This document shows, piece by piece, positions 1 to 64,000 of a stretch of 64,000 bases of DNA; position 1 is the stretch's first letter, and every line of letters begins with the position of its first letter. This DNA comes from Zhaonella formicivorans (lineage in GTDB: Bacteria > Bacillota > DUOV01 > Zhaonellaceae). The notes below the pieces were generated by a model. It was not told where the DNA came from, did not search any database, and saw nothing but the letters and a program-made list of their open reading frames with translations. The position numbers and the translations under genes were made by a program. The stretch spans positions 248,001-312,000 of the forward strand of contig NZ_CP085524.1 in assembly GCF_004353525.1 (NCBI RefSeq). The letters run 5' to 3'.

Positions 1-1
1 C

Positions 2-1825
2 CCCGATGTAGTTAAACTTGCCCACAAGCGAATGTACGATATTATTCTGGGGAAAGGTTATGAAGTTTTAAAGCCCGAAGATAATCCGCGCATTAGAAAA
101 ATCCATGGCAATGAAACCGTGAAAAGATTTAACTTTTTTAAAGAAGATTTTTTTGGTATTGACAAAACTCTGATGAAAATCGTCAATTATTTTCATGCTG
201 CAGCAATGAAAGGAGAAGAATCCCGGCAGGTATTGTATTTGGTCGGTCCCGTAGGTTCGGGTAAATCTTCTCTGGTAGAGGCTTTAAAGAAAGCGTTGGA
301 GTCCAGTGAGCCTATTTACATTTTGAAAGATTGTCCCATGAGAGAAGAACCCCTGCACCTTATACCCAAGCATTTGCGCCAAGAATTTGAAAAAATACTG
401 GGAGTTCAGATTGAAGGAGATTTGTGCCCTGTTTGCCGCTACAGGTTAAAGGAGGAGTACAATGGAGAGTATGAAAAATTCCCCGTGGTAACCAGCAATT
501 TTTCCATCAGGGCTAGAAAGGGGATCGGGGTTGTACCGCCTGTTGACCCCAACAATCAAGATACTTCAGTCCTAATCGGTTCGGTTGACATCTCGAAAAT
601 GGACCTTTATCCTGAGGACGATCCTCGCGTTTTTTCCCTAAACGGCGCATTTAATGTGGGCAACAGGGGCTTGGTGGAATTTATTGAGGTATTTAAAAAC
701 GACGTGGAGTACCTGCATACCATCATTACAGCTACCCAAGAGAAGTCAATCCCATCGCCCGGCAAAGGCTCCATGATCTACTTTGACGGAATTATCCTGG
801 CCCACTCCAACGAAGCTGAGTGGAATAAATTTAAATCAGACCATACTAACGAAGCTATTTTGGACAGAATTGTTAAAATCGAAGTTCCCTATTGTCTGGA
901 GTTAAATGAAGAGATTAAGATTTACAACAAGATTTTGCGAAAAAGCAATTTTGGGGCCCATATGGCGCCGCATACCATTGAAGTGGCAGCCATGTTTGCC
1001 ATCCTTACCAGGCTCGCTCCTTCCAGCAAAGTAGATCCCTTGACCAAATTAAAAATCTACAACGCCGAAGAAATAGTTGAAAAGGGGATGACCAAAAAGA
1101 TAGATATTACCGAATTGCGGGAAGAAGCAGGGCTGAGGGAAGGGATGACAGGCATTTCCACCAGGTTTATCGTCAAGGCTATCGACAATGCCCTGGCTAA
1201 TTCGGAATACAATTGCATTAACCCGTTAAGCGTAATGGAAAGCATTATCAAATCAGTTAAAGAGCTGGATATAGCAGAGGATGAAAAGAAAAAATATTTG
1301 GCATTTTTACAGGATACCATCAGAAAAGAATACAACCTGGTTTTGGAGAAAGAGATTACAAAGGCATTCATTCATAGTTACAAAGAGCAGGCTGAGAGCT
1401 TATTCAATAATTATCTGGACCATGCCGAAGCTTATGTGAACAAAAACAAGTTAAAAGATAAAGCCACAGGGGAGCAGCTGGAACCCGATGAAAAATTCAT
1501 GCGCTCCATCGAGGAACAGATTGGAATTACCGAGAGCTCAGCCAAAGGTTTCAGGATGGATGTCACTTCCTACATGTTTTATTTGATGCGCAACAACGGA
1601 AAGATAGATTACACATCTTACGAGCCATTAAAAGAGGCAATTGAGAAAAAGCTGACTGTCTCGGTAAAGGAATTATCCCGGGTAGTTACCAAGAGCAAAG
1701 TCAGAGATAAAGAGCAGGATGAAAAATACAACGCTATGGTAGAGGAAATGAAGGCTAACGGCTATTGCGATTACTGCTGCGATGTTATTTTAAAATACGC
1801 TGCCAATAATCTCTGGAAGGATTGA
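2..1825 (+). CDS. prkA: PrkA serine protein kinase / AAA+ protein (5' end outside window)
   Basis: PrkA-family protein with an AAA+ P-loop domain and a C-terminal kinase-like domain; in Bacillus and E. coli (YeaG) it acts in sporulation and stress responses. The Walker A region reads GPVGSGKSS near residue 72 of the visible part, followed by the family-typical [12 protein letters not shown] stretch. The frame is open from base 2, and the codons before the first visible ATG (position 32) read [10 protein letters not shown], matching the family's conserved region upstream of this point. The gene therefore starts outside the window, and position 32 is not its start. It overlaps yhbH by one base (TGATG), indicating translational coupling in a prkA-yhbH-spoVR operon. 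Confidence 0.95.
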
Positions 1826-2997
1826 TGGTGATGGCGATATTTAGAGACTTCAGTCCTATTGAGCGGGATAGGGCTGTGGAAGACCGCAGAAGGCACCGCC
1901 AGCTGACCGAGGAATCCATCAAAAGAAACTTGGCCGATATTTTATCCGAGGAAAGTATCATTGGCGAGAGCAAAAATAAAAAAATCAAAATCCCCATCCG
2001 GGGTTTGAAAGAATACCGGTTTATCTACGGCAAAAATGTACCTGGGGTGGGCAGCGGCGACGGTTCGGAGAAAAAAGGGGATGTTATCGGTCACGACGAC
2101 AATGGGCAAGGAAAGGGCAATAATGGCGCGGGCAATGAGCCGGGAGAAGATATTTACGAGACAGAAGTGACTATAGAGGATATCATCCACTACCTTTTCG
2201 AAGATTTAAATCTCCCCTTTTTGGAAAGGAAAAAGTTCTCCGAGATTTTATCCGAGAGTTCCCACAAGAGGTCCGGCTACCAAAAGAAAGGCATCACCCC
2301 TAGGCTTGCCAAAAAACGTACAGTGGTGGAAAAAATTAAGCGAAAACAAGCAACCATCAAGTCACTCAGGGAGGCGGAACTGGAAGAAGAAATAGGCAGG
2401 TTTCCCTTTAAAGAAGATGACTTAAGGTATCACCGGGTAAAAGAAACCAGAAAAAGGGAATTAAACGCAGTAGTCATCTGTATCATGGACACTTCAGGTT
2501 CCATGGACCAAGCAAAAAAATATCTGGCCAGGTCTTTCTTTTTCCTGCTGCACCAGTTCATAAAAATGAAATACCTCAATGTGGAGGTCGTTTTCATAGC
2601 CCATTCTACCGAGGCAAAGGTAGTGACGGAAAAAGAATTCTTCCACAAGGTGGAATCAGGAGGAACCTATATTTCCAGCGGTTATAAAAAGGCGCTGGAG
2701 GTTATCGAGCAAGCATACAATCCTGCCTTTTGGAATATCTACGCTTTCCACGTCAGCGACGGCGATAACTGGAGCGAAGATGACAATAAGGCAATCGAAT
2801 ATGCCAAAAAGCTTTGTGAAGTGTGCAATCTTTTTGGCTATGCGGAGATATTGCCGGGGGTCAAACCAAGCAATATCAAATACAAATATATTGAAAAAAT
2901 AAAAGATCACAATTTTGTTACCACAACAATTGATAAAAAAGAAGACTTATGGCCTGCTCTTAAAAATATTTTGAAAAAAGACTCGAAAGAAGGTTAA
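1825..2997 (+). CDS. yhbH: YhbH/YeaH family sporulation protein (DUF444, VWA-like)
   Basis: DUF444 protein of about 390 residues, the usual partner of PrkA (E. coli YeaH). The N-terminal half is charged and low in complexity, with a Gly/Asp/Asn-rich linker around residues 80-115. The C-terminal half is a von Willebrand A-like domain with a MIDAS motif (DTSGSM, about residue 217) and a later SDGDNWSED stretch. Start choice: ATG at 1825 overlaps the prkA stop, with GGAAGG four bases upstream. An in-frame ATG at 1831 is nearly as good, and a TTG at 1822 is possible but less likely. The exact role in spores is unknown for the family. Confidence 0.93.
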
Positions 2998-3001
2998 GAG
3001 C

Positions 3002-4369
3002 ATGGACTACACGCTGGCTGATTTGCAAAAATGGGGCGACAAAATAGAGGAAACTGCTAAAGGTTTGGGCTTGGATTTTTTTCCCCAGGAATTTGAAATT
3101 GTCAATTATGAAGATATGCTGGCCTATGAGGCGTATGTGGGAATGCCTTCCAGGTACCCCCATTGGAGTTTTGGCAAAGCATACGAAAGGCTGAAAACGC
3201 TGTATAAATATAATTTATCGGGGCTGCCCTACGAGATGGTGATTAATTCCGACCCTTGCATTGCCTATTTGTTGAAAGAAAATACGCTGCTCTTGCAGAT
3301 CCTGACTATCGCCCACGTATATGCCCACAACGATTTCTTCAAAAATAACAGGCTTTTCAAAGAAGGGACCGACGCAAAATATACGGTGGAGAGTTTTAAA
3401 AATCATGCTGCGATGATTAGAAGCTATATTAATGACCCCAGCATCGGTTATGAAAGCGTGGAAAAGATTTTAAACGCAGCCCATAGCATTAAACTGCAGA
3501 TTACCAGGACTGTTGGTGAGAAAATATTAACTGATGAAGAGCTAAGGCAAAAATTAATTGCAGATTATAAAAAGAAACATGTCAATTATAGTATTTTGGA
3601 GCCTTATAAACCCCTTGAACCACCGGATTTAAGCAAAGTACCTTTAGAACCCCAGGAGGATTTGCTGCTGTTCATTATGGAGTATGGTGAATTGGCGGAA
3701 TGGGAAAAAAACCTCCTGGAGATAGTCCGCGAGGAAACAAGATATTTTATTCCGCAGATTGAAACGAAAATCATGAATGAAGGATGGGCCAGTTACTGGC
3801 ATTATAAAATCCTGCAAAAGCTGGAGCTTCCTTCTTCCTTCTATTTGGAATTTATTAAACGCCATAATGAGGTTGTCAGGCCGGTGCTGGGAGGTATCAA
3901 CCCCTACTTTTTAGGGTTTGAAATTTTTAAAGATTTAGCTGAAAAATACGGGCAGGAAAAAATATTTGAAGTGCGTTCCCTGGAAAGGGATCAGTCCTTT
4001 ATCCGCAAATTTTTGACCCAGGAGCTTTGCGTTAACTTGCATTTATTTGAATATGTGAAAAAAGGGAACGACTACGTTGTGGAAGAAGTGGCCGATGAAG
4101 AAGGCTGGAAAGAGATCAGGAATACTTTGAGCAATTCAGCGGGCATGGGCATGGTTCCTTTAATCCGGGTAAGCGATATGTCCAGAAAAGATAAAACGCT
4201 GACCTTAGAGCATGTATTTGACGGGAGGGAACTGCAAAAAAATTATATGGAAGAAACAGTGAAGTATATCGTTGACTTGTGGGGGCATCCGGTCCTCTTA
4301 AGGACCACTTTAAATGGGAAAAACACTACCCTTGTCTGCGATGAAAACAAGAAGATTAAATACATCTAA
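3002..4369 (+). CDS. spoVR: SpoVR family protein
   Basis: SpoVR-like protein (455 residues; family about 430-510), required for normal spore cortex formation in Bacillus; E. coli YcgB is the homologue. Family signatures are visible: YPHWSFGKAYERLK near residue 52, HVYAHNDFFKNN near 112, and NEGWASYWHYKI near 255. It starts four bases after the yhbH stop, with AAGAAGG as ribosome site, and ends before a strong terminator, so it closes the prkA-yhbH-spoVR operon. This three-gene order is conserved widely in both spore formers and Proteobacteria. Confidence 0.95.
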   Translation: MDYTLADLQKWGDKIEETAKGLGLDFFPQEFEIVNYEDMLAYEAYVGMPSRYPHWSFGKAYERLKTLYKYNLSGLPYEMVINSDPCIAYLLKENTLLLQILTIAHVYAHNDFFKNNRLFKEGTDAKYTVESFKNHAAMIRSYINDPSIGYESVEKILNAAHSIKLQITRTVGEKILTDEELRQKLIADYKKKHVNYSILEPYKPLEPPDLSKVPLEPQEDLLLFIMEYGELAEWEKNLLEIVREETRYFIPQIETKIMNEGWASYWHYKILQKLELPSSFYLEFIKRHNEVVRPVLGGINPYFLGFEIFKDLAEKYGQEKIFEVRSLERDQSFIRKFLTQELCVNLHLFEYVKKGNDYVVEEVADEEGWKEIRNTLSNSAGMGMVPLIRVSDMSRKDKTLTLEHVFDGRELQKNYMEETVKYIVDLWGHPVLLRTTLNGKNTTLVCDENKKIKYI

Positions 4370-4395
4370 AGATACACTAATGTATAACTTCTAAG

Positions 4396-4426
4396 GAGTT
4401 ACTCAACCGGGAGTAACTCTTTTTTT
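4396..4426 (+). terminator. Intrinsic terminator of the prkA-yhbH-spoVR operon
   Basis: A perfect 9-bp stem (GAGTTACTC / GAGTAACTC) with a six-base loop, followed by seven T residues, 26 bases after the spoVR stop. Confidence 0.93.
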
Positions 4427-4452
4427 ATTATGGCTTTTAACGGTGAAGACGA

Positions 4453-4477
4453 TTGTGAAAGAATACTTTTTCTTTAT
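4453..4477 (+). repeat. 25-bp direct repeat, copy 1
   Basis: A 25-base sequence beginning TTGTGAAAGAATAC that recurs exactly at 4950-4974. It contains an inner dyad, AAAGAA...TTCTTT. This copy lies 12 bases upstream of the -35 box of the small-peptide gene promoter. Function unknown; it could be a regulator site or a duplicated remnant. Confidence 0.8.
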
Positions 4478-4489
4478 TAACTAAGAGCA

Positions 4490-4518
4490 TTGACGATTAA
4501 AAAAGTCTGCATTATAAT
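4490..4518 (+). promoter_or_regulatory. Sigma-A type promoter of the 47-residue peptide gene
   Basis: TTGACG (4490-4495), a 17-base spacer and a consensus TATAAT (4513-4518). This is a near-perfect vegetative promoter about 68 bases upstream of the ATG at 4586. Confidence 0.8.
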
Positions 4519-4585
4519 GAAAACAAGTCAATTATCTGAAAATTAAGAAAACATAAACATAATATCACAATAAGGAGGAATCAGG

Positions 4586-4729
4586 ATGACTCAGTTACTG
4601 CAAAAAACGGCCGGCGGGCTTGCCTTTGTTTACTCGGGAGTATTGACAGCTTCTTTTGCTGTAGCGGGCTTAATGTCATTAATATCGGTAGCGGCAGTTG
4701 TTGCCGGATTGTTTGGGGCGTTTAATTAA
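4586..4729 (+). CDS. Small hydrophobic peptide, 47 residues, unknown function
   Basis: A short gene with every sign of expression: a sigma-A promoter at 4490-4518, a consensus ribosome site (AAGGAGG, 4572-4578) 7 bases before the ATG, and a hairpin 30 bases after the stop. The product starts MTQLLQKTAGG and then continues as an almost uninterrupted hydrophobic Gly/Ala/Val/Leu stretch ending GLFGAFN. It is long enough for one or two membrane passes and has hardly any charge. It resembles small membrane peptides or unmodified bacteriocin-like peptides, but no export or immunity gene is adjacent, so no function is assigned. It is flanked by two copies of a 25-bp repeat. Confidence 0.75.
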   Translation: MTQLLQKTAGGLAFVYSGVLTASFAVAGLMSLISVAAVVAGLFGAFN

Positions 4730-4759
4730 GTTGCCTTTTCCGTAGGAGTAAATAGTTAG

Positions 4760-4789
4760 GCCAAAAGCCGGGGAGACCCGGCTTTTGGC
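4760..4789 (+). terminator. Hairpin after the small peptide gene
   Basis: A perfect 13-bp stem, GCCAAAAGCCGGG / CCCGGCTTTTGGC, with a GAGA loop. The downstream T run is poor (ATTTAGAT), so it may act as a transcript-stabilising hairpin as well as a terminator. Confidence 0.7.
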
Positions 4790-4949
4790 ATTTAGATAGA
4801 TCTGGTTTTTGTCATATTTTTTAGCTGCTTTTACAGCTAACAGTTTAATTATAGCTTGTGTAGTGATAAAAATTACCACAGATATGTGCTGTAATTTTGC
4901 CTAGCCAAAATTTATTTACCGCAATGATAGCGAATATGGGATTGAGTAT

Positions 4950-4974
4950 TTGTGAAAGAATACTTTTTCTTTAT
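4950..4974 (+). repeat. 25-bp direct repeat, copy 2
   Basis: Exact second copy of the 25-base repeat at 4453-4477, 497 bases downstream, on the other side of the small peptide gene. The remaining bases to 5119 hold only a possible promoter (TTACTG, 18 bases, TAAAAT) for the DUF3147 pair. Confidence 0.8.
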
Positions 4975-5119
4975 CTACGGCGGCTGTTGACGGACCGGGC
5001 GTCCTAGCATCGCCTAGTCCTAAATTACGAAAGCAGGTTTGCCGCCGGCTTATGTTACTGGTTTTTGTTGGTTTGTGGTAAAATCATAGTTGTAGAGCGA
5101 AGTGTTGGGAGGGGAAAAG

Positions 5120-5494
5120 ATGTCCGCAGAACTAGGTCTTAAAATTGCCCTCCGCTTTTTTTTGGGTGGTGGCGCCGTGGCATTATCCGCTGTTATAGCC
5201 AGGTCCATGGGTGGCAGGGTGGGAGGCATCTTTGCAGCTTTTCCGGCTGTCTATGTTTCCGCAGTGGTTGCGGTTGGTATAAATTCACCAAAGACTGCTG
5301 CCCTGGCAGCCACGCTGGAACTATCGAAAGGGGCCCTGGTGGGTATGCTGGCAAACATTTTCTGCGCTTGCAGTGCGGCTTGGTATATTCCGAAATACGG
5401 CTGGAAAAAAGGACTGGTGCTGGCATTAGTTGTTTGGGCTTTTTTAGCTACACTGATCTATTATGTTGCTTTCGAAATGGGCTGGGTGAATTAA
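5120..5494 (+). CDS. DUF3147 family small membrane protein
   Basis: A 124-residue integral membrane protein with four predicted hydrophobic segments. The family hallmark GGIFAAFPAV lies near residue 34, after an FFLGGGAV stretch. Start: ATG at 5120, five bases after GGGAGGGG; the GTG and TTG codons upstream lie on or before this ribosome site. It is followed by a paralogue only one base away. Function is unknown for the family. Confidence 0.85.
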   Translation: MSAELGLKIALRFFLGGGAVALSAVIARSMGGRVGGIFAAFPAVYVSAVVAVGINSPKTAALAATLELSKGALVGMLANIFCACSAAWYIPKYGWKKGLVLALVVWAFLATLIYYVAFEMGWVN

Positions 5495-5495
5495 G

Positions 5496-5894
5496 ATGAG
5501 TTTAGATTGGTTGGATATAGCCGTACGGTTTGTTTTTGGCGGCAGCGCAGTGGTGGCAAGCTATTTAGTCTCCCTTTTTGTACCCTGGAAGTCTTTTGCC
5601 GGGATTTTTGCCGCCTTTCCTGCTGTAATGGCTGCAGCAGTGATTCTGACAGGCTGTAAACAAGGTTCTGCCCAAGCAGGAGAAGTAGCGTTCGGGGCAG
5701 TGGCGGGGATGTTGGGGTGTACTTTCTGTGTAGTAGGGGCAGTTTTGCTGAGCAGATTGTTTCAAAACTGGGCAGTTGGCCTCTTCTTGTCGCTGTTTGT
5801 CTGGTTAGGCGCTGCCGTATTTTTCAACAACTTGACCGGTAAAATGAAAAAATCAGGCCAGGACAGTGTTCGCGGGAAGCGGCCAATATTATGA
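5496..5894 (+). CDS. DUF3147 family small membrane protein, second copy
   Basis: Paralogue of the preceding gene: RFVFGGSAV near residue 10 and FAGIFAAFPAVMAA near residue 34, again four hydrophobic segments. The pair probably works as a heterodimer, as in other duplicated four-helix membrane families (inference). The last 15 or so residues (after NNLTGKM) are hydrophilic and unlike the first copy. They overlap the start of an SDR remnant in another frame, so the native 3' end may have been replaced when that fragment arrived. Confidence 0.82.
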   Translation: MSLDWLDIAVRFVFGGSAVVASYLVSLFVPWKSFAGIFAAFPAVMAAAVILTGCKQGSAQAGEVAFGAVAGMLGCTFCVVGAVLLSRLFQNWAVGLFLSLFVWLGAAVFFNNLTGKMKKSGQDSVRGKRPIL

Positions 5895-6157
5895 ACTCTT
5901 TGACCCATGCTTTAGCTGTTTCATTTGCTCCGGATGGTATCAAGGTCAACGCCATCAGCCCCGGCTGGATTGAAACAGGGGGTTATTCTCCGCTGCGGAA
6001 GAATGATCATCTTCAGCATCCCGCGGGACGGGTAGGTAAACGCGAGGATGTAGCCCGGGCTTGCCTTTTCCTGACAAGCCCGGGGAATGATTTTATCACC
6101 GGGGCCCATTTAGTGATCGACGGTGGGATGACCAGGAAAATGACTTATGAAGAGTAA
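5843..6157 (+). pseudogene. 3' fragment of a short-chain dehydrogenase/reductase
   Basis: The frame from 5843 encodes only the C-terminal third of a classical SDR: ALAVSFAPDGIKVNAISPGWIETGG, then GRVGKREDVA, and the ending TGAHLVIDGGMT. The Rossmann glycine motif and the catalytic Tyr-x3-Lys are missing, and an in-frame stop at 5840-5842 closes the frame upstream. An ATG at 5891 could still start an 88-residue product, but it could not be an active enzyme. It overlaps the 3' end of the convergent DUF763 gene by 13 bases. Confidence 0.85.
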
Positions 6158-7353
6158 AGCCATTCCTCTTGTTTGCCTAATTTGCGCAGGGCTTCTAATT
6201 TTTCCATCTCTCCGATTTTAGCTTTGGTGATGGCGGTCCGCAAAACCTGCAGGGAGTGGGTCAAATCCTGGCGCTGCACTGGAAACGGATAGCCATCTTT
6301 GCCGCCGTGGGCAAAGGTATATCTGACTGGGTCGTGAAAACTGGGTTTAGCACCGTGGGTTACTTCGGCCACCATTGCCAGCGCCCGCAGTGTGCTCGGA
6401 CCGACTCCGGGGGTCTCCAGCAATTTTTCGTAATTCTCCGGAGGTTTCTCATATAGCCGGTACAAAATTTTATCCAGGTAGCGGACTGAGGGAATGGGGT
6501 GGCTGGCGGGCATAGTCATTTGGCGAGGGCTTGGACTTAATCCCCCTGGTTGCAAAGCAGGCTCATTAAGGCTGCCATGGAATGGTTCGTTGCTAAAAAG
6601 GTTTAGTTGTTGTTGTACGCTGGGCTCTTGTTTTGGGCCGGGAGCGTTAAGAGAGGCAGACTTCATAACTTTCAGGACCAGCTCGGGCTTCTCCCGGCAC
6701 AACTCTACGGAAGCTTTTCTTGTAGCCTCGTTATCTAGATAAACCAAGTTGAGCACATTTTGTTCAGGAAAGCCGCAAACAGCCTGATGGGGATCAATCA
6801 CAAAGCTCTGCACCGTTTCACTAAGCCAGTGGTACCTACGGGCGTAACGGGTGCTCCCGTTCATTCCCTGCTGAACCACCGCCCAGTTGCCGCTGGAGTC
6901 AAAAATAAAAAAATGGTGGTATAGTTCATACCCATCTTGTACTGCCGCAGAATCTACCTTAGCCACTAAGCGGCTGGTCCTTTGCAGTCCTGCCAAATCA
7001 TTGGATAAGCCGTATTTTTCCCCTGCCTCCGCTATTTCGGTTGGTGTTTTTCTTGATGCTTTACCTTTACCGCCGGCGAAAAACAATCCCAGCTCGCCTT
7101 GCAAGTTTTGCAAACCCTCTTTTAAGGCTCCACATACTACGGTAGTCAAACCGGAGGAATGCCAGTCAAAGCCGAGTACGCTGCCGAATGCTTGAAACCA
7201 CACCGGGTCGGACAGCCTTTTAAGCACTTCCGCCGGGCCGTACTCCATGACTATAACTTCTACTATTAGGGCACCTAACTGCTTCATTTTTTCAAAAAGC
7301 CAGGGTGGACAGTGGCCGCCGTGCAGCGGTACATTTGCTATGCCTGTTTTCAC
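6145..7353 (-). CDS. DUF763 domain protein
   Basis: About 400 residues of the DUF763 family, known mostly from archaea and thermophilic bacteria. It begins with TGIANVPLHGGHCPPWLFEKM, close to the family consensus. A helix-hairpin-helix-like stretch (LLETPGVGPSTLRALA, about residue 310) hints at nucleic-acid contact. Start: GTG at 7353 with GGAGG about 10 bases upstream; a TTG at 7371 is upstream of that ribosome site. No function is established for the family. Confidence 0.85.
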   Translation of the reverse strand: MKTGIANVPLHGGHCPPWLFEKMKQLGALIVEVIVMEYGPAEVLKRLSDPVWFQAFGSVLGFDWHSSGLTTVVCGALKEGLQNLQGELGLFFAGGKGKASRKTPTEIAEAGEKYGLSNDLAGLQRTSRLVAKVDSAAVQDGYELYHHFFIFDSSGNWAVVQQGMNGSTRYARRYHWLSETVQSFVIDPHQAVCGFPEQNVLNLVYLDNEATRKASVELCREKPELVLKVMKSASLNAPGPKQEPSVQQQLNLFSNEPFHGSLNEPALQPGGLSPSPRQMTMPASHPIPSVRYLDKILYRLYEKPPENYEKLLETPGVGPSTLRALAMVAEVTHGAKPSFHDPVRYTFAHGGKDGYPFPVQRQDLTHSLQVLRTAITKAKIGEMEKLEALRKLGKQEEWLYSS

Positions 7354-7710
7354 TCTCCTAACTCCTCCCAATTTCCTGCTAATTCAATTCTAACATATTA
7401 ATCAGTCGCTGTGCTACCAGCCGCCAATCCCCGAGAAAATATCATCAGTACCGTACGTCTCTTTACAGCCAGGTGGTAGTGTAAGAAAGCCGTAGACAAA
7501 GAATAAAGGCTTTCATTGCAATTCCCCGTTTTTTAGGATCTATTTTGTTATTTAAATATTCGGGCGTAAGAATTACGCTTACCATAGGAAATTAGGATAA
7601 ATAGAACAATTTATATGTGCTATTAATGAGAAGGAAATTTTGTGCAAGGCACTTAAAAAAGCTCGGCAAATTGCTGAACGGGCAGGAGTAGCCTGAATTT
7701 TTTCTACAGC
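7354..7710. other. Gene-poor gap between two minus-strand genes
   Basis: No convincing long gene. It must hold the promoter of the DUF763 gene. On the plus strand, an AAGGA box at 7631-7635 precedes a TTG-started 18-codon frame (7640-7696, KALKKARQIAERAGVA) or an ATG-started 21-codon frame (7626), both ending shortly before the hairpin terminator at 7711-7739. A small transcript or peptide is possible but unproven. Confidence 0.4.
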
Positions 7711-7739
7711 AAAGACCTCCGGCGGCTCGGAGGTCTTTT
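7711..7739. terminator. Hairpin terminator, bidirectional
   Basis: Stem AAAGACCTCCG / CGGAGGTCTTT with a six-base loop and T runs on either strand. On the minus strand it ends the CDF transporter transcript, which stops at 7766; on the plus strand it would end any small transcript from 7600-7700. Confidence 0.85.
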
Positions 7740-7765
7740 ATATAGTTCCCTTGATTTTCCTTATA

Positions 7766-8935
7766 TTAAGCATATTTTCGGTCTACCGTGATGATGCACT
7801 CATAGAGGGGGTGCTGTCTTTTTATCTTCCCGGCAATTTTTTGCTTAAGTTCGTTTTCCTGTTTTTTGCTAAACCCTGCATCCACAACTACATCGAAAAT
7901 GAGGTTTTGTTTTTTGCCTTCTCCCACGATGCGCAGATCATGGAAGGAGAGTACTTCCGGAAAATCGCCTAAAGTTTGCTGGAGATCATTTTGTACTTTA
8001 GAAGTGAGTTCACAATCCATGTTTACTGGGTCCATATGAATGGTTAGCAAGATATTCAGTTCCTTGGAAATTTCCTTTTCGGCGGTATCAATAATTTCAT
8101 GTATTTCCATTAGTTCCATATCACTTGGCACTTCGGCATGGATGGAGGCCATGTAATTTCCCGGGCCGTAGCTGTGCACGATTAAGTCGTGGGTTCCGAT
8201 AATTCCTTCGTAACTCAACACTTTGCCGGTTATTTTTTTGACCAGTTCTTCCGGTGGCGCTTCCCCCAGGAGTGGGCTGATTGTGTCCTTGGTCAAATTA
8301 ATTCCGGCAAAAAATATTATTCCGGCGACGATTAGCCCTACATAGCCATCGATGGGAAATGGGGTCCAAAGCGAGATTAACAGGGATAACGCAATGCAGC
8401 TTGAGGATAGAACATCGCCAATGCTGTCTGCTGATGCTGCCTCCAAAGTTTTTGAGTCTATCATGCGGGCAAGTTTTTTATTAAAAACAGCCAGCCATAC
8501 TTTGAAAGATATTGAAACTAAAAGAACTAAAAAAGCTGTAAGGTTAAAATTTATTTCAACTGGATTAAGGATGCGTTGAAAAGAGGTTTGAAAAAATTCA
8601 AAACCAATTAGGATCACTAAAAAGGCCACGATTAAACCGGCGATATATTCAATACGCTTGTGCCCAAAGGGATGTTCCGGGTCTGCGGGTTTATTGGCCA
8701 AGCGAAAGCCGATTATGGTCACTACTGAAGAAGCCATATCGGATAAATTGTTAAAAGAATCGGCAATTACCGCTATGCTGTTTACAATCAGTCCAATAGA
8801 TAATTTAATGACGAAAAGCAGTAGATTAACGGCAACTCCCACTGCACCTGCTAACGTGCCATATTGTTTTCTAACGTCAACGTCTCTTGTATTGTCATAA
8901 TGCTTGATAAAAGTTTTAATTAATAAACCGGTCAT
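7766..8935 (-). CDS. Cation diffusion facilitator family transporter, probable Mn2+/Fe2+ type
   Basis: Six-helix CDF exporter with a C-terminal cytoplasmic dimerisation domain (from about residue 205). TM2 carries ADSFNNLSD (Asn62 and Asp66 spaced NxxxD) and TM5 carries SADSIGDVLSS (DxxxD). In this family HxxxD in TM5 marks zinc transporters, and DxxxD marks the manganese/iron group, so Mn2+ or Fe2+ is the likelier substrate (inference from motif). HPFGHKRIE between TM2 and TM3 is conserved. Start: ATG at 8935, eight bases after AAGAAGG; the GTG at 8944 sits on the ribosome site. Confidence 0.92.
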   Translation of the reverse strand: MTGLLIKTFIKHYDNTRDVDVRKQYGTLAGAVGVAVNLLLFVIKLSIGLIVNSIAVIADSFNNLSDMASSVVTIIGFRLANKPADPEHPFGHKRIEYIAGLIVAFLVILIGFEFFQTSFQRILNPVEINFNLTAFLVLLVSISFKVWLAVFNKKLARMIDSKTLEAASADSIGDVLSSSCIALSLLISLWTPFPIDGYVGLIVAGIIFFAGINLTKDTISPLLGEAPPEELVKKITGKVLSYEGIIGTHDLIVHSYGPGNYMASIHAEVPSDMELMEIHEIIDTAEKEISKELNILLTIHMDPVNMDCELTSKVQNDLQQTLGDFPEVLSFHDLRIVGEGKKQNLIFDVVVDAGFSKKQENELKQKIAGKIKRQHPLYECIITVDRKYA

Positions 8936-9112
8936 CAAATTCACCTTCTTTGCGATGTAACTTAATTCAACTAAAGTTTTACCAATCTAAAATTATAGAT
9001 TATTTTTCCAAAATTATAAAGGTAGATTTAAATTAAACTAAAAAACTTGTCTTTTACTCGCGATTTTAATAAAATTTATTCGATATATCAGTTACGGAAT
9101 GGAGTGGCTTAG

Positions 9113-9454
9113 ATGGAGAAATTATTTGAACAACTTAAGGTTTACTTAAAAATGGATACGGAAATATCCTTTGAAGAATTTGCTTCCTATTACCAGCAAG
9201 TTATTGATTTCCTGAAAGAAAATTACGACCGGTTAGACCAGGATGGGCTCTTGAAAGCCAGGTATATTACTTCCATTATTCAGTCCAACGCTTTAGACAG
9301 GGCCAGAAGAAAAGGAGTCCATGCCAAAAAATATAAAAAAATGGCGGAAAAATGCAACCTCTGGGCCGGCGCCGCCAATTACAAGCTGTTGCAGAGCGGC
9401 ATGACTCAAGAAGAAATTGATAGAATGGATAAGGAAATCAGCGATTCCATTTAA
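9113..9454 (+). CDS. Hypothetical helical protein, 113 residues
   Basis: Not recognised. The product is acidic at the start, mostly alpha-helical in composition, and has a basic patch (DRARRKGVHAKKYKK) in the middle. No cysteine pairs, signal or membrane segment. Ribosome site GGAATGGAG lies before the ATG. It is a single gene 79 bases upstream of the DEAD-box helicase and may be co-transcribed with it; the basic patch would fit RNA binding, but that is speculation. Confidence 0.75.
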   Translation: MEKLFEQLKVYLKMDTEISFEEFASYYQQVIDFLKENYDRLDQDGLLKARYITSIIQSNALDRARRKGVHAKKYKKMAEKCNLWAGAANYKLLQSGMTQEEIDRMDKEISDSI

Positions 9455-9538
9455 ACGCTGTATTTAGCTGCGAAGTATAGTTGCAAAAGCATTTGCCATG
9501 CTATAGGTAAGGCTATTTTCTACCGGGGAGATTTGTTT

Positions 9539-10699
9539 ATGGGAAAAAATCCTGAATTCCAAGAACTGGAGATTCCGGCACTTTTAGCTGCCAAACTGGC
9601 CCAACACGGGATTACAAGACCGACGGAAGTGCAGATTCAGGCTATACCGCCCATCCTCGAAGGCAGAGATGTTATTGCTGAGTCTCCTACGGGAACCGGT
9701 AAGACACTGGCTTACCTTTTGCCCCTTTTGAGCAAAGTCCAATTCCCCAGCAAGGAGTTACAGGCCATTATTTTAGTCCCCACCAGGGAGCTGGCCATGC
9801 AGGTTTTCAAAGTAGCAGCGGAATTAGGGGGAGAGGATTTATACTGTGTTGCACTTTTAGGGGGTGCAAATCTTAAGCGCCAAATTGAAAACCTAAAAAG
9901 AAAGCCGCAGATTGTGGTTGGCACTCCGGGCCGTATTTTGGAATTGATCAAGATGGGCAAACTCAGCGCGCATACTGTCAAGACGGTAGTGGTTGACGAG
10001 GTAGACAAGATGTTTGACAGGGAATTTAAACTGCACATTACTTCAATCATCAAGTCTACTTTAAAAAATCGGCAGCTGCTGTTTTTTTCAGCTACCGTTC
10101 CGGAGGGAGTTGCTGCGGCAGCCGCTGAAGTGATGCAAGATCCGGTAGAGATTAGGATAACGCAGGCAGGTAGAACGGCTCCCGGTATTGAGCATGTTTA
10201 CTTCATGGCTGAAGAAAGAAAAAAAGCTCTCACATTACAAAAGCTGATGGCCATTTACCGGCCCAATAAGGTCATAGTTTTTATTACTAGGAACGAAGGC
10301 GTGGCACCGTTGGCCCGGCGGCTAAGGGAGCTGGGACTGGCAGCCGAGGGATTGCACAGCGATCTGCCTCAGGCTGAGAGAAAAAATGTTTTGGAAAATT
10401 TCCGGCAGGGACAAAGCAAGGTGCTGGTTACCACCGATTTATTCTCAAGGGGAATGGATGTTTCAGGGGTAGATTATATTTTCAATTTTGACCTGCCGCC
10501 CAATGAAGAATACTACATTCACCGCGTGGGTCGGACCGGTCGTGCCGGTGAGCCGGGAACAGCCGTCAGCTTGGTGACCGAGAAGCAGAAGTTCATCATC
10601 GCCAAGTATGAAAAGAAGCTTGGCATTAAAATCAAACAGTATGGGATTGCTAATTCCGAAGTATTTCCCGTGCAGTACAGGACTCGTAAAAAACCATAG
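9539..10699 (+). CDS. DEAD-box ATP-dependent RNA helicase
   Basis: Complete two-domain RNA helicase core of 386 residues: Q motif (EIQIQAIPPIL region), motif I SPTGTGKT, Ia PTRELA, Ib TPGR, III SAT, and VI HRVGRTGRAG. Motif II reads DEVD rather than DEAD, a tolerated variant. There is no RNA-binding C-terminal extension, so it is a minimal helicase, probably for ribosome assembly or RNA turnover. Start: ATG at 9539, eight bases after GGGGAG; the upstream TTG at 9533 is too close to it. Confidence 0.93.
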   Translation: MGKNPEFQELEIPALLAAKLAQHGITRPTEVQIQAIPPILEGRDVIAESPTGTGKTLAYLLPLLSKVQFPSKELQAIILVPTRELAMQVFKVAAELGGEDLYCVALLGGANLKRQIENLKRKPQIVVGTPGRILELIKMGKLSAHTVKTVVVDEVDKMFDREFKLHITSIIKSTLKNRQLLFFSATVPEGVAAAAAEVMQDPVEIRITQAGRTAPGIEHVYFMAEERKKALTLQKLMAIYRPNKVIVFITRNEGVAPLARRLRELGLAAEGLHSDLPQAERKNVLENFRQGQSKVLVTTDLFSRGMDVSGVDYIFNFDLPPNEEYYIHRVGRTGRAGEPGTAVSLVTEKQKFIIAKYEKKLGIKIKQYGIANSEVFPVQYRTRKKP

Positions 10700-10711
10700 C
10701 AGTCAATATTT

Positions 10712-10735
10712 CTCCTCCATGATGGAGGAGTTTTT
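10712..10735 (+). terminator. Intrinsic terminator of the helicase gene
   Basis: CTCCTCCAT / ATGGAGGAG hairpin followed by TTTTTGTTTT, 12 bases after the stop codon. Confidence 0.85.
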
Positions 10736-10766
10736 GTTTTCTGCGGCGCCAGAAATAATTTCGCTG

Positions 10767-11474
10767 CTAAAATCCTGCAAGTTTCGCTGCATAAGGTGCC
10801 AGGAGGGCGGTCGTAATTCCTACCAATGCGATGGCAACGCCGCTCATGGCTCCCTGCAGTTCACTCTCCTGCATGGCTCGGGTAGTACCCAGGGCGTGGG
10901 AAGCTGCTCCCATGGCGATTCCCCGCGCTACTTCATTTTTTACCCCGAACAGAGACAGGATTTCTGGCCCGATTAAAGCACCAATCAAACCGGCAATAAG
11001 AACCACCCCTGCGGTTAAAGGGGGGATTCCTCCGAGGGTGCGGGCGACTTCCATGGCGATGGGGGTTGTTACCGATTTGGGTACCAAAGATAAAGCCACT
11101 TGGGGTGAAGCTTTGAACAGCAGAGCAATAAGCAGGGAGGTGGCCACTCCCGTTAAAGAACCTGTTATTACCCCGATTAGAACTGCCTGCCAGTTGCGCG
11201 CCAGGATTTTAATCTGTTTGCAGAGAGGAACAGCTAAAGCTACGGTAGCGGGACCTAAAAAAAAGCTCACTATTTTTGCCCCGGCGTTATAAGTTTCATA
11301 GGGAATTTTTGCAGTTGTCAGGAATAAGATGATCAGGCTGGTGGCCAGCAGCATAGGGTTAGCGACAGCAGAGCGAGTCTTTTTTTGAATAAGTAACCCT
11401 ATTTGATAAGCAGTCAAAGTTAGACTTACCCCAAAAACCGGTTGTCTGGTCAATTCTACAAAGAGATCAGTCAT
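10767..11474 (-). CDS. lrgB: LrgB/YohK family membrane protein
   Basis: LrgB-family protein (235 residues) with many hydrophobic helices; signatures PKSVTTPIAMEVARTLGG and GAASHALGTTRA are typical. LrgB pairs with the holin-like LrgA, and the pair has been linked to control of murein hydrolases, cell lysis, and, in Bacillus (PftAB) and streptococci, pyruvate uptake. The start codon overlaps the 3' end of lrgA by eight bases, indicating translational coupling. Confidence 0.93.
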   Translation of the reverse strand: MTDLFVELTRQPVFGVSLTLTAYQIGLLIQKKTRSAVANPMLLATSLIILFLTTAKIPYETYNAGAKIVSFFLGPATVALAVPLCKQIKILARNWQAVLIGVITGSLTGVATSLLIALLFKASPQVALSLVPKSVTTPIAMEVARTLGGIPPLTAGVVLIAGLIGALIGPEILSLFGVKNEVARGIAMGAASHALGTTRAMQESELQGAMSGVAIALVGITTALLAPYAAKLAGF

Positions 11475-11841
11475 AAAAAGTTCCTTTCCGTTTATGGTTT
11501 AAAGCCAAGTCCATGATCTTACCGGTTATGCCTAATACCAACAAGGTGCTAATAGTCGCAGTGGCCACGATGGCAACAAATTCACTGGAAATAAGTTCAA
11601 AATAGAGCATTAACCCAACTCCGGGCGGTATGAAAAACAAGGCTAGGTTATCTAAGAGCATGGCTGAAGCAGTTTCCACTTGCTCCATTTTAATTAAACC
11701 GCTTAAAATCAGGATCGCCAGCAAGATCATGCCTAAGACATTGCCGGGTATAGGCAACTGCAAGATTCCGGACAGTGCTTCGCCAATGAAATAAGTACCG
11801 GTGATAATGGCAAATTCCTTTATTAAATTAGAGTAGTTCAC
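11467..11841 (-). CDS. lrgA: LrgA/CidA family holin-like protein
   Basis: 124-residue four-helix membrane protein: ALSGILQLPIPGNVLGMILL (about residue 20) is the LrgA/CidA signature, followed by LFFIPPGVG. Start: GTG at 11841 preceded by GAAGGA; the frame is open far upstream, but those codons lie across the promoter at 11873-11900. Forms a two-gene operon with lrgB. No lytTR-type regulator gene is nearby. Confidence 0.92.
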   Translation of the reverse strand: MNYSNLIKEFAIITGTYFIGEALSGILQLPIPGNVLGMILLAILILSGLIKMEQVETASAMLLDNLALFFIPPGVGLMLYFELISSEFVAIVATATISTLLVLGITGKIMDLALNHKRKGTFYD

Positions 11842-11872
11842 ATTAAGTCCTTCTTTCTTTAAACTACATATA

Positions 11873-11900
11873 AGTCTACTAAAACGCTTCAGCTTGTCAA
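11873..11900 (-). promoter_or_regulatory. Sigma-A type promoter of lrgAB
   Basis: On the minus strand: TTGACA (11900-11895), a 16-base spacer and TAGACT (11878-11873), 32 bases upstream of the lrgA GTG. Confidence 0.65.
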
Positions 11901-11915
11901 GGCGGAAGAAACTGC

Positions 11916-11944
11916 AAAAATAAAAACCCGGCGGGCCGGGTTTT
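11916..11944 (-). terminator. Hairpin terminator between the pseudouridine synthase gene and lrgA
   Basis: AAAACCCGGC / GCCGGGTTTT stem (10 bp) with a two-base loop, followed on the minus strand by TTTTTATTTTT. Because lrgAB has its own promoter downstream, this most simply ends the rluA-type transcript. Confidence 0.85.
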
Positions 11945-12009
11945 CCATTCCAATGTTTTTTAAAGTATGTCTGTAAGTGAAGCCTTTTCTTCAAGTCCTT
12001 TTACTTTGG

Positions 12010-12046
12010 CAAATCAGAAAGTTGATCGACTTTTCTGATTTGCGTA
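12010..12046. repeat. Palindrome, AAATCAGAAA...TTTCTGATTT
   Basis: Inverted repeat of about 12 bp arms around a short GATC-centred loop (positions approximate by one or two bases). It is part of a cluster of hairpins filling the 345-base gap between lrgA and the pseudouridine synthase gene. Confidence 0.7.
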
Positions 12047-12070
12047 AGTGCAACTAGGGCTTCCGCCGGT

Positions 12071-12183
12071 CCTAAAGGACTGGAATTTCTACGCATTGTG
12101 TAAACACAACGCTAGAAATTCTGGCGCCCTAAAGGACTGGAATTTCTACGCATTGTGTAAACACAACGCTAGAAATTCTGGCG
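12071..12183. repeat. Tandem duplication of a 56-base palindromic unit
   Basis: Two identical 56-base units (12071-12126 and 12128-12183), period 57. Each contains a hairpin with arms GAATTTCTA...TAGAAATTC and an inner TTGTGT/ACACAA stem. The units end three bases before the stop codon side of the pseudouridine synthase gene. The layout resembles REP/BIME elements or small palindromic mobile units rather than a terminator. Confidence 0.88.
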
Positions 12184-12186
12184 CGC

Positions 12187-13131
12187 TTATAAGCTGGGCG
12201 CAAGCCAAGCTTTCTTTATTTCCAACAGAGCGATAGCTTTTTGCACGTCAGCTGGCAGGGGGCAAGTAAAAGTTAATGTTTTTCCTGTACGGGGATGCCA
12301 AAAGGAAAGGAGCCCTGCATGTAAAGCCTGTCGGCCCAGCAGAGCGGTAGAGCCCCCATACAGAGTATCGCCGCATACAGGGTGGCCGATAAAGCTTAAG
12401 TGTACCCTGATTTGGTGGGTGCGCCCGGTCTCAAGTTTTAAAGCAACTAAAGTGGCAGTTTGAAAACGCTGCAAAACCCGGAAATGGGTGATTGCCCGCT
12501 GTCCTTTGGCAGACACACCATCCCGGCTACGGGGAACAACAACCCTGACTAGGGAGTTTTCTTTGCGGGCAATAGGTTCATCAATAATACCCCGATCCTG
12601 GGTAATTACCCCTTCTACTAAAGCAGTGTATTCCCGTAACACTGTTTTTTGCGCCAGCTGTTTGGCTATCCCTTGATGTGCAAAATGATTCTGACCAATC
12701 AGGATTAAGCCGGAAGTGTCCTTGTCCAGACGGTTTATAGGCCGGAAAAGGGTATGTTTATCCTGTTGTTGCCAGTAGTAGGCCACCGCGTTAGCCAGAG
12801 TGCCTGACTGGTGAAGCCGCGAAGGGTGAACGGGCATGCCCGGAGGCTTATTAATTACCAGGAAATCGGCGTCCTCGTAAATTATTTCCAGGGGCAGGTT
12901 CTCCGGGGCGATACAGTTCTTTTCTGGCAGATTCAAATCTACTGTAACCGTGTCACCTGGTTGAACCCGGTAATTAGCTAGCACAGCAATTCCGTTTACT
13001 TTGATTTTGGAATGCTGTTTTAATTTGGTTACCAGTGAACGGGAAAGCTGCAGCCTGGTCCGAAGGATATATGCTACCGTAACATTTTGCTCCGGACTTT
13101 GTACCAAATAAGATAAATGAGGTCCTTCCAC
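12187..13131 (-). CDS. RluA/RluD-family pseudouridine synthase
   Basis: 314-residue enzyme with an N-terminal S4 RNA-binding domain (LSRSLVTKLKQHSKIKVNG) and the RluA catalytic domain. The active-site motif reads INRLDKDTSGL; the Asp is the nucleophile, and the usual first His is replaced by Asn, which occurs in the family. TGRTHQIRVHL is also conserved. It isomerises uridine in rRNA or tRNA; the exact target cannot be told from sequence. Start: GTG at 13131 with GAGGT eight bases upstream. Confidence 0.92.
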   Translation of the reverse strand: MEGPHLSYLVQSPEQNVTVAYILRTRLQLSRSLVTKLKQHSKIKVNGIAVLANYRVQPGDTVTVDLNLPEKNCIAPENLPLEIIYEDADFLVINKPPGMPVHPSRLHQSGTLANAVAYYWQQQDKHTLFRPINRLDKDTSGLILIGQNHFAHQGIAKQLAQKTVLREYTALVEGVITQDRGIIDEPIARKENSLVRVVVPRSRDGVSAKGQRAITHFRVLQRFQTATLVALKLETGRTHQIRVHLSFIGHPVCGDTLYGGSTALLGRQALHAGLLSFWHPRTGKTLTFTCPLPADVQKAIALLEIKKAWLAPSL

Positions 13132-13263
13132 TATTTTTTACCTCGCTTTTATTTTTGCAAATATTTTATGCCTTAATTAATTATTATCCCTTAAGTAAGG
13201 AGGTATTTCAAATCTAAAGTTGAACTTCTATTACTAAAATTATAGTGGAGGAGGAATTTTATT

Positions 13264-13578
13264 ATGGTAAAAGCGGAAATCGATGCCGGGGTTTGCGGTT
13301 TTAAAACGGAGGTCAATGCTTCCGGGGACATGATGAAGGTAAATCTGGAGATTAACAGCGGGTGCCCCAATATTCAAAAGTTGGCGGAAGAACTAAAAGA
13401 GTTGGAAGCCATGAAAGAAGTATTTGCTAAGATAGGTTCTACTAAAGTTTATGAATTGGCTTCCAAATACTGCCCCCACCCGGGTTGTCCCGTACCTGCA
13501 GGTATTATTAAAGCGGTGGAAGTAAGCGCCGGTTTTGCCTTGCCTAAGAATGCGGAAATTAAAATATCGAAAGAATAA
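13264..13578 (+). CDS. Conserved hypothetical protein with Cys motifs, 104 residues
   Basis: Small soluble protein of a family common in anaerobic Firmicutes, without known function. Four cysteines: Cys11 in DAGVCGF, Cys34 in NSGCPN, and a C-x4-C pair in KYCPHPGCPVP. These would suit metal or Fe-S binding (inference). The ribosome site GGAGGAGG is strong. It is a single gene between divergent and convergent neighbours. Confidence 0.8.
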   Translation: MVKAEIDAGVCGFKTEVNASGDMMKVNLEINSGCPNIQKLAEELKELEAMKEVFAKIGSTKVYELASKYCPHPGCPVPAGIIKAVEVSAGFALPKNAEIKISKE

Positions 13579-13595
13579 ACAGAAAAGCTAATTCG

Positions 13596-14504
13596 TTAAA
13601 GCGGATCTACACCCGACAAGTCAAAATCGGGAACAAATTCATCGCTTGCTGCTTCCAGCTCCTGCACAAAACCGTTTTCCAATCCAATTGCAAAAAAGAA
13701 GTCGATTAAGGTTTCGTATTCGGAAGCAGTGACTTTAGTATTAAGTTCCGGATAACAGGCCGCTTGATAAAGGGGAGTATACTGGGCCATAAGACTGAGA
13801 TATACATCACTGGGCAGATTTTGTTTAATCCATGATAAAATTTGCTTGGATTGTTCCAAGAAACCCGGCAAAAGCAGGTGGCGGATAATCAAGCCCTGCG
13901 TCAGTAAACCGTCGCTAGAAAAAACAGGGTTGCCCACTTGGCGGTGCATTTCCAACACCGCTTGGCTGGCAAAATGAAAGTAACGCGGGGCTTTAGAGTA
14001 TTTTTGCGCCAAAAAATCGTCATAATATTTTAGGTCTGGCAGATAAATATCTACCAGGCCTGAAATTGCCTGTAAAGCGGGCATTGAGTCGTAACCATTG
14101 GAGTTATAAATTACCGGGACCGACAGGCCTGCTTTTTTGGCAAGCAGCAAGGCCTCCGCTATGTGCGGTACATAGAGGGTAGGGGAAACCAAATTGATGT
14201 TATGGGCTCCCTGAGCTTGTAACTTCAGAAAAATTTGCGCCAGTTGCTCGATTGTAATTTCCCGACCGAGATGCTCCTGACTGATCCGGTAGTTCTGGCA
14301 AAAAACACAATTCAAGTTGCAGTGGGAGAAAAACACGGTGCCTGAACCAGTTACGCCACTTATACATGGTTCTTCCCACTGGTGCAGAAATGCTTTGGCT
14401 ACTTTAATATTTGCCCCACACCGGCAGTAGCCCAGTTCCCCCGCTAAGCGGTTGACACCGCATTGGCGTGGACAAAGGGTACAATTTTCTAACAAATGCA
14501 GCAT
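13596..14504 (-). CDS. Radical SAM protein, PflX-like (COG1313)
   Basis: 302-residue radical SAM protein of the PflX type, annotated elsewhere as putative pyruvate formate-lyase activating protein. The radical SAM cluster motif is CNLNCVFC (about residue 62), and an extra N-terminal CxxCxxxC set (CTLCPRQC) could bind a second metal site. Start: ATG at 14504 after AAGGAG. The substrate is unknown; no glycyl-radical enzyme is adjacent, so a pyruvate formate-lyase role is not supported here. Confidence 0.9.
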   Translation of the reverse strand: MLHLLENCTLCPRQCGVNRLAGELGYCRCGANIKVAKAFLHQWEEPCISGVTGSGTVFFSHCNLNCVFCQNYRISQEHLGREITIEQLAQIFLKLQAQGAHNINLVSPTLYVPHIAEALLLAKKAGLSVPVIYNSNGYDSMPALQAISGLVDIYLPDLKYYDDFLAQKYSKAPRYFHFASQAVLEMHRQVGNPVFSSDGLLTQGLIIRHLLLPGFLEQSKQILSWIKQNLPSDVYLSLMAQYTPLYQAACYPELNTKVTASEYETLIDFFFAIGLENGFVQELEAASDEFVPDFDLSGVDPL

Positions 14505-14613
14505 GTTTTAACTCCTTATTATCCATGGATGAGCAAGTCTCTGCTTTATAACAAGATAACAACAAAAATTGAAGTTGTCCAGGAATTTCACTGGAAACTG
14601 CAAGGAGTGTATT

Positions 14614-15183
14614 ATGCATAAATTCAGCTCTGAGAAACTAAAAAAATTAGACAGCCCACAGCGGCGAAAAATGCTACCGCCCCATGAGCTTGTCCCTTTG
14701 TTAAAAATTGATGAAACCGCAATTATAGCTGATATTGGCTGCGGCATAGGCAATTTCACCATTCCTTTAGCTGTTGCAGCTAAAAAAGGGCACGTTTATG
14801 CCCTGGACATCAGTGAGATAATGTTGGCTGAAGCCCGGCGGAGAGCAGAGGAACAGGCGCTGCATAACATCACTTTTTTACAATCGGCAGAAAATAAGCT
14901 GCCCCTAGAAAATGGTCGGGTAGACTTAGCTTTTATGGCTATGGTGCTGCACGAGGTTAAACAGCCGTTGGAGTTTTTGTCTGAAGTGCGGCGGACCTTG
15001 GTACCTGGTGGCCGGCTGACCATTTTAGAATGGGTTAAAGAAGAGATGGAAGCAGGACCACCTAAAGGGGAGCGTTTGAGTGAAAAAGAGACTGAATCCT
15101 TTCTTGCAGCATCGGGTTTTAGCGTAGAAGGATATGAAAGGTTTAAGGATTTCTTTTACCTCTTATTTGCAAAAAAAGAGTAA
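14614..15183 (+). CDS. Class I SAM-dependent methyltransferase
   Basis: 189-residue methyltransferase with motif I ADIGCGIGNFTIPLA (about residue 40), then YALDISEIML and a motif IV region LAFMAMVLHEV. It most resembles UbiE/Methyltransf_11 proteins; the substrate is unknown. Start: ATG at 14614 with AAGGAG upstream; earlier in-frame codons from 14569 lack a ribosome site. Divergent from the radical SAM gene, with about 110 bases between. Confidence 0.88.
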   Translation: MHKFSSEKLKKLDSPQRRKMLPPHELVPLLKIDETAIIADIGCGIGNFTIPLAVAAKKGHVYALDISEIMLAEARRRAEEQALHNITFLQSAENKLPLENGRVDLAFMAMVLHEVKQPLEFLSEVRRTLVPGGRLTILEWVKEEMEAGPPKGERLSEKETESFLAASGFSVEGYERFKDFFYLLFAKKE

Positions 15184-15262
15184 TATATTTCTAGCAGGAA
15201 AATCGTTTCCGAAAGCAAAGTAATAAAGTAATATTAGCAGCATTTTTTAGGAGGTAAGCAAC

Positions 15263-15907
15263 ATGACTAACGATTTATGGGAAATAATTGCTCAGCGCAG
15301 GAGCATTAGAAAATACACATCGGAAGATGTGCCCGATTCTGTACTGGAGGAGATCGTGGCAGCGGCCAATCAGGCCCCGAGTGCATGTAACAACCAAATG
15401 TGGAAGTTTATAGCCATCAAAAACAAGGAAATTCTGAGCAAGTGCGAACAGGCGGTAAACGCGGAATTGGATAAGATGAAAGAATGGCCGGAGGCCAAGG
15501 GGTTTGAAAACAAGTTGGAAGCCAGAAAGAAGGCCATAAACTTTTATACCAAGGCGCCGGTAACCATTGCGGTGTTTATGACCGAATACAAATATTATGA
15601 TCCCGACTATATTGATATGCTAAGCAGACACGGTTACGACAAAGAAAAGATAAAATATCATTTAGCCCATGCCGATATTCAGTCCATCGGAGCAGCCATT
15701 CAAAACCTGCTCTTGGCTGCTGAGGCGAAAGGATACGGGGCATGCTGGATGTGTGACCCTTTAATTGCTGCCGAGCCCATCAGAGAAATTTTGGGGTTGG
15801 ACGACGGACACCGCTTGATGGCCTTTATTCCTATCGGCAAACCTGCCAACCGTCCTGGACCGAGACCGAAAAAAGGACTAAATGAGGTCTATCAGCTGTT
15901 AAAGTAA
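15263..15907 (+). CDS. Nitroreductase family FMN-dependent oxidoreductase
   Basis: 214 residues. The N-terminal RRSIRKYTSEDVPDS and NQAPSACNNQ stretches are the FMN-binding signature of the nitroreductase fold. GYGACWMCDP near residue 160 and the GKPANRPGPRP tail are also typical. The physiological electron acceptor cannot be read from sequence. Ribosome site AGGAGG before the ATG. Confidence 0.9.
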   Translation: MTNDLWEIIAQRRSIRKYTSEDVPDSVLEEIVAAANQAPSACNNQMWKFIAIKNKEILSKCEQAVNAELDKMKEWPEAKGFENKLEARKKAINFYTKAPVTIAVFMTEYKYYDPDYIDMLSRHGYDKEKIKYHLAHADIQSIGAAIQNLLLAAEAKGYGACWMCDPLIAAEPIREILGLDDGHRLMAFIPIGKPANRPGPRPKKGLNEVYQLLK

Positions 15908-15973
15908 GATTACTGTATTTAATCTTTGAATAGCTCTTAAACTAGTATTTGTACCTGGAAGGCGGTGAATAGC

Positions 15974-17635
15974 TTGGGAAAAATCAAGATAACTTATAGC
16001 GACGGAACTGTTCAGGAAGTAGGGGAAGGTACTACGCTGCTGGAATTAAGTAAGGAAGCGCAACAAAACTATAAATCAACCATAGTAGCTGCAAAAGTTA
16101 ATAACGCGGTTAAAGATCTGAATTTTGAGCTAAAAGAAGATGCTCTGGTGGAATTTTTAGATCTTACTACTGATGACGGTTTCCGGATTTACCAGCGCAG
16201 CCTCTCGTTTTTGCTCATTAAAGCCGTGGGTGAGATCTTTCCTGAAGCGAGAGTAACGATAGAACATTCCATCAGCAAGGGTTTATATTGTGAGCTGCAT
16301 AATAAAGACCCGATTACCGAAAAAGATGTACGAAAAATTGAAAACCACATGCGGGAATTGGTGGAACAGGATATAACGTTCCACAAAGATACGGTCCCCT
16401 TGAACGAAGCGATTAAACTATTTGAAAAAGAAGGGCAAATGGATAAGGTCAGGCTTTTGAAATACCGGGAAAAACCAACCATTACCATCTACAGCTGCGG
16501 CTGGCTCAGGGACTATTTTTATGGTTATATGGTGCCAAGCACCGGTTTTCTAAAAAAATTTGAATTGAAGTATTACATGCCCGGCTTTATACTGCGTTAC
16601 CCCGACAAATTTAATCCTGAGGCAATCCCGGAGTATAAGGAGCAGCCCAAGCTGTTCAGCGTCTTCCGGGAAGCGGAAAAATGGGCACGTATTCTGGAAG
16701 TTACCGATGTAGGTGCGTTGAATGATCAGATTGCGGCAGGGCATGCGGATGATTTGATCAGGGTTTCAGAGGCTTTCCACGAAAAAAAGATTGCCCATTT
16801 CGCCGATTTAATCACTAAAGAGCGGGACCAAATCCGCATAATTTTGATTGCCGGTCCGTCTTCTTCGGGTAAAACCACTTTTGCCCAGCGGTTATCCGTG
16901 CAGCTCAGGGTAAACGGGGTAAAGCCCATTTCCATTTCTTTGGATGACTATTTTGTATCTCGGGATAAGACCCCTCTGGATGAAAAAGGCGAACCGGATT
17001 TCGAGGCGCTGGAGGCAATTGAATTGGACTTGTTTAACGAGCACCTGACAAAACTCATTCAGGGCGCTGAAGTGGAACTGCCTACTTTTAATTTTGTAAC
17101 GGGGCAGCGGGAATACAGGGGCAGGAAAATCAGAATTAAAAGAGATCAGCCCATTATCATCGAGGGGATCCATGGCTTAAATGAGAAGCTAACGGCTGCA
17201 ATTCCCAGAGGCAGCAAATTCAAAATATACGTCAGCGCATTAACTCAGTTGAACATTGATAGCCATAACCGGATTCCCACTACTGATGCCAGGATTATTA
17301 GAAGAATTGTACGGGATAGCCAGTTTCGGTCCCATGATGCCTTAAAGACGATTAAAATCTGGCCTAAGGTGAGAAGGGGTGAGGAAAGGAATATTTTTCC
17401 TTTCCAAGAGGATGCCGATGTGATGTTTAACTCTCACTTGGTCTATGAACTGGCGGTACTCAAAAGATATGCCGAGCCCCTGCTCCAGGCTATCGATGCC
17501 CAGCAGCCTGAATACTCGGAGGCTAAAAGACTGCTCAAGTTTTTGTCCTTCTTTTTACCAATGGAAGATTTTGAGGTGCCAAACAATTCAATTATCAGGG
17601 AGTTTATCGGTAATAGCAGTTTCTGCCGTGAATAA
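15974..17635 (+). CDS. TGS-domain nucleoside kinase (uridine kinase-like)
   Basis: About 553 residues in three parts: an N-terminal TGS domain (residues 1-60), a threonyl-tRNA-synthetase-like second domain (about 60-190, SKGLYCELHNKD), and a C-terminal uridine-kinase-like P-loop domain (IAGPSSSGKTTFAQRLS near 290, then DDYFVSR and EGIHGLNE). This fusion is common in Clostridia and is called nucleoside kinase; the true substrate is uncertain. Start: TTG at 15974, five bases after AAGGCGGTGA, a near-complete anti-SD match. The GTG at 15965 lies inside that ribosome site. Confidence 0.9.
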   Translation: MGKIKITYSDGTVQEVGEGTTLLELSKEAQQNYKSTIVAAKVNNAVKDLNFELKEDALVEFLDLTTDDGFRIYQRSLSFLLIKAVGEIFPEARVTIEHSISKGLYCELHNKDPITEKDVRKIENHMRELVEQDITFHKDTVPLNEAIKLFEKEGQMDKVRLLKYREKPTITIYSCGWLRDYFYGYMVPSTGFLKKFELKYYMPGFILRYPDKFNPEAIPEYKEQPKLFSVFREAEKWARILEVTDVGALNDQIAAGHADDLIRVSEAFHEKKIAHFADLITKERDQIRIILIAGPSSSGKTTFAQRLSVQLRVNGVKPISISLDDYFVSRDKTPLDEKGEPDFEALEAIELDLFNEHLTKLIQGAEVELPTFNFVTGQREYRGRKIRIKRDQPIIIEGIHGLNEKLTAAIPRGSKFKIYVSALTQLNIDSHNRIPTTDARIIRRIVRDSQFRSHDALKTIKIWPKVRRGEERNIFPFQEDADVMFNSHLVYELAVLKRYAEPLLQAIDAQQPEYSEAKRLLKFLSFFLPMEDFEVPNNSIIREFIGNSSFCRE

Positions 17636-17647
17636 AACTGGGTTGTT

Positions 17648-17759
17648 CAGTCCCTGGTCACCAGCAGGTTACGCCGTAGTTAGTCATTAGTCGTTAGTAA
17701 TAATAATCCCCAGTACGCCAGTCATCAGTAATTAAAGATATAACTGGTGACTGGGGACT
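17648..17759. repeat. Dispersed intergenic repeat (CTGGTGACTGGGGACT family), full copy
   Basis: Fills the gap between two convergent genes. It begins with a CAGTCCCTGGTCACCAG arm and ends with the complementary AACTGGTGACTGGGGACT arm at 17742-17759, with AGTCATTAGTCGTTAG-like repeats between. Related copies lie at 23611, 25775, 27841-28014 and 39794. Non-coding. Confidence 0.75.
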
Positions 17760-17768
17760 CATTTCTTG

Positions 17769-18185
17769 TCAGCTTTGATGTATTTTATAGCTATATTCGA
17801 TGGCTGCAGTTTTATTAACCATGTGCAGCACACTGCAGTATTTTTCCTGGGTTAAGTCAACAGCCCTCTTTAACTTATCTTCAGGCACATCTTTACCCCA
17901 GATTTCATATAGTAGAGAAACCCGGGAGAACGTCTTGGGGTGTTCCTCCTTCCTTTCGGCGGAAATGGAGATTTTAAAATCATCATAGCTGACGCGCATT
18001 TTTTCCAAGATTGATACTACGTCCATACCAGTACACCCGCCTAAGCCGATGAGGACAAGTTCCATGGGTGACGGTCCTCGATTCTCACCTCCAACTTCAG
18101 GCCGGGCGTCAGCCATGACCCGGTGGCCGGAACCGGACAGTCCTTCGAACGCCATTTTACCCTTCCAGGAGACAGTAACGTGCAT
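17769..18185 (-). CDS. OsmC family protein (YhfA-like)
   Basis: 138 residues with the OsmC/Ohr fold. The two conserved cysteines are visible in LGGCTGMDVV and KYCSVLHMV; in characterised members they reduce organic hydroperoxides. The spacing and the GENRGPSPMELVL stretch match the YhfA subgroup rather than Ohr. Start: ATG at 18185 after GGAGGG. Confidence 0.9.
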   Translation of the reverse strand: MHVTVSWKGKMAFEGLSGSGHRVMADARPEVGGENRGPSPMELVLIGLGGCTGMDVVSILEKMRVSYDDFKISISAERKEEHPKTFSRVSLLYEIWGKDVPEDKLKRAVDLTQEKYCSVLHMVNKTAAIEYSYKIHQS

Positions 18186-18263
18186 TATAATCCCTCCATC
18201 TGTAAAATTTGGCAGCTAAAATCATTATTACTATACCTGAAACAGCTGCTACTTGCAAATATT

Positions 18264-18294
18264 AAGTAAAAAGCCACCGGTTTGCAGTGGCTTT
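18264..18294 (-). terminator. Intrinsic terminator of the UGA-containing small gene
   Basis: On the minus strand AAAGCCAC / GTGGCTTT with a nine-base loop followed by TTTTTACTT, 24 bases after the TAG at 18318-18320. It supports a transcript that runs past the in-frame UGA to the TAG. Confidence 0.82.
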
Positions 18295-18317
18295 ATCAGA
18301 CTGTTATCCTCACAGGT

Positions 18318-18473
18318 CTACTTTGCTTCAAAACAGGAAGGGCAGTTTCCGTCGCTTATGCTGTTGGAGCTGAACTCAGCTACCGGTAATTTGCCTCAGC
18401 CGCCCCAACGGTCATCGTCTTCCCCTCCGCCTAAAAACCATTTGCAATCTGTAAAGCGGCATTTTGTACTCAT
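18318..18473 (-). CDS. Candidate small selenoprotein, 51 residues with in-frame UGA at codon 26
   Basis: A strong ribosome site (GGGAGG) six bases before ATG at 18473. The frame reads MSTKCRFTDCKWFLGGG, an acidic DDD stretch, WGG, then UGA at 18398-18396, and continues without further stops as GKLPVAEFSSNSISDG, then CPSC and FEAK, to TAG. A terminator follows 24 bases later. Cys5, Cys10, Cys44 and Cys47 could form a zinc or redox site, with codon 26 as a fifth position. The UGA is followed by a hairpin with bacterial SECIS geometry (see 18366-18398). Alternatives: a 25-residue peptide ending at UGA, or a recent nonsense mutation of a Cys (UGC) or Trp (UGG) codon. Translation through UGA needs selA, selB, selC and selD, which are not in this window. 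Confidence 0.6.
18366..18398 (-). promoter_or_regulatory. Candidate bacterial SECIS element
   Basis: Counting the U of UGA as 1, an 11-base spacer (4-14) is followed by GG (15-16), an unpaired U at 17, then AGCUG, an AGUU loop, CAGCU, and CC that pairs with the GG. The spacer length, GG/CC base and bulged U17 match what is known of the E. coli fdhF SECIS. The apical loop carries G in its first two bases, and 19 bases separate the UGA from the loop, within the usual bacterial range. Confidence 0.55.
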
Positions 18474-18620
18474 TATTTAACCTCCCTGCATTAAACTAAT
18501 GATCTAGTAATTCATTAATAAGATTTACAATCGGACAATAATTATGCAGAATTATTTTCTTGACAACATTTAATTTGCTATACTTATAGAGTTAAAGTTG
18601 CAAGGGAAGGGGATTTTACA

Positions 18621-19445
18621 TTGTATATCGGAGCTCACATTTCAATTGGCAAAGGATTTGCCGCTGCAGTGGAACAGGCTCGGGAAATAGGGGGCAATAC
18701 CATGCAGTTTTTTAGCCGCAATCCCAGGGGTGCAGCAGTTAAAGCATTGGATCCAAAGGATGTGGTAATGACAAAAGATAAGATCCAGGCCTATGAGTTC
18801 GGACCTATTGTGGCTCATGCCCCGTATATTATTAACCTGGCTTCTCCTAAAGATGATCTTTGGCAACTGGCCATAAAAGTAATGACAGAGGACCTGGCAC
18901 GGATGGATACAATCGGGGTACCTTTTTTGGCAGTACATCCGGGCAGTCATGTAGGAAAAGGACTGGACTATGCCACTAAGCGCATTGCAGATGCCTTAAA
19001 TCTTATCCTGCAGGGAGAAAACGTTACAATGCTGCTCTTGGAGACTATGGCCGGTTCGGGGACAGAAGTGGGCCGGTCTTTTTCCGAAATAGCTCAAATT
19101 ATTTCCGGTGTAGAGCATCAGGAAAAAGTAGGAGTTTGCTTGGATACCTGTCATTTGTTTGGTGCGGGGTATGATGTCAAGGATAATTTAGATCAAGTTT
19201 TGACTGAGTTTGATGCCGTTATAGGGTTGGACAGGCTGAAGGCGGTACATCTCAACGACAGCTTACAGCCATTAGGCAGCAAAAAAGACAGGCATGCTAA
19301 TATTGGCGAAGGGTTAATTGGGGCCGAGGCCCTAGGCCGTGTTGTGCTGCATCCTAAATTAAAGCATCTGCCTTTTTTGCTTGAGACTCCAGGTGGTTTG
19401 GAAAATTACCGGCGGGAAATTCAGTTCTTTCAATCGCTGTTATAA
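18621..19445 (+). CDS. nfo: Deoxyribonuclease IV (AP endonuclease)
   Basis: 274-residue endonuclease IV, a three-metal TIM-barrel enzyme that cuts abasic sites in base excision repair. Start YIGAHISIGKG with the metal-binding His, then the VHPGSH, LLLETMAGSGTE, GVCLDTCHLFGAG and VHLNDS signatures and a C-terminal LLETPGG, all metal-site segments of the family. Start: TTG at 18621 with GGAAGGGG upstream. It stands alone, divergent from the UGA-containing small gene. Confidence 0.95.
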   Translation: MYIGAHISIGKGFAAAVEQAREIGGNTMQFFSRNPRGAAVKALDPKDVVMTKDKIQAYEFGPIVAHAPYIINLASPKDDLWQLAIKVMTEDLARMDTIGVPFLAVHPGSHVGKGLDYATKRIADALNLILQGENVTMLLLETMAGSGTEVGRSFSEIAQIISGVEHQEKVGVCLDTCHLFGAGYDVKDNLDQVLTEFDAVIGLDRLKAVHLNDSLQPLGSKKDRHANIGEGLIGAEALGRVVLHPKLKHLPFLLETPGGLENYRREIQFFQSLL

Positions 19446-19524
19446 TAATTTAAATAGAGAGTTGTTTTAAATTGTTGCATCACCTATCTATAATGAGCCA
19501 TGCCTGCGGGTTAATGCAAGGCAT

Positions 19525-19554
19525 GTAAAAAGACCGGGCGCTAAACTCCGGTCT
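19525..19554 (-). terminator. Intrinsic terminator of the zinc-ribbon gene
   Basis: AGACCGG / CCGGTCT stem with a ten-base loop; on the minus strand it is followed by TTTTTAC. Lies 21 bases after the stop of the gene ending at 19575. Confidence 0.8.
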
Positions 19555-19574
19555 AACTTTGATCTTACTCAACT

Positions 19575-19877
19575 TTAAAATCTTTTTTTAGCTTGGAAAC
19601 AATCTCTGCAGTAGACCGGTCGGTCGCCGGTAGGTTTGAATGGAACCTCGGTTTGGGCTCCGCAGCTGGAACAGGTGGTTGTAAAAAGTTCCCTGCTCTG
19701 ACGAGGCCTGCCGGCGCTTCCGCCTGAATTTTGCTTTTTACGGTTAGCACGGCAGCTGGGGCAGCGGCTGGGATCATTTTGAAAACCCTTTTCCGCAAAA
19801 AATTCCTGTTCTCCTGCAGAGAATACAAATGTACTTCCACATTCCTTACATTGCAGTTCTTTGTCTTGATAGACCAT
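19575..19877 (-). CDS. Zinc-ribbon protein with four CxxC motifs
   Basis: 100 residues with two zinc ribbons: CKECG and CPSC in the first half, CSSCG and CRDC in the second, separated by a basic linker (RANRKKQNSGG). The first half matches the small probable zinc-ribbon domain (zf-trcl-like) common in Clostridia. Probably binds nucleic acid or protein; no established function. Start ATG at 19877 with GGAGG eight bases upstream. Confidence 0.85.
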   Translation of the reverse strand: MVYQDKELQCKECGSTFVFSAGEQEFFAEKGFQNDPSRCPSCRANRKKQNSGGSAGRPRQSRELFTTTCSSCGAQTEVPFKPTGDRPVYCRDCFQAKKRF

Positions 19878-20119
19878 AGAAAAAACCTCCGTTTCCTGTC
19901 GGAAAATTTGACCCTAAGTTTGGTATTGGTCAGGTAAGTTTTTAGGGCTTCGTTTCTTGTCTTGATTCCGACATGAAATGGAGCGTGTTAACTAACTTAG
20001 ATCTAGACCTTACCACTACTATAGGTATCCTAGTATCATATTATACTATTTGACTAAGCTAAATGTAAATAGTTAGAATGGTAGGAGAAATACGTTCAAA
20101 TGAATCAAGGAGGCTTTCA

Positions 20120-21139
20120 ATGCAGTACCGTACATTAGGTAAGACAGGGCTTTCCGTGTCCTTGGTCGGCATGGGTGGCATTCCCATTCAAAAAATTGAT
20201 GAGGCTCGTGCAGAGCAAGTTGTTTCTGCCGCCATTCAGGCGGGAATAAATTTCTTTGATAGCGCCAGGGGGTATACTGATAGCGAGGCAAAGTTAGGCA
20301 GGGTTTTTGGCTCCTATCATGCACCCGGTAAGCTGGTCATTGCCACCAAAAGCGCTGCTAAAACTAAGAGCGAGATATTAAAAGATGTGGAGGTCAGTTT
20401 AAAAAATTTAAGAGTTAAGACCATTGATCTCTACCAGCTGCATAATGTAAAGGATGAGGCTACTTTAGATGCGGTCATGGCTCCCGGCGGCGCAGTAGAG
20501 GGTTTAAGGGAAGCACAGACAAAAGGATGGATCAGGCACATTGGCATTACCGGGCATGTGCCCGAAATCTTAGTTAAGGCTGTAAAAACCGGCGCTTTTG
20601 CTACGGTGCAATTCCCCTTTAGCGCTGTAGAGCAAGAAGCTGCTAAAATGCTTTTGCCACTGGCAGCCGAGCTGGGGCTCGGGGTAATTGTGATGAAACC
20701 ACTGGCGGGAGGGGCTCTGTCTAACTCGGATTTAGCGCTGCGCTTTCTTTTTGAGCATCCGGTGACTACCGTGATTCCCGGCATGGCTTCAGTCGAAGAA
20801 GTTGCGCAAAACAGCAGTTTGGGAGAAAGGGCATTACCACTGACGCCAAAAGAAAGGGAAGTACTGGAGCAACAAGTTCAATCCTTGGGAAAAACCTTCT
20901 GCCGCAGGTGTGAATACTGCTTGCCTTGCCCGCAAAATGTTAATATTCCGATGGTATTTTTACTGGATGGCTACTATACCCGCTATGGTTTGCAAAGCTG
21001 GGCTGAGGAAAGGTACCGGGCAATGGAACGAAAGGCCAAGGACTGTGCCGAATGCGGGTTGTGTGAAGAACGCTGCCCTTATAACCTGCCGATTAGATCC
21101 ATGCTCAAGGAAGCAAGCAGCAGGTTTGACAGGGAATAA
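20120..21139 (+). CDS. Aldo/keto reductase with C-terminal 4Fe-4S ferredoxin domain
   Basis: About 339 residues. The AKR TIM barrel comes first (RTLGKTGLSVSLVGMGG; DSARGYTDSEAKLG with the catalytic Asp/Tyr; LYQLHNV). A ferredoxin-like tail with two cysteine clusters follows (CRRCEYCLPCPQNV and CAECGLCEERCP). The fusion is frequent in anaerobes and suggests ferredoxin-linked rather than only NADPH-linked reduction; the substrate is unknown. Start ATG at 20120 after AAGGAGG. The nth start codon follows the stop directly. Confidence 0.92.
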   Translation: MQYRTLGKTGLSVSLVGMGGIPIQKIDEARAEQVVSAAIQAGINFFDSARGYTDSEAKLGRVFGSYHAPGKLVIATKSAAKTKSEILKDVEVSLKNLRVKTIDLYQLHNVKDEATLDAVMAPGGAVEGLREAQTKGWIRHIGITGHVPEILVKAVKTGAFATVQFPFSAVEQEAAKMLLPLAAELGLGVIVMKPLAGGALSNSDLALRFLFEHPVTTVIPGMASVEEVAQNSSLGERALPLTPKEREVLEQQVQSLGKTFCRRCEYCLPCPQNVNIPMVFLLDGYYTRYGLQSWAEERYRAMERKAKDCAECGLCEERCPYNLPIRSMLKEASSRFDRE

Positions 21140-21793
21140 ATGGTGAGCAGCATGCATGCAGAAAGGAATAGAAAGATTTTAGAAACATTGCGATCATTGT
21201 ATCCGGATGCTAAACCTGCTTTAATTTATTCCAATCCTTTTGAACTGCTGATAGCTACGATGCTTTCAGCTCAAAGCACCGATAATCAGGTTAACAAAGT
21301 CACAGCTAAATTGTTTGCAAAGTACAAAACTCCTGCTGAGCTAGCTCAATTAAAGCCTGAAGAGTTGGAGGAGCACATTAAAGGCTGTGGGCTCTATAAG
21401 AATAAGAGCAAAAATATCATTGCCACTTGTAAAATACTTGTGGAAAAGTATAACGGCCAAGTTCCGGAGAGTTTGGAGCAGCTAACCGAATTACCCGGGG
21501 TAGGTAGAAAAACTGCCAATGTAGTGTTGAGCAACGCCTTCGGCCAAGATGCGATTGCGGTAGATACTCATGTTTTCCGGGTTGCCAACCGCCTAGGTTT
21601 AGCTTATGCTAAGGATCCGCTAAATACGGAATTACAGTTGCAACAATCCATTCCTCAAAAGTATTGGTCCCAGGCCCATCATTGGCTGATTTATCATGGG
21701 CGAAAAATATGCAAAGCCCGCAACCCTGATTGTGGCGTTTGTCCCTTGGAAAAGCATTGTCCCACGGGAACAAGTAAACCCGCTAGCTTTTAA
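21140..21793 (+). CDS. nth: Endonuclease III
   Basis: 217-residue DNA glycosylase/AP lyase for oxidised pyrimidines. The helix-hairpin-helix LPGVGRKTANVVLSNAFG with the catalytic Lys, the downstream VDTHVFRVANRLG containing the catalytic Asp, and the C-terminal Fe-S loop (C-x6-C-x2-C-x5-C: CKARNPDCGVCPLEKHC) are all present. The ATG at 21140 abuts the upstream stop; a second ATG at 21152 is possible. Co-transcribed with the aldo/keto reductase. Confidence 0.95.
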   Translation: MVSSMHAERNRKILETLRSLYPDAKPALIYSNPFELLIATMLSAQSTDNQVNKVTAKLFAKYKTPAELAQLKPEELEEHIKGCGLYKNKSKNIIATCKILVEKYNGQVPESLEQLTELPGVGRKTANVVLSNAFGQDAIAVDTHVFRVANRLGLAYAKDPLNTELQLQQSIPQKYWSQAHHWLIYHGRKICKARNPDCGVCPLEKHCPTGTSKPASF

Positions 21794-21810
21794 GTTAGCG
21801 GGTTTTTTTT
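21777..21810. terminator. Shared bidirectional terminator
   Basis: AACCCGCTA / TAGCGGGTT stem with a ten-base loop and eight T residues on the plus strand. It overlaps the 3' ends of nth and of the convergent GH18 gene. Confidence 0.9.
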
Positions 21811-23480
21811 AAATTCTCTGCGATTATTTCCCAGATGCGAGGTTCTTCATAGCCCCGACGCCAGGAGGCAACACCGGCCAAGCCATATTTATCAACTAAG
21901 GCCAGGCGTTGCCGTACAGAATGTTCATCCTCCAGCCAGATTTTAAAAGTGGAGCCATTTTGCTGCAGCTGAGCAAAGTTTTGTCCCGAGGAAGCATCTA
22001 TCTTTGGTGTCAACCCGTTTTGTTTTACCCAACCTTTAGCTGTATCCATATTGAAAATGCGGGAGCTTACTGTTATTTTTCCTGTATCGTCCCGCTTTTC
22101 TTCCCAAAGGCGGGTGTAAAAAGGAATACCCAAGACCAGTTTTTCCCTGGGGACTTCCTCCAGAAGACCGCGGATTCCTTTTTCCACCCAGGGCAGTGAA
22201 GCCACGGAGCCTGCTTTTGGGCTGGTGGACCAGTGCTCATCGTAGGCCATCAGCATAATGTAATCCACTGCTTCTCCCAGCGCTTTACGGTTATAAAAAA
22301 GGGACCAGTTGGCACTGTTTGATTTAACAGTGACGTCCATGGATACAGTAAGGCCCTGCTCGTGAAACAGGGGCGTCAACTCTCTGACGAATTGCACCAG
22401 CAGATCTTTATCTTCCAAGTACACATTTTCAAAATCTAAATTAATGCCATTTAATTCATAGAGCTCTGCAAACATCAGGAGTTGGTTAATCACCTTTTGC
22501 CGCAGTGCCGCGCTCCTCAAAATATTGTGGGTTTTTTCCGGGTTAAAATCATTGCTAAATAGGGCCCAAACTTGGTAGCCTTTGGAATGGGCCCAGCGGA
22601 CGTAAGCGCCGTCAGCCCTGTTGCCCACCGTGCCTTCAGAATCTTTCAAATAAAACCAGGTGGGAGATACAACGTTTACGCCGGGCGGCGGTGTGATGCG
22701 GGACGTATCTGGCGTGACTTTGCTAACTTGCTCCCAGGTAAAATTAATTTTTCCTTGTATTTTTGGTTTAATGTACGATGAGTTGTCAATGCCCTGCGGA
22801 ACCAGCTCAATATTTCGTAAATTAACTGGGTCCTCCTGCACGTAACCCAATTGCCCGTTGGACAGTACATGGTACCAGCCGTTAACTTCACTAAAAATCG
22901 TGACTTCAGTACCGATAGGCAGTTTGGTCAGACGCTGATGTCGGAGGCCTGGTCCTGTTCTCAGTATTGTTTCTTTTGTTATCACAGCTTTCTGCAGTGG
23001 CTTACCGGAAGTCAAAAGTACTGCCCTGTTTTCTTTTGGGCAAACGGCCAGGTTTAAATTATAAATTTTTTTTAGGGGTTTTAGCTGGACATAGGGTTCC
23101 CCTTGGACAAGCAGCACTGGAAACTCCAGCTGCAAGGGTTTATTATTTACGCTTACTGTCAGTTTTTCGGTATGCATTCTAACTACTTTGTCTGCTGTTG
23201 TGATGATAAGCTGCTTCTCTTCCGGGTCCCAGTGAATATTGGGGTCAAATGTACTCTTAATTGTATTAACGGATAGATAAGGTTCGTTTTGTTTAAACAG
23301 GAGTTCACCATTGGCAAAAGCTTTGTCGTTCCAAATTAAAACCGCATTTTCATCTTGATAGGTAAAAAAGCCGGGCATATACCAAAGTAACAGGCTCAAA
23401 GCTAAAACTGCTAACGCCAATAATACAATTATTATCGAGGTTTTATAATTAAACGTTTTGTTTAGTTGAGGCTCAGCCAA
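21795..23480 (-). CDS. Membrane-anchored GH18 protein with SH3 and copper-amine-oxidase-like N-domain
   Basis: 561 residues: a TM anchor at about 14-34, a copper-amine-oxidase-N-like stalk (60-155), a bacterial SH3 domain (ILRTGPGLRHQRLTKLPIG, about 170-230), and a glycoside hydrolase 18 barrel (about 265-555). The GH18 motif reads LNGINLDFENV, keeping the catalytic Glu but with Asn for one of the upstream Asp residues. Similar proteins cleave peptidoglycan in spore germination (YaaH/SleL type); here, as an outer-face membrane protein, a cell-wall or spore-cortex role is inferred. Start: TTG at 23480 after GGAAG. Confidence 0.9.
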   Translation of the reverse strand: MAEPQLNKTFNYKTSIIIVLLALAVLALSLLLWYMPGFFTYQDENAVLIWNDKAFANGELLFKQNEPYLSVNTIKSTFDPNIHWDPEEKQLIITTADKVVRMHTEKLTVSVNNKPLQLEFPVLLVQGEPYVQLKPLKKIYNLNLAVCPKENRAVLLTSGKPLQKAVITKETILRTGPGLRHQRLTKLPIGTEVTIFSEVNGWYHVLSNGQLGYVQEDPVNLRNIELVPQGIDNSSYIKPKIQGKINFTWEQVSKVTPDTSRITPPPGVNVVSPTWFYLKDSEGTVGNRADGAYVRWAHSKGYQVWALFSNDFNPEKTHNILRSAALRQKVINQLLMFAELYELNGINLDFENVYLEDKDLLVQFVRELTPLFHEQGLTVSMDVTVKSNSANWSLFYNRKALGEAVDYIMLMAYDEHWSTSPKAGSVASLPWVEKGIRGLLEEVPREKLVLGIPFYTRLWEEKRDDTGKITVSSRIFNMDTAKGWVKQNGLTPKIDASSGQNFAQLQQNGSTFKIWLEDEHSVRQRLALVDKYGLAGVASWRRGYEEPRIWEIIAENLKKTR

Positions 23481-23610
23481 GTCATTCTTCCTTTCATAAC
23501 CAGCAATTTTCTTTCTGCACTTAAAGCGCAGATAATCAATATTTAGTTTTTTCGCGGCGGGGGCCCGGATTCCTGCCCTAATAGCCTGCCTTTTTTTGGA
23601 GAAGCTCCGG

Positions 23611-23712
23611 ACTGGTGACTGCTATCTTTACAAAAAAGCTGCTGACGTGAATCAGCAGCTTTAAACCAGATAAAAAGCTGACGGCTGAAAGCTGATAGCT
23701 GATAGCTATTCA
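23611..23712. repeat. Dispersed intergenic repeat, partial copy, with terminator inside
   Basis: ACTGGTGACT at 23611-23620 and GCTGATAGCTGA-type repeats at 23675-23705 match the element families at 17742, 25775 and 27940-28014. The repeats run into the last codons of the aconitase gene. Confidence 0.6.
23632..23662 (-). terminator. Intrinsic terminator of the aconitase gene
   Basis: AAAGCTGCTGA / TCAGCAGCTTT stem (11 bp) with a six-base loop and six T residues on the minus strand. Confidence 0.9.
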
Positions 23713-25634
23713 GCTTTTGCCTTTGTATAATTGAGGAGTCCTCCTGCCAGGATAATTTCAATAAAGCGGGGAGAGAGGTTATGCTCTGTTTCAAAGGTTA
23801 TACCCTTGGTTTCATTTTGTACGGTCAGCACATTGCCGTTCAGCAATTGGTTGTGCAGGTCAGTAAACTTTAACACATCACCTTGTTCGATGGTCTCATA
23901 ATCTGTTTCCCGCACGAAAGTTAACGGCAGGATGCCGAAGTTCACCAAGTTAGCCCGGTGGATACGGGCAAAGGACTTGGCGATTACTGCTTTGACGCCA
24001 AGGTACATTGGAGCCAAGGCCGCATGTTCCCGGCTGGAACCCTGTCCGTAATTATGGCCCCCTACAACAAAGCCTCCGCCTTTGGCCTGGGCCCTTTGGG
24101 CAAACTCACTGTCTACAGGCGCAAAAACGTGCTGGGCAATGGCGGGAATATTGGAACGGAGGGGCAATACTTTTGCTCCCGCCGGCATAATGTGGTCGGT
24201 CGTTATATTGTCGGCTACTTTCAGTAGCACTTCGCCCGACAACTCCCGGGGTAACGGTTTATTTACCGGCAGCGGTTTGATATTTGGCCCTCGAATAATT
24301 TCCACTTTTTCCGGTTCGGGAGATGGAGGCAAAATCATCCGGTCATCCAGGATAAATTGCTCAGGCTGATTTACAATAATACCAGGGCCCAGGGTTCTCG
24401 GATCGGTTAAAACGCCGGTTAAAGCGGTAGCGGCGGCCACTTCGGGGCTGGCCAGGTAGACTTGGGCATCGGCTGTGCCGCTGCGCCCCTGGAAGTTCCG
24501 GTTAAAAGTGCGCACAGAGACGCCGCCTGAAGGAGGCGCCTGTCCCATACCAATGCACGGGCCGCATGCCGATTCCAAAATCCTGGCACCGGCGGCAATT
24601 AAATCTGCCAGTGCGCCGTTTTCAGCCAGCATGCGGTAGACCTGCCTCGAACCCGGGGCAATACACAGGCTGACATCGGGGTGTACCATCTTTCCTTTCA
24701 GGATGCCTGCAACCCGCATCAGGTCAGTGTAAGAGGAGTTGGTGCAGCTGCCGATGGCAACCTGGTCCACTTTAATCGGCCCGACTTCACTGACCTTTTT
24801 CACGGCATCGGGGCTGTGGGGCTGGGCCACCATTGGTTCAAGCTCAGACAAATTGATTTCTATGATTTCATCGTACTCGGCATCTGCATCGGGTAGAAGC
24901 TCAACCCAGCTTTCCACCCTGCCCTGGGCTTTAAGGAATGACTTTGTCACTTCATCGCTGGGGAAAACAGAGGTAGTAGCGCCTAATTCAGCGCCCATAT
25001 TGGTAATGGTTGCCCGTTCGGGCACACTTAAAGTCGCCACACCCGGTCCACCGTACTCAATTACTTTGCCTACTCCGCCTTTAACACTTAAACGGCGTAA
25101 CACTTCTAAAATGACATCTTTGGCTGATACCCAGGGGTTAAGTTCACCGGTTAAATGAACCTTGACAACTTTAGGCATGGTTAAATAGAAAGGTCCTCCG
25201 GCCATGGCCACGGCCACATCAAGGCCTCCGGCACCGATAGCCAGCATGCCAATGCCCCCACCGGTAGGGGTGTGGCTGTCTGAACCTAAAAGAGTTTGGC
25301 CCGGTACTCCAAACCGCTCCAAATGTACTTGATGGCAAATACCGTTGCCAGGACGGGAAAAATAGATGCCGTATTTGGAGGCAATGCTTTGTAGGAACCG
25401 GTGGTCATCGGCATTTTCAAAACCTGACTGCAGCGTATTGTGGTCGACGTAACTGACTGACAGTTTCGTCTTTACCCGTGGGACTCCCATTGCTTCAAAC
25501 TGCAGGTAAGCCATGGTCCCCGTGGCGTCTTGCGTCAGAGTTTGATCTATTTTGATGGCAATTTCTTGCCCCGGAATCAGTTCGCCGGCCACCAAATGCT
25601 CTTTTAAAATTTTTTTTACCAGATTGTCACCCAC
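23706..25634 (-). CDS. acnA: Aconitate hydratase
   Basis: 642 residues, the shorter clostridial/mitochondrial-like aconitase. 4Fe-4S ligands: Cys in AIGSCTNSSYTD and two in ESACGPCIGMG. LGSDSHTPTGGG and the swivel-domain QGSSREHAALAP are conserved. It isomerises citrate to isocitrate in the oxidative branch that makes 2-oxoglutarate. The homoaconitase/isopropylmalate isomerase family is close, but the continuous two-part architecture and length fit aconitase. Start: GTG at 25634, eight bases after AAGGAGG. Confidence 0.93.
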   Translation of the reverse strand: MGDNLVKKILKEHLVAGELIPGQEIAIKIDQTLTQDATGTMAYLQFEAMGVPRVKTKLSVSYVDHNTLQSGFENADDHRFLQSIASKYGIYFSRPGNGICHQVHLERFGVPGQTLLGSDSHTPTGGGIGMLAIGAGGLDVAVAMAGGPFYLTMPKVVKVHLTGELNPWVSAKDVILEVLRRLSVKGGVGKVIEYGGPGVATLSVPERATITNMGAELGATTSVFPSDEVTKSFLKAQGRVESWVELLPDADAEYDEIIEINLSELEPMVAQPHSPDAVKKVSEVGPIKVDQVAIGSCTNSSYTDLMRVAGILKGKMVHPDVSLCIAPGSRQVYRMLAENGALADLIAAGARILESACGPCIGMGQAPPSGGVSVRTFNRNFQGRSGTADAQVYLASPEVAAATALTGVLTDPRTLGPGIIVNQPEQFILDDRMILPPSPEPEKVEIIRGPNIKPLPVNKPLPRELSGEVLLKVADNITTDHIMPAGAKVLPLRSNIPAIAQHVFAPVDSEFAQRAQAKGGGFVVGGHNYGQGSSREHAALAPMYLGVKAVIAKSFARIHRANLVNFGILPLTFVRETDYETIEQGDVLKFTDLHNQLLNGNVLTVQNETKGITFETEHNLSPRFIEIILAGGLLNYTKAKAE

Positions 25635-25750
25635 TGCTTTTTCCTCCTTTACATTCTATTTTTTAAATATACCAAAGGGGTCCGGGAGTGTCAAAGGGTT
25701 TAAAAGGATGTGAAAGGAATTAGACTATGAGCAGAGAATTTGTAAGGACG

Positions 25751-25791
25751 ACGTTAGCCTGCTGGCGACTGATGACTGGTGACTGGGGACT
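25751..25791. repeat. Dispersed intergenic repeat, partial copy
   Basis: ACTGGTGACTGGGGACT at 25775-25791 is identical to the right arm of the copy at 17743-17759. It lies upstream of the DUF503 gene, inside codons that would belong to an unlikely longer version of it. Confidence 0.75.
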
Positions 25792-25825
25792 AAACGAGGA
25801 GCGTTTTGCTGAAAGGGGTTGGAAC

Positions 25826-26107
25826 GTGATTACCGGAATTTGTACTATAAAGTTAAGAATTGCTGGCGCAGAGTCCCTGAAAGACAAGAGAAGGGTTATC
25901 AAAAGCCTGATTGGCAGAATCAAAAGCAGGTATAATGTTTCAATCAGTGAAGTGGAGGACATGGACTCCTGGCAGCTTGCTACTATTGGTGTGGCTTTTG
26001 TCAGCAACAGCACGGTACATGTGCATCAAACCCTGGACAGTTTGCTTGATTTTGTTGAGGCATTTGGTCAAGTGGAACTAATCCATTTTGAGAAAGAAAT
26101 TTTATAG
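25826..26107 (+). CDS. DUF503 family protein (YlxP-like)
   Basis: 93 residues, matching the usual size of YlxP. SLKDKRRVIKSLIGRIKSRYNVSISEV is the family signature. YlxP is encoded in translation-related operons and its relatives have been linked to ribosome maturation, but the function is not settled. Start: GTG at 25826 after AAAGGGG. The frame is open to 25727, but that part is intergenic repeat. The trmL gene follows closely. Confidence 0.9.
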   Translation: MITGICTIKLRIAGAESLKDKRRVIKSLIGRIKSRYNVSISEVEDMDSWQLATIGVAFVSNSTVHVHQTLDSLLDFVEAFGQVELIHFEKEIL

Positions 26108-26123
26108 GAAGGTGAGCTTGCTT

Positions 26124-26582
26124 GTGCATATTGTTTTGGTTGAACCTGAGATTACGCAAAATACGGGGAATATCGCCCGCACCTGTGCAGCAACAGGAGT
26201 AAACCTGCATTTAGTAAAACCGCTGGGTTTTTCAACCGATGATCGCTACTTGAAGCGGGCGGGACTTGACTACTGGCATCTTGTCCATATAGAATACCAT
26301 GAAAATTTCTCCGAGCTGAGAGCCAAATATCCTGGGAAAAACTTCTATTACGCTACCACAAAAGGCAGCCGTTTTTATTCCGAAGTTAAATATACAAACG
26401 ATGATTTTCTGGTGTTTGGCCCCGAAACACGGGGGCTGCCGAAAGAACTATTAGCAGCCAATGCCCCTTATTGCATAAAAATACCTATGAGGGATGAAGC
26501 CAGGTCCCTCAACCTCTCTAATTCAGTGGCTATAGTGGTATATGAAGCGCTGCGGCAGTTAGGTTTTCCCAATTTAAAGTAA
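26124..26582 (+). CDS. trmL: tRNA (cytidine/uridine-34-2'-O)-methyltransferase
   Basis: About 152-residue SPOUT methyltransferase that modifies the wobble base of leucine tRNAs. Motifs: EPEITQNTGNIARTCAATG, LVFGPETRGLP, and IPMRDEARSLNLSNSVAIVVYEALRQ, which forms the knot that binds SAM. Start: GTG at 26124, about nine bases after GGAAGGTGA. Confidence 0.94.
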   Translation: MHIVLVEPEITQNTGNIARTCAATGVNLHLVKPLGFSTDDRYLKRAGLDYWHLVHIEYHENFSELRAKYPGKNFYYATTKGSRFYSEVKYTNDDFLVFGPETRGLPKELLAANAPYCIKIPMRDEARSLNLSNSVAIVVYEALRQLGFPNLK

Positions 26583-26592
26583 GGAGGAGCAT

Positions 26593-27078
26593 ATGCTAAT
26601 AGGCGTTTTGTCGGATACCCATATTCCTCGGCGGTCGAAAAGTTTGCCCCCTATACTTTGGAAGGGTTTAGAGGGAGTGGATTTAATTTTGCATGCCGGC
26701 GACATTAACCAGCCTGACTTGTTGGACGAGCTGGGCTTAATAGCACCTGTACATGCGGTCTTAGGCAACACTGACCCTTACGAACTGCAAATTAAACTTC
26801 CTTTAACCAAGGTACTGCAATTGGGAAGGTTTAAAGTAGGTCTGGTTCACGGTGACGGGATTGGCGGAAGGACGGTGGACCGGGCTGCCCAGGCGTTCCA
26901 AAGGCCGGATCTGGATATTGTTATTTTTGGGCACAGCCACCAGCCTTACTGCGCTTTTCACGGCAAGACCCTCTTTTTCAACCCTGGTTCTCCCACGGAT
27001 AAAAGAATTATGCCTTATTATTCTTACGGGCTGATTAGGCTGGAGGAGGAGATCAAGGCTGAGTTGATCTGTTTTTAA
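26593..27078 (+). CDS. YfcE/MJ0936-type metallophosphoesterase
   Basis: 161 residues of the calcineurin-like phosphoesterase fold: GVLSDTHIPRR, LHAGDI, LGNTD, VHGD and FGHSHQPY are the metal-binding segments in the expected order. YfcE-like enzymes hydrolyse phosphodiesters in vitro; the cellular substrate is unknown. Follows trmL by 10 bases with AAGGAGGA as ribosome site. Confidence 0.92.
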   Translation: MLIGVLSDTHIPRRSKSLPPILWKGLEGVDLILHAGDINQPDLLDELGLIAPVHAVLGNTDPYELQIKLPLTKVLQLGRFKVGLVHGDGIGGRTVDRAAQAFQRPDLDIVIFGHSHQPYCAFHGKTLFFNPGSPTDKRIMPYYSYGLIRLEEEIKAELICF

Positions 27079-27197
27079 ATTTTCCGGCAGGACTTTTAAA
27101 TTTCTTGTGGAATAGTCCATACTAGAACAGGCACCGTTGTTGCCGTTGCAGAATATTTTATACTGTCAGTATCATCTATCCCGTCAAGGTGTAATGG

Positions 27198-27761
27198 ATG
27201 AAGAGGATTGCTGAACTCTTTGGGGAAAGCCAAGTCATTGCTGCAGTACGCAGTGAGGAACAATTGCGCCAAGCGGTGAATTCGCCTGTGGCGGCAATTT
27301 TTCTCTTGCACGGGGACATTAATGTTTTGTTAGATTATGTAGACTATGCCAAAGGCCATAATAAAGCTGTTTTTCCCCATATGGATTTAATGGCTGGTAT
27401 AGCAGGGGATAAAGCAGGAGTGGAGTATGTGGCAAGGGAGGTTGCTCCTGATGGCATTATTACTACCCGCAGCAATTTGATTAAAGCTGCAAGAAAACAA
27501 GGGCTGCTGACCATTCAGCGACTTTTCCTGGTTGATTCTACAGCTGTGGAGACTGGTATACATGCAGTGCTGGAAAACCAGCCTGATGCCGTGGAAGTCA
27601 TGCCGGGTATTTTGCCCAAAGTGGTGGCCAAAATCAAAGATAGGATTACGCAGCCGGTGATCGCCGGGGGCCTGATTGAAGACAAAGAAGAGATAGAGCA
27701 GGTACTTGCTGCGGGAGCGCAGGCAGTATCTGTAGGCAATCCCAAACTATGGGCTAATTGA
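27198..27761 (+). CDS. glpP: Glycerol uptake operon antiterminator
   Basis: 187-residue GlpP. In Bacillus subtilis it binds glycerol-3-phosphate and the leader RNA of glp transcripts to allow read-through of a terminator. Signatures: VIAAVRSEEQL near the start, PHMDLMAGIAGDKAGVEY, PDGIITTRSNLI, PDAVEVMPGILPK and PVIAGGLI. It lies directly upstream of a strong terminator and glpABC. A promoter-like TTGTTG-16-TATACT lies about 40 bases before it. Confidence 0.95.
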   Translation: MKRIAELFGESQVIAAVRSEEQLRQAVNSPVAAIFLLHGDINVLLDYVDYAKGHNKAVFPHMDLMAGIAGDKAGVEYVAREVAPDGIITTRSNLIKAARKQGLLTIQRLFLVDSTAVETGIHAVLENQPDAVEVMPGILPKVVAKIKDRITQPVIAGGLIEDKEEIEQVLAAGAQAVSVGNPKLWAN

Positions 27762-27787
27762 ATAAACAATGTGGTGGAGAAACGGAG

Positions 27788-27838
27788 AACCGCAAGCTAA
27801 GAGGTTACTTAATAACCTCTGCTTGCGGTTTTTATTTT
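27788..27838 (+). terminator. Long intrinsic terminator between glpP and glpABC, possible GlpP target
   Basis: Ten base pairs (AACCGCAAGC / GCTTGCGGTT) extended by eight more (AGAGGTTA / TAACCTCT) around a five-base loop, then TTTTTATTTT. It lies 27 bases after glpP and about 210 bases before glpA. It either simply ends glpP or is the antitermination site GlpP acts on; sequence alone does not decide. Confidence 0.9.
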
Positions 27839-27840
27839 CC

Positions 27841-28014
27841 AGTCACCAGCTGACCATAAGCCGTGTCCTTAGTCCTTGGCAGCGGCTTACGCCGAGTTAT
27901 TAGTCATTATGATAGCCAATGGGTAATTGTTGAGAGATGATGGCTGATAGCTGAAAGCTGAAAACTAACGGCTAACGACGGCGATAGCTTGCTGGTGACT
28001 GAGGACTGGTGACT
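27841..28014. repeat. Dispersed intergenic repeat, full copy in the glpA leader
   Basis: Bounded by AGTCACCAGC (27841) and GCTGGTGACT (27991), with GCTGATAGCTGAAAGCTGA-like repeats and a second ACTGGTGACTT at 28004. It fills the gap between the glpP terminator and the glpA ribosome site (GGGAGG, 28034). Confidence 0.75.
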
Positions 28015-28047
28015 TAATGCAAAATTTGCACCCGGGAGGTTATTGGG

Positions 28048-29583
28048 ATGGAAACTCAAGCAGTAGTGATTGGTGGAGGAATTACCGGAGCAGGTATTCT
28101 GCGGGACTTGGCTATGCGGGGGATTGAGGCGGTGTTGATTGAAAAAGGTGATTTATGTAACGGCACCTCAGCCCGTTTTCATGGTTTGCTGCACAGCGGT
28201 GCTCGGTACGCTGTCACTGACCCTGCTTCTGCCGTGGAGTGTATTCAGGAAAACACTATTTTAAAGAGAACGGCAGGCCATTGTATCGAAGAGACCGGCG
28301 GGGTATTCATTCAGCTTGCCGATGATGACCCTGGCTTTGTAGCCCAGTGGCTTAAAGCATGTAAGCAGTGCGGCATTGCAACTTCAGAAATTGATCCTAC
28401 AGAACTGCTTCGGGCGGAGCCTGGCCTTAGTCCCTTGATAAAAAGGGCTTTCCGGGTACCCGATGGGGCGGTGGATGGCTTCCGTTTGGTTGAGGAAAAT
28501 GTCTTAGCCGCTAAAAGCTATGGCGCAAAAGCTTTGACCTATACGGAAGCTGTGGGGATAGTAACTGCGGGTGGCAGGATTACAGGGGTTAAAGTACGGG
28601 AGCGGTCCGGACAGGAAAAAATCATAAACTGCCAGGTAGTTATCAATGCTGCGGGTCCCTGGGCAGGGAAAGTGGCTGCTCTTGCAGGAGTGAAACTCGA
28701 CATAATTGCCAACAAGGGGACTCTATTGGTTTTTAACCACCGTTTGACCAACTGCATTATCAACCGCTGCCAACCTCCGGGCGATGGCGATATTTTTGTA
28801 CCCCATCATACGGTTTCCATCTATGGAACTACTTCCAAAAATGTAAGCGGGCCTGAAGATGATAAGGCTACCTTCAAGGAGGTAGAGAGGCTTTTAACCA
28901 TTGGTCGGCAAATGCTTCCTGCAATGGAACAGGCCAGGATTCTCAGAGCTTTTGCCGGAATAAGGCCATTATACCATCCGGGATATACAGAGTATGAAAA
29001 TCAGGGGCGAGAGGTAACCAGGAATTTTTTTGTGATTGATCATGAGGACCGGGATGAGTTAAAAGGCCTGATTTCCATTGTAGGGGGCAAATTTACTACT
29101 TACCGTTTAATGGCAGAAAAAACTGTAGACTTGGCAGCCGCCAAACTAGGCAATTCTGTGCCTTGCCGCACTGCACTGGAACCACTGCCCGGGTACAGCG
29201 GGCTAAACCCTGACGAACCTACTGAGCGTCAAGAAGGGCAAGTGGTGTGCGAATGCGAGCAAATTACGGAAAGCCAGCTGCAAGTAGTAATTGCCGGTAA
29301 CAGGCAAATAAACCTCAACGATTTAAGGCGAAAGACCAGGTTAGGAATGGGGACCTGCCAGGGTACTTTCTGCGCTTACCGTGCTCTCGGAATCATTGCC
29401 AAAATGCACAGGCTGCCTGCAGAGGAAGTCAAGAACTTGCTTTACGAATTTATTGGAGAAAGATGGAAGGGTATGATCCCTGTTTTATGGGGGCAAACAC
29501 TGCAAGAAGCGGAACTGATGCGCCATGTTTATTCAAACATACTATGTGTAGAGGGGTTGGACGAGAGCTATGAGGAGATTTGA
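28048..29583 (+). CDS. glpA: Anaerobic glycerol-3-phosphate dehydrogenase subunit A
   Basis: 511-residue FAD protein that oxidises glycerol-3-phosphate to dihydroxyacetone phosphate. FAD-binding VVIGGGITGAGILRDLAMRG at the N-terminus, GTSARFHGLLHSGARYA, and GGKFTTYRLMAEK. A C-terminal BFD-like [2Fe-2S] domain with CECEQIT and GTCQGTFC cysteines distinguishes GlpA from aerobic GlpD. Together with glpB and glpC, whose starts overlap in sequence, it forms the membrane-associated complex used with anaerobic acceptors. Confidence 0.95.
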   Translation: METQAVVIGGGITGAGILRDLAMRGIEAVLIEKGDLCNGTSARFHGLLHSGARYAVTDPASAVECIQENTILKRTAGHCIEETGGVFIQLADDDPGFVAQWLKACKQCGIATSEIDPTELLRAEPGLSPLIKRAFRVPDGAVDGFRLVEENVLAAKSYGAKALTYTEAVGIVTAGGRITGVKVRERSGQEKIINCQVVINAAGPWAGKVAALAGVKLDIIANKGTLLVFNHRLTNCIINRCQPPGDGDIFVPHHTVSIYGTTSKNVSGPEDDKATFKEVERLLTIGRQMLPAMEQARILRAFAGIRPLYHPGYTEYENQGREVTRNFFVIDHEDRDELKGLISIVGGKFTTYRLMAEKTVDLAAAKLGNSVPCRTALEPLPGYSGLNPDEPTERQEGQVVCECEQITESQLQVVIAGNRQINLNDLRRKTRLGMGTCQGTFCAYRALGIIAKMHRLPAEEVKNLLYEFIGERWKGMIPVLWGQTLQEAELMRHVYSNILCVEGLDESYEEI

Positions 29584-30898
29584 CACCGTCGTTATTGGCG
29601 GGGGACTGGCGGGGATAATGGCTGCCCTGTCAGCTAAGACAGAGCGTAATAGGGTACTGCTGGTAGCCAAAGGATATGGGAGTTTTTATCACGGCCCAGG
29701 GGTCATAGACCTGCTGGGTAGCAGCGCGGCAAAGCCGGGAAAGAAGATAGTTAAGCCGTTTCAGGAAATAAACAAACTGCACCAGGTGCATCCTTACTCC
29801 AAGTTAGGCTTGGAAACTGTTAAAGAAGCTTTAACAAATTTAAGCGAACAGCTTAAATTTGTTAATTATCCTTTGGAAGGCGGTAAAACTAATATGCTGC
29901 TTCCAACGGCTCTGGGCAGCATCAGGCCAACTTGTCTTGCTCCGACCGCCTTGGCCAATGGCGATTTAAACCATGGGGGAGATATATTAATAGCGGGGAT
30001 AGAAGGTTTCCATTACTTTAATGCGTTATTGGCAACTGAGAACCTTAAGCAAAATTTAAAAAGGCTGGGTAAGGAGCAAAAAGTAGAGTGTTGTACTCTG
30101 GAATTGACTTTCAATAGGAAACGACCTCTTTCTGCCTATGACTTGGCCCTATGGTTCGACCAACATGGGGACATAGGTTTCCTTGCAGAACAGCTGCGGC
30201 CAAGGTTAGGCACGGCAGAAAGGGTAGGTTTTCCGGCAGTTTTGGGCCTTACCAAGCATTCCGCTATTTTAAAGCAACTAGAACAGGAATTGGGCAGGGA
30301 AGTGTTTGAGATACCAACCCTTCCGCCTTGTGTTCCCGGAATAAGGCTCCACAGGTCCCTTATCACCTTATTACAGAAAAAAGGAATAGCAATAGTAACT
30401 GGCTATCCGGTAGCAGACTTTGTTTCGCGGGATAGGGTTATCAAACAGATTACCGTTCATAGCCCAGGAAGACATATGGAATATCAAGGGAGTAAATATA
30501 TTCTGGCCACAGGGGGCCTGGTTGGCGGAGGACTCGTTGCCGGCTCCGGCTGGGTGCAAGAAACCATATTCAAGTTGCCTGTGGCGTATATCCCGGGAGT
30601 AGAAAGCTGGAGCAGGGATAAGTTATTTCACCCCAAAGGACAGCCTTATGCCCATTTCGGAGTAATGGTCAATACGCAAATGCAACCTGTCGATCATCAG
30701 GGGACTGTTTGCTTTACCAACCTCTACGCTGCGGGAAACATTCTGGCCCATAGCGATCCGCTGGCGGAAAAGAGCAGCGGAGGTATTGACATAGCAACAG
30801 GCTTTGCTGCGGGGATGCAGTGCAGGGGGGAGGGAATGAACCATGAACTGCAGAGAGAATTTTCCGGCGGACCTGTGCTTAAAGTGCAGCATTTGTAA
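29570..30898 (+). CDS. glpB: Anaerobic glycerol-3-phosphate dehydrogenase subunit B
   Basis: 442-residue flavoprotein with an N-terminal dinucleotide-binding motif (VVIGGGLAGIMAAL) and a second nucleotide-binding region near the C-terminus (YAAGNILAHSDPLAEKSSGG). It overlaps glpA by 14 bases and glpC by 56. In the complex it relays electrons between GlpA and GlpC. Confidence 0.93.
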   Translation: MRRFDTVVIGGGLAGIMAALSAKTERNRVLLVAKGYGSFYHGPGVIDLLGSSAAKPGKKIVKPFQEINKLHQVHPYSKLGLETVKEALTNLSEQLKFVNYPLEGGKTNMLLPTALGSIRPTCLAPTALANGDLNHGGDILIAGIEGFHYFNALLATENLKQNLKRLGKEQKVECCTLELTFNRKRPLSAYDLALWFDQHGDIGFLAEQLRPRLGTAERVGFPAVLGLTKHSAILKQLEQELGREVFEIPTLPPCVPGIRLHRSLITLLQKKGIAIVTGYPVADFVSRDRVIKQITVHSPGRHMEYQGSKYILATGGLVGGGLVAGSGWVQETIFKLPVAYIPGVESWSRDKLFHPKGQPYAHFGVMVNTQMQPVDHQGTVCFTNLYAAGNILAHSDPLAEKSSGGIDIATGFAAGMQCRGEGMNHELQREFSGGPVLKVQHL

Positions 30899-32039
30899 TG
30901 CGGTCTGCCCGGTATATGCAGTGGAGAATAGTTTCTTGGGACCTAAATTCGTTGGGCCTGAATTGGCACGGCTTTCCAAAAGTAAAAGCGTCCAAAGTAC
31001 TACAGTGGAATATTGCTCCGGGTGCCGCCAGTGCGAGCTGGCTTGTCCGGCCGGTGTAAAAATTACGAGTCTTGCACAAGATGCAAAAGTATTATCAGTA
31101 AAAGCAAAAGGCATTCCTTTGCGCGATAGAATTTTAGGCCATAACCAGTGGGTGAGCGGGATGGCTTCCCGGGTGGCACCTTTAACCAACCTGGCGTTAC
31201 GCTCCAATGTGCTGCGCTGTATTGCGGAAAAAGTTGCCGGCATAAAAAACAGACCGTTTCCTGTTTATCATTTCCCCTTTAGGTATAGGCCGATGGAAAT
31301 TAAAGAGCCAAAAGGTAAAGTCGCCTATTTTATCGGCTGTTATGGCCGGTATATTGGTACAGCCGTTGCTCTGTCAGTTGTCCGGGTGTTCGAAACCTGT
31401 GGCATTAAGGTAGTTGTACCGCCTCAAAAATGCTGTGGAGTTCCTTTATTAGCAAATGGTCTTGTGGAAGAAGCCAGGAAAAATGCTTTCTATAATATTA
31501 AAGTACTATCGGAGCTTATAGCACGGGGGTATGAAGTAGTAACTTCCTGTCCCAGCTGTGCTTTGAGTTTAAGGGACGAATACATGCATCATCTCAACCT
31601 GCCTGAAGCTTCCAACGTGGCAAATAAGGTCTACGATGCCGCCGAATATCTGCTCAAAGTAGATAGCGAAACAGGTTTAGGAGTTGAGTTTGAAAGTGGC
31701 GGTAAGCGTTATTTTTACCACCAACCCTGCCATGCCAAGGCTTTGGGAATAGGGTTGCCTGCAGTTGAATTGCTGGGATTGCTTCCCGGTCTTAAGCTGG
31801 AAATCAGGGAACAAAAATGTTGCGGACAGGCCGGTACGTATGGGTTTAAAAAAGAAAAGTATCCAATTTCTCAGGCAATCGGTCGTAGCCTTTTTATGGA
31901 GGTAAAAGAAAGCAATGTTGACGGTATTATTACGGAATGCGGGATGTGCGCAATGCAATTGGACCACGGTACTGGCAAAAAAACATATCATCCTTTGGAA
32001 ATATTTAATAGTGCGCTAATGGTACCTCACAAGAAATAA
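30843..32039 (+). CDS. glpC: Anaerobic glycerol-3-phosphate dehydrogenase subunit C
   Basis: 398-residue iron-sulfur, membrane-anchoring subunit. Two 4Fe-4S sets, CLKCSICNAVCP (residue 12) and CSGCRQCELACP (about 59), then two CCG domains (QKCCGVPLL and QKCCGQAGTYG) as in heterodisulfide reductase B and quinone-linked subunits. Start ATG at 30843 inside the 3' end of glpB, with GGGGGGAGGGA eight bases upstream. Ends the glpABC operon. Confidence 0.94.
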   Translation: MNCRENFPADLCLKCSICNAVCPVYAVENSFLGPKFVGPELARLSKSKSVQSTTVEYCSGCRQCELACPAGVKITSLAQDAKVLSVKAKGIPLRDRILGHNQWVSGMASRVAPLTNLALRSNVLRCIAEKVAGIKNRPFPVYHFPFRYRPMEIKEPKGKVAYFIGCYGRYIGTAVALSVVRVFETCGIKVVVPPQKCCGVPLLANGLVEEARKNAFYNIKVLSELIARGYEVVTSCPSCALSLRDEYMHHLNLPEASNVANKVYDAAEYLLKVDSETGLGVEFESGGKRYFYHQPCHAKALGIGLPAVELLGLLPGLKLEIREQKCCGQAGTYGFKKEKYPISQAIGRSLFMEVKESNVDGIITECGMCAMQLDHGTGKKTYHPLEIFNSALMVPHKK

Positions 32040-32131
32040 ACAAGCAGGTATAGGACTTACAACGTCGAAAAAATATTAGCAACTTTCATCTGGAACGATA
32101 TCAGCGCCGTTAAAGCTTAGGGGGTAATATT

Positions 32132-33580
32132 GTGGAACTGGAAAAGTTGCGTGCCTTGGAACAGGAAAATAGGTGGCTAAAAACTGTTCTGGATGCTATC
32201 CATGAAGGAGTACAGCTTAGCAACAAGGAGGGTGTTACGGTTTTTTATAACCGCGCCTGTGAACGTTTTGAAGGTTTGCGCAGGGAAGATGTGGTAGGGA
32301 AAAAAATTACAGAAGTATATGACGTGACAGAAGAAACCAGTACCCAGCTCAATGTGTTGCGCACGGGAGTGCCTGTAGTAGAACAGTATCACCAGTATTA
32401 TACCGTGGATGGCAAAAGGGTTGATGTAATTGCCAGCACATATCCCTATTACGAAGGAAATGAGATAGTAGGGGTTTACTCTATTAACCGCGATGTTACC
32501 AAAATGAAGGAGTTCATGGCCAGAACCATTGAACTGCAAAGGCATCTAAGTGCGGGAAAAAAGAATGACAGTAGAAGCAACGGCACCAGGTTTAGTTTTG
32601 CAGATATTATCGGGAACAGCGATGTAATCAAGCAGGTCATTGCTGCGGCCCAGAAGATTGCCAGAAACAATTCTTCTGTTTTAATTTATGGTGAAACCGG
32701 TACCGGCAAAGAACTTTTTGCCCAAAGCATTCATAATGCCAGTCTATATGCTGACGGTCCTTTTATCGCCATCAACTGTGCTGCTATTCCGGAGACTTTG
32801 CTGGAAAGTCTGCTGTTTGGAACAGTAAAAGGCGCTTTTACAGGGGCGGTGGAAGCTCCCGGACTCTTCGAACAGGCGGAAAACGGCACTCTATTTTTAG
32901 ATGAACTCAATTCAATGGGGTTACACCTGCAGGCCAAGCTGCTCAGGGTTATTCAGGACAAATCCATCAGAAGGATTGGCGATAACACCCAAAGAACAGT
33001 GAATTGCCGGATAATCAGCTCAACCAACAAGGATCCCTTGGAGGCTGTCAGGGATGGGCAGATCAGGCAGGATCTTTATTACCGGTTATCAGCGGTTACT
33101 TTACACCTCCCCCCTCTTAGAGAAAGAATTGAAGATGTGGCAGTTTTGAGCAGCTATTTTTTGCAAAAATACAATAAACAATTCGGCACATCCATTGTAA
33201 GCATATCAGAGCAACTGCTGGATCTATTCATGAAGCACCCTTGGCCTGGAAACGTCAGGGAATTGGAGCATGTGATCGAAAGCGCAATGAATATGGTTGA
33301 TTCAGAGGAAAAAACTCTAACGCTTTCTCATTTGCCTCTATATTTAAGGAAAAGGTTTACGGGCCAGATTCATAATTACCAAGCCCAGGTAAAACCGGGC
33401 GGCAAACTCAACGAAATACTGCAAGAAGTTGAAAAGAAAATCATCGAAGATACATTGCGTAAAAATGGAGGAAATATATCGCAAACCGCCCAGGACCTGG
33501 GCATTTTTAGACAAGCATTACAGTATAGGATAAAAAGATACAACATTAAGATAGATGCACTAAAACGTACTTCTTTGTAG
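32132..33580 (+). CDS. PAS-domain sigma-54 dependent transcriptional activator
   Basis: 482 residues: PAS sensor domain (about 15-128, IHEGVQLSNKEG and YSINRDVT), AAA+ domain (about 158-385) with Walker A GETGTGKE, the sigma-54 contact loop GAFTGA, Walker B TLFLDEL and an arginine finger region RQDLYYRLS, then a Fis-type helix-turn-helix at the C-terminus (NISQTAQDLGIFRQALQYRIKRY). It lies just upstream of a gene with a consensus sigma-54 promoter and GCAAT-N5-ATTGC repeats, so it very probably controls the transporter and methyltransferase genes to its right. The PAS ligand is unknown. Start: GTG at 32132. Confidence 0.94.
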   Translation: MELEKLRALEQENRWLKTVLDAIHEGVQLSNKEGVTVFYNRACERFEGLRREDVVGKKITEVYDVTEETSTQLNVLRTGVPVVEQYHQYYTVDGKRVDVIASTYPYYEGNEIVGVYSINRDVTKMKEFMARTIELQRHLSAGKKNDSRSNGTRFSFADIIGNSDVIKQVIAAAQKIARNNSSVLIYGETGTGKELFAQSIHNASLYADGPFIAINCAAIPETLLESLLFGTVKGAFTGAVEAPGLFEQAENGTLFLDELNSMGLHLQAKLLRVIQDKSIRRIGDNTQRTVNCRIISSTNKDPLEAVRDGQIRQDLYYRLSAVTLHLPPLRERIEDVAVLSSYFLQKYNKQFGTSIVSISEQLLDLFMKHPWPGNVRELEHVIESAMNMVDSEEKTLTLSHLPLYLRKRFTGQIHNYQAQVKPGGKLNEILQEVEKKIIEDTLRKNGGNISQTAQDLGIFRQALQYRIKRYNIKIDALKRTSL

Positions 33581-33592
33581 CCCAGGCGCAAT

Positions 33593-33678
33593 GCAATTAC
33601 CCGTTGCGGAGCAATAATATTTTGCTGGATAAATTGCTGTTATTTATTGGCGCAATAATTGATGCAATATTAGATTGC
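33593..33678. promoter_or_regulatory. Enhancer sites (GCAAT-N5-ATTGC) for the sigma-54 activator
   Basis: Three inverted repeats of the same form: 33593-33607 (GCAAT/GTTGC), 33611-33625 (GCAAT/TTTGC) and the perfect 33664-33678 (GCAAT attag ATTGC). They lie 107-192 bases upstream of the sigma-54 promoter, the usual enhancer distance. The same motif recurs before the second sigma-54 promoter at 38235. Confidence 0.75.
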
Positions 33679-33784
33679 GTTACCATATGTGTTTTTACAA
33701 ATTTTTCCGACGTGAATTTTTTGAATAGTATACAATAGCCTTAAAATTTCAAGGATTTCAGAATTTTAAGCAAAGCCCTCAACC

Positions 33785-33800
33785 TGGCATGTTTTTTGCA
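33785..33800 (+). promoter_or_regulatory. Sigma-54 promoter of the BCCT transporter gene
   Basis: TGGCATG-TTTT-TTGCA, a full match to the -24/-12 consensus TGGCAYR-N4-TTGCW. It lies 183 bases upstream of the BCCT start codon. Confidence 0.88.
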
Positions 33801-33868
33801 TATTAATTTAAGCAGGGTAGTTTGTTCCAGTTTTTATAAGAAGCAGGAATTGATTGAAAGTATTCCCA

Positions 33869-33903
33869 TAGAAAGAGGTGATCAAAGTGGATAATAACCT
33901 GTA
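33869..33903 (+). other. Extended ribosome site with a five-codon frame in the BCCT leader
   Basis: AGAGGTGATC, near-perfect anti-SD pairing, precedes GTG and a frame of only five codons ending TAG. It may be a leader peptide or a relic of a lost gene; the real BCCT start lies 80 bases downstream with its own AAAGGGG. Confidence 0.3.
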
Positions 33904-33982
33904 GTAAACCGGTCTCACTGCCCTTTGAGCTTATAATGAAACAAAAGCTTTAAAAGATTCTTTACATGAAAGGGGAATTTCA

Positions 33983-35569
33983 GTGAAAAATATCAGAACA
34001 TTTGTGTTTTGGCCGGCGTTCTTATTATTATTATCTTCTTTATTATTGAATTTTGCCAATAAGGATATGTTTGTACAATTAGTAACCGGTGCAAACAACT
34101 GGTTAATTGCTAATTTCGGCTGGGGTTTTAGCTGGGCAGCTTTTTTGGCTCTAATAACGGTTATCATAGCTTATGTTTCACCGCTTGGTAATGTAAAATT
34201 AGGTGGTCCCGATGCCAAACCAATGCTCGACAAAAAGAACTGGTTTGCGATTACTCTTTGTACAACGCTTGCTGCAGGTATCCTGTTCTGGGGGACAGCA
34301 GAACCCATCTATCATATTTCTTCCCCTCCGCAGTCATTAGGGTATGAACCTTTTTCTCCTGAAGCTATCAAGTTTGCAATGGAAACCATGTATTTGCATT
34401 GGACATTTGTGCCGTATGCTCTTTATACCATACTTACCCTTACATTTGCTTTCGCTTATTTCAATATGAAAAAGTCTTTCAGTATAGGCTCACAAATTGC
34501 GCCTCTGCTTGGAAACAAGGAAAATAATGGGCTAAATACTGTTATCGATGCTATTTGTCTTTGGGGTATCGGTGCAGGCATGGCTGCTTCCTTCGGAACA
34601 TCTATCATGAATATGGGCGGAGCCATCAACTCGATTACAGGTATTCCCAGCGGCCCGACCACATGGCTAGTTCTGGCTGCTTTGGGTGTTACTGTGTTTG
34701 TTATTTCCGCTAGCTCCGGTTTAATGAAAGGAATTAAACTGCTCTCCGACATTAACATGAAGGTTTATTACGTCATTATAGCTATCGTGTTCATTTTCGG
34801 ACCTACTGCATACATGCTTAATTTAGGGACGGAAGCTTTTGGCGGCTTTTTAACTCATCTTTTTGAAAAGAGTTTATTTACCGGCGCGGCGGCAGGGGAT
34901 CAATGGCCCCAGTGGTGGACAACCTTCTACTGGGCGAACTGGATTGCCTGGGCGCCTGTTTCGGCAGTTTTCTTGGCCAGGATTTCATACGGTTATACAG
35001 TGAGAGATTTAATCCAGATGAACCTGATCTTGCCTGGAATTTTCAGTGCTGTTTGGATGACTATTTTCAGCGGGACCTCAATCTATATGCATACACATGG
35101 AGTTGTTGATCTGGTCCAAGTCTTAAATACTGTTGGGCCCGAGGGTATAGCATATGCAATTTTACGGCAGTTCCCTCTGGCAGGTCTGATCATTCCTTTC
35201 TTCCTGTTTATCGTGTTCATTACGTTTGTTACTGCCGCTGACTCAACTACAAACGCAATGGCAGCATTAAGTTCAACAGGGATTACACCGGAAAATCCGG
35301 AAGCATCTACTGTGCTTAAAGCAATTTGGGGAATCAGTGTCGGTGCATTGGCCTGGATTATGATTAGTATTCTTGGTATTAATGGCATTAAAATGCTCTC
35401 TAATTTAGGTGGTTTTATTGGAACATTTTTAGTATTCGGTGCAGTAATAAGCTTGTTTATTTTGATCAGCAAGCATGAAAAACTTAACGTATATAGTAAC
35501 CGTACCAACAATAGCAACACGAAGGAAGCACCGGCAGTAATTAGTCAAGGCAATAACCTTAATATGTAG
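33983..35569 (+). CDS. BCCT family betaine/carnitine/choline transporter
   Basis: 528 residues with 12 predicted membrane helices. The family's Trp-rich signature is present: WWTTFYWANWIAWAPVSAVF followed by LARISYG. Imports quaternary ammonium compounds such as glycine betaine, choline or carnitine, by ion symport or antiport. Start: GTG at 33983 after AAAGGGG. It is driven by a consensus sigma-54 promoter, so it is an induced catabolic importer rather than a general osmoprotection system, which fits the MttB genes next to it. Confidence 0.94.
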   Translation: MKNIRTFVFWPAFLLLLSSLLLNFANKDMFVQLVTGANNWLIANFGWGFSWAAFLALITVIIAYVSPLGNVKLGGPDAKPMLDKKNWFAITLCTTLAAGILFWGTAEPIYHISSPPQSLGYEPFSPEAIKFAMETMYLHWTFVPYALYTILTLTFAFAYFNMKKSFSIGSQIAPLLGNKENNGLNTVIDAICLWGIGAGMAASFGTSIMNMGGAINSITGIPSGPTTWLVLAALGVTVFVISASSGLMKGIKLLSDINMKVYYVIIAIVFIFGPTAYMLNLGTEAFGGFLTHLFEKSLFTGAAAGDQWPQWWTTFYWANWIAWAPVSAVFLARISYGYTVRDLIQMNLILPGIFSAVWMTIFSGTSIYMHTHGVVDLVQVLNTVGPEGIAYAILRQFPLAGLIIPFFLFIVFITFVTAADSTTNAMAALSSTGITPENPEASTVLKAIWGISVGALAWIMISILGINGIKMLSNLGGFIGTFLVFGAVISLFILISKHEKLNVYSNRTNNSNTKEAPAVISQGNNLNM

Positions 35570-35599
35570 TTAAATAATTCATAGTCTGAAAGTTATTGT

Positions 35600-35629
35600 A
35601 AAAACCAGTACCAACAGGTTCTGGTTTTT
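35600..35629 (+). terminator. Intrinsic terminator after the BCCT gene
   Basis: AAAACCAG-t-ACC / GGT-t-CTGGTTTT hairpin followed by a T run, 31 bases after the BCCT stop. Read-through would be needed to express the next MttB gene from the same sigma-54 promoter. Confidence 0.8.
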
Positions 35630-35755
35630 GCACTGTATTGAGGGATTGAGAGCTCGTTGCTATAACAACATGTTTATGGCAGCGCTAGTGGCCCGACTAA
35701 AGAGTATGGATTGGCTTTTGTAATATTTTCTAATAAACATTGGAAGTGATGGCTG

Positions 35756-37192
35756 ATGTTGGGTAACTTTGGTAACGGCCTCAGTGTAAGGGTGCTTAAT
35801 GAGCAAAAAATAGCAAAGATACATGAGGCTGCCTTAACCATATTAGATGAGATTGGGGTAGCAGTTTTGCACCAAGAAGGCCGGGAACTGTTGGATGGCG
35901 CCGGAGCGGTGGTTGGAAAAGGTAATATAGTGAAGATTCCTCCGCAGCTTGTGATGAAGGCTCTTGGCACAGCACCCAAATCTTTTATCATTTACGACAG
36001 GTCAGGGAAGCCCCGAATGCAAATGGGAGAGGGAGAGCTTTATTTCGGAACTTGTCTTGAGAGCCTTGAATATCTTGACCCTTATACCGGCAAGACTGAA
36101 CGATACCGCTTTGAACACCAAATAAAGATCATTAAGGTATTCGACTATTTGTCAAACTTGGAATTCATTCAAACCGGAGGCGAAGACGCCGACGTAGATC
36201 CGAAAATCTCCGATAGAATATGTTTTAAAAATACATTAATGCATACAGAAAAACCCATTTGTTTTTGCATCGGCGGCGATGACCGGACTTCTGCAGATAT
36301 TATTGAAGCTGCAGCCGTGGTAGCAGGAGGGTATGAGGAGTTAGCTGCGAAACCTTTTATTTTCTATTTATGCGATCCTGTTTCTCCCAGAATGAACGTT
36401 GAACCTTCCGTTGGACACCTGTTGACCTGTGCAGAAAAAAGAATTCCGGTAGTCTGTTTGCCATATTGTACACTGGGTGGAACGGCTCCGGTAACGTTTG
36501 CCGGTGCCCTGGCCCAGTGCACTGCTGAGGTGCTCAGCTGTCTTGTCATCCACCAGTTGAAGAGCCCCGGGGCCCCATTTATTTTTGGAGCAATGCCTAC
36601 GGTTATGGATATGAGAACTACTGTCGGAACATACGGGTCTCCGGAGTTGGCCATGTTGGTAGCTGCTTCGGCGGAAATTGCGAGTTACTATGGGTTACCT
36701 TTTTATGGTACTGCGGGTACCACCGATGCCAAATCTATTGATGCCCAGGCTATTATGGAGGCAACAATGTCGTGTATGCTGTCTGCTCTTGGCAAAACCA
36801 CCATGGCTCATGACGTTGGTTTTATGTACCATTCCAGGGTAATATCCCCCGAGTTAATGGTAATCACCAATGAAATCATTAATATGATTAAGCCTTTTCG
36901 CCGGGGAGTGGAAGTGAATACTGAAACATTGGCCCTGGATGTGATGAGACGCATACCACCTGGAGGCCACTATTTAAATGAGCAGCATACATTTGAACAT
37001 TTTAAAGAATGCTGGTATCCGGAATTGCTGGACAGATCCAGGGCGGAATCTGTACCGACAGTTAACGAAAAAGCACGGGAAAAGACCATACAGATCATAG
37101 AAAATCATATTTTAAACAAAGTGCCGGAAGATACAGCTGGGGAGTTGGAACAACTTGAACTGAAGTGGAAAAGCAATGCGGGTCTGGTTTAA
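35756..37192 (+). CDS. MttB-family corrinoid methyltransferase, non-pyrrolysine, copy 1
   Basis: 478 residues of the trimethylamine methyltransferase (MttB) superfamily, a TIM-barrel family that moves a methyl group from a quaternary or tertiary amine to a corrinoid protein. The frame has no internal amber codon, so it belongs to the non-pyrrolysine group typified by glycine betaine methyltransferase MtgB. Signatures: HEAALTILDEIGVAV near the N-terminus, GTTDAKSIDAQAIMEATMS and MAHDVGFMYHSRV. Start ATG at 35756. The racemase-family gene follows 62 bases later. No corrinoid protein gene is nearby. Confidence 0.92.
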   Translation: MLGNFGNGLSVRVLNEQKIAKIHEAALTILDEIGVAVLHQEGRELLDGAGAVVGKGNIVKIPPQLVMKALGTAPKSFIIYDRSGKPRMQMGEGELYFGTCLESLEYLDPYTGKTERYRFEHQIKIIKVFDYLSNLEFIQTGGEDADVDPKISDRICFKNTLMHTEKPICFCIGGDDRTSADIIEAAAVVAGGYEELAAKPFIFYLCDPVSPRMNVEPSVGHLLTCAEKRIPVVCLPYCTLGGTAPVTFAGALAQCTAEVLSCLVIHQLKSPGAPFIFGAMPTVMDMRTTVGTYGSPELAMLVAASAEIASYYGLPFYGTAGTTDAKSIDAQAIMEATMSCMLSALGKTTMAHDVGFMYHSRVISPELMVITNEIINMIKPFRRGVEVNTETLALDVMRRIPPGGHYLNEQHTFEHFKECWYPELLDRSRAESVPTVNEKAREKTIQIIENHILNKVPEDTAGELEQLELKWKSNAGLV

Positions 37193-37254
37193 GGAATGTC
37201 CGAAGCCGGGCCAATTGGACTATTGTGAAATTTACAAAAAGGTAGGGGACAAAA

Positions 37255-38043
37255 ATGTTTTACGGCCAACGGGATTTAGGGATTAATTACATCAAAGCGC
37301 GCAAAAACCATACCTGCTATGGGATGGGCCTGGGAATTATGATCCTCGATGATGTTTACCCGGGATTTCCCGGGGATGTCAGAAATGCCAGTGCCTTTCC
37401 ATACCCAATTCAGTACGAGATAGCAGAGGGTGTAGATACCTATACTCTAGTCTGTGCAGAAGATAAAAGCCCTTGTCTTGAACCTATACTGCGCGCAGCC
37501 AAAAAGTTAGAACGCATGGGTTGCAGGGCAATTGCGGCCGAATGTGGCTATTTTGCATATTTCCAAAAAGACGTTGCTGGTTTCGTAGATGTGCCGGTAT
37601 TCATGTCCAGTTTGCTGCAAGTGCCCCTGATCCAGCAAGTAATAGGACCAAAAAAATCTGTGGGGATTGTATGCGCGCAAAAAAAATATTTAACTGAAAA
37701 ACACTTGGAAAATGCAGGTATTGATTTAAATAGCAACTTTGTGATTGCCGGGGCAGAGGATGAGTATGGCTGTACTCAATTTGATACATTGTGGGACCAT
37801 GCAAAACGTCCTGCAATCCCGGAAGCTTACTATGATAAAGCTGAACAAGACATGATCAGGATGTGCAAGGACTTTTGCCGGAAATATCCTAATATTGGTG
37901 CACTTATGCTGGAGTGCACCGGAATGCAGCCATTTGCACGAGCGGTGCAGCGGGAAGTGGATCTGCCCATCTTTAGCTGGGGGACACTTTTGGACTATGC
38001 ATATTCAGTTGCAGTACATAGAGATTATTACGGACACGTATAG
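37255..38043 (+). CDS. Aspartate/glutamate racemase superfamily protein
   Basis: 262 residues with the two-cysteine pattern of the Asp/Glu/hydantoin racemase superfamily: Cys in AIAAECGYFAYF and in LMLECTGMQPF, one per lobe. Relatives include racemases, decarboxylases and maleate isomerases, so the reaction is open. Lying between two MttB genes, it may act on the amino-acid moiety of the methylated substrate (inference). The ribosome site (AGGTAGGGG) is adequate. Two enhancer-type repeats begin 24 bases after its stop. Confidence 0.85.
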   Translation: MFYGQRDLGINYIKARKNHTCYGMGLGIMILDDVYPGFPGDVRNASAFPYPIQYEIAEGVDTYTLVCAEDKSPCLEPILRAAKKLERMGCRAIAAECGYFAYFQKDVAGFVDVPVFMSSLLQVPLIQQVIGPKKSVGIVCAQKKYLTEKHLENAGIDLNSNFVIAGAEDEYGCTQFDTLWDHAKRPAIPEAYYDKAEQDMIRMCKDFCRKYPNIGALMLECTGMQPFARAVQREVDLPIFSWGTLLDYAYSVAVHRDYYGHV

Positions 38044-38066
38044 TAAACTGTCCGAAAATATTGCGT

Positions 38067-38127
38067 GCAATGAATGATTGCGCAAATTAAAAACTGAGCA
38101 CAAACAGAGGATGCAATACAATATTGC
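38067..38127. promoter_or_regulatory. Enhancer sites (GCAAT-N5-ATTGC) upstream of the second sigma-54 promoter
   Basis: Two perfect inverted repeats, 38067-38081 (GCAAT gaatg ATTGC) and 38113-38127 (GCAAT acaat ATTGC), 108-168 bases before the -24 box at 38235. An overlapping ATTGC-GT-GCAAT begins at 38060. Half-sites and spacing equal those at 33664-33678. Confidence 0.82.
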
Positions 38128-38234
38128 ATTTACGCGCGCCTTTAAAAATCCTTTATTATTTGTTACAAGCGGTGAACACTTGGCAATACTAGATTATTCT
38201 AAAATAAAGAATAAATGTCGGAACCCGGACACAT

Positions 38235-38250
38235 TGGCACGAAATTTGCT
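38235..38250 (+). promoter_or_regulatory. Sigma-54 promoter of the second MttB gene
   Basis: TGGCACG-AAAT-TTGCT, an exact match to the -24/-12 consensus. It lies 61 bases before the ATG at 38311, within codons an over-long version of the gene would include. Confidence 0.92.
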
Positions 38251-38310
38251 TATAAAGTAAGGCAGATTCTCAAAGAACCACAACTATTATCCCAAGGAGG
38301 AATCAGCACG

Positions 38311-39771
38311 ATGCTAGATGTCAGAACATTCAACACCTCTAAGTTTCAAACCCTGACCCAGGAACAGATGCAGGAAATTCATTCTGCCAGTCTGTCCATC
38401 TTGGAAGATATCGGCACTGTAGTACATCACGATGAAGCAATTGCTTTACTTAAAAAAGCGGGTGCATATGTGGAGAACGGTAGCCGTGTCTACATTCCCA
38501 GTTCGCTGGTTGAATGGGCTATCCGTACCGCTCCGTCCCGTGTCGTAATTTACGACAGAAACGGTAAGCCTGCTATGTTTTTGGAAGGATATAAGGTTTA
38601 TTACGGAACTGGTTCCGACTGCCCTAATATTTTGGATAGCTTTACCGGTGAAAAGCGAAAATTTTTATATAAGGATGTAGAGGATGCCGTTAAACTGTGT
38701 GATTATTTACCCCATATCGACTTTGTAATGTCAATGGGTTTAATTTCTGATGTGAGAAAAGAAGTCACTTACCAGCATGAGTACGCTGTCATGCTGCGCA
38801 ACAGCACCAAGCCTCAGACCATTACCGCCGCTGACAAGCAGTCCCTGGACGACATCGTGGAGATGGCCGCTGCCGCTGTAGGTGGACGGGAAGTATTAAG
38901 CAGGAAGCCCATTTTTGTCCTGTATGATGAGCCCAGTTCACCGCTGCAGCATTCTACCACAGCTTTGGATAAACTGCTTTACATGGCTGAACACAGGCTG
39001 CCAACTAACTATGCACCGGGCATGATGGCAGGAGCAACCGGCCCCATCACCATGGCTGGAGCTATTGCCCAGGCTAATGCGGAAATTTTAACCGGTTTAG
39101 TAATTCATCAATTAAAGAATCCGGGTGCACCCTTCGTCTTTGGCGCAGGAATGTCTCCGATGGATATGGTCAGCATGCAGCCGACATATTCTTCTCCGGA
39201 AGCCATGATGGAACAAGCCGGCATTTGCGATATGGCCCGTTATTATCAACTGCCGTCCTGGGGATTTGCCGGCTGCAGCGCTTCCAAAGTTGCTGATGAG
39301 CAGGCAATTCTTGAAGCTTCTCAATACATTTTAATGGCGGCCCTTTGCGGCACCAACTTGACCCACGATGTTGGTTACCTGGAATTTGGCTTAACCTACT
39401 CCTTTGACCTGCTGGTAATGTGCAATGAAGTTATCGGTCAGGTAAAAAGAATGATGCAGGGCATTTGTGTGGATAAAGAGTATCTTGCGGTAGATGCCAT
39501 TCGCAGGGTAGGCCCGGGTGGACATTTCTTGGGTGACGAGCATACTTTCAACCACTTCCGTGAGAACTGGAAACCGGATATTACTGACAGAAACACATAT
39601 GAAGTATGGTTGGCCAACGGCGGCACAACCATGGGTCAGCGGGCTAAAGCCAAGATTCAATATATCTTAGAGAACCATAAACCTGAGCCAGTTACTTCTG
39701 AAGTTGATGCAGCTATAGACAGAATCCTTGAACGGGCCGAGGGCAGGGTTGGCAACAAAAAAGCAGTGTAG
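38311..39771 (+). CDS. MttB-family corrinoid methyltransferase, non-pyrrolysine, copy 2
   Basis: 486 residues, again MttB superfamily without an internal amber codon. Signatures: SLSILEDIGTVVHHDEA, WGFAGCSASKVADEQAILEAS, NLTHDVGYLEFG, and RRVGPGGHFLGDEHTFNHF near the C-terminus. Start: ATG at 38311 with AAGGAGG upstream; a frame start at 38215 would place the sigma-54 promoter inside the gene. Probably the first gene of a unit with the PLP enzyme, glpK and the third MttB gene. Confidence 0.93.
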   Translation: MLDVRTFNTSKFQTLTQEQMQEIHSASLSILEDIGTVVHHDEAIALLKKAGAYVENGSRVYIPSSLVEWAIRTAPSRVVIYDRNGKPAMFLEGYKVYYGTGSDCPNILDSFTGEKRKFLYKDVEDAVKLCDYLPHIDFVMSMGLISDVRKEVTYQHEYAVMLRNSTKPQTITAADKQSLDDIVEMAAAAVGGREVLSRKPIFVLYDEPSSPLQHSTTALDKLLYMAEHRLPTNYAPGMMAGATGPITMAGAIAQANAEILTGLVIHQLKNPGAPFVFGAGMSPMDMVSMQPTYSSPEAMMEQAGICDMARYYQLPSWGFAGCSASKVADEQAILEASQYILMAALCGTNLTHDVGYLEFGLTYSFDLLVMCNEVIGQVKRMMQGICVDKEYLAVDAIRRVGPGGHFLGDEHTFNHFRENWKPDITDRNTYEVWLANGGTTMGQRAKAKIQYILENHKPEPVTSEVDAAIDRILERAEGRVGNKKAV

Positions 39772-39793
39772 ACTATTATAAATTAAAATCTCA

Positions 39794-39837
39794 ACTAGTC
39801 CCCGGTCACCGGCAGGTTCTGCTTACCGGGGACTAGG
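39794..39837. repeat. Hairpin, variant of the dispersed intergenic repeat
   Basis: ACTAGTCCCCGG / CCGGGGACTAG arms around a GTCACCGGCAGG-containing loop, in the gap between the second MttB gene and the PLP enzyme gene. It lacks a T run, so termination is doubtful. Confidence 0.7.
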
Positions 39838-39905
39838 AACTATGATGAATTGTGACTCAGCCGAAATCTGTTGCTGCAACTTTCTTTTACAGGAGGCCAA
39901 TATCT

Positions 39906-44030
<4,125 letters not shown>

Positions 44031-44134
44031 AAACTGCCGGAAATTTTGTAATGACAGTTCCTCATTGAGGTTTTTTGTTGTAAAATGATAAGTAATTTTA
44101 GAAATATACTTAAGATAAGAGGGTCGGTGATCTC

Positions 44135-45004
44135 ATGGCTAAAAAGACTAGGCTCGATTTTAACGAAATGATGGTTAAAGGTGAAAAGATAGTTTACCTT
44201 ACAGCTTATGACTACTTAACTGCTAAAATGGTGGAAAAAGCTGGAATAGACATGATCTTGGTAGGAGACTCACTGGGCATGGTAACCCTTGGCTATGAAA
44301 CCACGTTACCTGTATCTATGGATGATATGATCCGTCATTGTCAAGCGGTGCGAAGAGGAGCCCCTAACACTTTTATCGTAGGAGATATGCCCTATATGTC
44401 CTACCAGGTTTCCGATGAAGAAGCTGTTTATAATGCGGGACGATTCATCAGAGAAGGCGGGGCCGACGCAGTTAAGCTTGAAGGCGGTGGCCCTCGTGCG
44501 GCCAGTAGAATTAAAGCTATCAATGAGTCAGGCATCCTGGTGATGGGACACATTGGGTTAACACCGCAGTCCATGGCCCAACAAGGGGGATACAAAGCGC
44601 AGGGCAGAAATTCTCAAGCTGCTGTTAACATAGTAAAAGAAGCGAAAAGACTGGAAGAAGCGGGAGCATTCAGTATTTTGGTGGAAGCAGTACCTTCCGC
44701 AGTTGGCAAGGCAATTACAGAAAGGGCTAATATACCTATTCTAGGTATAGGAGCAGGTCCATATACTCACGGGCAGTTGGTAATTTATGCGGACATGATT
44801 GGCCTATACGATAATTTTACACCGAAGTTTGTCAAGAAATATGCGGATGTAAATGAAATAATTACCAACGCATTTAAAGAATATGCCAAAGATGTAAGGG
44901 AGGGCATATTCCCTGTAGACGGTGAACATACTTATAAAATGAAAGAAGAAGAGGTTGAAGAGTTCTTCAAGTTGTTAGAAAAGAGTGACGTCCTCGAAGG
45001 TTAA
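44135..45004 (+). CDS. panB: 3-Methyl-2-oxobutanoate hydroxymethyltransferase
   Basis: 289 residues of the PanB family, which adds a hydroxymethyl group from methylene-tetrahydrofolate to a 2-oxo acid in pantothenate synthesis. YLTAYDYLTAKMVEKAGID, VGDSLGMV, GDMPYMSYQ, VKLEGGG and MGHIGLTPQ are conserved. panC and panD are not here. It may be a plain biosynthetic gene, or, given the neighbouring methyltransferases that feed one-carbon units and a gamma-lyase producing a 2-oxo acid, it may be recruited to the island (inference). Confidence 0.93.
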   Translation: MAKKTRLDFNEMMVKGEKIVYLTAYDYLTAKMVEKAGIDMILVGDSLGMVTLGYETTLPVSMDDMIRHCQAVRRGAPNTFIVGDMPYMSYQVSDEEAVYNAGRFIREGGADAVKLEGGGPRAASRIKAINESGILVMGHIGLTPQSMAQQGGYKAQGRNSQAAVNIVKEAKRLEEAGAFSILVEAVPSAVGKAITERANIPILGIGAGPYTHGQLVIYADMIGLYDNFTPKFVKKYADVNEIITNAFKEYAKDVREGIFPVDGEHTYKMKEEEVEEFFKLLEKSDVLEG

Positions 45005-45016
45005 ATGGAGGGTAAC

Positions 45017-45535
45017 ATGGAAAAAGATGTTATGCAAACGGTGGCGGAATTGATGGCGCTGGCTGCCAGAACAGCTCCGAAGGCCGCCGGACAGGACTTT
45101 ATAGTGCAGAAAATTGTTACGGGTGAAGACTTAAATACTTTGGCGGATGCTATGCTGAAGTATGGGGAACAATCCGGCAAGAAAAATTTTGACCGGGATG
45201 GTGAAAATGTTCGCCACTCAGATGCTGTTCTCCTAATCGGTCTCAACAATCCTAAAAATGTAGGTCTAAACTGCGGCGCTTGCGGTTATGAACGCTGTGC
45301 AGACTTATCGGCCCATGAAGGACCGGAATTTATGGGGCCAATCTGTGCCTGGCGCTTGATGGATTTAGGCATAGCCCTGGGTTCTGCAGCTAAAACGGCC
45401 AGCCTACTAAACGCCGATAACCGCATCATGTACAGGGTAGGAGTGGTTGCAAGGCAGCTTGGCTGGATTGACGGCTATGTGGTGGCCGGTATACCCATTG
45501 TGGCAGCTGGCAAAAGTATCTATTTTGACCGCTAA
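45017..45535 (+). CDS. DUF2148 ferredoxin-domain protein
   Basis: 172 residues of the DUF2148 family, small cysteine-rich proteins in anaerobes. NCGACGYERC near residue 90 and PICAWR near 114 give four to five cysteines able to bind an Fe-S cluster. Start: ATG at 45017 with GGAGGG immediately upstream; the ATG at 45005 precedes the ribosome site. It follows panB by 12 bases, so they share a transcript, ended by the hairpin at 45594. Function unknown. Confidence 0.87.
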   Translation: MEKDVMQTVAELMALAARTAPKAAGQDFIVQKIVTGEDLNTLADAMLKYGEQSGKKNFDRDGENVRHSDAVLLIGLNNPKNVGLNCGACGYERCADLSAHEGPEFMGPICAWRLMDLGIALGSAAKTASLLNADNRIMYRVGVVARQLGWIDGYVVAGIPIVAAGKSIYFDR

Positions 45536-45593
45536 GTTTTAAGTTTTTGATTAGATTAAATTTTAAATTGGCTCATGTAAAATGTAGTTGGTG

Positions 45594-45638
45594 AAAAGAG
45601 GCTTAATCATGAAAATAAAAGTGTTAAAGCCTCTTTTT
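45594..45638 (+). terminator. Intrinsic terminator of panB-DUF2148
   Basis: AAAAGAGGCTT...AAGCCTCTTTTT hairpin with an A-rich 16-base loop, 58 bases after the DUF2148 stop. The rest of the gap to 45763 holds nothing recognisable. Confidence 0.8.
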
Positions 45639-45763
45639 AATATTTTGCAACTTCTTTATTCAATACTCATAGCATGCTAAATTTTTTGTGCTCTAGCAGG
45701 GAAAAAATTCACTTTGTACGAAACATTTTCTTTGTCTTATAAAAAACGAAATGAGGGAACAAA

Positions 45764-47005
45764 GTGAAACTGTCGTTTCTCAAGGAAACCGTAACAATAG
45801 GGACTAAACCGATAAGCAATTATTGCCTGCTGGAAACTGTAACGCCTCCTTTAAGCAATTGGATGCAACCAAATATAGATCTTGTCCTGGTTATCGATCT
45901 TTCTTTGACAGGCATAGCTAAAAATATGGTTAAAATATTGCGCAAAGCAGTAGAGCAAACAGTCAATGCGTTGAAGCCGGAGGACCGCATTTGCTTAGTT
46001 GCGTTTGGCTCAAAGGCAGTAGAAGTTTTTGCGCTATCCAAAATTAAAAGTAAAAAACAGATCAAAGACAAGATTAAACAAATTTCCTACATAGATGTGG
46101 GACCTACAACTGTGATCTTTTCAGGTATGCAAGCCGCCTACAATACTTTAGTTCAAAGTTTTGGGTCAAATCTTAAACGAATTATTTTACTTACCGGGGG
46201 CGAATCCACCGAACCGGAATATAAATGCAAGGATTTAGGAAAATTTTTTAACAAGCACGGAATTCAGATGAGGTGCATTGGTGTGGGCGGTAAATGGAAT
46301 ATGCACTTGCTGGATGAACTGGACTGGAAACATGACCCTGTCTACATTCCATACGATGAAATTGACCTAATACCTGAAAGAATTGTTCAAGAGTATGAGG
46401 ATATGTCCAATACATACGCTACGGATGTTATTTTGCAATTTAATCTGGTAGAAGGGATGGAGATTAAAAAATTTACCAGGTTCTATCCGCATATTTGCAG
46501 GGTTGAGCATGAATCCGGTACATATAATTTTAAGTTAGGTTCATTAGTAGCCAATTCCAAGGAATGCTTTTTATTTCAAATTCTCTTACCGCCGCGCACT
46601 TACGAAGTAATTTACACGCTGGGTAAGTACAAGCTAATCTACAGGGATCCACTAACCGGCTCCAAGAATGAAACACCCTTACGCAGTATTCGTGTTTCCT
46701 ATTCGAGAAATGAAGCTTTGATAAGAAATATAAATCCCGAAATGCTTGCTTATGTTAAACAGCAAAGCATCCATGCTCTGGTGGAAAAGGCACTAAATAG
46801 GACAAAAGCAGGAAACATATCCCTAGGAATTAAGCTGCTTGGTAATGCTGCACAGTTGGCAAAAGGACTAGAAAAAACGGAACTGGAAAGCCTCTTTGGC
46901 GAGATTTTGGAAAGTGTGAAAAATTCAAGAGGGTTATCTGCCGAGCAACAAAAAGCTCTTTATTACAGCACAATTAAGACAGACCTTTTAAATGCTGAAT
47001 ATTAA
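45764..47005 (+). CDS. VWA-domain protein with a degenerate MIDAS
   Basis: 413 residues; an N-terminal VIT-like stretch is lacking. A von Willebrand A domain occupies about 37-200: VLVIDLSLTG replaces the usual DxSxS MIDAS with DLSLT, while the later LLTGGES keeps a metal-coordinating-type loop. A beta-rich central domain (210-310) and a helical tail follow. No signal peptide or membrane anchor. It stands alone between a terminator and the convergent LarA-type operon. Function unknown; VWA proteins mostly mediate protein contacts. Start: GTG at 45764 after GAGGGAA. Confidence 0.82.
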   Translation: MKLSFLKETVTIGTKPISNYCLLETVTPPLSNWMQPNIDLVLVIDLSLTGIAKNMVKILRKAVEQTVNALKPEDRICLVAFGSKAVEVFALSKIKSKKQIKDKIKQISYIDVGPTTVIFSGMQAAYNTLVQSFGSNLKRIILLTGGESTEPEYKCKDLGKFFNKHGIQMRCIGVGGKWNMHLLDELDWKHDPVYIPYDEIDLIPERIVQEYEDMSNTYATDVILQFNLVEGMEIKKFTRFYPHICRVEHESGTYNFKLGSLVANSKECFLFQILLPPRTYEVIYTLGKYKLIYRDPLTGSKNETPLRSIRVSYSRNEALIRNINPEMLAYVKQQSIHALVEKALNRTKAGNISLGIKLLGNAAQLAKGLEKTELESLFGEILESVKNSRGLSAEQQKALYYSTIKTDLLNAEY

Positions 47006-47092
47006 TGCTGAAAATCCGTAAGATAATCCATAATGCTGTTGAACGAATTCCAGAAGCTAATTAATGCATTAATTTTCAACAAGGGGTTTTAT

Positions 47093-47668
47093 TTATAAGG
47101 ATTCTATCCAATAATTGTTTTCCATTATTAAAAGGCCGGCTCCACCGGCAGTGGCTATGCCATCTGTAACGGCAATTGCTAATGGTATATCCAGTCCGGT
47201 TATCCTATTATGAATTTCTTTAATTATCTGTTTTCCTCCCGAACCAGGCTTAATTCCGGACAAGGCTTTTGCAGCTTGCCTGGCAGTACCTGTAATAATT
47301 AAACCCGGACCGCCTGGAAGGGCTGCCAGGGAGAGGCCAGAGCCAATATTTTCACTTATACCTTCTGCTGACCGGGGTGCGAGGTGCGGGTTGCCAATAA
47401 TTCCTCCGGAGGGGCCTGCTGCCTCAGGTATGGATATAGAAATTCCAAGGGCTCTAATGTTTACGGGCAGTCCCTGGACAGTTTGGGCGAGACTATAGTC
47501 AATGGCATAAGGATCCTTTTGTGCCTTTGTTGTTAGAAACAGGTGATTGACTTTATGTTGAACAACCGAAATTACCTTATCTCTATTGCCACAAAAAATT
47601 ACTGGTGCCAGCCATTTAAAACCCTGAGCGGTGATACCGGAAACCATAACGCCTTGCAACTTATTCAT
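47093..47668 (-). CDS. Conserved hypothetical protein, last gene of the LarA-MoCF operon
   Basis: 191 residues, not recognised. Gly/Ala/Pro-rich with a turn-rich centre (PEAAGPSGGIIGNPHLAPR) and a small-residue C-terminus (VTDGIATAGGAGLLIMEN). No membrane segment or known motif. Start: ATG at 47668, overlapping the 3' end of the upstream MoCF gene by eight bases, which implies coupling. The frame continues upstream to 47719 but inside the MoCF gene. Confidence 0.7.
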   Translation of the reverse strand: MNKLQGVMVSGITAQGFKWLAPVIFCGNRDKVISVVQHKVNHLFLTTKAQKDPYAIDYSLAQTVQGLPVNIRALGISISIPEAAGPSGGIIGNPHLAPRSAEGISENIGSGLSLAALPGGPGLIITGTARQAAKALSGIKPGSGGKQIIKEIHNRITGLDIPLAIAVTDGIATAGGAGLLIMENNYWIESL

Positions 47669-48167
47669 GAGTCTGACCCAAGACCTCCTGAACTGCACCC
47701 TTAACATTAATTTTATCAATAAAAAGGTGATTTACGAAAAAAGGCTTTACAACTTCTTCCAGAGCTGCTGCTACGTCAGCAGTTCTTCCCGGCAAGGCAA
47801 TTACATACTTGCCATTTTTTATTCCTGCCACCGGTCGGGAGAGGGCAGAAAGGGGGCCATTTTTTAAAACCATTGCCAATTTAATTGCCTCTTCCAAGGG
47901 GCCTATCCGTTTATCTAAATATCCTGCTAATGTTTCCGGTGTATTATCCCTGGGCATAATCCCAGTGCCGCCGTTGGTTACAATGAAATCAGATTCCTTT
48001 AAAAGCAATTCAACTTTTCCTTGGATATCTTCTACATCGTCTGTAGCTACCAGATATTTGTAGCCGTGAAAAAAATGCCCCAACTTTTCAATAATGTATT
48101 GTCCCGATTTATCTTCCCTTTGTTTTAGCGGAACACTGTCGGAGATAGTTAATACGCCCAGCATCAT
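47661..48167 (-). CDS. MoCF-domain protein (MogA/MoaB-like), canonical motifs
   Basis: 168 residues with the molybdopterin-binding MoCF fold: GVLTISDSV, IVTNGGTGIMPRDNTPETL (the pterin-binding TGGTG-RD-TPE pattern) and IALPGRTADVAAALEEV. MogA/MoaB adenylylates molybdopterin, but no other molybdenum cofactor gene is here. Together with the adjacent degenerate MoCF protein it may bind some other pterin or nucleotide cofactor (inference). Start ATG at 48167 overlaps the previous stop. Confidence 0.85.
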   Translation of the reverse strand: MMLGVLTISDSVPLKQREDKSGQYIIEKLGHFFHGYKYLVATDDVEDIQGKVELLLKESDFIVTNGGTGIMPRDNTPETLAGYLDKRIGPLEEAIKLAMVLKNGPLSALSRPVAGIKNGKYVIALPGRTADVAAALEEVVKPFFVNHLFIDKINVKGAVQEVLGQTHE

Positions 48168-48691
48168 CGGATTTCACCGCCCTTTGGGAATTGCATTAAT
48201 ACAGCTTCTGCCACGGCTGCGACAATTTGTTCTTCTGACATGTTTTGTCTAATAGCCTCCACGGCAGCCCTGCCTCCTGCCAAGGCTTCAACAGTAGGGC
48301 CAGGCAAAGTGATGATCAGGGTGTTATTTATTCTCCCTACAACCAGTTTAGACCATAAATGGCCATTCAAGCCGTATATTTCTTTGCTGGCAGCCTGCGG
48401 CACCATCTTTAAAATGGCGCTGTGGGTACAGTCCCTGGCCAGGGAAGGGTCATATTTTTGACCGCCGCCAGAACCCCCGGTGATTAAAACCAGGTCTGCA
48501 TCGCTTTTTACGGCCTCGGATACAGCATCTTGGATCGCACCGGCTCTATCTGGCGTAGGCCGTTTCCTTTTCACCTCTATCGCTGGAAAATATTCCAGCA
48601 ACAGCCCCATTAAAGCAGGAGAATTTGTATCTATTACTATTCCCTCAAAAATCTCATCACCGGTGGGAATTATTACTGCTTTCTTTAGCAT
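48164..48691 (-). CDS. MoCF-domain protein, divergent
   Basis: 175 residues, also MoCF-like but with altered motifs: IPTGDEIFEGIVIDTNSP at the start (CinA/MoeA-like), LVLITGGSGGGQKYDPS in place of TGGTG-RD, and ITLPGPTVEALAGG. The two MoCF genes are neighbours and overlap, so they may form a heteromeric unit in which this member does not catalyse. It overlaps the upstream gene by 35 bases. Confidence 0.8.
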   Translation of the reverse strand: MLKKAVIIPTGDEIFEGIVIDTNSPALMGLLLEYFPAIEVKRKRPTPDRAGAIQDAVSEAVKSDADLVLITGGSGGGQKYDPSLARDCTHSAILKMVPQAASKEIYGLNGHLWSKLVVGRINNTLIITLPGPTVEALAGGRAAVEAIRQNMSEEQIVAAVAEAVLMQFPKGGEIR

Positions 48692-49049
48692 CCCGTGCTA
48701 ACCACCTCTCTTTAGGGCAACTAAGTCCTGACCCGTGCTGTAAATCCTCCAGCGATACTTCACGGGCTTTTTCATTCCTGACAATGGCTGCCACGTCAGC
48801 AGCAGTTAAACCAGGCACGGCGGATATAGTTTTAATGATTCCGGTTTCATCCCGCAGAATTCTTTCCGGATCTATTCCGTAAACATCCATCTGCAAAGAG
48901 TCACCGGTTACGCCGATAAGCCGAACGGGGCTGCCCAAGAATTGGGTAAGAGCTGCTTCCACGTCCTGTGGTTTAAGGCCCTTGACCTCGATACCGGTTA
49001 TTTTAACAATTGTTTTGTCTACAAAGGCAACAATCCGGTTATTTGCCAT
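48657..49049 (-). CDS. Conserved hypothetical protein of the LarA-MoCF operon
   Basis: About 130 residues, not recognised. N-terminal beta-rich part (NNRIVAFVDKTIVKITGIEV) and a helical centre (DVEAALTQFLGSPVRLIGV); a single late cysteine (LSCPKERW). Start: ATG at 49049, five bases after GGTGG; an ATG at 49061 is possible. Lies between the 340-residue gene and the first MoCF gene with no gaps. Confidence 0.68.
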   Translation of the reverse strand: MANNRIVAFVDKTIVKITGIEVKGLKPQDVEAALTQFLGSPVRLIGVTGDSLQMDVYGIDPERILRDETGIIKTISAVPGLTAADVAAIVRNEKAREVSLEDLQHGSGLSCPKERWLARDAKESSNNSHR

Positions 49050-49065
49050 ATATACCACCATTTAA

Positions 49066-50088
49066 TTACAGTTTTATAGATATTTTTTCAACAATTTCAC
49101 TGGCGGCTACCCTTTGAGGGTTAACCACTCCGGGTATGATCTGGTCAGCTTTTGCTATTACCTCCTCTCTGGTAAGGAGGGTATTTTTCGCGGTTAGTGC
49201 TGTCAAGTCAATCCCGACACTTTCTAACTCTATCCGGGCCTCAGGAGTGATGTTGTCAAAAGCAATTTCAGTTCCTAAGGCGCTGGCTACAGCTAAAACA
49301 GCGGGGGAACAGCCCAAATGCAAACCGGGGACCATACCGGCCTCCAAGGCCATAATGATGTACTTGGCCAGTACTTCTTTCGGAGCTACAATGCAGGGAA
49401 TATGGGCTTTTAAAGTCTTAGCGTACTCCCCTGATTTATGGGCAGTTTCTCCAGGATAGAAGGTAGGGAAGGGAAATACCCTGCCGAATTTCTCGGCCAC
49501 AGTCATGCCAATCCCTACCGACACAACTTCCCCAGTAATACCTAATAAGACATCTCCGTCATTCATTATTTGTAATTGACCAAGAATAGGTAATAGCATT
49601 TCTTCCATAGTAACCGCGTTCATGATTTCAGTGGCAGAATTATTGTTTATTGCCTTGCCCGTCATTACCGCGTTATGTACCGGAATGAGTTTTTTTGCCG
49701 GGTCAGGGCCCCGGAACAGTTTCCTGTGGGGATAATATTTAATTATTTGCTTTAGGTGAGGCTCTGTCTCCACCAGTTCAGGTGTAACCTCTATTTCTGC
49801 CATGTGTAAAACGCCAAACTCAAGATGGACTTTGCCTATATCCCCTGCAGCCATGGTTATTATAGCACCTTCAACGGCAATGCCGTCGGAAGTAGTGGTG
49901 ACAGCATTCATGTCAAAAATATTTATTGCTACGGGTCCGTTAATGTGTCTTGCTATAACTTCTATTGCTTCCAGCGTGTTAAGGCCGGAACTAACAACAT
50001 CATCTTTATTCACAAGAGCTATATGGATAGGGGCTCCGTGCTTGGCTCCGGTGCCTTGTTTAATAAATCTAAACAACAGTTTAGCCAC
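49066..50088 (-). CDS. Conserved hypothetical protein, 340 residues, of the LarA-MoCF operon
   Basis: Not recognised as a characterised family. Soluble, alpha/beta composition, with turn-rich segments (ITGEVVSVGIGMT, FPTFYPGETAHKSGEY) and two cysteines in the C-terminal half (HIPCIVAPKE and LHLGCSPAV). The size and conserved-looking Gly/His stretches (HGAPIHIALVNKDDV near residue 17) suggest an enzyme. Start: GTG at 50088 after AAAAGGAGG, 15 bases after the preceding gene. Confidence 0.72.
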   Translation of the reverse strand: MAKLLFRFIKQGTGAKHGAPIHIALVNKDDVVSSGLNTLEAIEVIARHINGPVAINIFDMNAVTTTSDGIAVEGAIITMAAGDIGKVHLEFGVLHMAEIEVTPELVETEPHLKQIIKYYPHRKLFRGPDPAKKLIPVHNAVMTGKAINNNSATEIMNAVTMEEMLLPILGQLQIMNDGDVLLGITGEVVSVGIGMTVAEKFGRVFPFPTFYPGETAHKSGEYAKTLKAHIPCIVAPKEVLAKYIIMALEAGMVPGLHLGCSPAVLAVASALGTEIAFDNITPEARIELESVGIDLTALTAKNTLLTREEVIAKADQIIPGVVNPQRVAASEIVEKISIKL

Positions 50089-50102
50089 AACGCAGCCTCC
50101 TT

Positions 50103-50483
50103 TTAATGCCCCCCGATTCTGGGGCGGCGGTCATCTACTTGCGAAAAACCTTCCAACTCAACTTCTTCAGTAGGGTGAATGATATTTATGACTTCCAAGA
50201 TAGCTTTTACAGGTGTTTTGTCTTTGGTATAGCCCTTGACGATAACGGTATGCATGGTTTCGGGCACCCTGGGCATAACTACCACTTCGACTTTGTCCAC
50301 CTCTTTCAGGGCGGCTAATTCTTCAACAGCATGTTCGATGCGCCCGGTGCGGAGAGACTGCATCTTGGCAGCATTTAAGTTTTCCAGACCCTTGATTTCC
50401 AGCTTTTTATTGGGTGACTCCTTGACTACTGCTCCTTGCATTTTTAATTTAAATTCAGGCAGACTGGTGTGCATTAATCTCAT
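50103..50483 (-). CDS. Conserved hypothetical protein, 126 residues, of the LarA-MoCF operon
   Basis: Not recognised. Begins MRLMHTSLPEFKLK and has alternating beta/alpha segments; no cysteine, no membrane helix. Start: ATG at 50483 after GAGGAGGAAAG, overlapping the LarA-like stop (ATGA). May be a small partner subunit of the LarA-like protein, judging only by coupling. Confidence 0.7.
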   Translation of the reverse strand: MRLMHTSLPEFKLKMQGAVVKESPNKKLEIKGLENLNAAKMQSLRTGRIEHAVEELAALKEVDKVEVVVMPRVPETMHTVIVKGYTKDKTPVKAILEVINIIHPTEEVELEGFSQVDDRRPRIGGH

Positions 50484-51730
50484 GATCTTTCCTCCTCGTA
50501 AATCCAATCGCCGGACGCATTAAAAGTCATAGGCACTAGTTGCCCCACAATCTCCAAAGAGGGATTTTGGGTTGCTGCCGGTAGTAAAGCTTCAGAAATA
50601 TACATCTCCTCCAAGTGCAAGGTGTTCTTAATTCTCACCAACCTGGCCTGGCCTGGGGGAGTGGGGCCAATAGTTTTAAGGGCTGTGGCTACTGCTTCGC
50701 GGTCATTTTCCAAAGTAACCGGTATTTTTCCCCGTTCCAGGTAGCCGGTGGGGATTAAATTGGCAAACATGGCCTGAAAATCTATTTTCTCTACCAATTT
50801 TTTTGTGGTAAGGTCTGCTAAACCAATCCCCAGGGCATTGCCGTAGGAATCGTGAGCTAAGTCCAAAGCTACTATTCTTTTTATTTTTGGGGAGGCTGGT
50901 TCGGGTTCACCGGGTACCATTATCCGTCCAATCACGTTGGTATCCATACCTGTGCCACTGAAGAATTTGCCAATCTGGTCAACAACTAATACATCAAGCT
51001 CATTAAAAGGCAGTTTGGCCATGAGTTGTTTGGCTCTAAGCAGCAGCGTTTTTTCTTTTTCCAGCATTTCATCCGGCAACACAGCAACTAATTCTGCTGT
51101 TTCTTCCCTGGCGTTTTCTAAGATAGCAATGCCGAAGAGTATTTTTCCTGATTGCAAGATGACTTGGGCAGCCTCAGGAATCGTTTCCCGCAGGCCGTGG
51201 GTATGCATTAAGGTACAGCCTTTGTGTTTTCCCAATCCCACAGTCATCTGTTTCAGCAAGCCGCTTTCCCAGTCGCCTTTGAAATCGGTATGGGCTTTGA
51301 TGCGGTTGATTAACACTATGCCATCGGCCTGAGAAGCTTCCCGGTCCAAGTGGACAGGTACTCCTTGAGGAGTATGTCCCGCTATGACTGTTTCCATAGA
51401 CGATACTATGGGATGACCTATTGATTCTTCAGTAATTCCCAGGGTTGCCAAAACTTTTTTTTGGCCGTCGGCAGTTGCGCCTCCATGACTTCCCATTGCG
51501 GGTATAATAAAGGGATAGGCCTGGGCAGCTGAAAGTGTTGCACAGAGGGCTTTAACCATGAGGGCAATATTGGCGATGCCTCTGCTGCCTACAGCTATTG
51601 CAATTTTCATGCCGGGAGTGACCCGCTGCTCGATAAGCGGCCTTGAGATTTTTGCCAGTTCAGTGGCCACATCGCCGATTACCGGTCCGGAAAATTTTTG
51701 TCTTATTTTAACTATTTTTGGAAATTCCAC
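50480..51730 (-). CDS. LarA-like (DUF2088) protein, possible nickel-pincer cofactor isomerase
   Basis: About 416 residues similar to the lactate racemase LarA/DUF2088 family. Segments in order: AIAVGSRGIANI (about 45), AMGSHGGATADGQ with His82, NRIKAHTDFKGDWESGLLK with His147 and Lys160, and a His-rich KHKGCTLMHTHG (169-178). LarA holds its nickel-pincer nucleotide by a Lys and several His residues in comparable positions, so a cofactor-dependent racemase or epimerase is plausible, though larB, larC and larE are not in the window. Start: GTG at 51730, five bases after AAGAAGGTG. Codons further upstream encode remnants of an unrelated sigma-54 activator. Confidence 0.82.
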   Translation of the reverse strand: MEFPKIVKIRQKFSGPVIGDVATELAKISRPLIEQRVTPGMKIAIAVGSRGIANIALMVKALCATLSAAQAYPFIIPAMGSHGGATADGQKKVLATLGITEESIGHPIVSSMETVIAGHTPQGVPVHLDREASQADGIVLINRIKAHTDFKGDWESGLLKQMTVGLGKHKGCTLMHTHGLRETIPEAAQVILQSGKILFGIAILENAREETAELVAVLPDEMLEKEKTLLLRAKQLMAKLPFNELDVLVVDQIGKFFSGTGMDTNVIGRIMVPGEPEPASPKIKRIVALDLAHDSYGNALGIGLADLTTKKLVEKIDFQAMFANLIPTGYLERGKIPVTLENDREAVATALKTIGPTPPGQARLVRIKNTLHLEEMYISEALLPAATQNPSLEIVGQLVPMTFNASGDWIYEEERS

Positions 51731-51943
51731 GTTGACACCTTCTTCTTGATGAAAATCTTTTAATCTTTCACGCAGGGGAGGCACTTCCAGGGAAACAACT
51801 GTTAATCTATAATACAAATCGTTTCTCAATTGATTTTTTTGGCGATGGCTTCGCTTGGATCTATATTTATGGCACTTATAATTCGCGGGTTGACTGGAAT
51901 ATCCCTGCTGCCTCCGACCCTGCGAACGGCTGTCTGGGAGAAA
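51731..51943 (-). pseudogene. Remnant of a sigma-54 activator AAA+ domain
   Basis: On the minus strand one frame reads TAVRRVGGSRDIPVNPR, IISAINIDPSEA, IAKKIN and stop. The next frame continues RNDLYYRLTVVSLEVPPLRERLKDF. Together these match a continuous segment of enhancer-binding proteins (the VRRVGG, RIIAATN, R-x-DLYYRL and PPLRER blocks), with a one-base frameshift near 51820. The rest of the gene, including Walker A and GAFTGA, is gone. Confidence 0.85.
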
Positions 51944-52279
51944 AATATAACTTTAATGGTTGTTGTTTTCTGAAAATCGACATGATACGATACTCCCTAC
52001 AAATGTTTGTTCGTGGCTATTCCGCTTTGTCCGGGGGATGTTCTTTTAAGGATTGCAGCAAAAATTTAAACACAGAATACAGAATAAAGAATTATAATAG
52101 TAAAGAGGGCGTAACGAAACTTAAAGTAAGTTACGCTTCTTCGATTTGCGCATAGCGATTTTTACATAACAACGCTCCTTTTTTAGTAGGTTGGGTGCTG
52201 CCTACACCTTCACACAATAGGTTGATGTTGTTGACTTTTTAACTGTAGGTCGTTATAATGGACTATGCAGTTATTTTTC
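51944..52279. other. Non-coding gap before tRNA-Pro
   Basis: No gene seen. It contains a hairpin GCGTAAC...GTTACGC at 52109-52136 without a T run and must hold the promoters of the tRNA and of the LarA-type operon; no clear boxes for the latter. Confidence 0.5.
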
Positions 52280-52356
52280 CGGGATGTGGCTCAGCTTGGT
52301 AGAGCGCACGGTTCGGGACCGTGAGGTCGCAGGTTCAAATCCTGTCATCCCGACCA
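52280..52356 (+). tRNA. tRNA-Pro (anticodon CGG)
   Basis: Full cloverleaf: acceptor CGGGATG / CATCCCG, D arm GCTCAGCTTGGTAGAGC, anticodon stem CACGG / CCGTG with loop TTCGGGA (anticodon CGG, reading CCG), T arm GCAGG-TTCAAAT-CCTGT, and an encoded CCA at 52354-52356. Confidence 0.97.
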
Positions 52357-52861
52357 TTTACATTTCAAGGATTATTATCCTTGATTTTTTTTTGCTCAAA
52401 AATGGCTATTTACCTGAACTGAGTAACAGGTGCCTAGTCAGAATACCGTTTTTACTCCTCCGGCAATGTCAAAAGCCTAAGACATTTAGTGGAGGAATAA
52501 TTATCAGTTCCTTTGAGTATAGTATGGTATGATTATAGAGGCAACCATGGGGCGTTTGGATCCCTAGGCGTTTATTACCATCACGAAAAAAATGTTTTTT
52601 AACCCCGGTAGTGTTGCTATTGGGGTTTGTTTATGTTTGTTGCTGGCAATACTTAGCGGGCATAATTTCCATAACCGACATAATAAGGAAGGAAATTTCC
52701 GAAAAATGCAGAAAGAGGAAATATATATCATATGTTCTAGAGGGATTTCACATCACCGGAACGAGTAGCAAAAATGAAACAGATTCCGACCGACGATAGG
52801 ATGCTACGATATATTCAGGAACTACTGAAAGAATGAGTATTTACAAGTTATTATACTAAGC
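52357..52861. other. Degraded accessory sequence downstream of tRNA-Pro
   Basis: No intact gene. Short frames (for example MKQIPTDDRMLRYIQELLKE ending at 52835) look like shredded coding sequence. AT-rich and unlike the flanking core genes. Confidence 0.5.
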
Positions 52862-53149
52862 TTGTTTTCGAGGATTAAGGATTTAAATAATATTGATATT
52901 CTCATTCAATGTTTTGATAAAGTTGAATCTATTGCAAAACGTAAGATAGTAATGGCCGCAATTGAAGCCAAAGCATCAGCTTGGTTGCGAACATTCAAAG
53001 ATAATTATGCGGCTCTAGACCCTTGGTTAAAACGCTCAATTATTTATTCCGCCAAAACTTTTCCGAATGATGAAAAGAAATTTTGGCTCAAATTCGTTAA
53101 AAAGGGAGCTAACGATTTAGAAAAAATAATTATTGATAGTATAAAATAG
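52862..53149 (+). pseudogene. C-terminal fragment of an unidentified protein
   Basis: A 95-codon frame without a credible ribosome site, LQCFDKVESIAKRK-like helical start and a WLRTFKDNY, DPWLKRSIIYSAKTFPNDEKKFW pattern. It loosely recalls the C-terminal region of some non-mobile bacterial reverse transcriptases, but that is memory of a pattern, not a proven match. Probably what is left of a larger accessory gene. Confidence 0.4.
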
Positions 53150-53359
53150 ATAACGCCGCGCGCCAGTTTCGCTCCTGCTAAGATACATCAAGAGCCCGAG
53201 TTTCATCTTAAGGCTTAGCGGTGTCGGCAATCCAAAACGTTATATGAAGATAGTGTTAACTAACTTATGAAAAATGCAGTTTAAGGAGTATATGGGACAG
53301 ACTAAACCCAAAATGTCACCTGAAAAACGAGATAGCCCAGAAGAACAGTAAAACAAAAC
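53150..53359. other. Non-coding stretch with an imperfect palindrome
   Basis: Between 53148 and 53245 short complementary segments (ATAACG...CGTTAT, GCTAAG...CTTAGC, AAGAT...ATCTT) could fold into an imperfect hairpin. No gene. Confidence 0.45.
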
Positions 53360-53484
53360 ACCTCCAACCTCTATGAAGAGCATAACAATGCGGATTCAAA
53401 GCCTGTCAAGAGGTCATTGCCTTCGAAGAAAGGCATTTGACAGTCTTTGAACCGCATGTTTAAGGGCAGATAAGAGGTTGAAGG
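53360..53484. repeat. Long imperfect hairpin element next to the transposase gene
   Basis: Nested inverted repeats over about 125 bases: outer arms CCTCCAACCTCT / AGAGGTTGAAGG (11 of 12), middle arms ATGCGGATTCAAAG / CTTTGAACCGCAT (one mismatch), then CTGTCAA / TTGACAG, and a small TGCCTT / AAAGGCA stem at the tip. Could be a MITE, a subterminal IS structure or a structured RNA. Confidence 0.75.
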
Positions 53485-53506
53485 ATTAAGGGTGCTACCG
53501 CCTGTT

Positions 53507-54943
53507 CTATGGTGTTTGCTGTGACAGGATAAGCTGCTGTGATAATTCAATAAGCTTCTGCCATTTAGCAGGCATGTTTGGGATAGACTCAAGTTCCGGA
53601 ATAGAGTTTAGTGGCTGCCAGTAAGTATAGGAGTGTGGGCGCAGGAAGTTGTAATAGGCTACAAAAAGTGACACATGGGTATTTGAGCCTTCCCCACTAC
53701 CATAGCCGTTTGTCACCTGATAGGAGAATTTAAAGGTCCTGTTAAGGCGTTCAATAATTTGCTTAAGCCAGCGATATTCTTCCGAAACAGGATCATCATT
53801 GGTGAGTCCGAATACCTGCGTAAGGTTAAAATCCATGTCTTTAAGCATGAACTGCTGCTGTGCAAGCTTGTAGGCAGAGTAGCCATCAGCAACAAACTTT
53901 AGGGCTTGAGCGGGGAAATCTTTAAACTTAGCAAAAGCCATACGCATAGCCAGGATACAAGGACCTACATCCCTTGTATCAGATACACAATAGCCCAAGA
54001 TAGATTTTTTGAGTGCATCCATAATAAACCAGACATAATGCTTGATGCCTCTGACCTTAACGTAGGTTTCATCAGCAGCCAGGTAGTTTGTGGGTTTGTA
54101 ATCAAAATTATCAACGTAAGGTTTAACCAAAGCGGCAGCAGTTTTGGCATATTTACTGACCATAACATGAGAGATTTTAACGCCGTGGATCTCCCAAAGG
54201 GCCCTGGAAGTAGCCCGTGTGGACAGCCCAAGGTTTACAAGATAGGTCAGGCAAAGACCAAGAATGTGAGGAGAAAAGTGACGAAAAGTAAAATTGACTG
54301 ATCCTTTAGGCATACTGTTTAAATCGACCTTAAAAAAGTCGACAGTGAACTCGCGGTAGATGTAGTGTAGCTTAAATTTATGCTTATCTTTCTTGTATTC
54401 TTCCAGGTCTTCCGGAGAAAGGTTTTTAAGGGACTGAAGATAAAAAGGACATTTCTTGTTCGTACACTTGTGGATATTAAATTGCTTGCGCTCCTTCTTT
54501 TTCTCAAGGATTCTGCCACAATAAGGGCAAGTAAGTGCACCGATTTTAAAGTCCTTCTTATCTTTGTTGAACCTTAGCCCGCAGACTTTGCATAAAAGCT
54601 GACCACGGCCTCCTGTATTGTCGTAGAGGTATGTATGAGGGGCGCCGCAACGGTGGCAAACAACATCGGGAGAAACAGGGTTTTTCCCACGGGACTTAAC
54701 AGGTTTAAGCTCTTTACCATGCTTAGACTTGTAATCGTTAAGCAGCTGCTTGTAGTCAAGTTTTTCAGGCTGTTTAATAATGGGGAGCCTGTCCACAGTA
54801 AGCTTACGATACTTCGGGCTGGTGATATCCTGTTTAGGAGTTTTTAAGGGAATATTTTTAACGATAAACAAAAGTAACTGGCGAATTTGTTTAAGTAAAA
54901 ATTGATTGTATAGTATCAAAAATGGTATAATTGAGTTCAACAA
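53507..54943 (-). CDS. DDE transposase with N-terminal zinc ribbons (IS element)
   Basis: About 478 residues. Two zinc-ribbon modules (CHRCGAPH...CKVCGLRF and CPYCGRIL...CTNKKCPFY) precede a DDE-type integrase-like core: Asp in YLAADETYVKV, Asp in FVADGYSAYK, Glu in IERLNRTFKFSY, as in the IS6/IS240-like domain. Start: TTG at 54943, seven bases after AAAGGAG. A longer frame reaches 54985. Inverted sequences GGTATAATTGAGT / ACTCAATTATACC flank the start region and include a TATAAT -10 box. It appears intact. Confidence 0.88.
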   Translation of the reverse strand: MLNSIIPFLILYNQFLLKQIRQLLLFIVKNIPLKTPKQDITSPKYRKLTVDRLPIIKQPEKLDYKQLLNDYKSKHGKELKPVKSRGKNPVSPDVVCHRCGAPHTYLYDNTGGRGQLLCKVCGLRFNKDKKDFKIGALTCPYCGRILEKKKERKQFNIHKCTNKKCPFYLQSLKNLSPEDLEEYKKDKHKFKLHYIYREFTVDFFKVDLNSMPKGSVNFTFRHFSPHILGLCLTYLVNLGLSTRATSRALWEIHGVKISHVMVSKYAKTAAALVKPYVDNFDYKPTNYLAADETYVKVRGIKHYVWFIMDALKKSILGYCVSDTRDVGPCILAMRMAFAKFKDFPAQALKFVADGYSAYKLAQQQFMLKDMDFNLTQVFGLTNDDPVSEEYRWLKQIIERLNRTFKFSYQVTNGYGSGEGSNTHVSLFVAYYNFLRPHSYTYWQPLNSIPELESIPNMPAKWQKLIELSQQLILSQQTP

Positions 54944-55144
54944 TAACACTCTCCTTTTGGTGGATTGTTGTTTTGAACGACTCAATTATACCAAAAACGG
55001 GGGTGTTATTGTTTTTTATTGTAAAAAAACTTGAAACCCCCGATATATAAGACTTTAGAATCTATTTTGGTGTAAATTAATTAACACTACGTATATGAAA
55101 TAGGGGGGCATTAAAATGAATTCTAGAAGGAAAGTGAGATTATC

Positions 55145-55777
55145 ATGAAGGTAAAGATGACTGCAATATTTTTAGTAATAATTATGTTTGTACTTAGTGG
55201 ATGTAGCACATATGCTTTTGACAAAGGAGAAAATGAAAACACTCAATTAAGAAATGATAATCTATTATCCGAAAATGACAGATTGAATAGCGAGCTTAAT
55301 AAATTAAAGAGCAAGATTATTGAGCTTGAAAGTAGAAATAATGAACTACAGAACCAACTAAACAAAATAAATAAAGAAAAAGAGGACATAGAGAAACGCA
55401 TGACATCGGCTCAAAGTAGGTTACTCTTTAGAGATGTTAAAGATGTTTTAAGTACATTTTCTATAATTCCAGAACCTGAAATAGAAAACGACTGGTGTTA
55501 CTTAGCCAGAGGAAATCTGCGCATAAGGTTGAACGGCTATACAAATGCGCAAACAGTTAAATTTATGATCATGTATCTTTATTCGGAGGGCGAGCCGTAT
55601 GTATTCTACATAGATAAAAATCCAAAAGATGGATGGCAATATGAAGGCAATTTGTTTAAAAGTAAAGAACAAGAAACTTTTAAATTTAATCAAGGATATT
55701 TATTATATGCGTCTGTTACAGACAAAGAAGGACACGAATTTATCACTGAAAAATTGCCGTTTTATTTCAGCAATTGA
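55145..55777 (+). CDS. Lipoprotein with coiled coil, unknown function
   Basis: 210 residues. A signal peptide with lipobox LSGC (Cys20) is followed by an Asn/Glu-rich coiled coil from about 33 to 90 (SENDRLNSELNKLKSKIIELE heptads) and a beta-rich C-terminal domain. AT-rich and polar, typical of accessory genes. Ribosome site GAAGGAAAGTGAG. Presumably a surface lipoprotein; no partner is evident. Confidence 0.8.
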   Translation: MKVKMTAIFLVIIMFVLSGCSTYAFDKGENENTQLRNDNLLSENDRLNSELNKLKSKIIELESRNNELQNQLNKINKEKEDIEKRMTSAQSRLLFRDVKDVLSTFSIIPEPEIENDWCYLARGNLRIRLNGYTNAQTVKFMIMYLYSEGEPYVFYIDKNPKDGWQYEGNLFKSKEQETFKFNQGYLLYASVTDKEGHEFITEKLPFYFSN

Positions 55778-55829
55778 CTGTTTGCTAAGCTAAAGCCAGA
55801 CCTATATTATTTGAGGAACATTAATTAGT

Positions 55830-56222
55830 ATGGCTTTCATACGAAGAGAAAGAACAGAAGGTTTCAAAGAAATTGACGAAGCAAATGAAATTGCTTTTGG
55901 AAGGAATAACGAAAGTAAACTAGTTATAAGGGAATCACGACTAAATACCGGGCCGTAATTGGAAGCAGGCGAGAGCAATCAAATTCCAGGTCAGATCATG
56001 CTTAGCAAGATCACTATAGAGAATGAAAAACAAAAACACATATTAATTGCTTTAGCTCCAGTAGCTGTAAAACCTGAATATCAAGGGAGATGTATTGGGT
56101 CACAGTTAATTCAAGAAGGATTAAAAGCGTGTAAGAACAAAGGGTGTATAACAGTAATTGTACTGGGCCACCCGGATTATTACACTATATCCAGCCCCGC
56201 TTTTATAGATACGCTTTTCTAG
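55830..56222 (+). pseudogene. Broken GNAT acetyltransferase
   Basis: The frame from ATG 55830 reads IRRERTEGFKEIDEANEIAFGRNNESKLV, a typical GNAT N-terminus, hits TAA at 55956-55958, and continues in the same frame with IMLSKITIEN, LAPVAVKPEYQGRCIGSQLI (acetyl-CoA site) and VIVLGHPDYY. It then ends early where family members continue with the C-terminal strand. The stop, an apparent short internal deletion and the missing tail make it non-functional. Confidence 0.85.
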
Positions 56223-56275
56223 GAGATAGGTTATAATAGTAAAAGTCATAAACACACACATTACGGGGTGAGAAA

Positions 56276-56959
56276 ATGTCAAAAATAATCGGGATCATGG
56301 GAGCAGGGCGTATGGGACAGGCTTTGGCGGTGCGGTTATCCGGTAAAGCTGAAATATTAGTGAACGATGTGGAACAGGAAAAGGCCCGAGAACTGGCTAA
56401 AGAGGTTGGGGGTCGTGCGGCTGAATTAGAAGAATTAAGTGCAGCTAGAATGGTTATTTTGGCTTTACCTACTTCAATTATGGCGAAAGCTACTGCAAAC
56501 CTAAAAGCTTTTATTCGACCGGGTACACTGCTTATAAATATTGCCACCAGCTGCCCGAAAGAAGTGATAATAGATGTTTTGGGGACCAAGGAGCAGGTTG
56601 TTTCTGTTAAATTTGTTGGTCATGCTAAGGAAATTTTGGCTGGAGAGAATCCTACCATAGTTATTGATGCTCCAAATGAAGCTCTGGCTTCCGAAGTTGC
56701 AGAATTATTTGGTTCTATGGGTAAAGTGGTTTTTGGCTCCGAAGAAATTGTGGCTAAATTGAATGTGCTTGGTGCCACAGAAGGTATCAGGGCAGCCTTA
56801 CGGATTAAGAATGAGATGGAAAAACTAGGCCTGCCTCAAGAATTATATCCCGCCGCTGTCCGGGGAGTGGCTGCCGGTACCATGAAAGCGTATGCCAGCG
56901 GTGATATGGGCCCTTTTGTACAGGAGCTGGTTAAGCAAATCTCTGCTGAAATGAGCTAG
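56276..56959 (+). CDS. NAD(P)-binding protein, ProC/F420-reductase-like
   Basis: 227 residues with an N-terminal dinucleotide fold (IIGIMGAGRMGQALAVRLS) and a helical C-terminal domain (LNVLGATEGIRAALRIKNEMEKLGL). It resembles pyrroline-5-carboxylate reductase and NADP:F420 oxidoreductase-like proteins, but it is shorter than ProC, and the ProC C-terminal signature is not clear. Function unresolved. Ribosome site ACGGGGTGAG. Confidence 0.82.
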   Translation: MSKIIGIMGAGRMGQALAVRLSGKAEILVNDVEQEKARELAKEVGGRAAELEELSAARMVILALPTSIMAKATANLKAFIRPGTLLINIATSCPKEVIIDVLGTKEQVVSVKFVGHAKEILAGENPTIVIDAPNEALASEVAELFGSMGKVVFGSEEIVAKLNVLGATEGIRAALRIKNEMEKLGLPQELYPAAVRGVAAGTMKAYASGDMGPFVQELVKQISAEMS

Positions 56960-57025
56960 TTTTAAATTTAGTCGTTAAATAACTGCACCTCTTTTCGGTA
57001 ATACTACCCAAGGGAGGTGTTATTT

Positions 57026-57232
57026 GTGTCTGCTGTGAAAAAAATAGAAGACGTCAAACCATCGAAAAAGAAGGAAAAAAAGTACGATCCGTTGGAGGAA
57101 CTGAAATTAGAAATTGCCGAGGAAATCGGTCTTTTGGATAAGGTAAAAGCAGTTGGCTGGGCGGGACTTAGCGCTGCTGAAAGTGGAAGGATTGGCGGCC
57201 TGATGAACAGACGGCTGCGTTACGGTCAATAA
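57026..57232 (+). CDS. Alpha/beta-type small acid-soluble spore protein
   Basis: 68 residues. The C-terminal half, LEIAEEIGLLDKVKAVGWAGLSAAESGRIGGLMNRRL, is the alpha/beta SASP pattern, including the GLSAAESGRIGG block that contacts DNA. These proteins coat and protect spore DNA and are degraded at germination. The N-terminus is Lys-rich. Start: GTG at 57026 after GGGAGGTG. Shows the organism forms endospores. Confidence 0.92.
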   Translation: MSAVKKIEDVKPSKKKEKKYDPLEELKLEIAEEIGLLDKVKAVGWAGLSAAESGRIGGLMNRRLRYGQ

Positions 57233-57347
57233 AGTTGTCTGGCAACTATTTGTGCGTAGAAGTTACGTAAAAAAGCCAACTTAAAAAAGTTCTCTAAAAA
57301 TAGGTAATAACCAGTGGAAAATAATTTCAAGGGAAAGGAGGGTTAAT

Positions 57348-57566
57348 ATGTCCCCCAGGCAAAAAAATGAAAAAATTGATGCCTCAGGGAATTCGGGCCA
57401 CCCGGAAAGGGATCAGTTTATAGAAGGAAAAATCGGTTCCGGTTATATGTCCACGATTGAAGGACAGCCTCATTTGGAACAGTATGCCGATATTGTATCA
57501 CAAGACGGGTCAAAAGAAATTCAGGACGAACCTGCTTCCAGAAGCCGTAATTCCAACCAGGTCTAG
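57348..57566 (+). CDS. Hypothetical hydrophilic protein, 72 residues
   Basis: Not recognised. Very polar, no cysteine, Gly/Ser/Gln/Asp-rich, predicted disordered (SGNSGHPERDQF). It has a strong ribosome site (AAAGGAGGG) and a terminator, and it follows the SASP gene by 115 bases. The composition and neighbourhood would suit a spore component, but that is inference. Confidence 0.75.
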   Translation: MSPRQKNEKIDASGNSGHPERDQFIEGKIGSGYMSTIEGQPHLEQYADIVSQDGSKEIQDEPASRSRNSNQV

Positions 57567-57574
57567 AACTTTTG

Positions 57575-57618
57575 AAAAGCCGCTTTTATCTTTTACACTC
57601 AAGATAAGAGCGGCTTTT
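57575..57618. terminator. Bidirectional terminator
   Basis: AAAAGCCGCTTTTATCTT / AAGATAAGAGCGGCTTTT, 17 of 18 positions paired, loop TTACACTC. Serves the plus-strand hypothetical gene and the convergent tautomerase gene. Confidence 0.9.
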
Positions 57619-57621
57619 CTG

Positions 57622-57810
57622 TTATTTTTGTTTATCCGATAACAACTGTCCCCCGGAACCAACGTTATCCGGTTCCATCTCCCTGATTAAGGTTACAAAA
57701 GCTTGCTCGGGAATTTGGGTAACTTGACTTGCTATTTTTGTAAATTCTTTTACTAAATTCGCCTTTTGCTCACGGGTGAGTTTTGGACCGTCAAAGGTAA
57801 TGATTGGCAA
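57622..57810 (-). CDS. 4-Oxalocrotonate tautomerase family protein
   Basis: 62 residues of the 4-OT fold. With TTG at 57810 as start (AAGGAGGTGG six bases upstream), the product begins Met-Pro-Ile-Ile-Thr-Phe-Asp, so that removal of Met exposes the catalytic Pro1 as in active tautomerases. The upstream ATG at 57819 would bury this proline. LTREQKANLVKEFTKIA and PEQAFVTLIRE are also typical. Substrate unknown. Confidence 0.88.
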   Translation of the reverse strand: MPIITFDGPKLTREQKANLVKEFTKIASQVTQIPEQAFVTLIREMEPDNVGSGGQLLSDKQK

Positions 57811-58019
57811 AATTTCCACCTCCTTTCAAGAATATAGTATATGGAAAAGTTCAAGATGGCAAAGGTTTTCTTTTGGAATCCTGCCTGTACACTTGTTATT
57901 TTACATTGGTGTATAATGAAAGTATACTTTAACAATGGAACAATAGTAATCAAGCAGGAATTGCTAAGAATACCTTAACAAAGCTTAGAAGCTAACGAAA
58001 GGGGGTTCTAGAATAGCGC

Positions 58020-61000
58020 ATGGCTATAAATCAAGTCGATTCAGCAAGCAGTCATGGCAATGACAGCGGTTTTGTGCACTTGCATGTCCACACCGAATAC
58101 AGCCTTTTAGACGGAGCTGGACGGATAGATAAGATTGCTGCCAAAGCCAAGGGACTTGGTATGGAAGCCCTGGCTATAACTGACCATGGCGTGATGTACG
58201 GCGCCATCGACTTTTATAAAGCGTGTCAGAAGAACGGCATTAAACCTCTGATCGGTTGTGAGGTCTACGTGGCCCCGCATAGCCGTTTTGATAAAAGGCC
58301 CCAAGTTGACGATAACCAGCATCATTTGGTTTTGCTGGCCGAAAATTTGACAGGCTACCGAAATATTTTAAAACTGGTTTCCCGGGCTTTTACTGAAGGC
58401 TTTTATTATAAACCTCGGGTGGACAAGGAACTCTTGGCAATGCATAGTCAAGGCATAATCGCTTTAAGCGCCTGCCTGGCCGGGGAGATACCTGAGCTGG
58501 TTTTAAACAGGCAGTTTGAAGAAGCTGCCCGGGTAGCGCAAGACTACCGTGATATTTTCGGACCTGATAACTTTTATCTGGAGCTGCAGGACCACGGAAT
58601 TCCTGAGCAAAGGGAGGTCAACCAGCATTTGCTGGCGTTAAGCAAGCGGTTGGCTATACCGGTAGTAGCAACTAACGATGTGCATTACATAGAAAAGAGC
58701 GAAGCTGAAATTCACGATATCCTGCTGTGCATCCAAACGGGGAAAACCCTGGCTGACCCTGACCGGATGCGTTTTCCTACTAATGAATTTTATCTGAAAA
58801 GTGCAGCGGAGATGCACCTGCTTTTTGGACATGTCCCGGAGGCTTTATGGAACACGGTGCAAATAGCCAGGCGCTGCCAGGTGGAGTTTTCTTTCGGAGA
58901 GCTTATTTTGCCCAATTATACTGTACCTGAAGGCCATACGGTTGATAGTTATTTGGAAGAATTGTGCCAGGCAGGTCTCAAGCGCAGGTATCGGGAACCC
59001 ACTGAGGAGATTATACAACGCTTGCAGTATGAGCTGGGTATTATTAAACAGATGGGTTACTCCGGTTACTTTTTAATTGTCTGGGATATGATCCATTATG
59101 CCAGGAGCAAGGGGATTTATGTCGGGCCTGGCCGGGGCTCAGCAGCAGGCAGCCTGGTAGCTTATACCTTGGGGATTACCGATATCGATCCTTTAAAGTA
59201 TGACCTGCTTTTTGAAAGATTTTTAAACCCTGAACGGGTTACCATGCCCGATATAGATACGGACTTTTGCTTTGAACGCAGGGGTGAGGTGATCGAGTAC
59301 CTCATCAACAAATACGGCAGCGACCACGTGGCCCAGATCATCACCTTTGGAACCATGGCTGCCAAAGCGGCAGTGCGCGATGCAGGCAGGGCAATGAATG
59401 TGCCCTTGGCCGAAGTTGATAAAATAGCCAAACTGGTTCCGGGTGAATTGGGAATAACCTTGGAGAGGGCCCTGGAAATTAGTCCCGACTTAAAGGCAAT
59501 TTGTGCCAACGATGAAAGGTATAACCGCCTTGTACAGATAGCTCAGGCAATTGAGGGAATGCCCAGGCATGCTTCAACCCATGCCGCCGGCGTGGTGATT
59601 GCCAAAGAGGAATTAGTCAATTACCTGCCGGTACAAAAGGCCGGTGAGGATGGCATTGTTACTCAGTTTCCAATGCAGACTGTAGAAGAGATCGGCCTTT
59701 TGAAAATGGACGTATTGGGACTAAGAACACTTACAGTCATCGGGAAAGCAATGGAAATCATTGAGGAAAACCATGGGCTGAAGATAAACATGCAAGACTT
59801 ACCGCTGGATGATCCTGCCACTTACGAGATGCTCAGTCGGGGGGATTCCACCGGTGTTTTCCAGTTGGAAAGCTCCGGGATGAAGGCGATTTTAAAGAAT
59901 TTAAGGCCTGAAAGGTTTGAAGATATTATCGCCCTGGTGGCTTTATACCGCCCGGGCCCTTTGGGCAGCGGCATGGTAGAGGATTTTATCGCCAGGAAAC
60001 ACGGGGAAGTTCCGGTTACGTACCTGCACCCGAAATTAGAACCAATATTGCAAGATACTTATGGAGTGATTCTCTACCAGGAGCAGGTGATGCGGATTGC
60101 CAGTGAACTGGCAGGATTTACTTTGGGGCAGGCTGATCTTTTGCGCAGGGCAATGGGTAAGAAAAAACCGGAGATTATTGCCGCGCAAAGGGAGAATTTC
60201 TTGCGGGGTGCGGTGCAAAGAGGCGTAGAGGCAGAAGTGGCCGGGGAGATTTTTGATTTGATGGCTTATTTTGCCGGGTATGGTTTTAACAAATCCCACA
60301 GCGCTGCTTATGCCTTACTGGCTTACCAGACTGCCTATTTAAAAGCCCATTATCCAGTGGAGTTTATGGCAGCTCTGCTTACAAGTGTTATGGGTAATAC
60401 TGACAAGGTCACGGCCTATATTGAAGAATGCCGGAGAATCAACATAGAAGTATTGCCTCCCGATGTCAACGAAAGTTTAATCGACTTCACCGCTTCCCAA
60501 GGAAAGATACGCTTTGGTTTGGCGGCGGTTAAAAACGTAGGGACCGGTGCCATTCAGGCTATTTTAGAGGCCAGAAAGAACGGACCATTTACTTCCCTGG
60601 AGGATTTCTGCCAGCGGGTTGATCTCCGTCATGTTAACAGGAGAGTGTTAGAAAGCCTGATCCGCTGCGGGGCATTCAGTTCGCTGGGTAAATACCGCTC
60701 CAGGCTGTTGTATATGCTGGACAGTGCCATCGAAAACGGACAGCGGGTGCAGGAAGACAAGAGGCTTGGACAAATTTCCCTTTTTGACTGTGGCAGCATT
60801 GAACTACCGCAAATTGCGGTTGAACCGGATTTAAAAGAATATTCCAAGCAGGATATTCTGGCCATGGAAAAGGAGATTCTGGGCTTTTATGTCAGCGGTC
60901 ACCCTTTAGAGGAATACCAGTCCATGTTATCCGGGCTGGTCAGCCACCAGATAGGAGATTTGGCAGAAGTTCCAGACGGTGCCAGTGTTAAGCTAGGGGG

Positions 61001-61463
61001 AATAATTACCGCCTTTAAAAGGACAGTAACCAAAAAAGGTGAAGCCATGGCCTATTTTACCCTGGAGGATACCAGCGGCTCTATCGAAGTACTGGTCTTC
61101 CCTAAGAACTACTTGCGCGTAATGTCTTTTCTGGAGGCTGATAAGGTTATCTTTCTCTCAGGTAGGCTTAGTGTTAACGAAGATGAGCGGAAGGTTTTTG
61201 CTGAAACCGTAACTTTATTGCAGCCCGGGGTGCCGATTTATAAAGCGGTAAATATAATTCTCCGGGAAACAGGGACAGAGATTTTAAATAAATTGAAAGA
61301 GGTGCTCCTGGCGAATCCGGGAAAAACCCCGGTCAACCTTTATTTCCCCGCCAGCAAAAGAATGCTAAAGCTGGAAGAGGGTTACTGGGTGGAACCCACT
61401 CCTACCCTCAAGCAAAAAATAGAAAAGATTTGCGGTACAGGGGCTGTTAGATTAACACTCTAG
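58020..61463 (+). CDS. dnaE: DNA polymerase III subunit alpha
   Basis: 1147-residue DnaE. PHP domain (HLHVHTEYSLLDG, ITDHGVMYG), the fingers/palm region with GPGRGSAAGSLVAY and the catalytic PDIDTDF, QLESSGMK, and an OB fold near residue 985-1060 (VKLGGIITAFKRTVTKKGEAMAYFTLEDTSG). In Firmicutes DnaE works with PolC, extending primers before hand-off. Start ATG at 58020 with AAAGGGGG 14 bases upstream. pgpA follows. Confidence 0.97.
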   Translation: MAINQVDSASSHGNDSGFVHLHVHTEYSLLDGAGRIDKIAAKAKGLGMEALAITDHGVMYGAIDFYKACQKNGIKPLIGCEVYVAPHSRFDKRPQVDDNQHHLVLLAENLTGYRNILKLVSRAFTEGFYYKPRVDKELLAMHSQGIIALSACLAGEIPELVLNRQFEEAARVAQDYRDIFGPDNFYLELQDHGIPEQREVNQHLLALSKRLAIPVVATNDVHYIEKSEAEIHDILLCIQTGKTLADPDRMRFPTNEFYLKSAAEMHLLFGHVPEALWNTVQIARRCQVEFSFGELILPNYTVPEGHTVDSYLEELCQAGLKRRYREPTEEIIQRLQYELGIIKQMGYSGYFLIVWDMIHYARSKGIYVGPGRGSAAGSLVAYTLGITDIDPLKYDLLFERFLNPERVTMPDIDTDFCFERRGEVIEYLINKYGSDHVAQIITFGTMAAKAAVRDAGRAMNVPLAEVDKIAKLVPGELGITLERALEISPDLKAICANDERYNRLVQIAQAIEGMPRHASTHAAGVVIAKEELVNYLPVQKAGEDGIVTQFPMQTVEEIGLLKMDVLGLRTLTVIGKAMEIIEENHGLKINMQDLPLDDPATYEMLSRGDSTGVFQLESSGMKAILKNLRPERFEDIIALVALYRPGPLGSGMVEDFIARKHGEVPVTYLHPKLEPILQDTYGVILYQEQVMRIASELAGFTLGQADLLRRAMGKKKPEIIAAQRENFLRGAVQRGVEAEVAGEIFDLMAYFAGYGFNKSHSAAYALLAYQTAYLKAHYPVEFMAALLTSVMGNTDKVTAYIEECRRINIEVLPPDVNESLIDFTASQGKIRFGLAAVKNVGTGAIQAILEARKNGPFTSLEDFCQRVDLRHVNRRVLESLIRCGAFSSLGKYRSRLLYMLDSAIENGQRVQEDKRLGQISLFDCGSIELPQIAVEPDLKEYSKQDILAMEKEILGFYVSGHPLEEYQSMLSGLVSHQIGDLAEVPDGASVKLGGIITAFKRTVTKKGEAMAYFTLEDTSGSIEVLVFPKNYLRVMSFLEADKVIFLSGRLSVNEDERKVFAETVTLLQPGVPIYKAVNIILRETGTEILNKLKEVLLANPGKTPVNLYFPASKRMLKLEEGYWVEPTPTLKQKIEKICGTGAVRLTL

Positions 61464-61511
61464 CAGGCGGTGCATACTATGATAACACGCCGTTTGAAAG
61501 GAGTGGTAGAA

Positions 61512-62009
61512 ATGGAGTTAATAGCTGAAGAGTTACGCCTGAGAGGTGTTGAACTGCAAGATATAGCTAGAATTGTTTTGGAATTGCAAAAACCATATAA
61601 CCCTAAACTTGAGTTACACGATTGCTTGGAAGCTGTGCAGCAGGTATTTAAAAAGCGGGATGTACAATATGCGGTTTTAACCGGCATAGCGCTCGACAAA
61701 ATGGCGGAAGAAGGACTGCTGCCGGAACCGTTGCAGACTATAATTGCTACCGACGAGCCGCTGTATGGTTTGGATGAAGTACTCGCTTACGGAATCACCA
61801 ACATTTACGGCAGTATCGGCATTACCAGCTTTGGTTATTTGGATAAAATCAAACCAGGTGTGATAGGAATTCTAAATGATAACAAAGTAAATAAGGTAAA
61901 TACTTTTTTAGACGATATAGTTGCAGGGATCACAGCTGCCGCATGTGCGAAATTGGCCCACGCCACTACTGATTCACTGCTTTCCCGCAAATCAACAGGA
62001 CCGGCTTGA
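61512..62009 (+). CDS. pgpA: Phosphatidylglycerophosphatase A family protein
   Basis: About 165 residues of the PgpA/YutG family, which removes phosphate from phosphatidylglycerophosphate. RGVELQDIARIVLELQKPYNP, KRDVQYAVLTGIALD, and NIYGSIGITSFGYLDK are typical of the soluble Gram-positive type without membrane helices. Start: ATG at 61512, seven bases after AAAGGAG; ATG at 61479 or GTG at 61470 would add a short basic tail. Confidence 0.9.
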   Translation: MELIAEELRLRGVELQDIARIVLELQKPYNPKLELHDCLEAVQQVFKKRDVQYAVLTGIALDKMAEEGLLPEPLQTIIATDEPLYGLDEVLAYGITNIYGSIGITSFGYLDKIKPGVIGILNDNKVNKVNTFLDDIVAGITAAACAKLAHATTDSLLSRKSTGPA

Positions 62010-62028
62010 TGCAAGGCCGGTTTTTTTA
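62000..62028 (+). terminator. Intrinsic terminator of dnaE-pgpA
   Basis: ACCGGC / GCCGGT stem with a ten-base loop and seven T residues, overlapping the last codons of pgpA. Confidence 0.9.
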
Positions 62029-62255
62029 TATTTTCCGGGATAAGTAGCTAATTACTGGTAAAAATATGCGTGAGGAAAGTAGGTGAAATGGGGTGAAATT
62101 TCAGTAAAAGGCTATAAGGCGGAATAAGAAAAAATGGGGTACCTTTGCAGGTGCCATGTTTTATTCTGCGCAATAAAAAATTAAACCAAGCAGCAGGAAT
62201 ATTTTCCCCAAGGTTGAATTAGCTTTACAGATAAGTATATAAAGGGATGGTTATC

Positions 62256-62738
62256 TTGCGTATTGCAATTTATCCGGGGACTTTTGACCCGGTCACAAAT
62301 GGACATTTAGATATTTTAGAAAGGGCGGCTACTTTATTTGATGAGGTAATAGTGGCAGTAGCCGAAGAAACATACAAAACCAACCTGTTTTCTTTGCAGG
62401 AACGGGCGGACATGCTGCGGCAGGTTATTATTAATATACCTAATGCCCGCGTGGAAACTTTTTCGGGACTTTTAATGGATTACGTAAAAGCTAAAGGAGC
62501 TTGCGCTGTAGTAAGGGGACTTAGGGCAGTTTCCGATTTTGAATATGAGTTTCAAATTTCCATGATGAATAAAAAATTGCACGCGCAGGCTGAAACAATT
62601 TTTTTGACAACTGCCAGTGAATATTCTTTCATTAGTTCCAGCATAATTAAACAAGTAGCTGCGCTTGGGGGATGTGTTACCGGCCTTGTTCCTTCTGAAG
62701 TTGAAAAAGCTTTGAAACAAAAATTCCAAAAGAGTTGA
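62256..62738 (+). CDS. coaD: Phosphopantetheine adenylyltransferase
   Basis: 160 residues; penultimate step of coenzyme A synthesis. RIAIYPGTFDPVTNGHLDI holds the (T/H)xGH nucleotidyltransferase motif; VVRGLRAVSDFEYE and the SSSIIKQVA motif follow. Start: TTG at 62256, giving the usual Met-Arg-Ile-Ala-Ile beginning; the ATG at 62247 overlaps the AAAGGG ribosome site. Confidence 0.96.
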   Translation: MRIAIYPGTFDPVTNGHLDILERAATLFDEVIVAVAEETYKTNLFSLQERADMLRQVIINIPNARVETFSGLLMDYVKAKGACAVVRGLRAVSDFEYEFQISMMNKKLHAQAETIFLTTASEYSFISSSIIKQVAALGGCVTGLVPSEVEKALKQKFQKS

Positions 62739-62794
62739 AATAGCGCGTAATACATGATTTTTTATAGGAAGCATATTTTAAGGGAGTGAATGAT

Positions 62795-63022
62795 ATGGAA
62801 AATGTTTTTTTATCCGGTGATTACATAGTAGTAAAGGCTTTGGAAAACGGAGTTACTTTGATTGGTTTGACCCGCGGAAAGGATACTAAATTTCATCATT
62901 CTGAGAAACTTGACAAAGGTGAGGTTATGCTCGCCCAATTTACTGAACACACATCAGCCATAAAAATTCGTGGCAAGGCGCAAATTTTTACAAAACTCGG
63001 GGTTATTAGTGCAGGAGAATAA
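62795..63022 (+). CDS. mtrB: trp RNA-binding attenuation protein (TRAP)
   Basis: 75 residues, the exact length of Bacillus [40 protein letters not shown] and [18 protein letters not shown] are nearly the family consensus, including residues of the tryptophan pocket and the KKR-type RNA-binding surface. TRAP forms an 11-mer that binds GAG/UAG repeats in trp leaders when tryptophan is bound. No trp gene is nearby, so it acts in trans. Start ATG at 62795 after AGGGAG. Confidence 0.95.
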
Positions 63023-63085
63023 ATAGCGAAGTCAAAAGATCTCAAAAGAAAGATCTAATATGGTGAAAAGGGGGACATGTGAAAC

Positions 63086-64000
<915 letters not shown>

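Follow-up and report, generated by a model that had tools for sequence, protein, structure and literature searches.

A 51-codon reading frame with a UGA at codon 26 raises the question of whether that UGA ends translation or is decoded as selenocysteine (Sec), in which case the frame would specify a very small selenoprotein. The frame lies in the window, by which is meant the whole 64,000-nucleotide stretch of DNA that was analyzed, and the answer depends on what surrounds the UGA, on what became of it in related genomes, and on whether the host has the apparatus to decode it.

The locus and its orthologs

On the minus strand, GGGAGG is followed after 7 nt by an ATG at 18473, 24 more sense codons, the UGA, 25 sense codons, and a TAG at 18320-18318, with a terminator-like sequence, AAGCCACtgcaaaccgGTGGCTTTTT, 24 nt past the TAG; this is letter for letter the arrangement of ribosome site, start, internal UGA, stop, and terminator claimed in an earlier note on this DNA (Table 1). 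With the UGA read through, the frame yields MSTKCRFTDCKWFLGGGEDDDRWGG-U-GKLPVAEFSSNSISDGNCPSCFEAK. The loop of the terminator-like hairpin is 9 nt, which is beyond the limits of the terminator scan, and similar hairpins also follow both orthologs described below, while a TATAAT-like -10 element is conserved upstream of all three orthologous genes. Elsewhere in the window, adjoining a pseudouridine-synthase-like gene, a 57-bp unit, CCTAAAGGACTGGAATTTCTACGCATTGTGTAAACACAACGCTAGAAATTCTGGCGC, occurs in two exact tandem copies (12071-12184), and an inverted repeat, GAATTTCTACGCATTGTG / CACAACGCTAGAAATTC, lies inside each copy.

Table 1. Features of the candidate selenoprotein locus and its neighbors, in window coordinates
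Feature	Position	Strand	Basis or remark
Candidate selenoprotein gene, 51 codons, ATG ... UGA26 ... TAG	18318..18473	minus	Sequence; TGA at matching codon in G001 and G002 orthologs
UGA codon 26, proposed to be read as Sec	18396..18398	minus	Kept in 3/3 genomes of the class; UGA of FDH and SelD decoded in the same genomes
SECIS-like hairpin (GG, bulged U17, AGCUG-AGUU-CAGCU, CC)	18366..18384	minus	Folding; three genomes alike in inner 4 bp, U17, and loop G24
Shine-Dalgarno GGGAGG	18481..18486	minus	Sequence; GGAGG-type site also precedes both orthologs
Putative promoter TTGTCA ... CATAAT/AATTAT	18538..18566	minus	Consensus match only
Terminator-like hairpin AAGCCAC/GTGGCTT + T run	18266..18294	minus	By eye
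Endonuclease IV (nfo, AP_endonuc_2)	18621..19445	+	Divergent neighbor in all three genomes
Uridine-kinase-like (PRK) gene	15965..17635	+	Convergent neighbor in all three genomes
OsmC-like gene	17769..18185	minus	Between the selenoprotein and uridine-kinase-like genes; outside the conserved unit

The 51-residue protein was used as the query against 101 genomes, namely the window's own (G000) and 100 relatives, and besides the self-match there were two real matches with a single internal TGA apiece, one in G002 (E 4e-12) and the other in G001 (E 1e-8). These are the only two other available genomes of the class, and each represents another genus. Their products, MISKCQFKDCKWFDPGDDEDWSGG-U-GKLPVAEFSPQKKLDDRPPCFEAIK and MSRDCNFSKCKWFIGGEDDDGWGG-U-GKPIAGVSCENNNQECPFLEIK, are 63 and 59% identical to the window protein, and the neighboring endonuclease IV is similarly conserved at 66-67%. 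In all three genomes the UGA stands at the equivalent codon (25/26) and is followed by a stop 22-25 codons on, and the motif around Sec is GGUGK(L)P(V/I)A in each. The earlier note had held that homologs ending at codon 25, or carrying Trp or random codons at position 26, would speak against its reading; both homologs continue beyond codon 25 and end at similarly placed stops, and position 26 is UGA in three of three. It had also envisaged homologs with either UGA or Cys at that position, and here the expectation was borne out in part, with UGA homologs in two genomes and no Cys homolog at the Sec position in ~880 other genomes of the phylum.

The gene order is common to all three genomes as well: the uridine-kinase-like and selenoprotein genes are convergent, and the selenoprotein gene and endonuclease IV are divergent. 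The OsmC-like gene occurs in the window's genome only and is absent at the equivalent place in both relatives.

The hairpin downstream of the UGA

Past the UGA, an 11-nt spacer leads to GG (positions 15-16), U17, AGCUG (18-22), the loop AGUU (23-26), CAGCU (27-31), and CC (32-33), and the predicted minimum free energy (MFE) structure, at -9.0 kcal/mol, has exactly this GG/U17/5-bp/AGUU layout, in agreement with the spacing, unpaired U17, 5-bp stem, AGUU loop, and GG/CC base that had been claimed for it. The folding energy alone is unremarkable compared with chance (z -1.1), and of the 1855 TGA triplets in the window, 251 (~14%) satisfy a loosely defined bacterial SECIS with MFE <= -7.5. The strict fdhF geometry, defined as two base pairs, U17, 5 bp, a 4-nt loop, and fixed spacing, is found at 2 of the 1855, the UGA of the selenoprotein gene and a TGA at 38649 on the + strand, whose stem is A/T-rich and whose fit is probably due to chance. 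SECIS features by themselves would not carry the selenoprotein claim, which rests on genome comparison.

A published SECIS rule calls for a hairpin 16-37 nt downstream of the UGA, a loop of 3-9 nt that has G as its first or second nucleotide, an upper stem of at least 4 bp, and MFE <= -7.5 (PMC13188914), and it accommodates the hairpins of the window's genome and of G001 (-8.2 kcal/mol). The distance under this rule is 19 nt, or 16 in G001, where the hairpin lies 3 nt nearer the UGA because one codon is missing. In G002 the stem and loop are present, with only 4 bp, and they are not the MFE fold of their 41-nt stretch, for which there are competing folds. All three genomes agree in the inner stem (GCUG/CAGC), in U17, and in the loop nucleotide G24, and since the inner 4 bp never vary, no covariation is demonstrable among them. 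The formate dehydrogenase (FDH) genes of the same three genomes have hairpins at comparable spacing past their own UGA.

Readings of the UGA codon

The window's gene and its G002 ortholog differ at 5 first, 5 second, and 14 third codon positions upstream of the UGA and at identical numbers of each downstream, with p 0.01 for the third-position excess on either side. All four differences in the first nine codons past the UGA are synonymous, indels after the UGA preserve the frame, and the alignment of the two post-UGA peptides beats 20,000 of 20,000 shuffles. As a control, the in-frame translations past the true stops of three neighboring orthologous genes are unconserved and mostly soon meet stops. 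By these comparisons, it is the persistence of the read-through protein in two further genera that decisively exceeds chance; with the more distant G001 the post-UGA conservation is modest, the two pairings being equaled or beaten by 227 and 128 of 20,000 shuffles. That the similarity with G001 is only moderately above shuffles would suit a UGA that is a true stop, which would close a conserved peptide of 24-25 residues and make the hairpin a 3' UTR or regulatory element, and the upstream peptide is indeed conserved in its own right. Such a stop is nevertheless quite improbable, given that residues are conserved on both flanks of the UGA and, after it, up to a final Cys, F, E, and K ahead of the next stop, that substitutions downstream are of the synonymous type, that the frame is kept across indels, and that the post-stop control sequences are unconserved.

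The window's genome contains selA, selB, selC (tRNA-Sec), and selD, all four of the genes that the earlier note had proposed to look for, and of which a missing selB or selC would have spoken against its reading; selA, selB, and the tRNA-Sec gene lie together on one strand (G000:C1:2633791-2637307). A tRNA-Sec with a UCA anticodon, selA, UGA-containing formate dehydrogenases, and a UGA-containing selD, so that SelD is itself a selenoprotein, are found in three of three genomes; selB is shown for the window's genome. An open frame past the UGA, taken alone, would fit a UGA that reassignment or suppression has given to Trp or to some other standard amino acid, yet we give this almost no credence, since the same genes use ordinary UGG Trp codons, UGA still acts as an ordinary stop in the window, where it ends 6 of 41 long frames, and both a full Sec machinery with tRNA-Sec and a SECIS-type hairpin after the UGA are present.

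We infer that the UGA is decoded as Sec, the reading originally put forward, which the orthologs, the conserved UGA, the hairpin, and the Sec machinery strongly support. A small gene, presumably monocistronic, would encode a 47-51-residue acidic cytosolic selenoprotein; the ribosome would arrive at the UGA at codon 25/26, SelB carrying Sec-tRNA(UCA) would bind the hairpin ~14-30 nt downstream and insert Sec, and translation would then run a further 22-25 codons to a TAG or TAA. Counting against Sec decoding are the small number of sequences, three in all and all of one class, the lack of demonstrable covariation, the short G002 hairpin, the modest post-UGA conservation with G001, and the failure to find a Cys homolog; most selenoprotein families have Cys homologs, which is usual and not obligatory. 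On balance we are highly confident that the 51-codon gene is a selenoprotein gene, a confidence that covers the identity of the gene and not its function.

Possible function and relation to known families

Searches with a profile of the three sequences gave no credible match in the remaining 396 genomes of the phylum sample or in the classes of G003, G024, and G089, and none in viral contigs; the window protein used as query matched no plasmids. Weak HMM matches in L026, L042, L068, L077-L080, L082, L083, and L085 were translated and rejected, as they had no shared Cys pattern, were fragments of other frames, or had internal stops. Among 84,980 species genomes, a motif-based scan, which is insensitive to distant relatives, returned as its sole match the G002 record (DUOV01000222.1, a 'Clostridia bacterium' MAG). 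The family thus appears, as far as these sequence searches reach, to be confined to one bacterial class.

Searches of Pfam, NCBIfam (June 2026), PHROGs, and PDB sequences gave no match for the selenoprotein, NCBIfam giving none even at E 10; a Pfam LysM14_C match (E 0.025, below the cut-off and for one member only) is attributed to chance, as are the sub-threshold Rfam matches that were the only ones near the gene. The 2026 catalog lists 119 prokaryotic selenoprotein families (PMC13188914, Table 1), among which the present protein is absent, and no listed family has GGUGK or a C-x4-C ... U ... C arrangement. Nor is it recognizable among the new selenoprotein families of PMC12013277, which have Cys homologs, none having been found for the present family. 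The statement in the earlier note that no selenoprotein family of this form had been described therefore stands against Pfam, NCBIfam, PHROGs, PDB, and the 119-family table, and the protein very likely represents a new family that relies on ordinary bacterial Sec decoding. If so, one selenoprotein family without known relatives is added to the catalog of ~119. Standard annotation would end the gene at the UGA, and homology-based annotation misses it because of its tiny size and because neither a Cys homolog nor a family model is available for comparison, which suggests that very small Sec-only families may hide in the intergenic DNA of Sec-decoding anaerobes. At ~50 residues, the protein would also lend itself to studying the role of Sec in a minimal protein.

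Four chalcogens are invariant across the three sequences (C5, C10, U25/26, and a C-terminal Cys) and are spaced C-x4-C-x14/15-U-x15-20-C. The sequences also have a conserved CKWF, GGUGK, and a stretch of acidic residues, and their pI is 4.5-4.8; no hydrophobic signal segment is evident by eye, and the protein is probably cytosolic. An AlphaFold model built from the three sequences had a pLDDT of 45, too low for a fold search. Of the earlier description of a tiny Cys-rich metal or redox protein, small size and Cys content stand, and the metal or redox function may be considered in two forms. Because the Sec of known selenoproteins is mostly catalytic, its most likely role here, at slightly better than an even chance, is to supply the reactive selenol in a small redox protein of the thiol/selenol type, where it could pair with one of the three Cys residues in a selenenylsulfide. 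The main alternative, possible though rather doubtful, is that Sec, instead of acting as a catalytic selenol, helps to hold a metal or Fe-S cluster as one ligand of a four-chalcogen site resembling that of HiPIPs. High-potential iron-sulfur proteins have D-x-W-x-G-C-x-x-x-P around their third ligand, which the D-x-W-G-G-U-x-x-x-P context of Sec recalls, and a weak hhalign match falls exactly on this context; the four invariant C/U residues and their spacing would also suit such a site. The match is non-significant, however (probability 2%, P 0.02), there is no Pfam or PDB match, the first gap is x4 and not x2, and the mostly catalytic use of Sec elsewhere also argues against a ligand. Somewhat less probable still is the fuller proposal of a Sec-only family of ~50 residues, restricted to one deep clade, whose four-chalcogen site binds a metal ion or Fe-S cluster with Sec as a natural ligand.

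The likeness to high-potential iron-sulfur proteins (PF01355) and similar small four-Cys [4Fe-4S] proteins comprises four chalcogens, an aromatic residue past the second Cys, Trp-Gly before the third ligand, and Pro after it. The selenoprotein differs from the C-x2-C-x~15-C-x~13-C of PF01355 in having C-x4-C and Sec as the third ligand, and membership in PF01355 was rejected, the spacing being different and no profile match significant. In its proposed decoding, the locus resembles the E. coli FdhF-type systems, with a UGA, an immediately downstream hairpin at fdhF spacing, U17, a small loop whose first or second nucleotide is G, and selABCD in the window's genome, whereas its loop, AGUU or GGGU, is unlike the GGUCU/GGUUU type in the FDH genes of the same genomes. 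As a protein it is closest in kind to those of the 119 families that are small, Cys-rich Sec proteins of unknown function, such as the CC/Se motif family NF041239, hypothetical protein DG (NF049953), and the selenobacteriocin TIGR04081, which has SGUG (PMC13188914).
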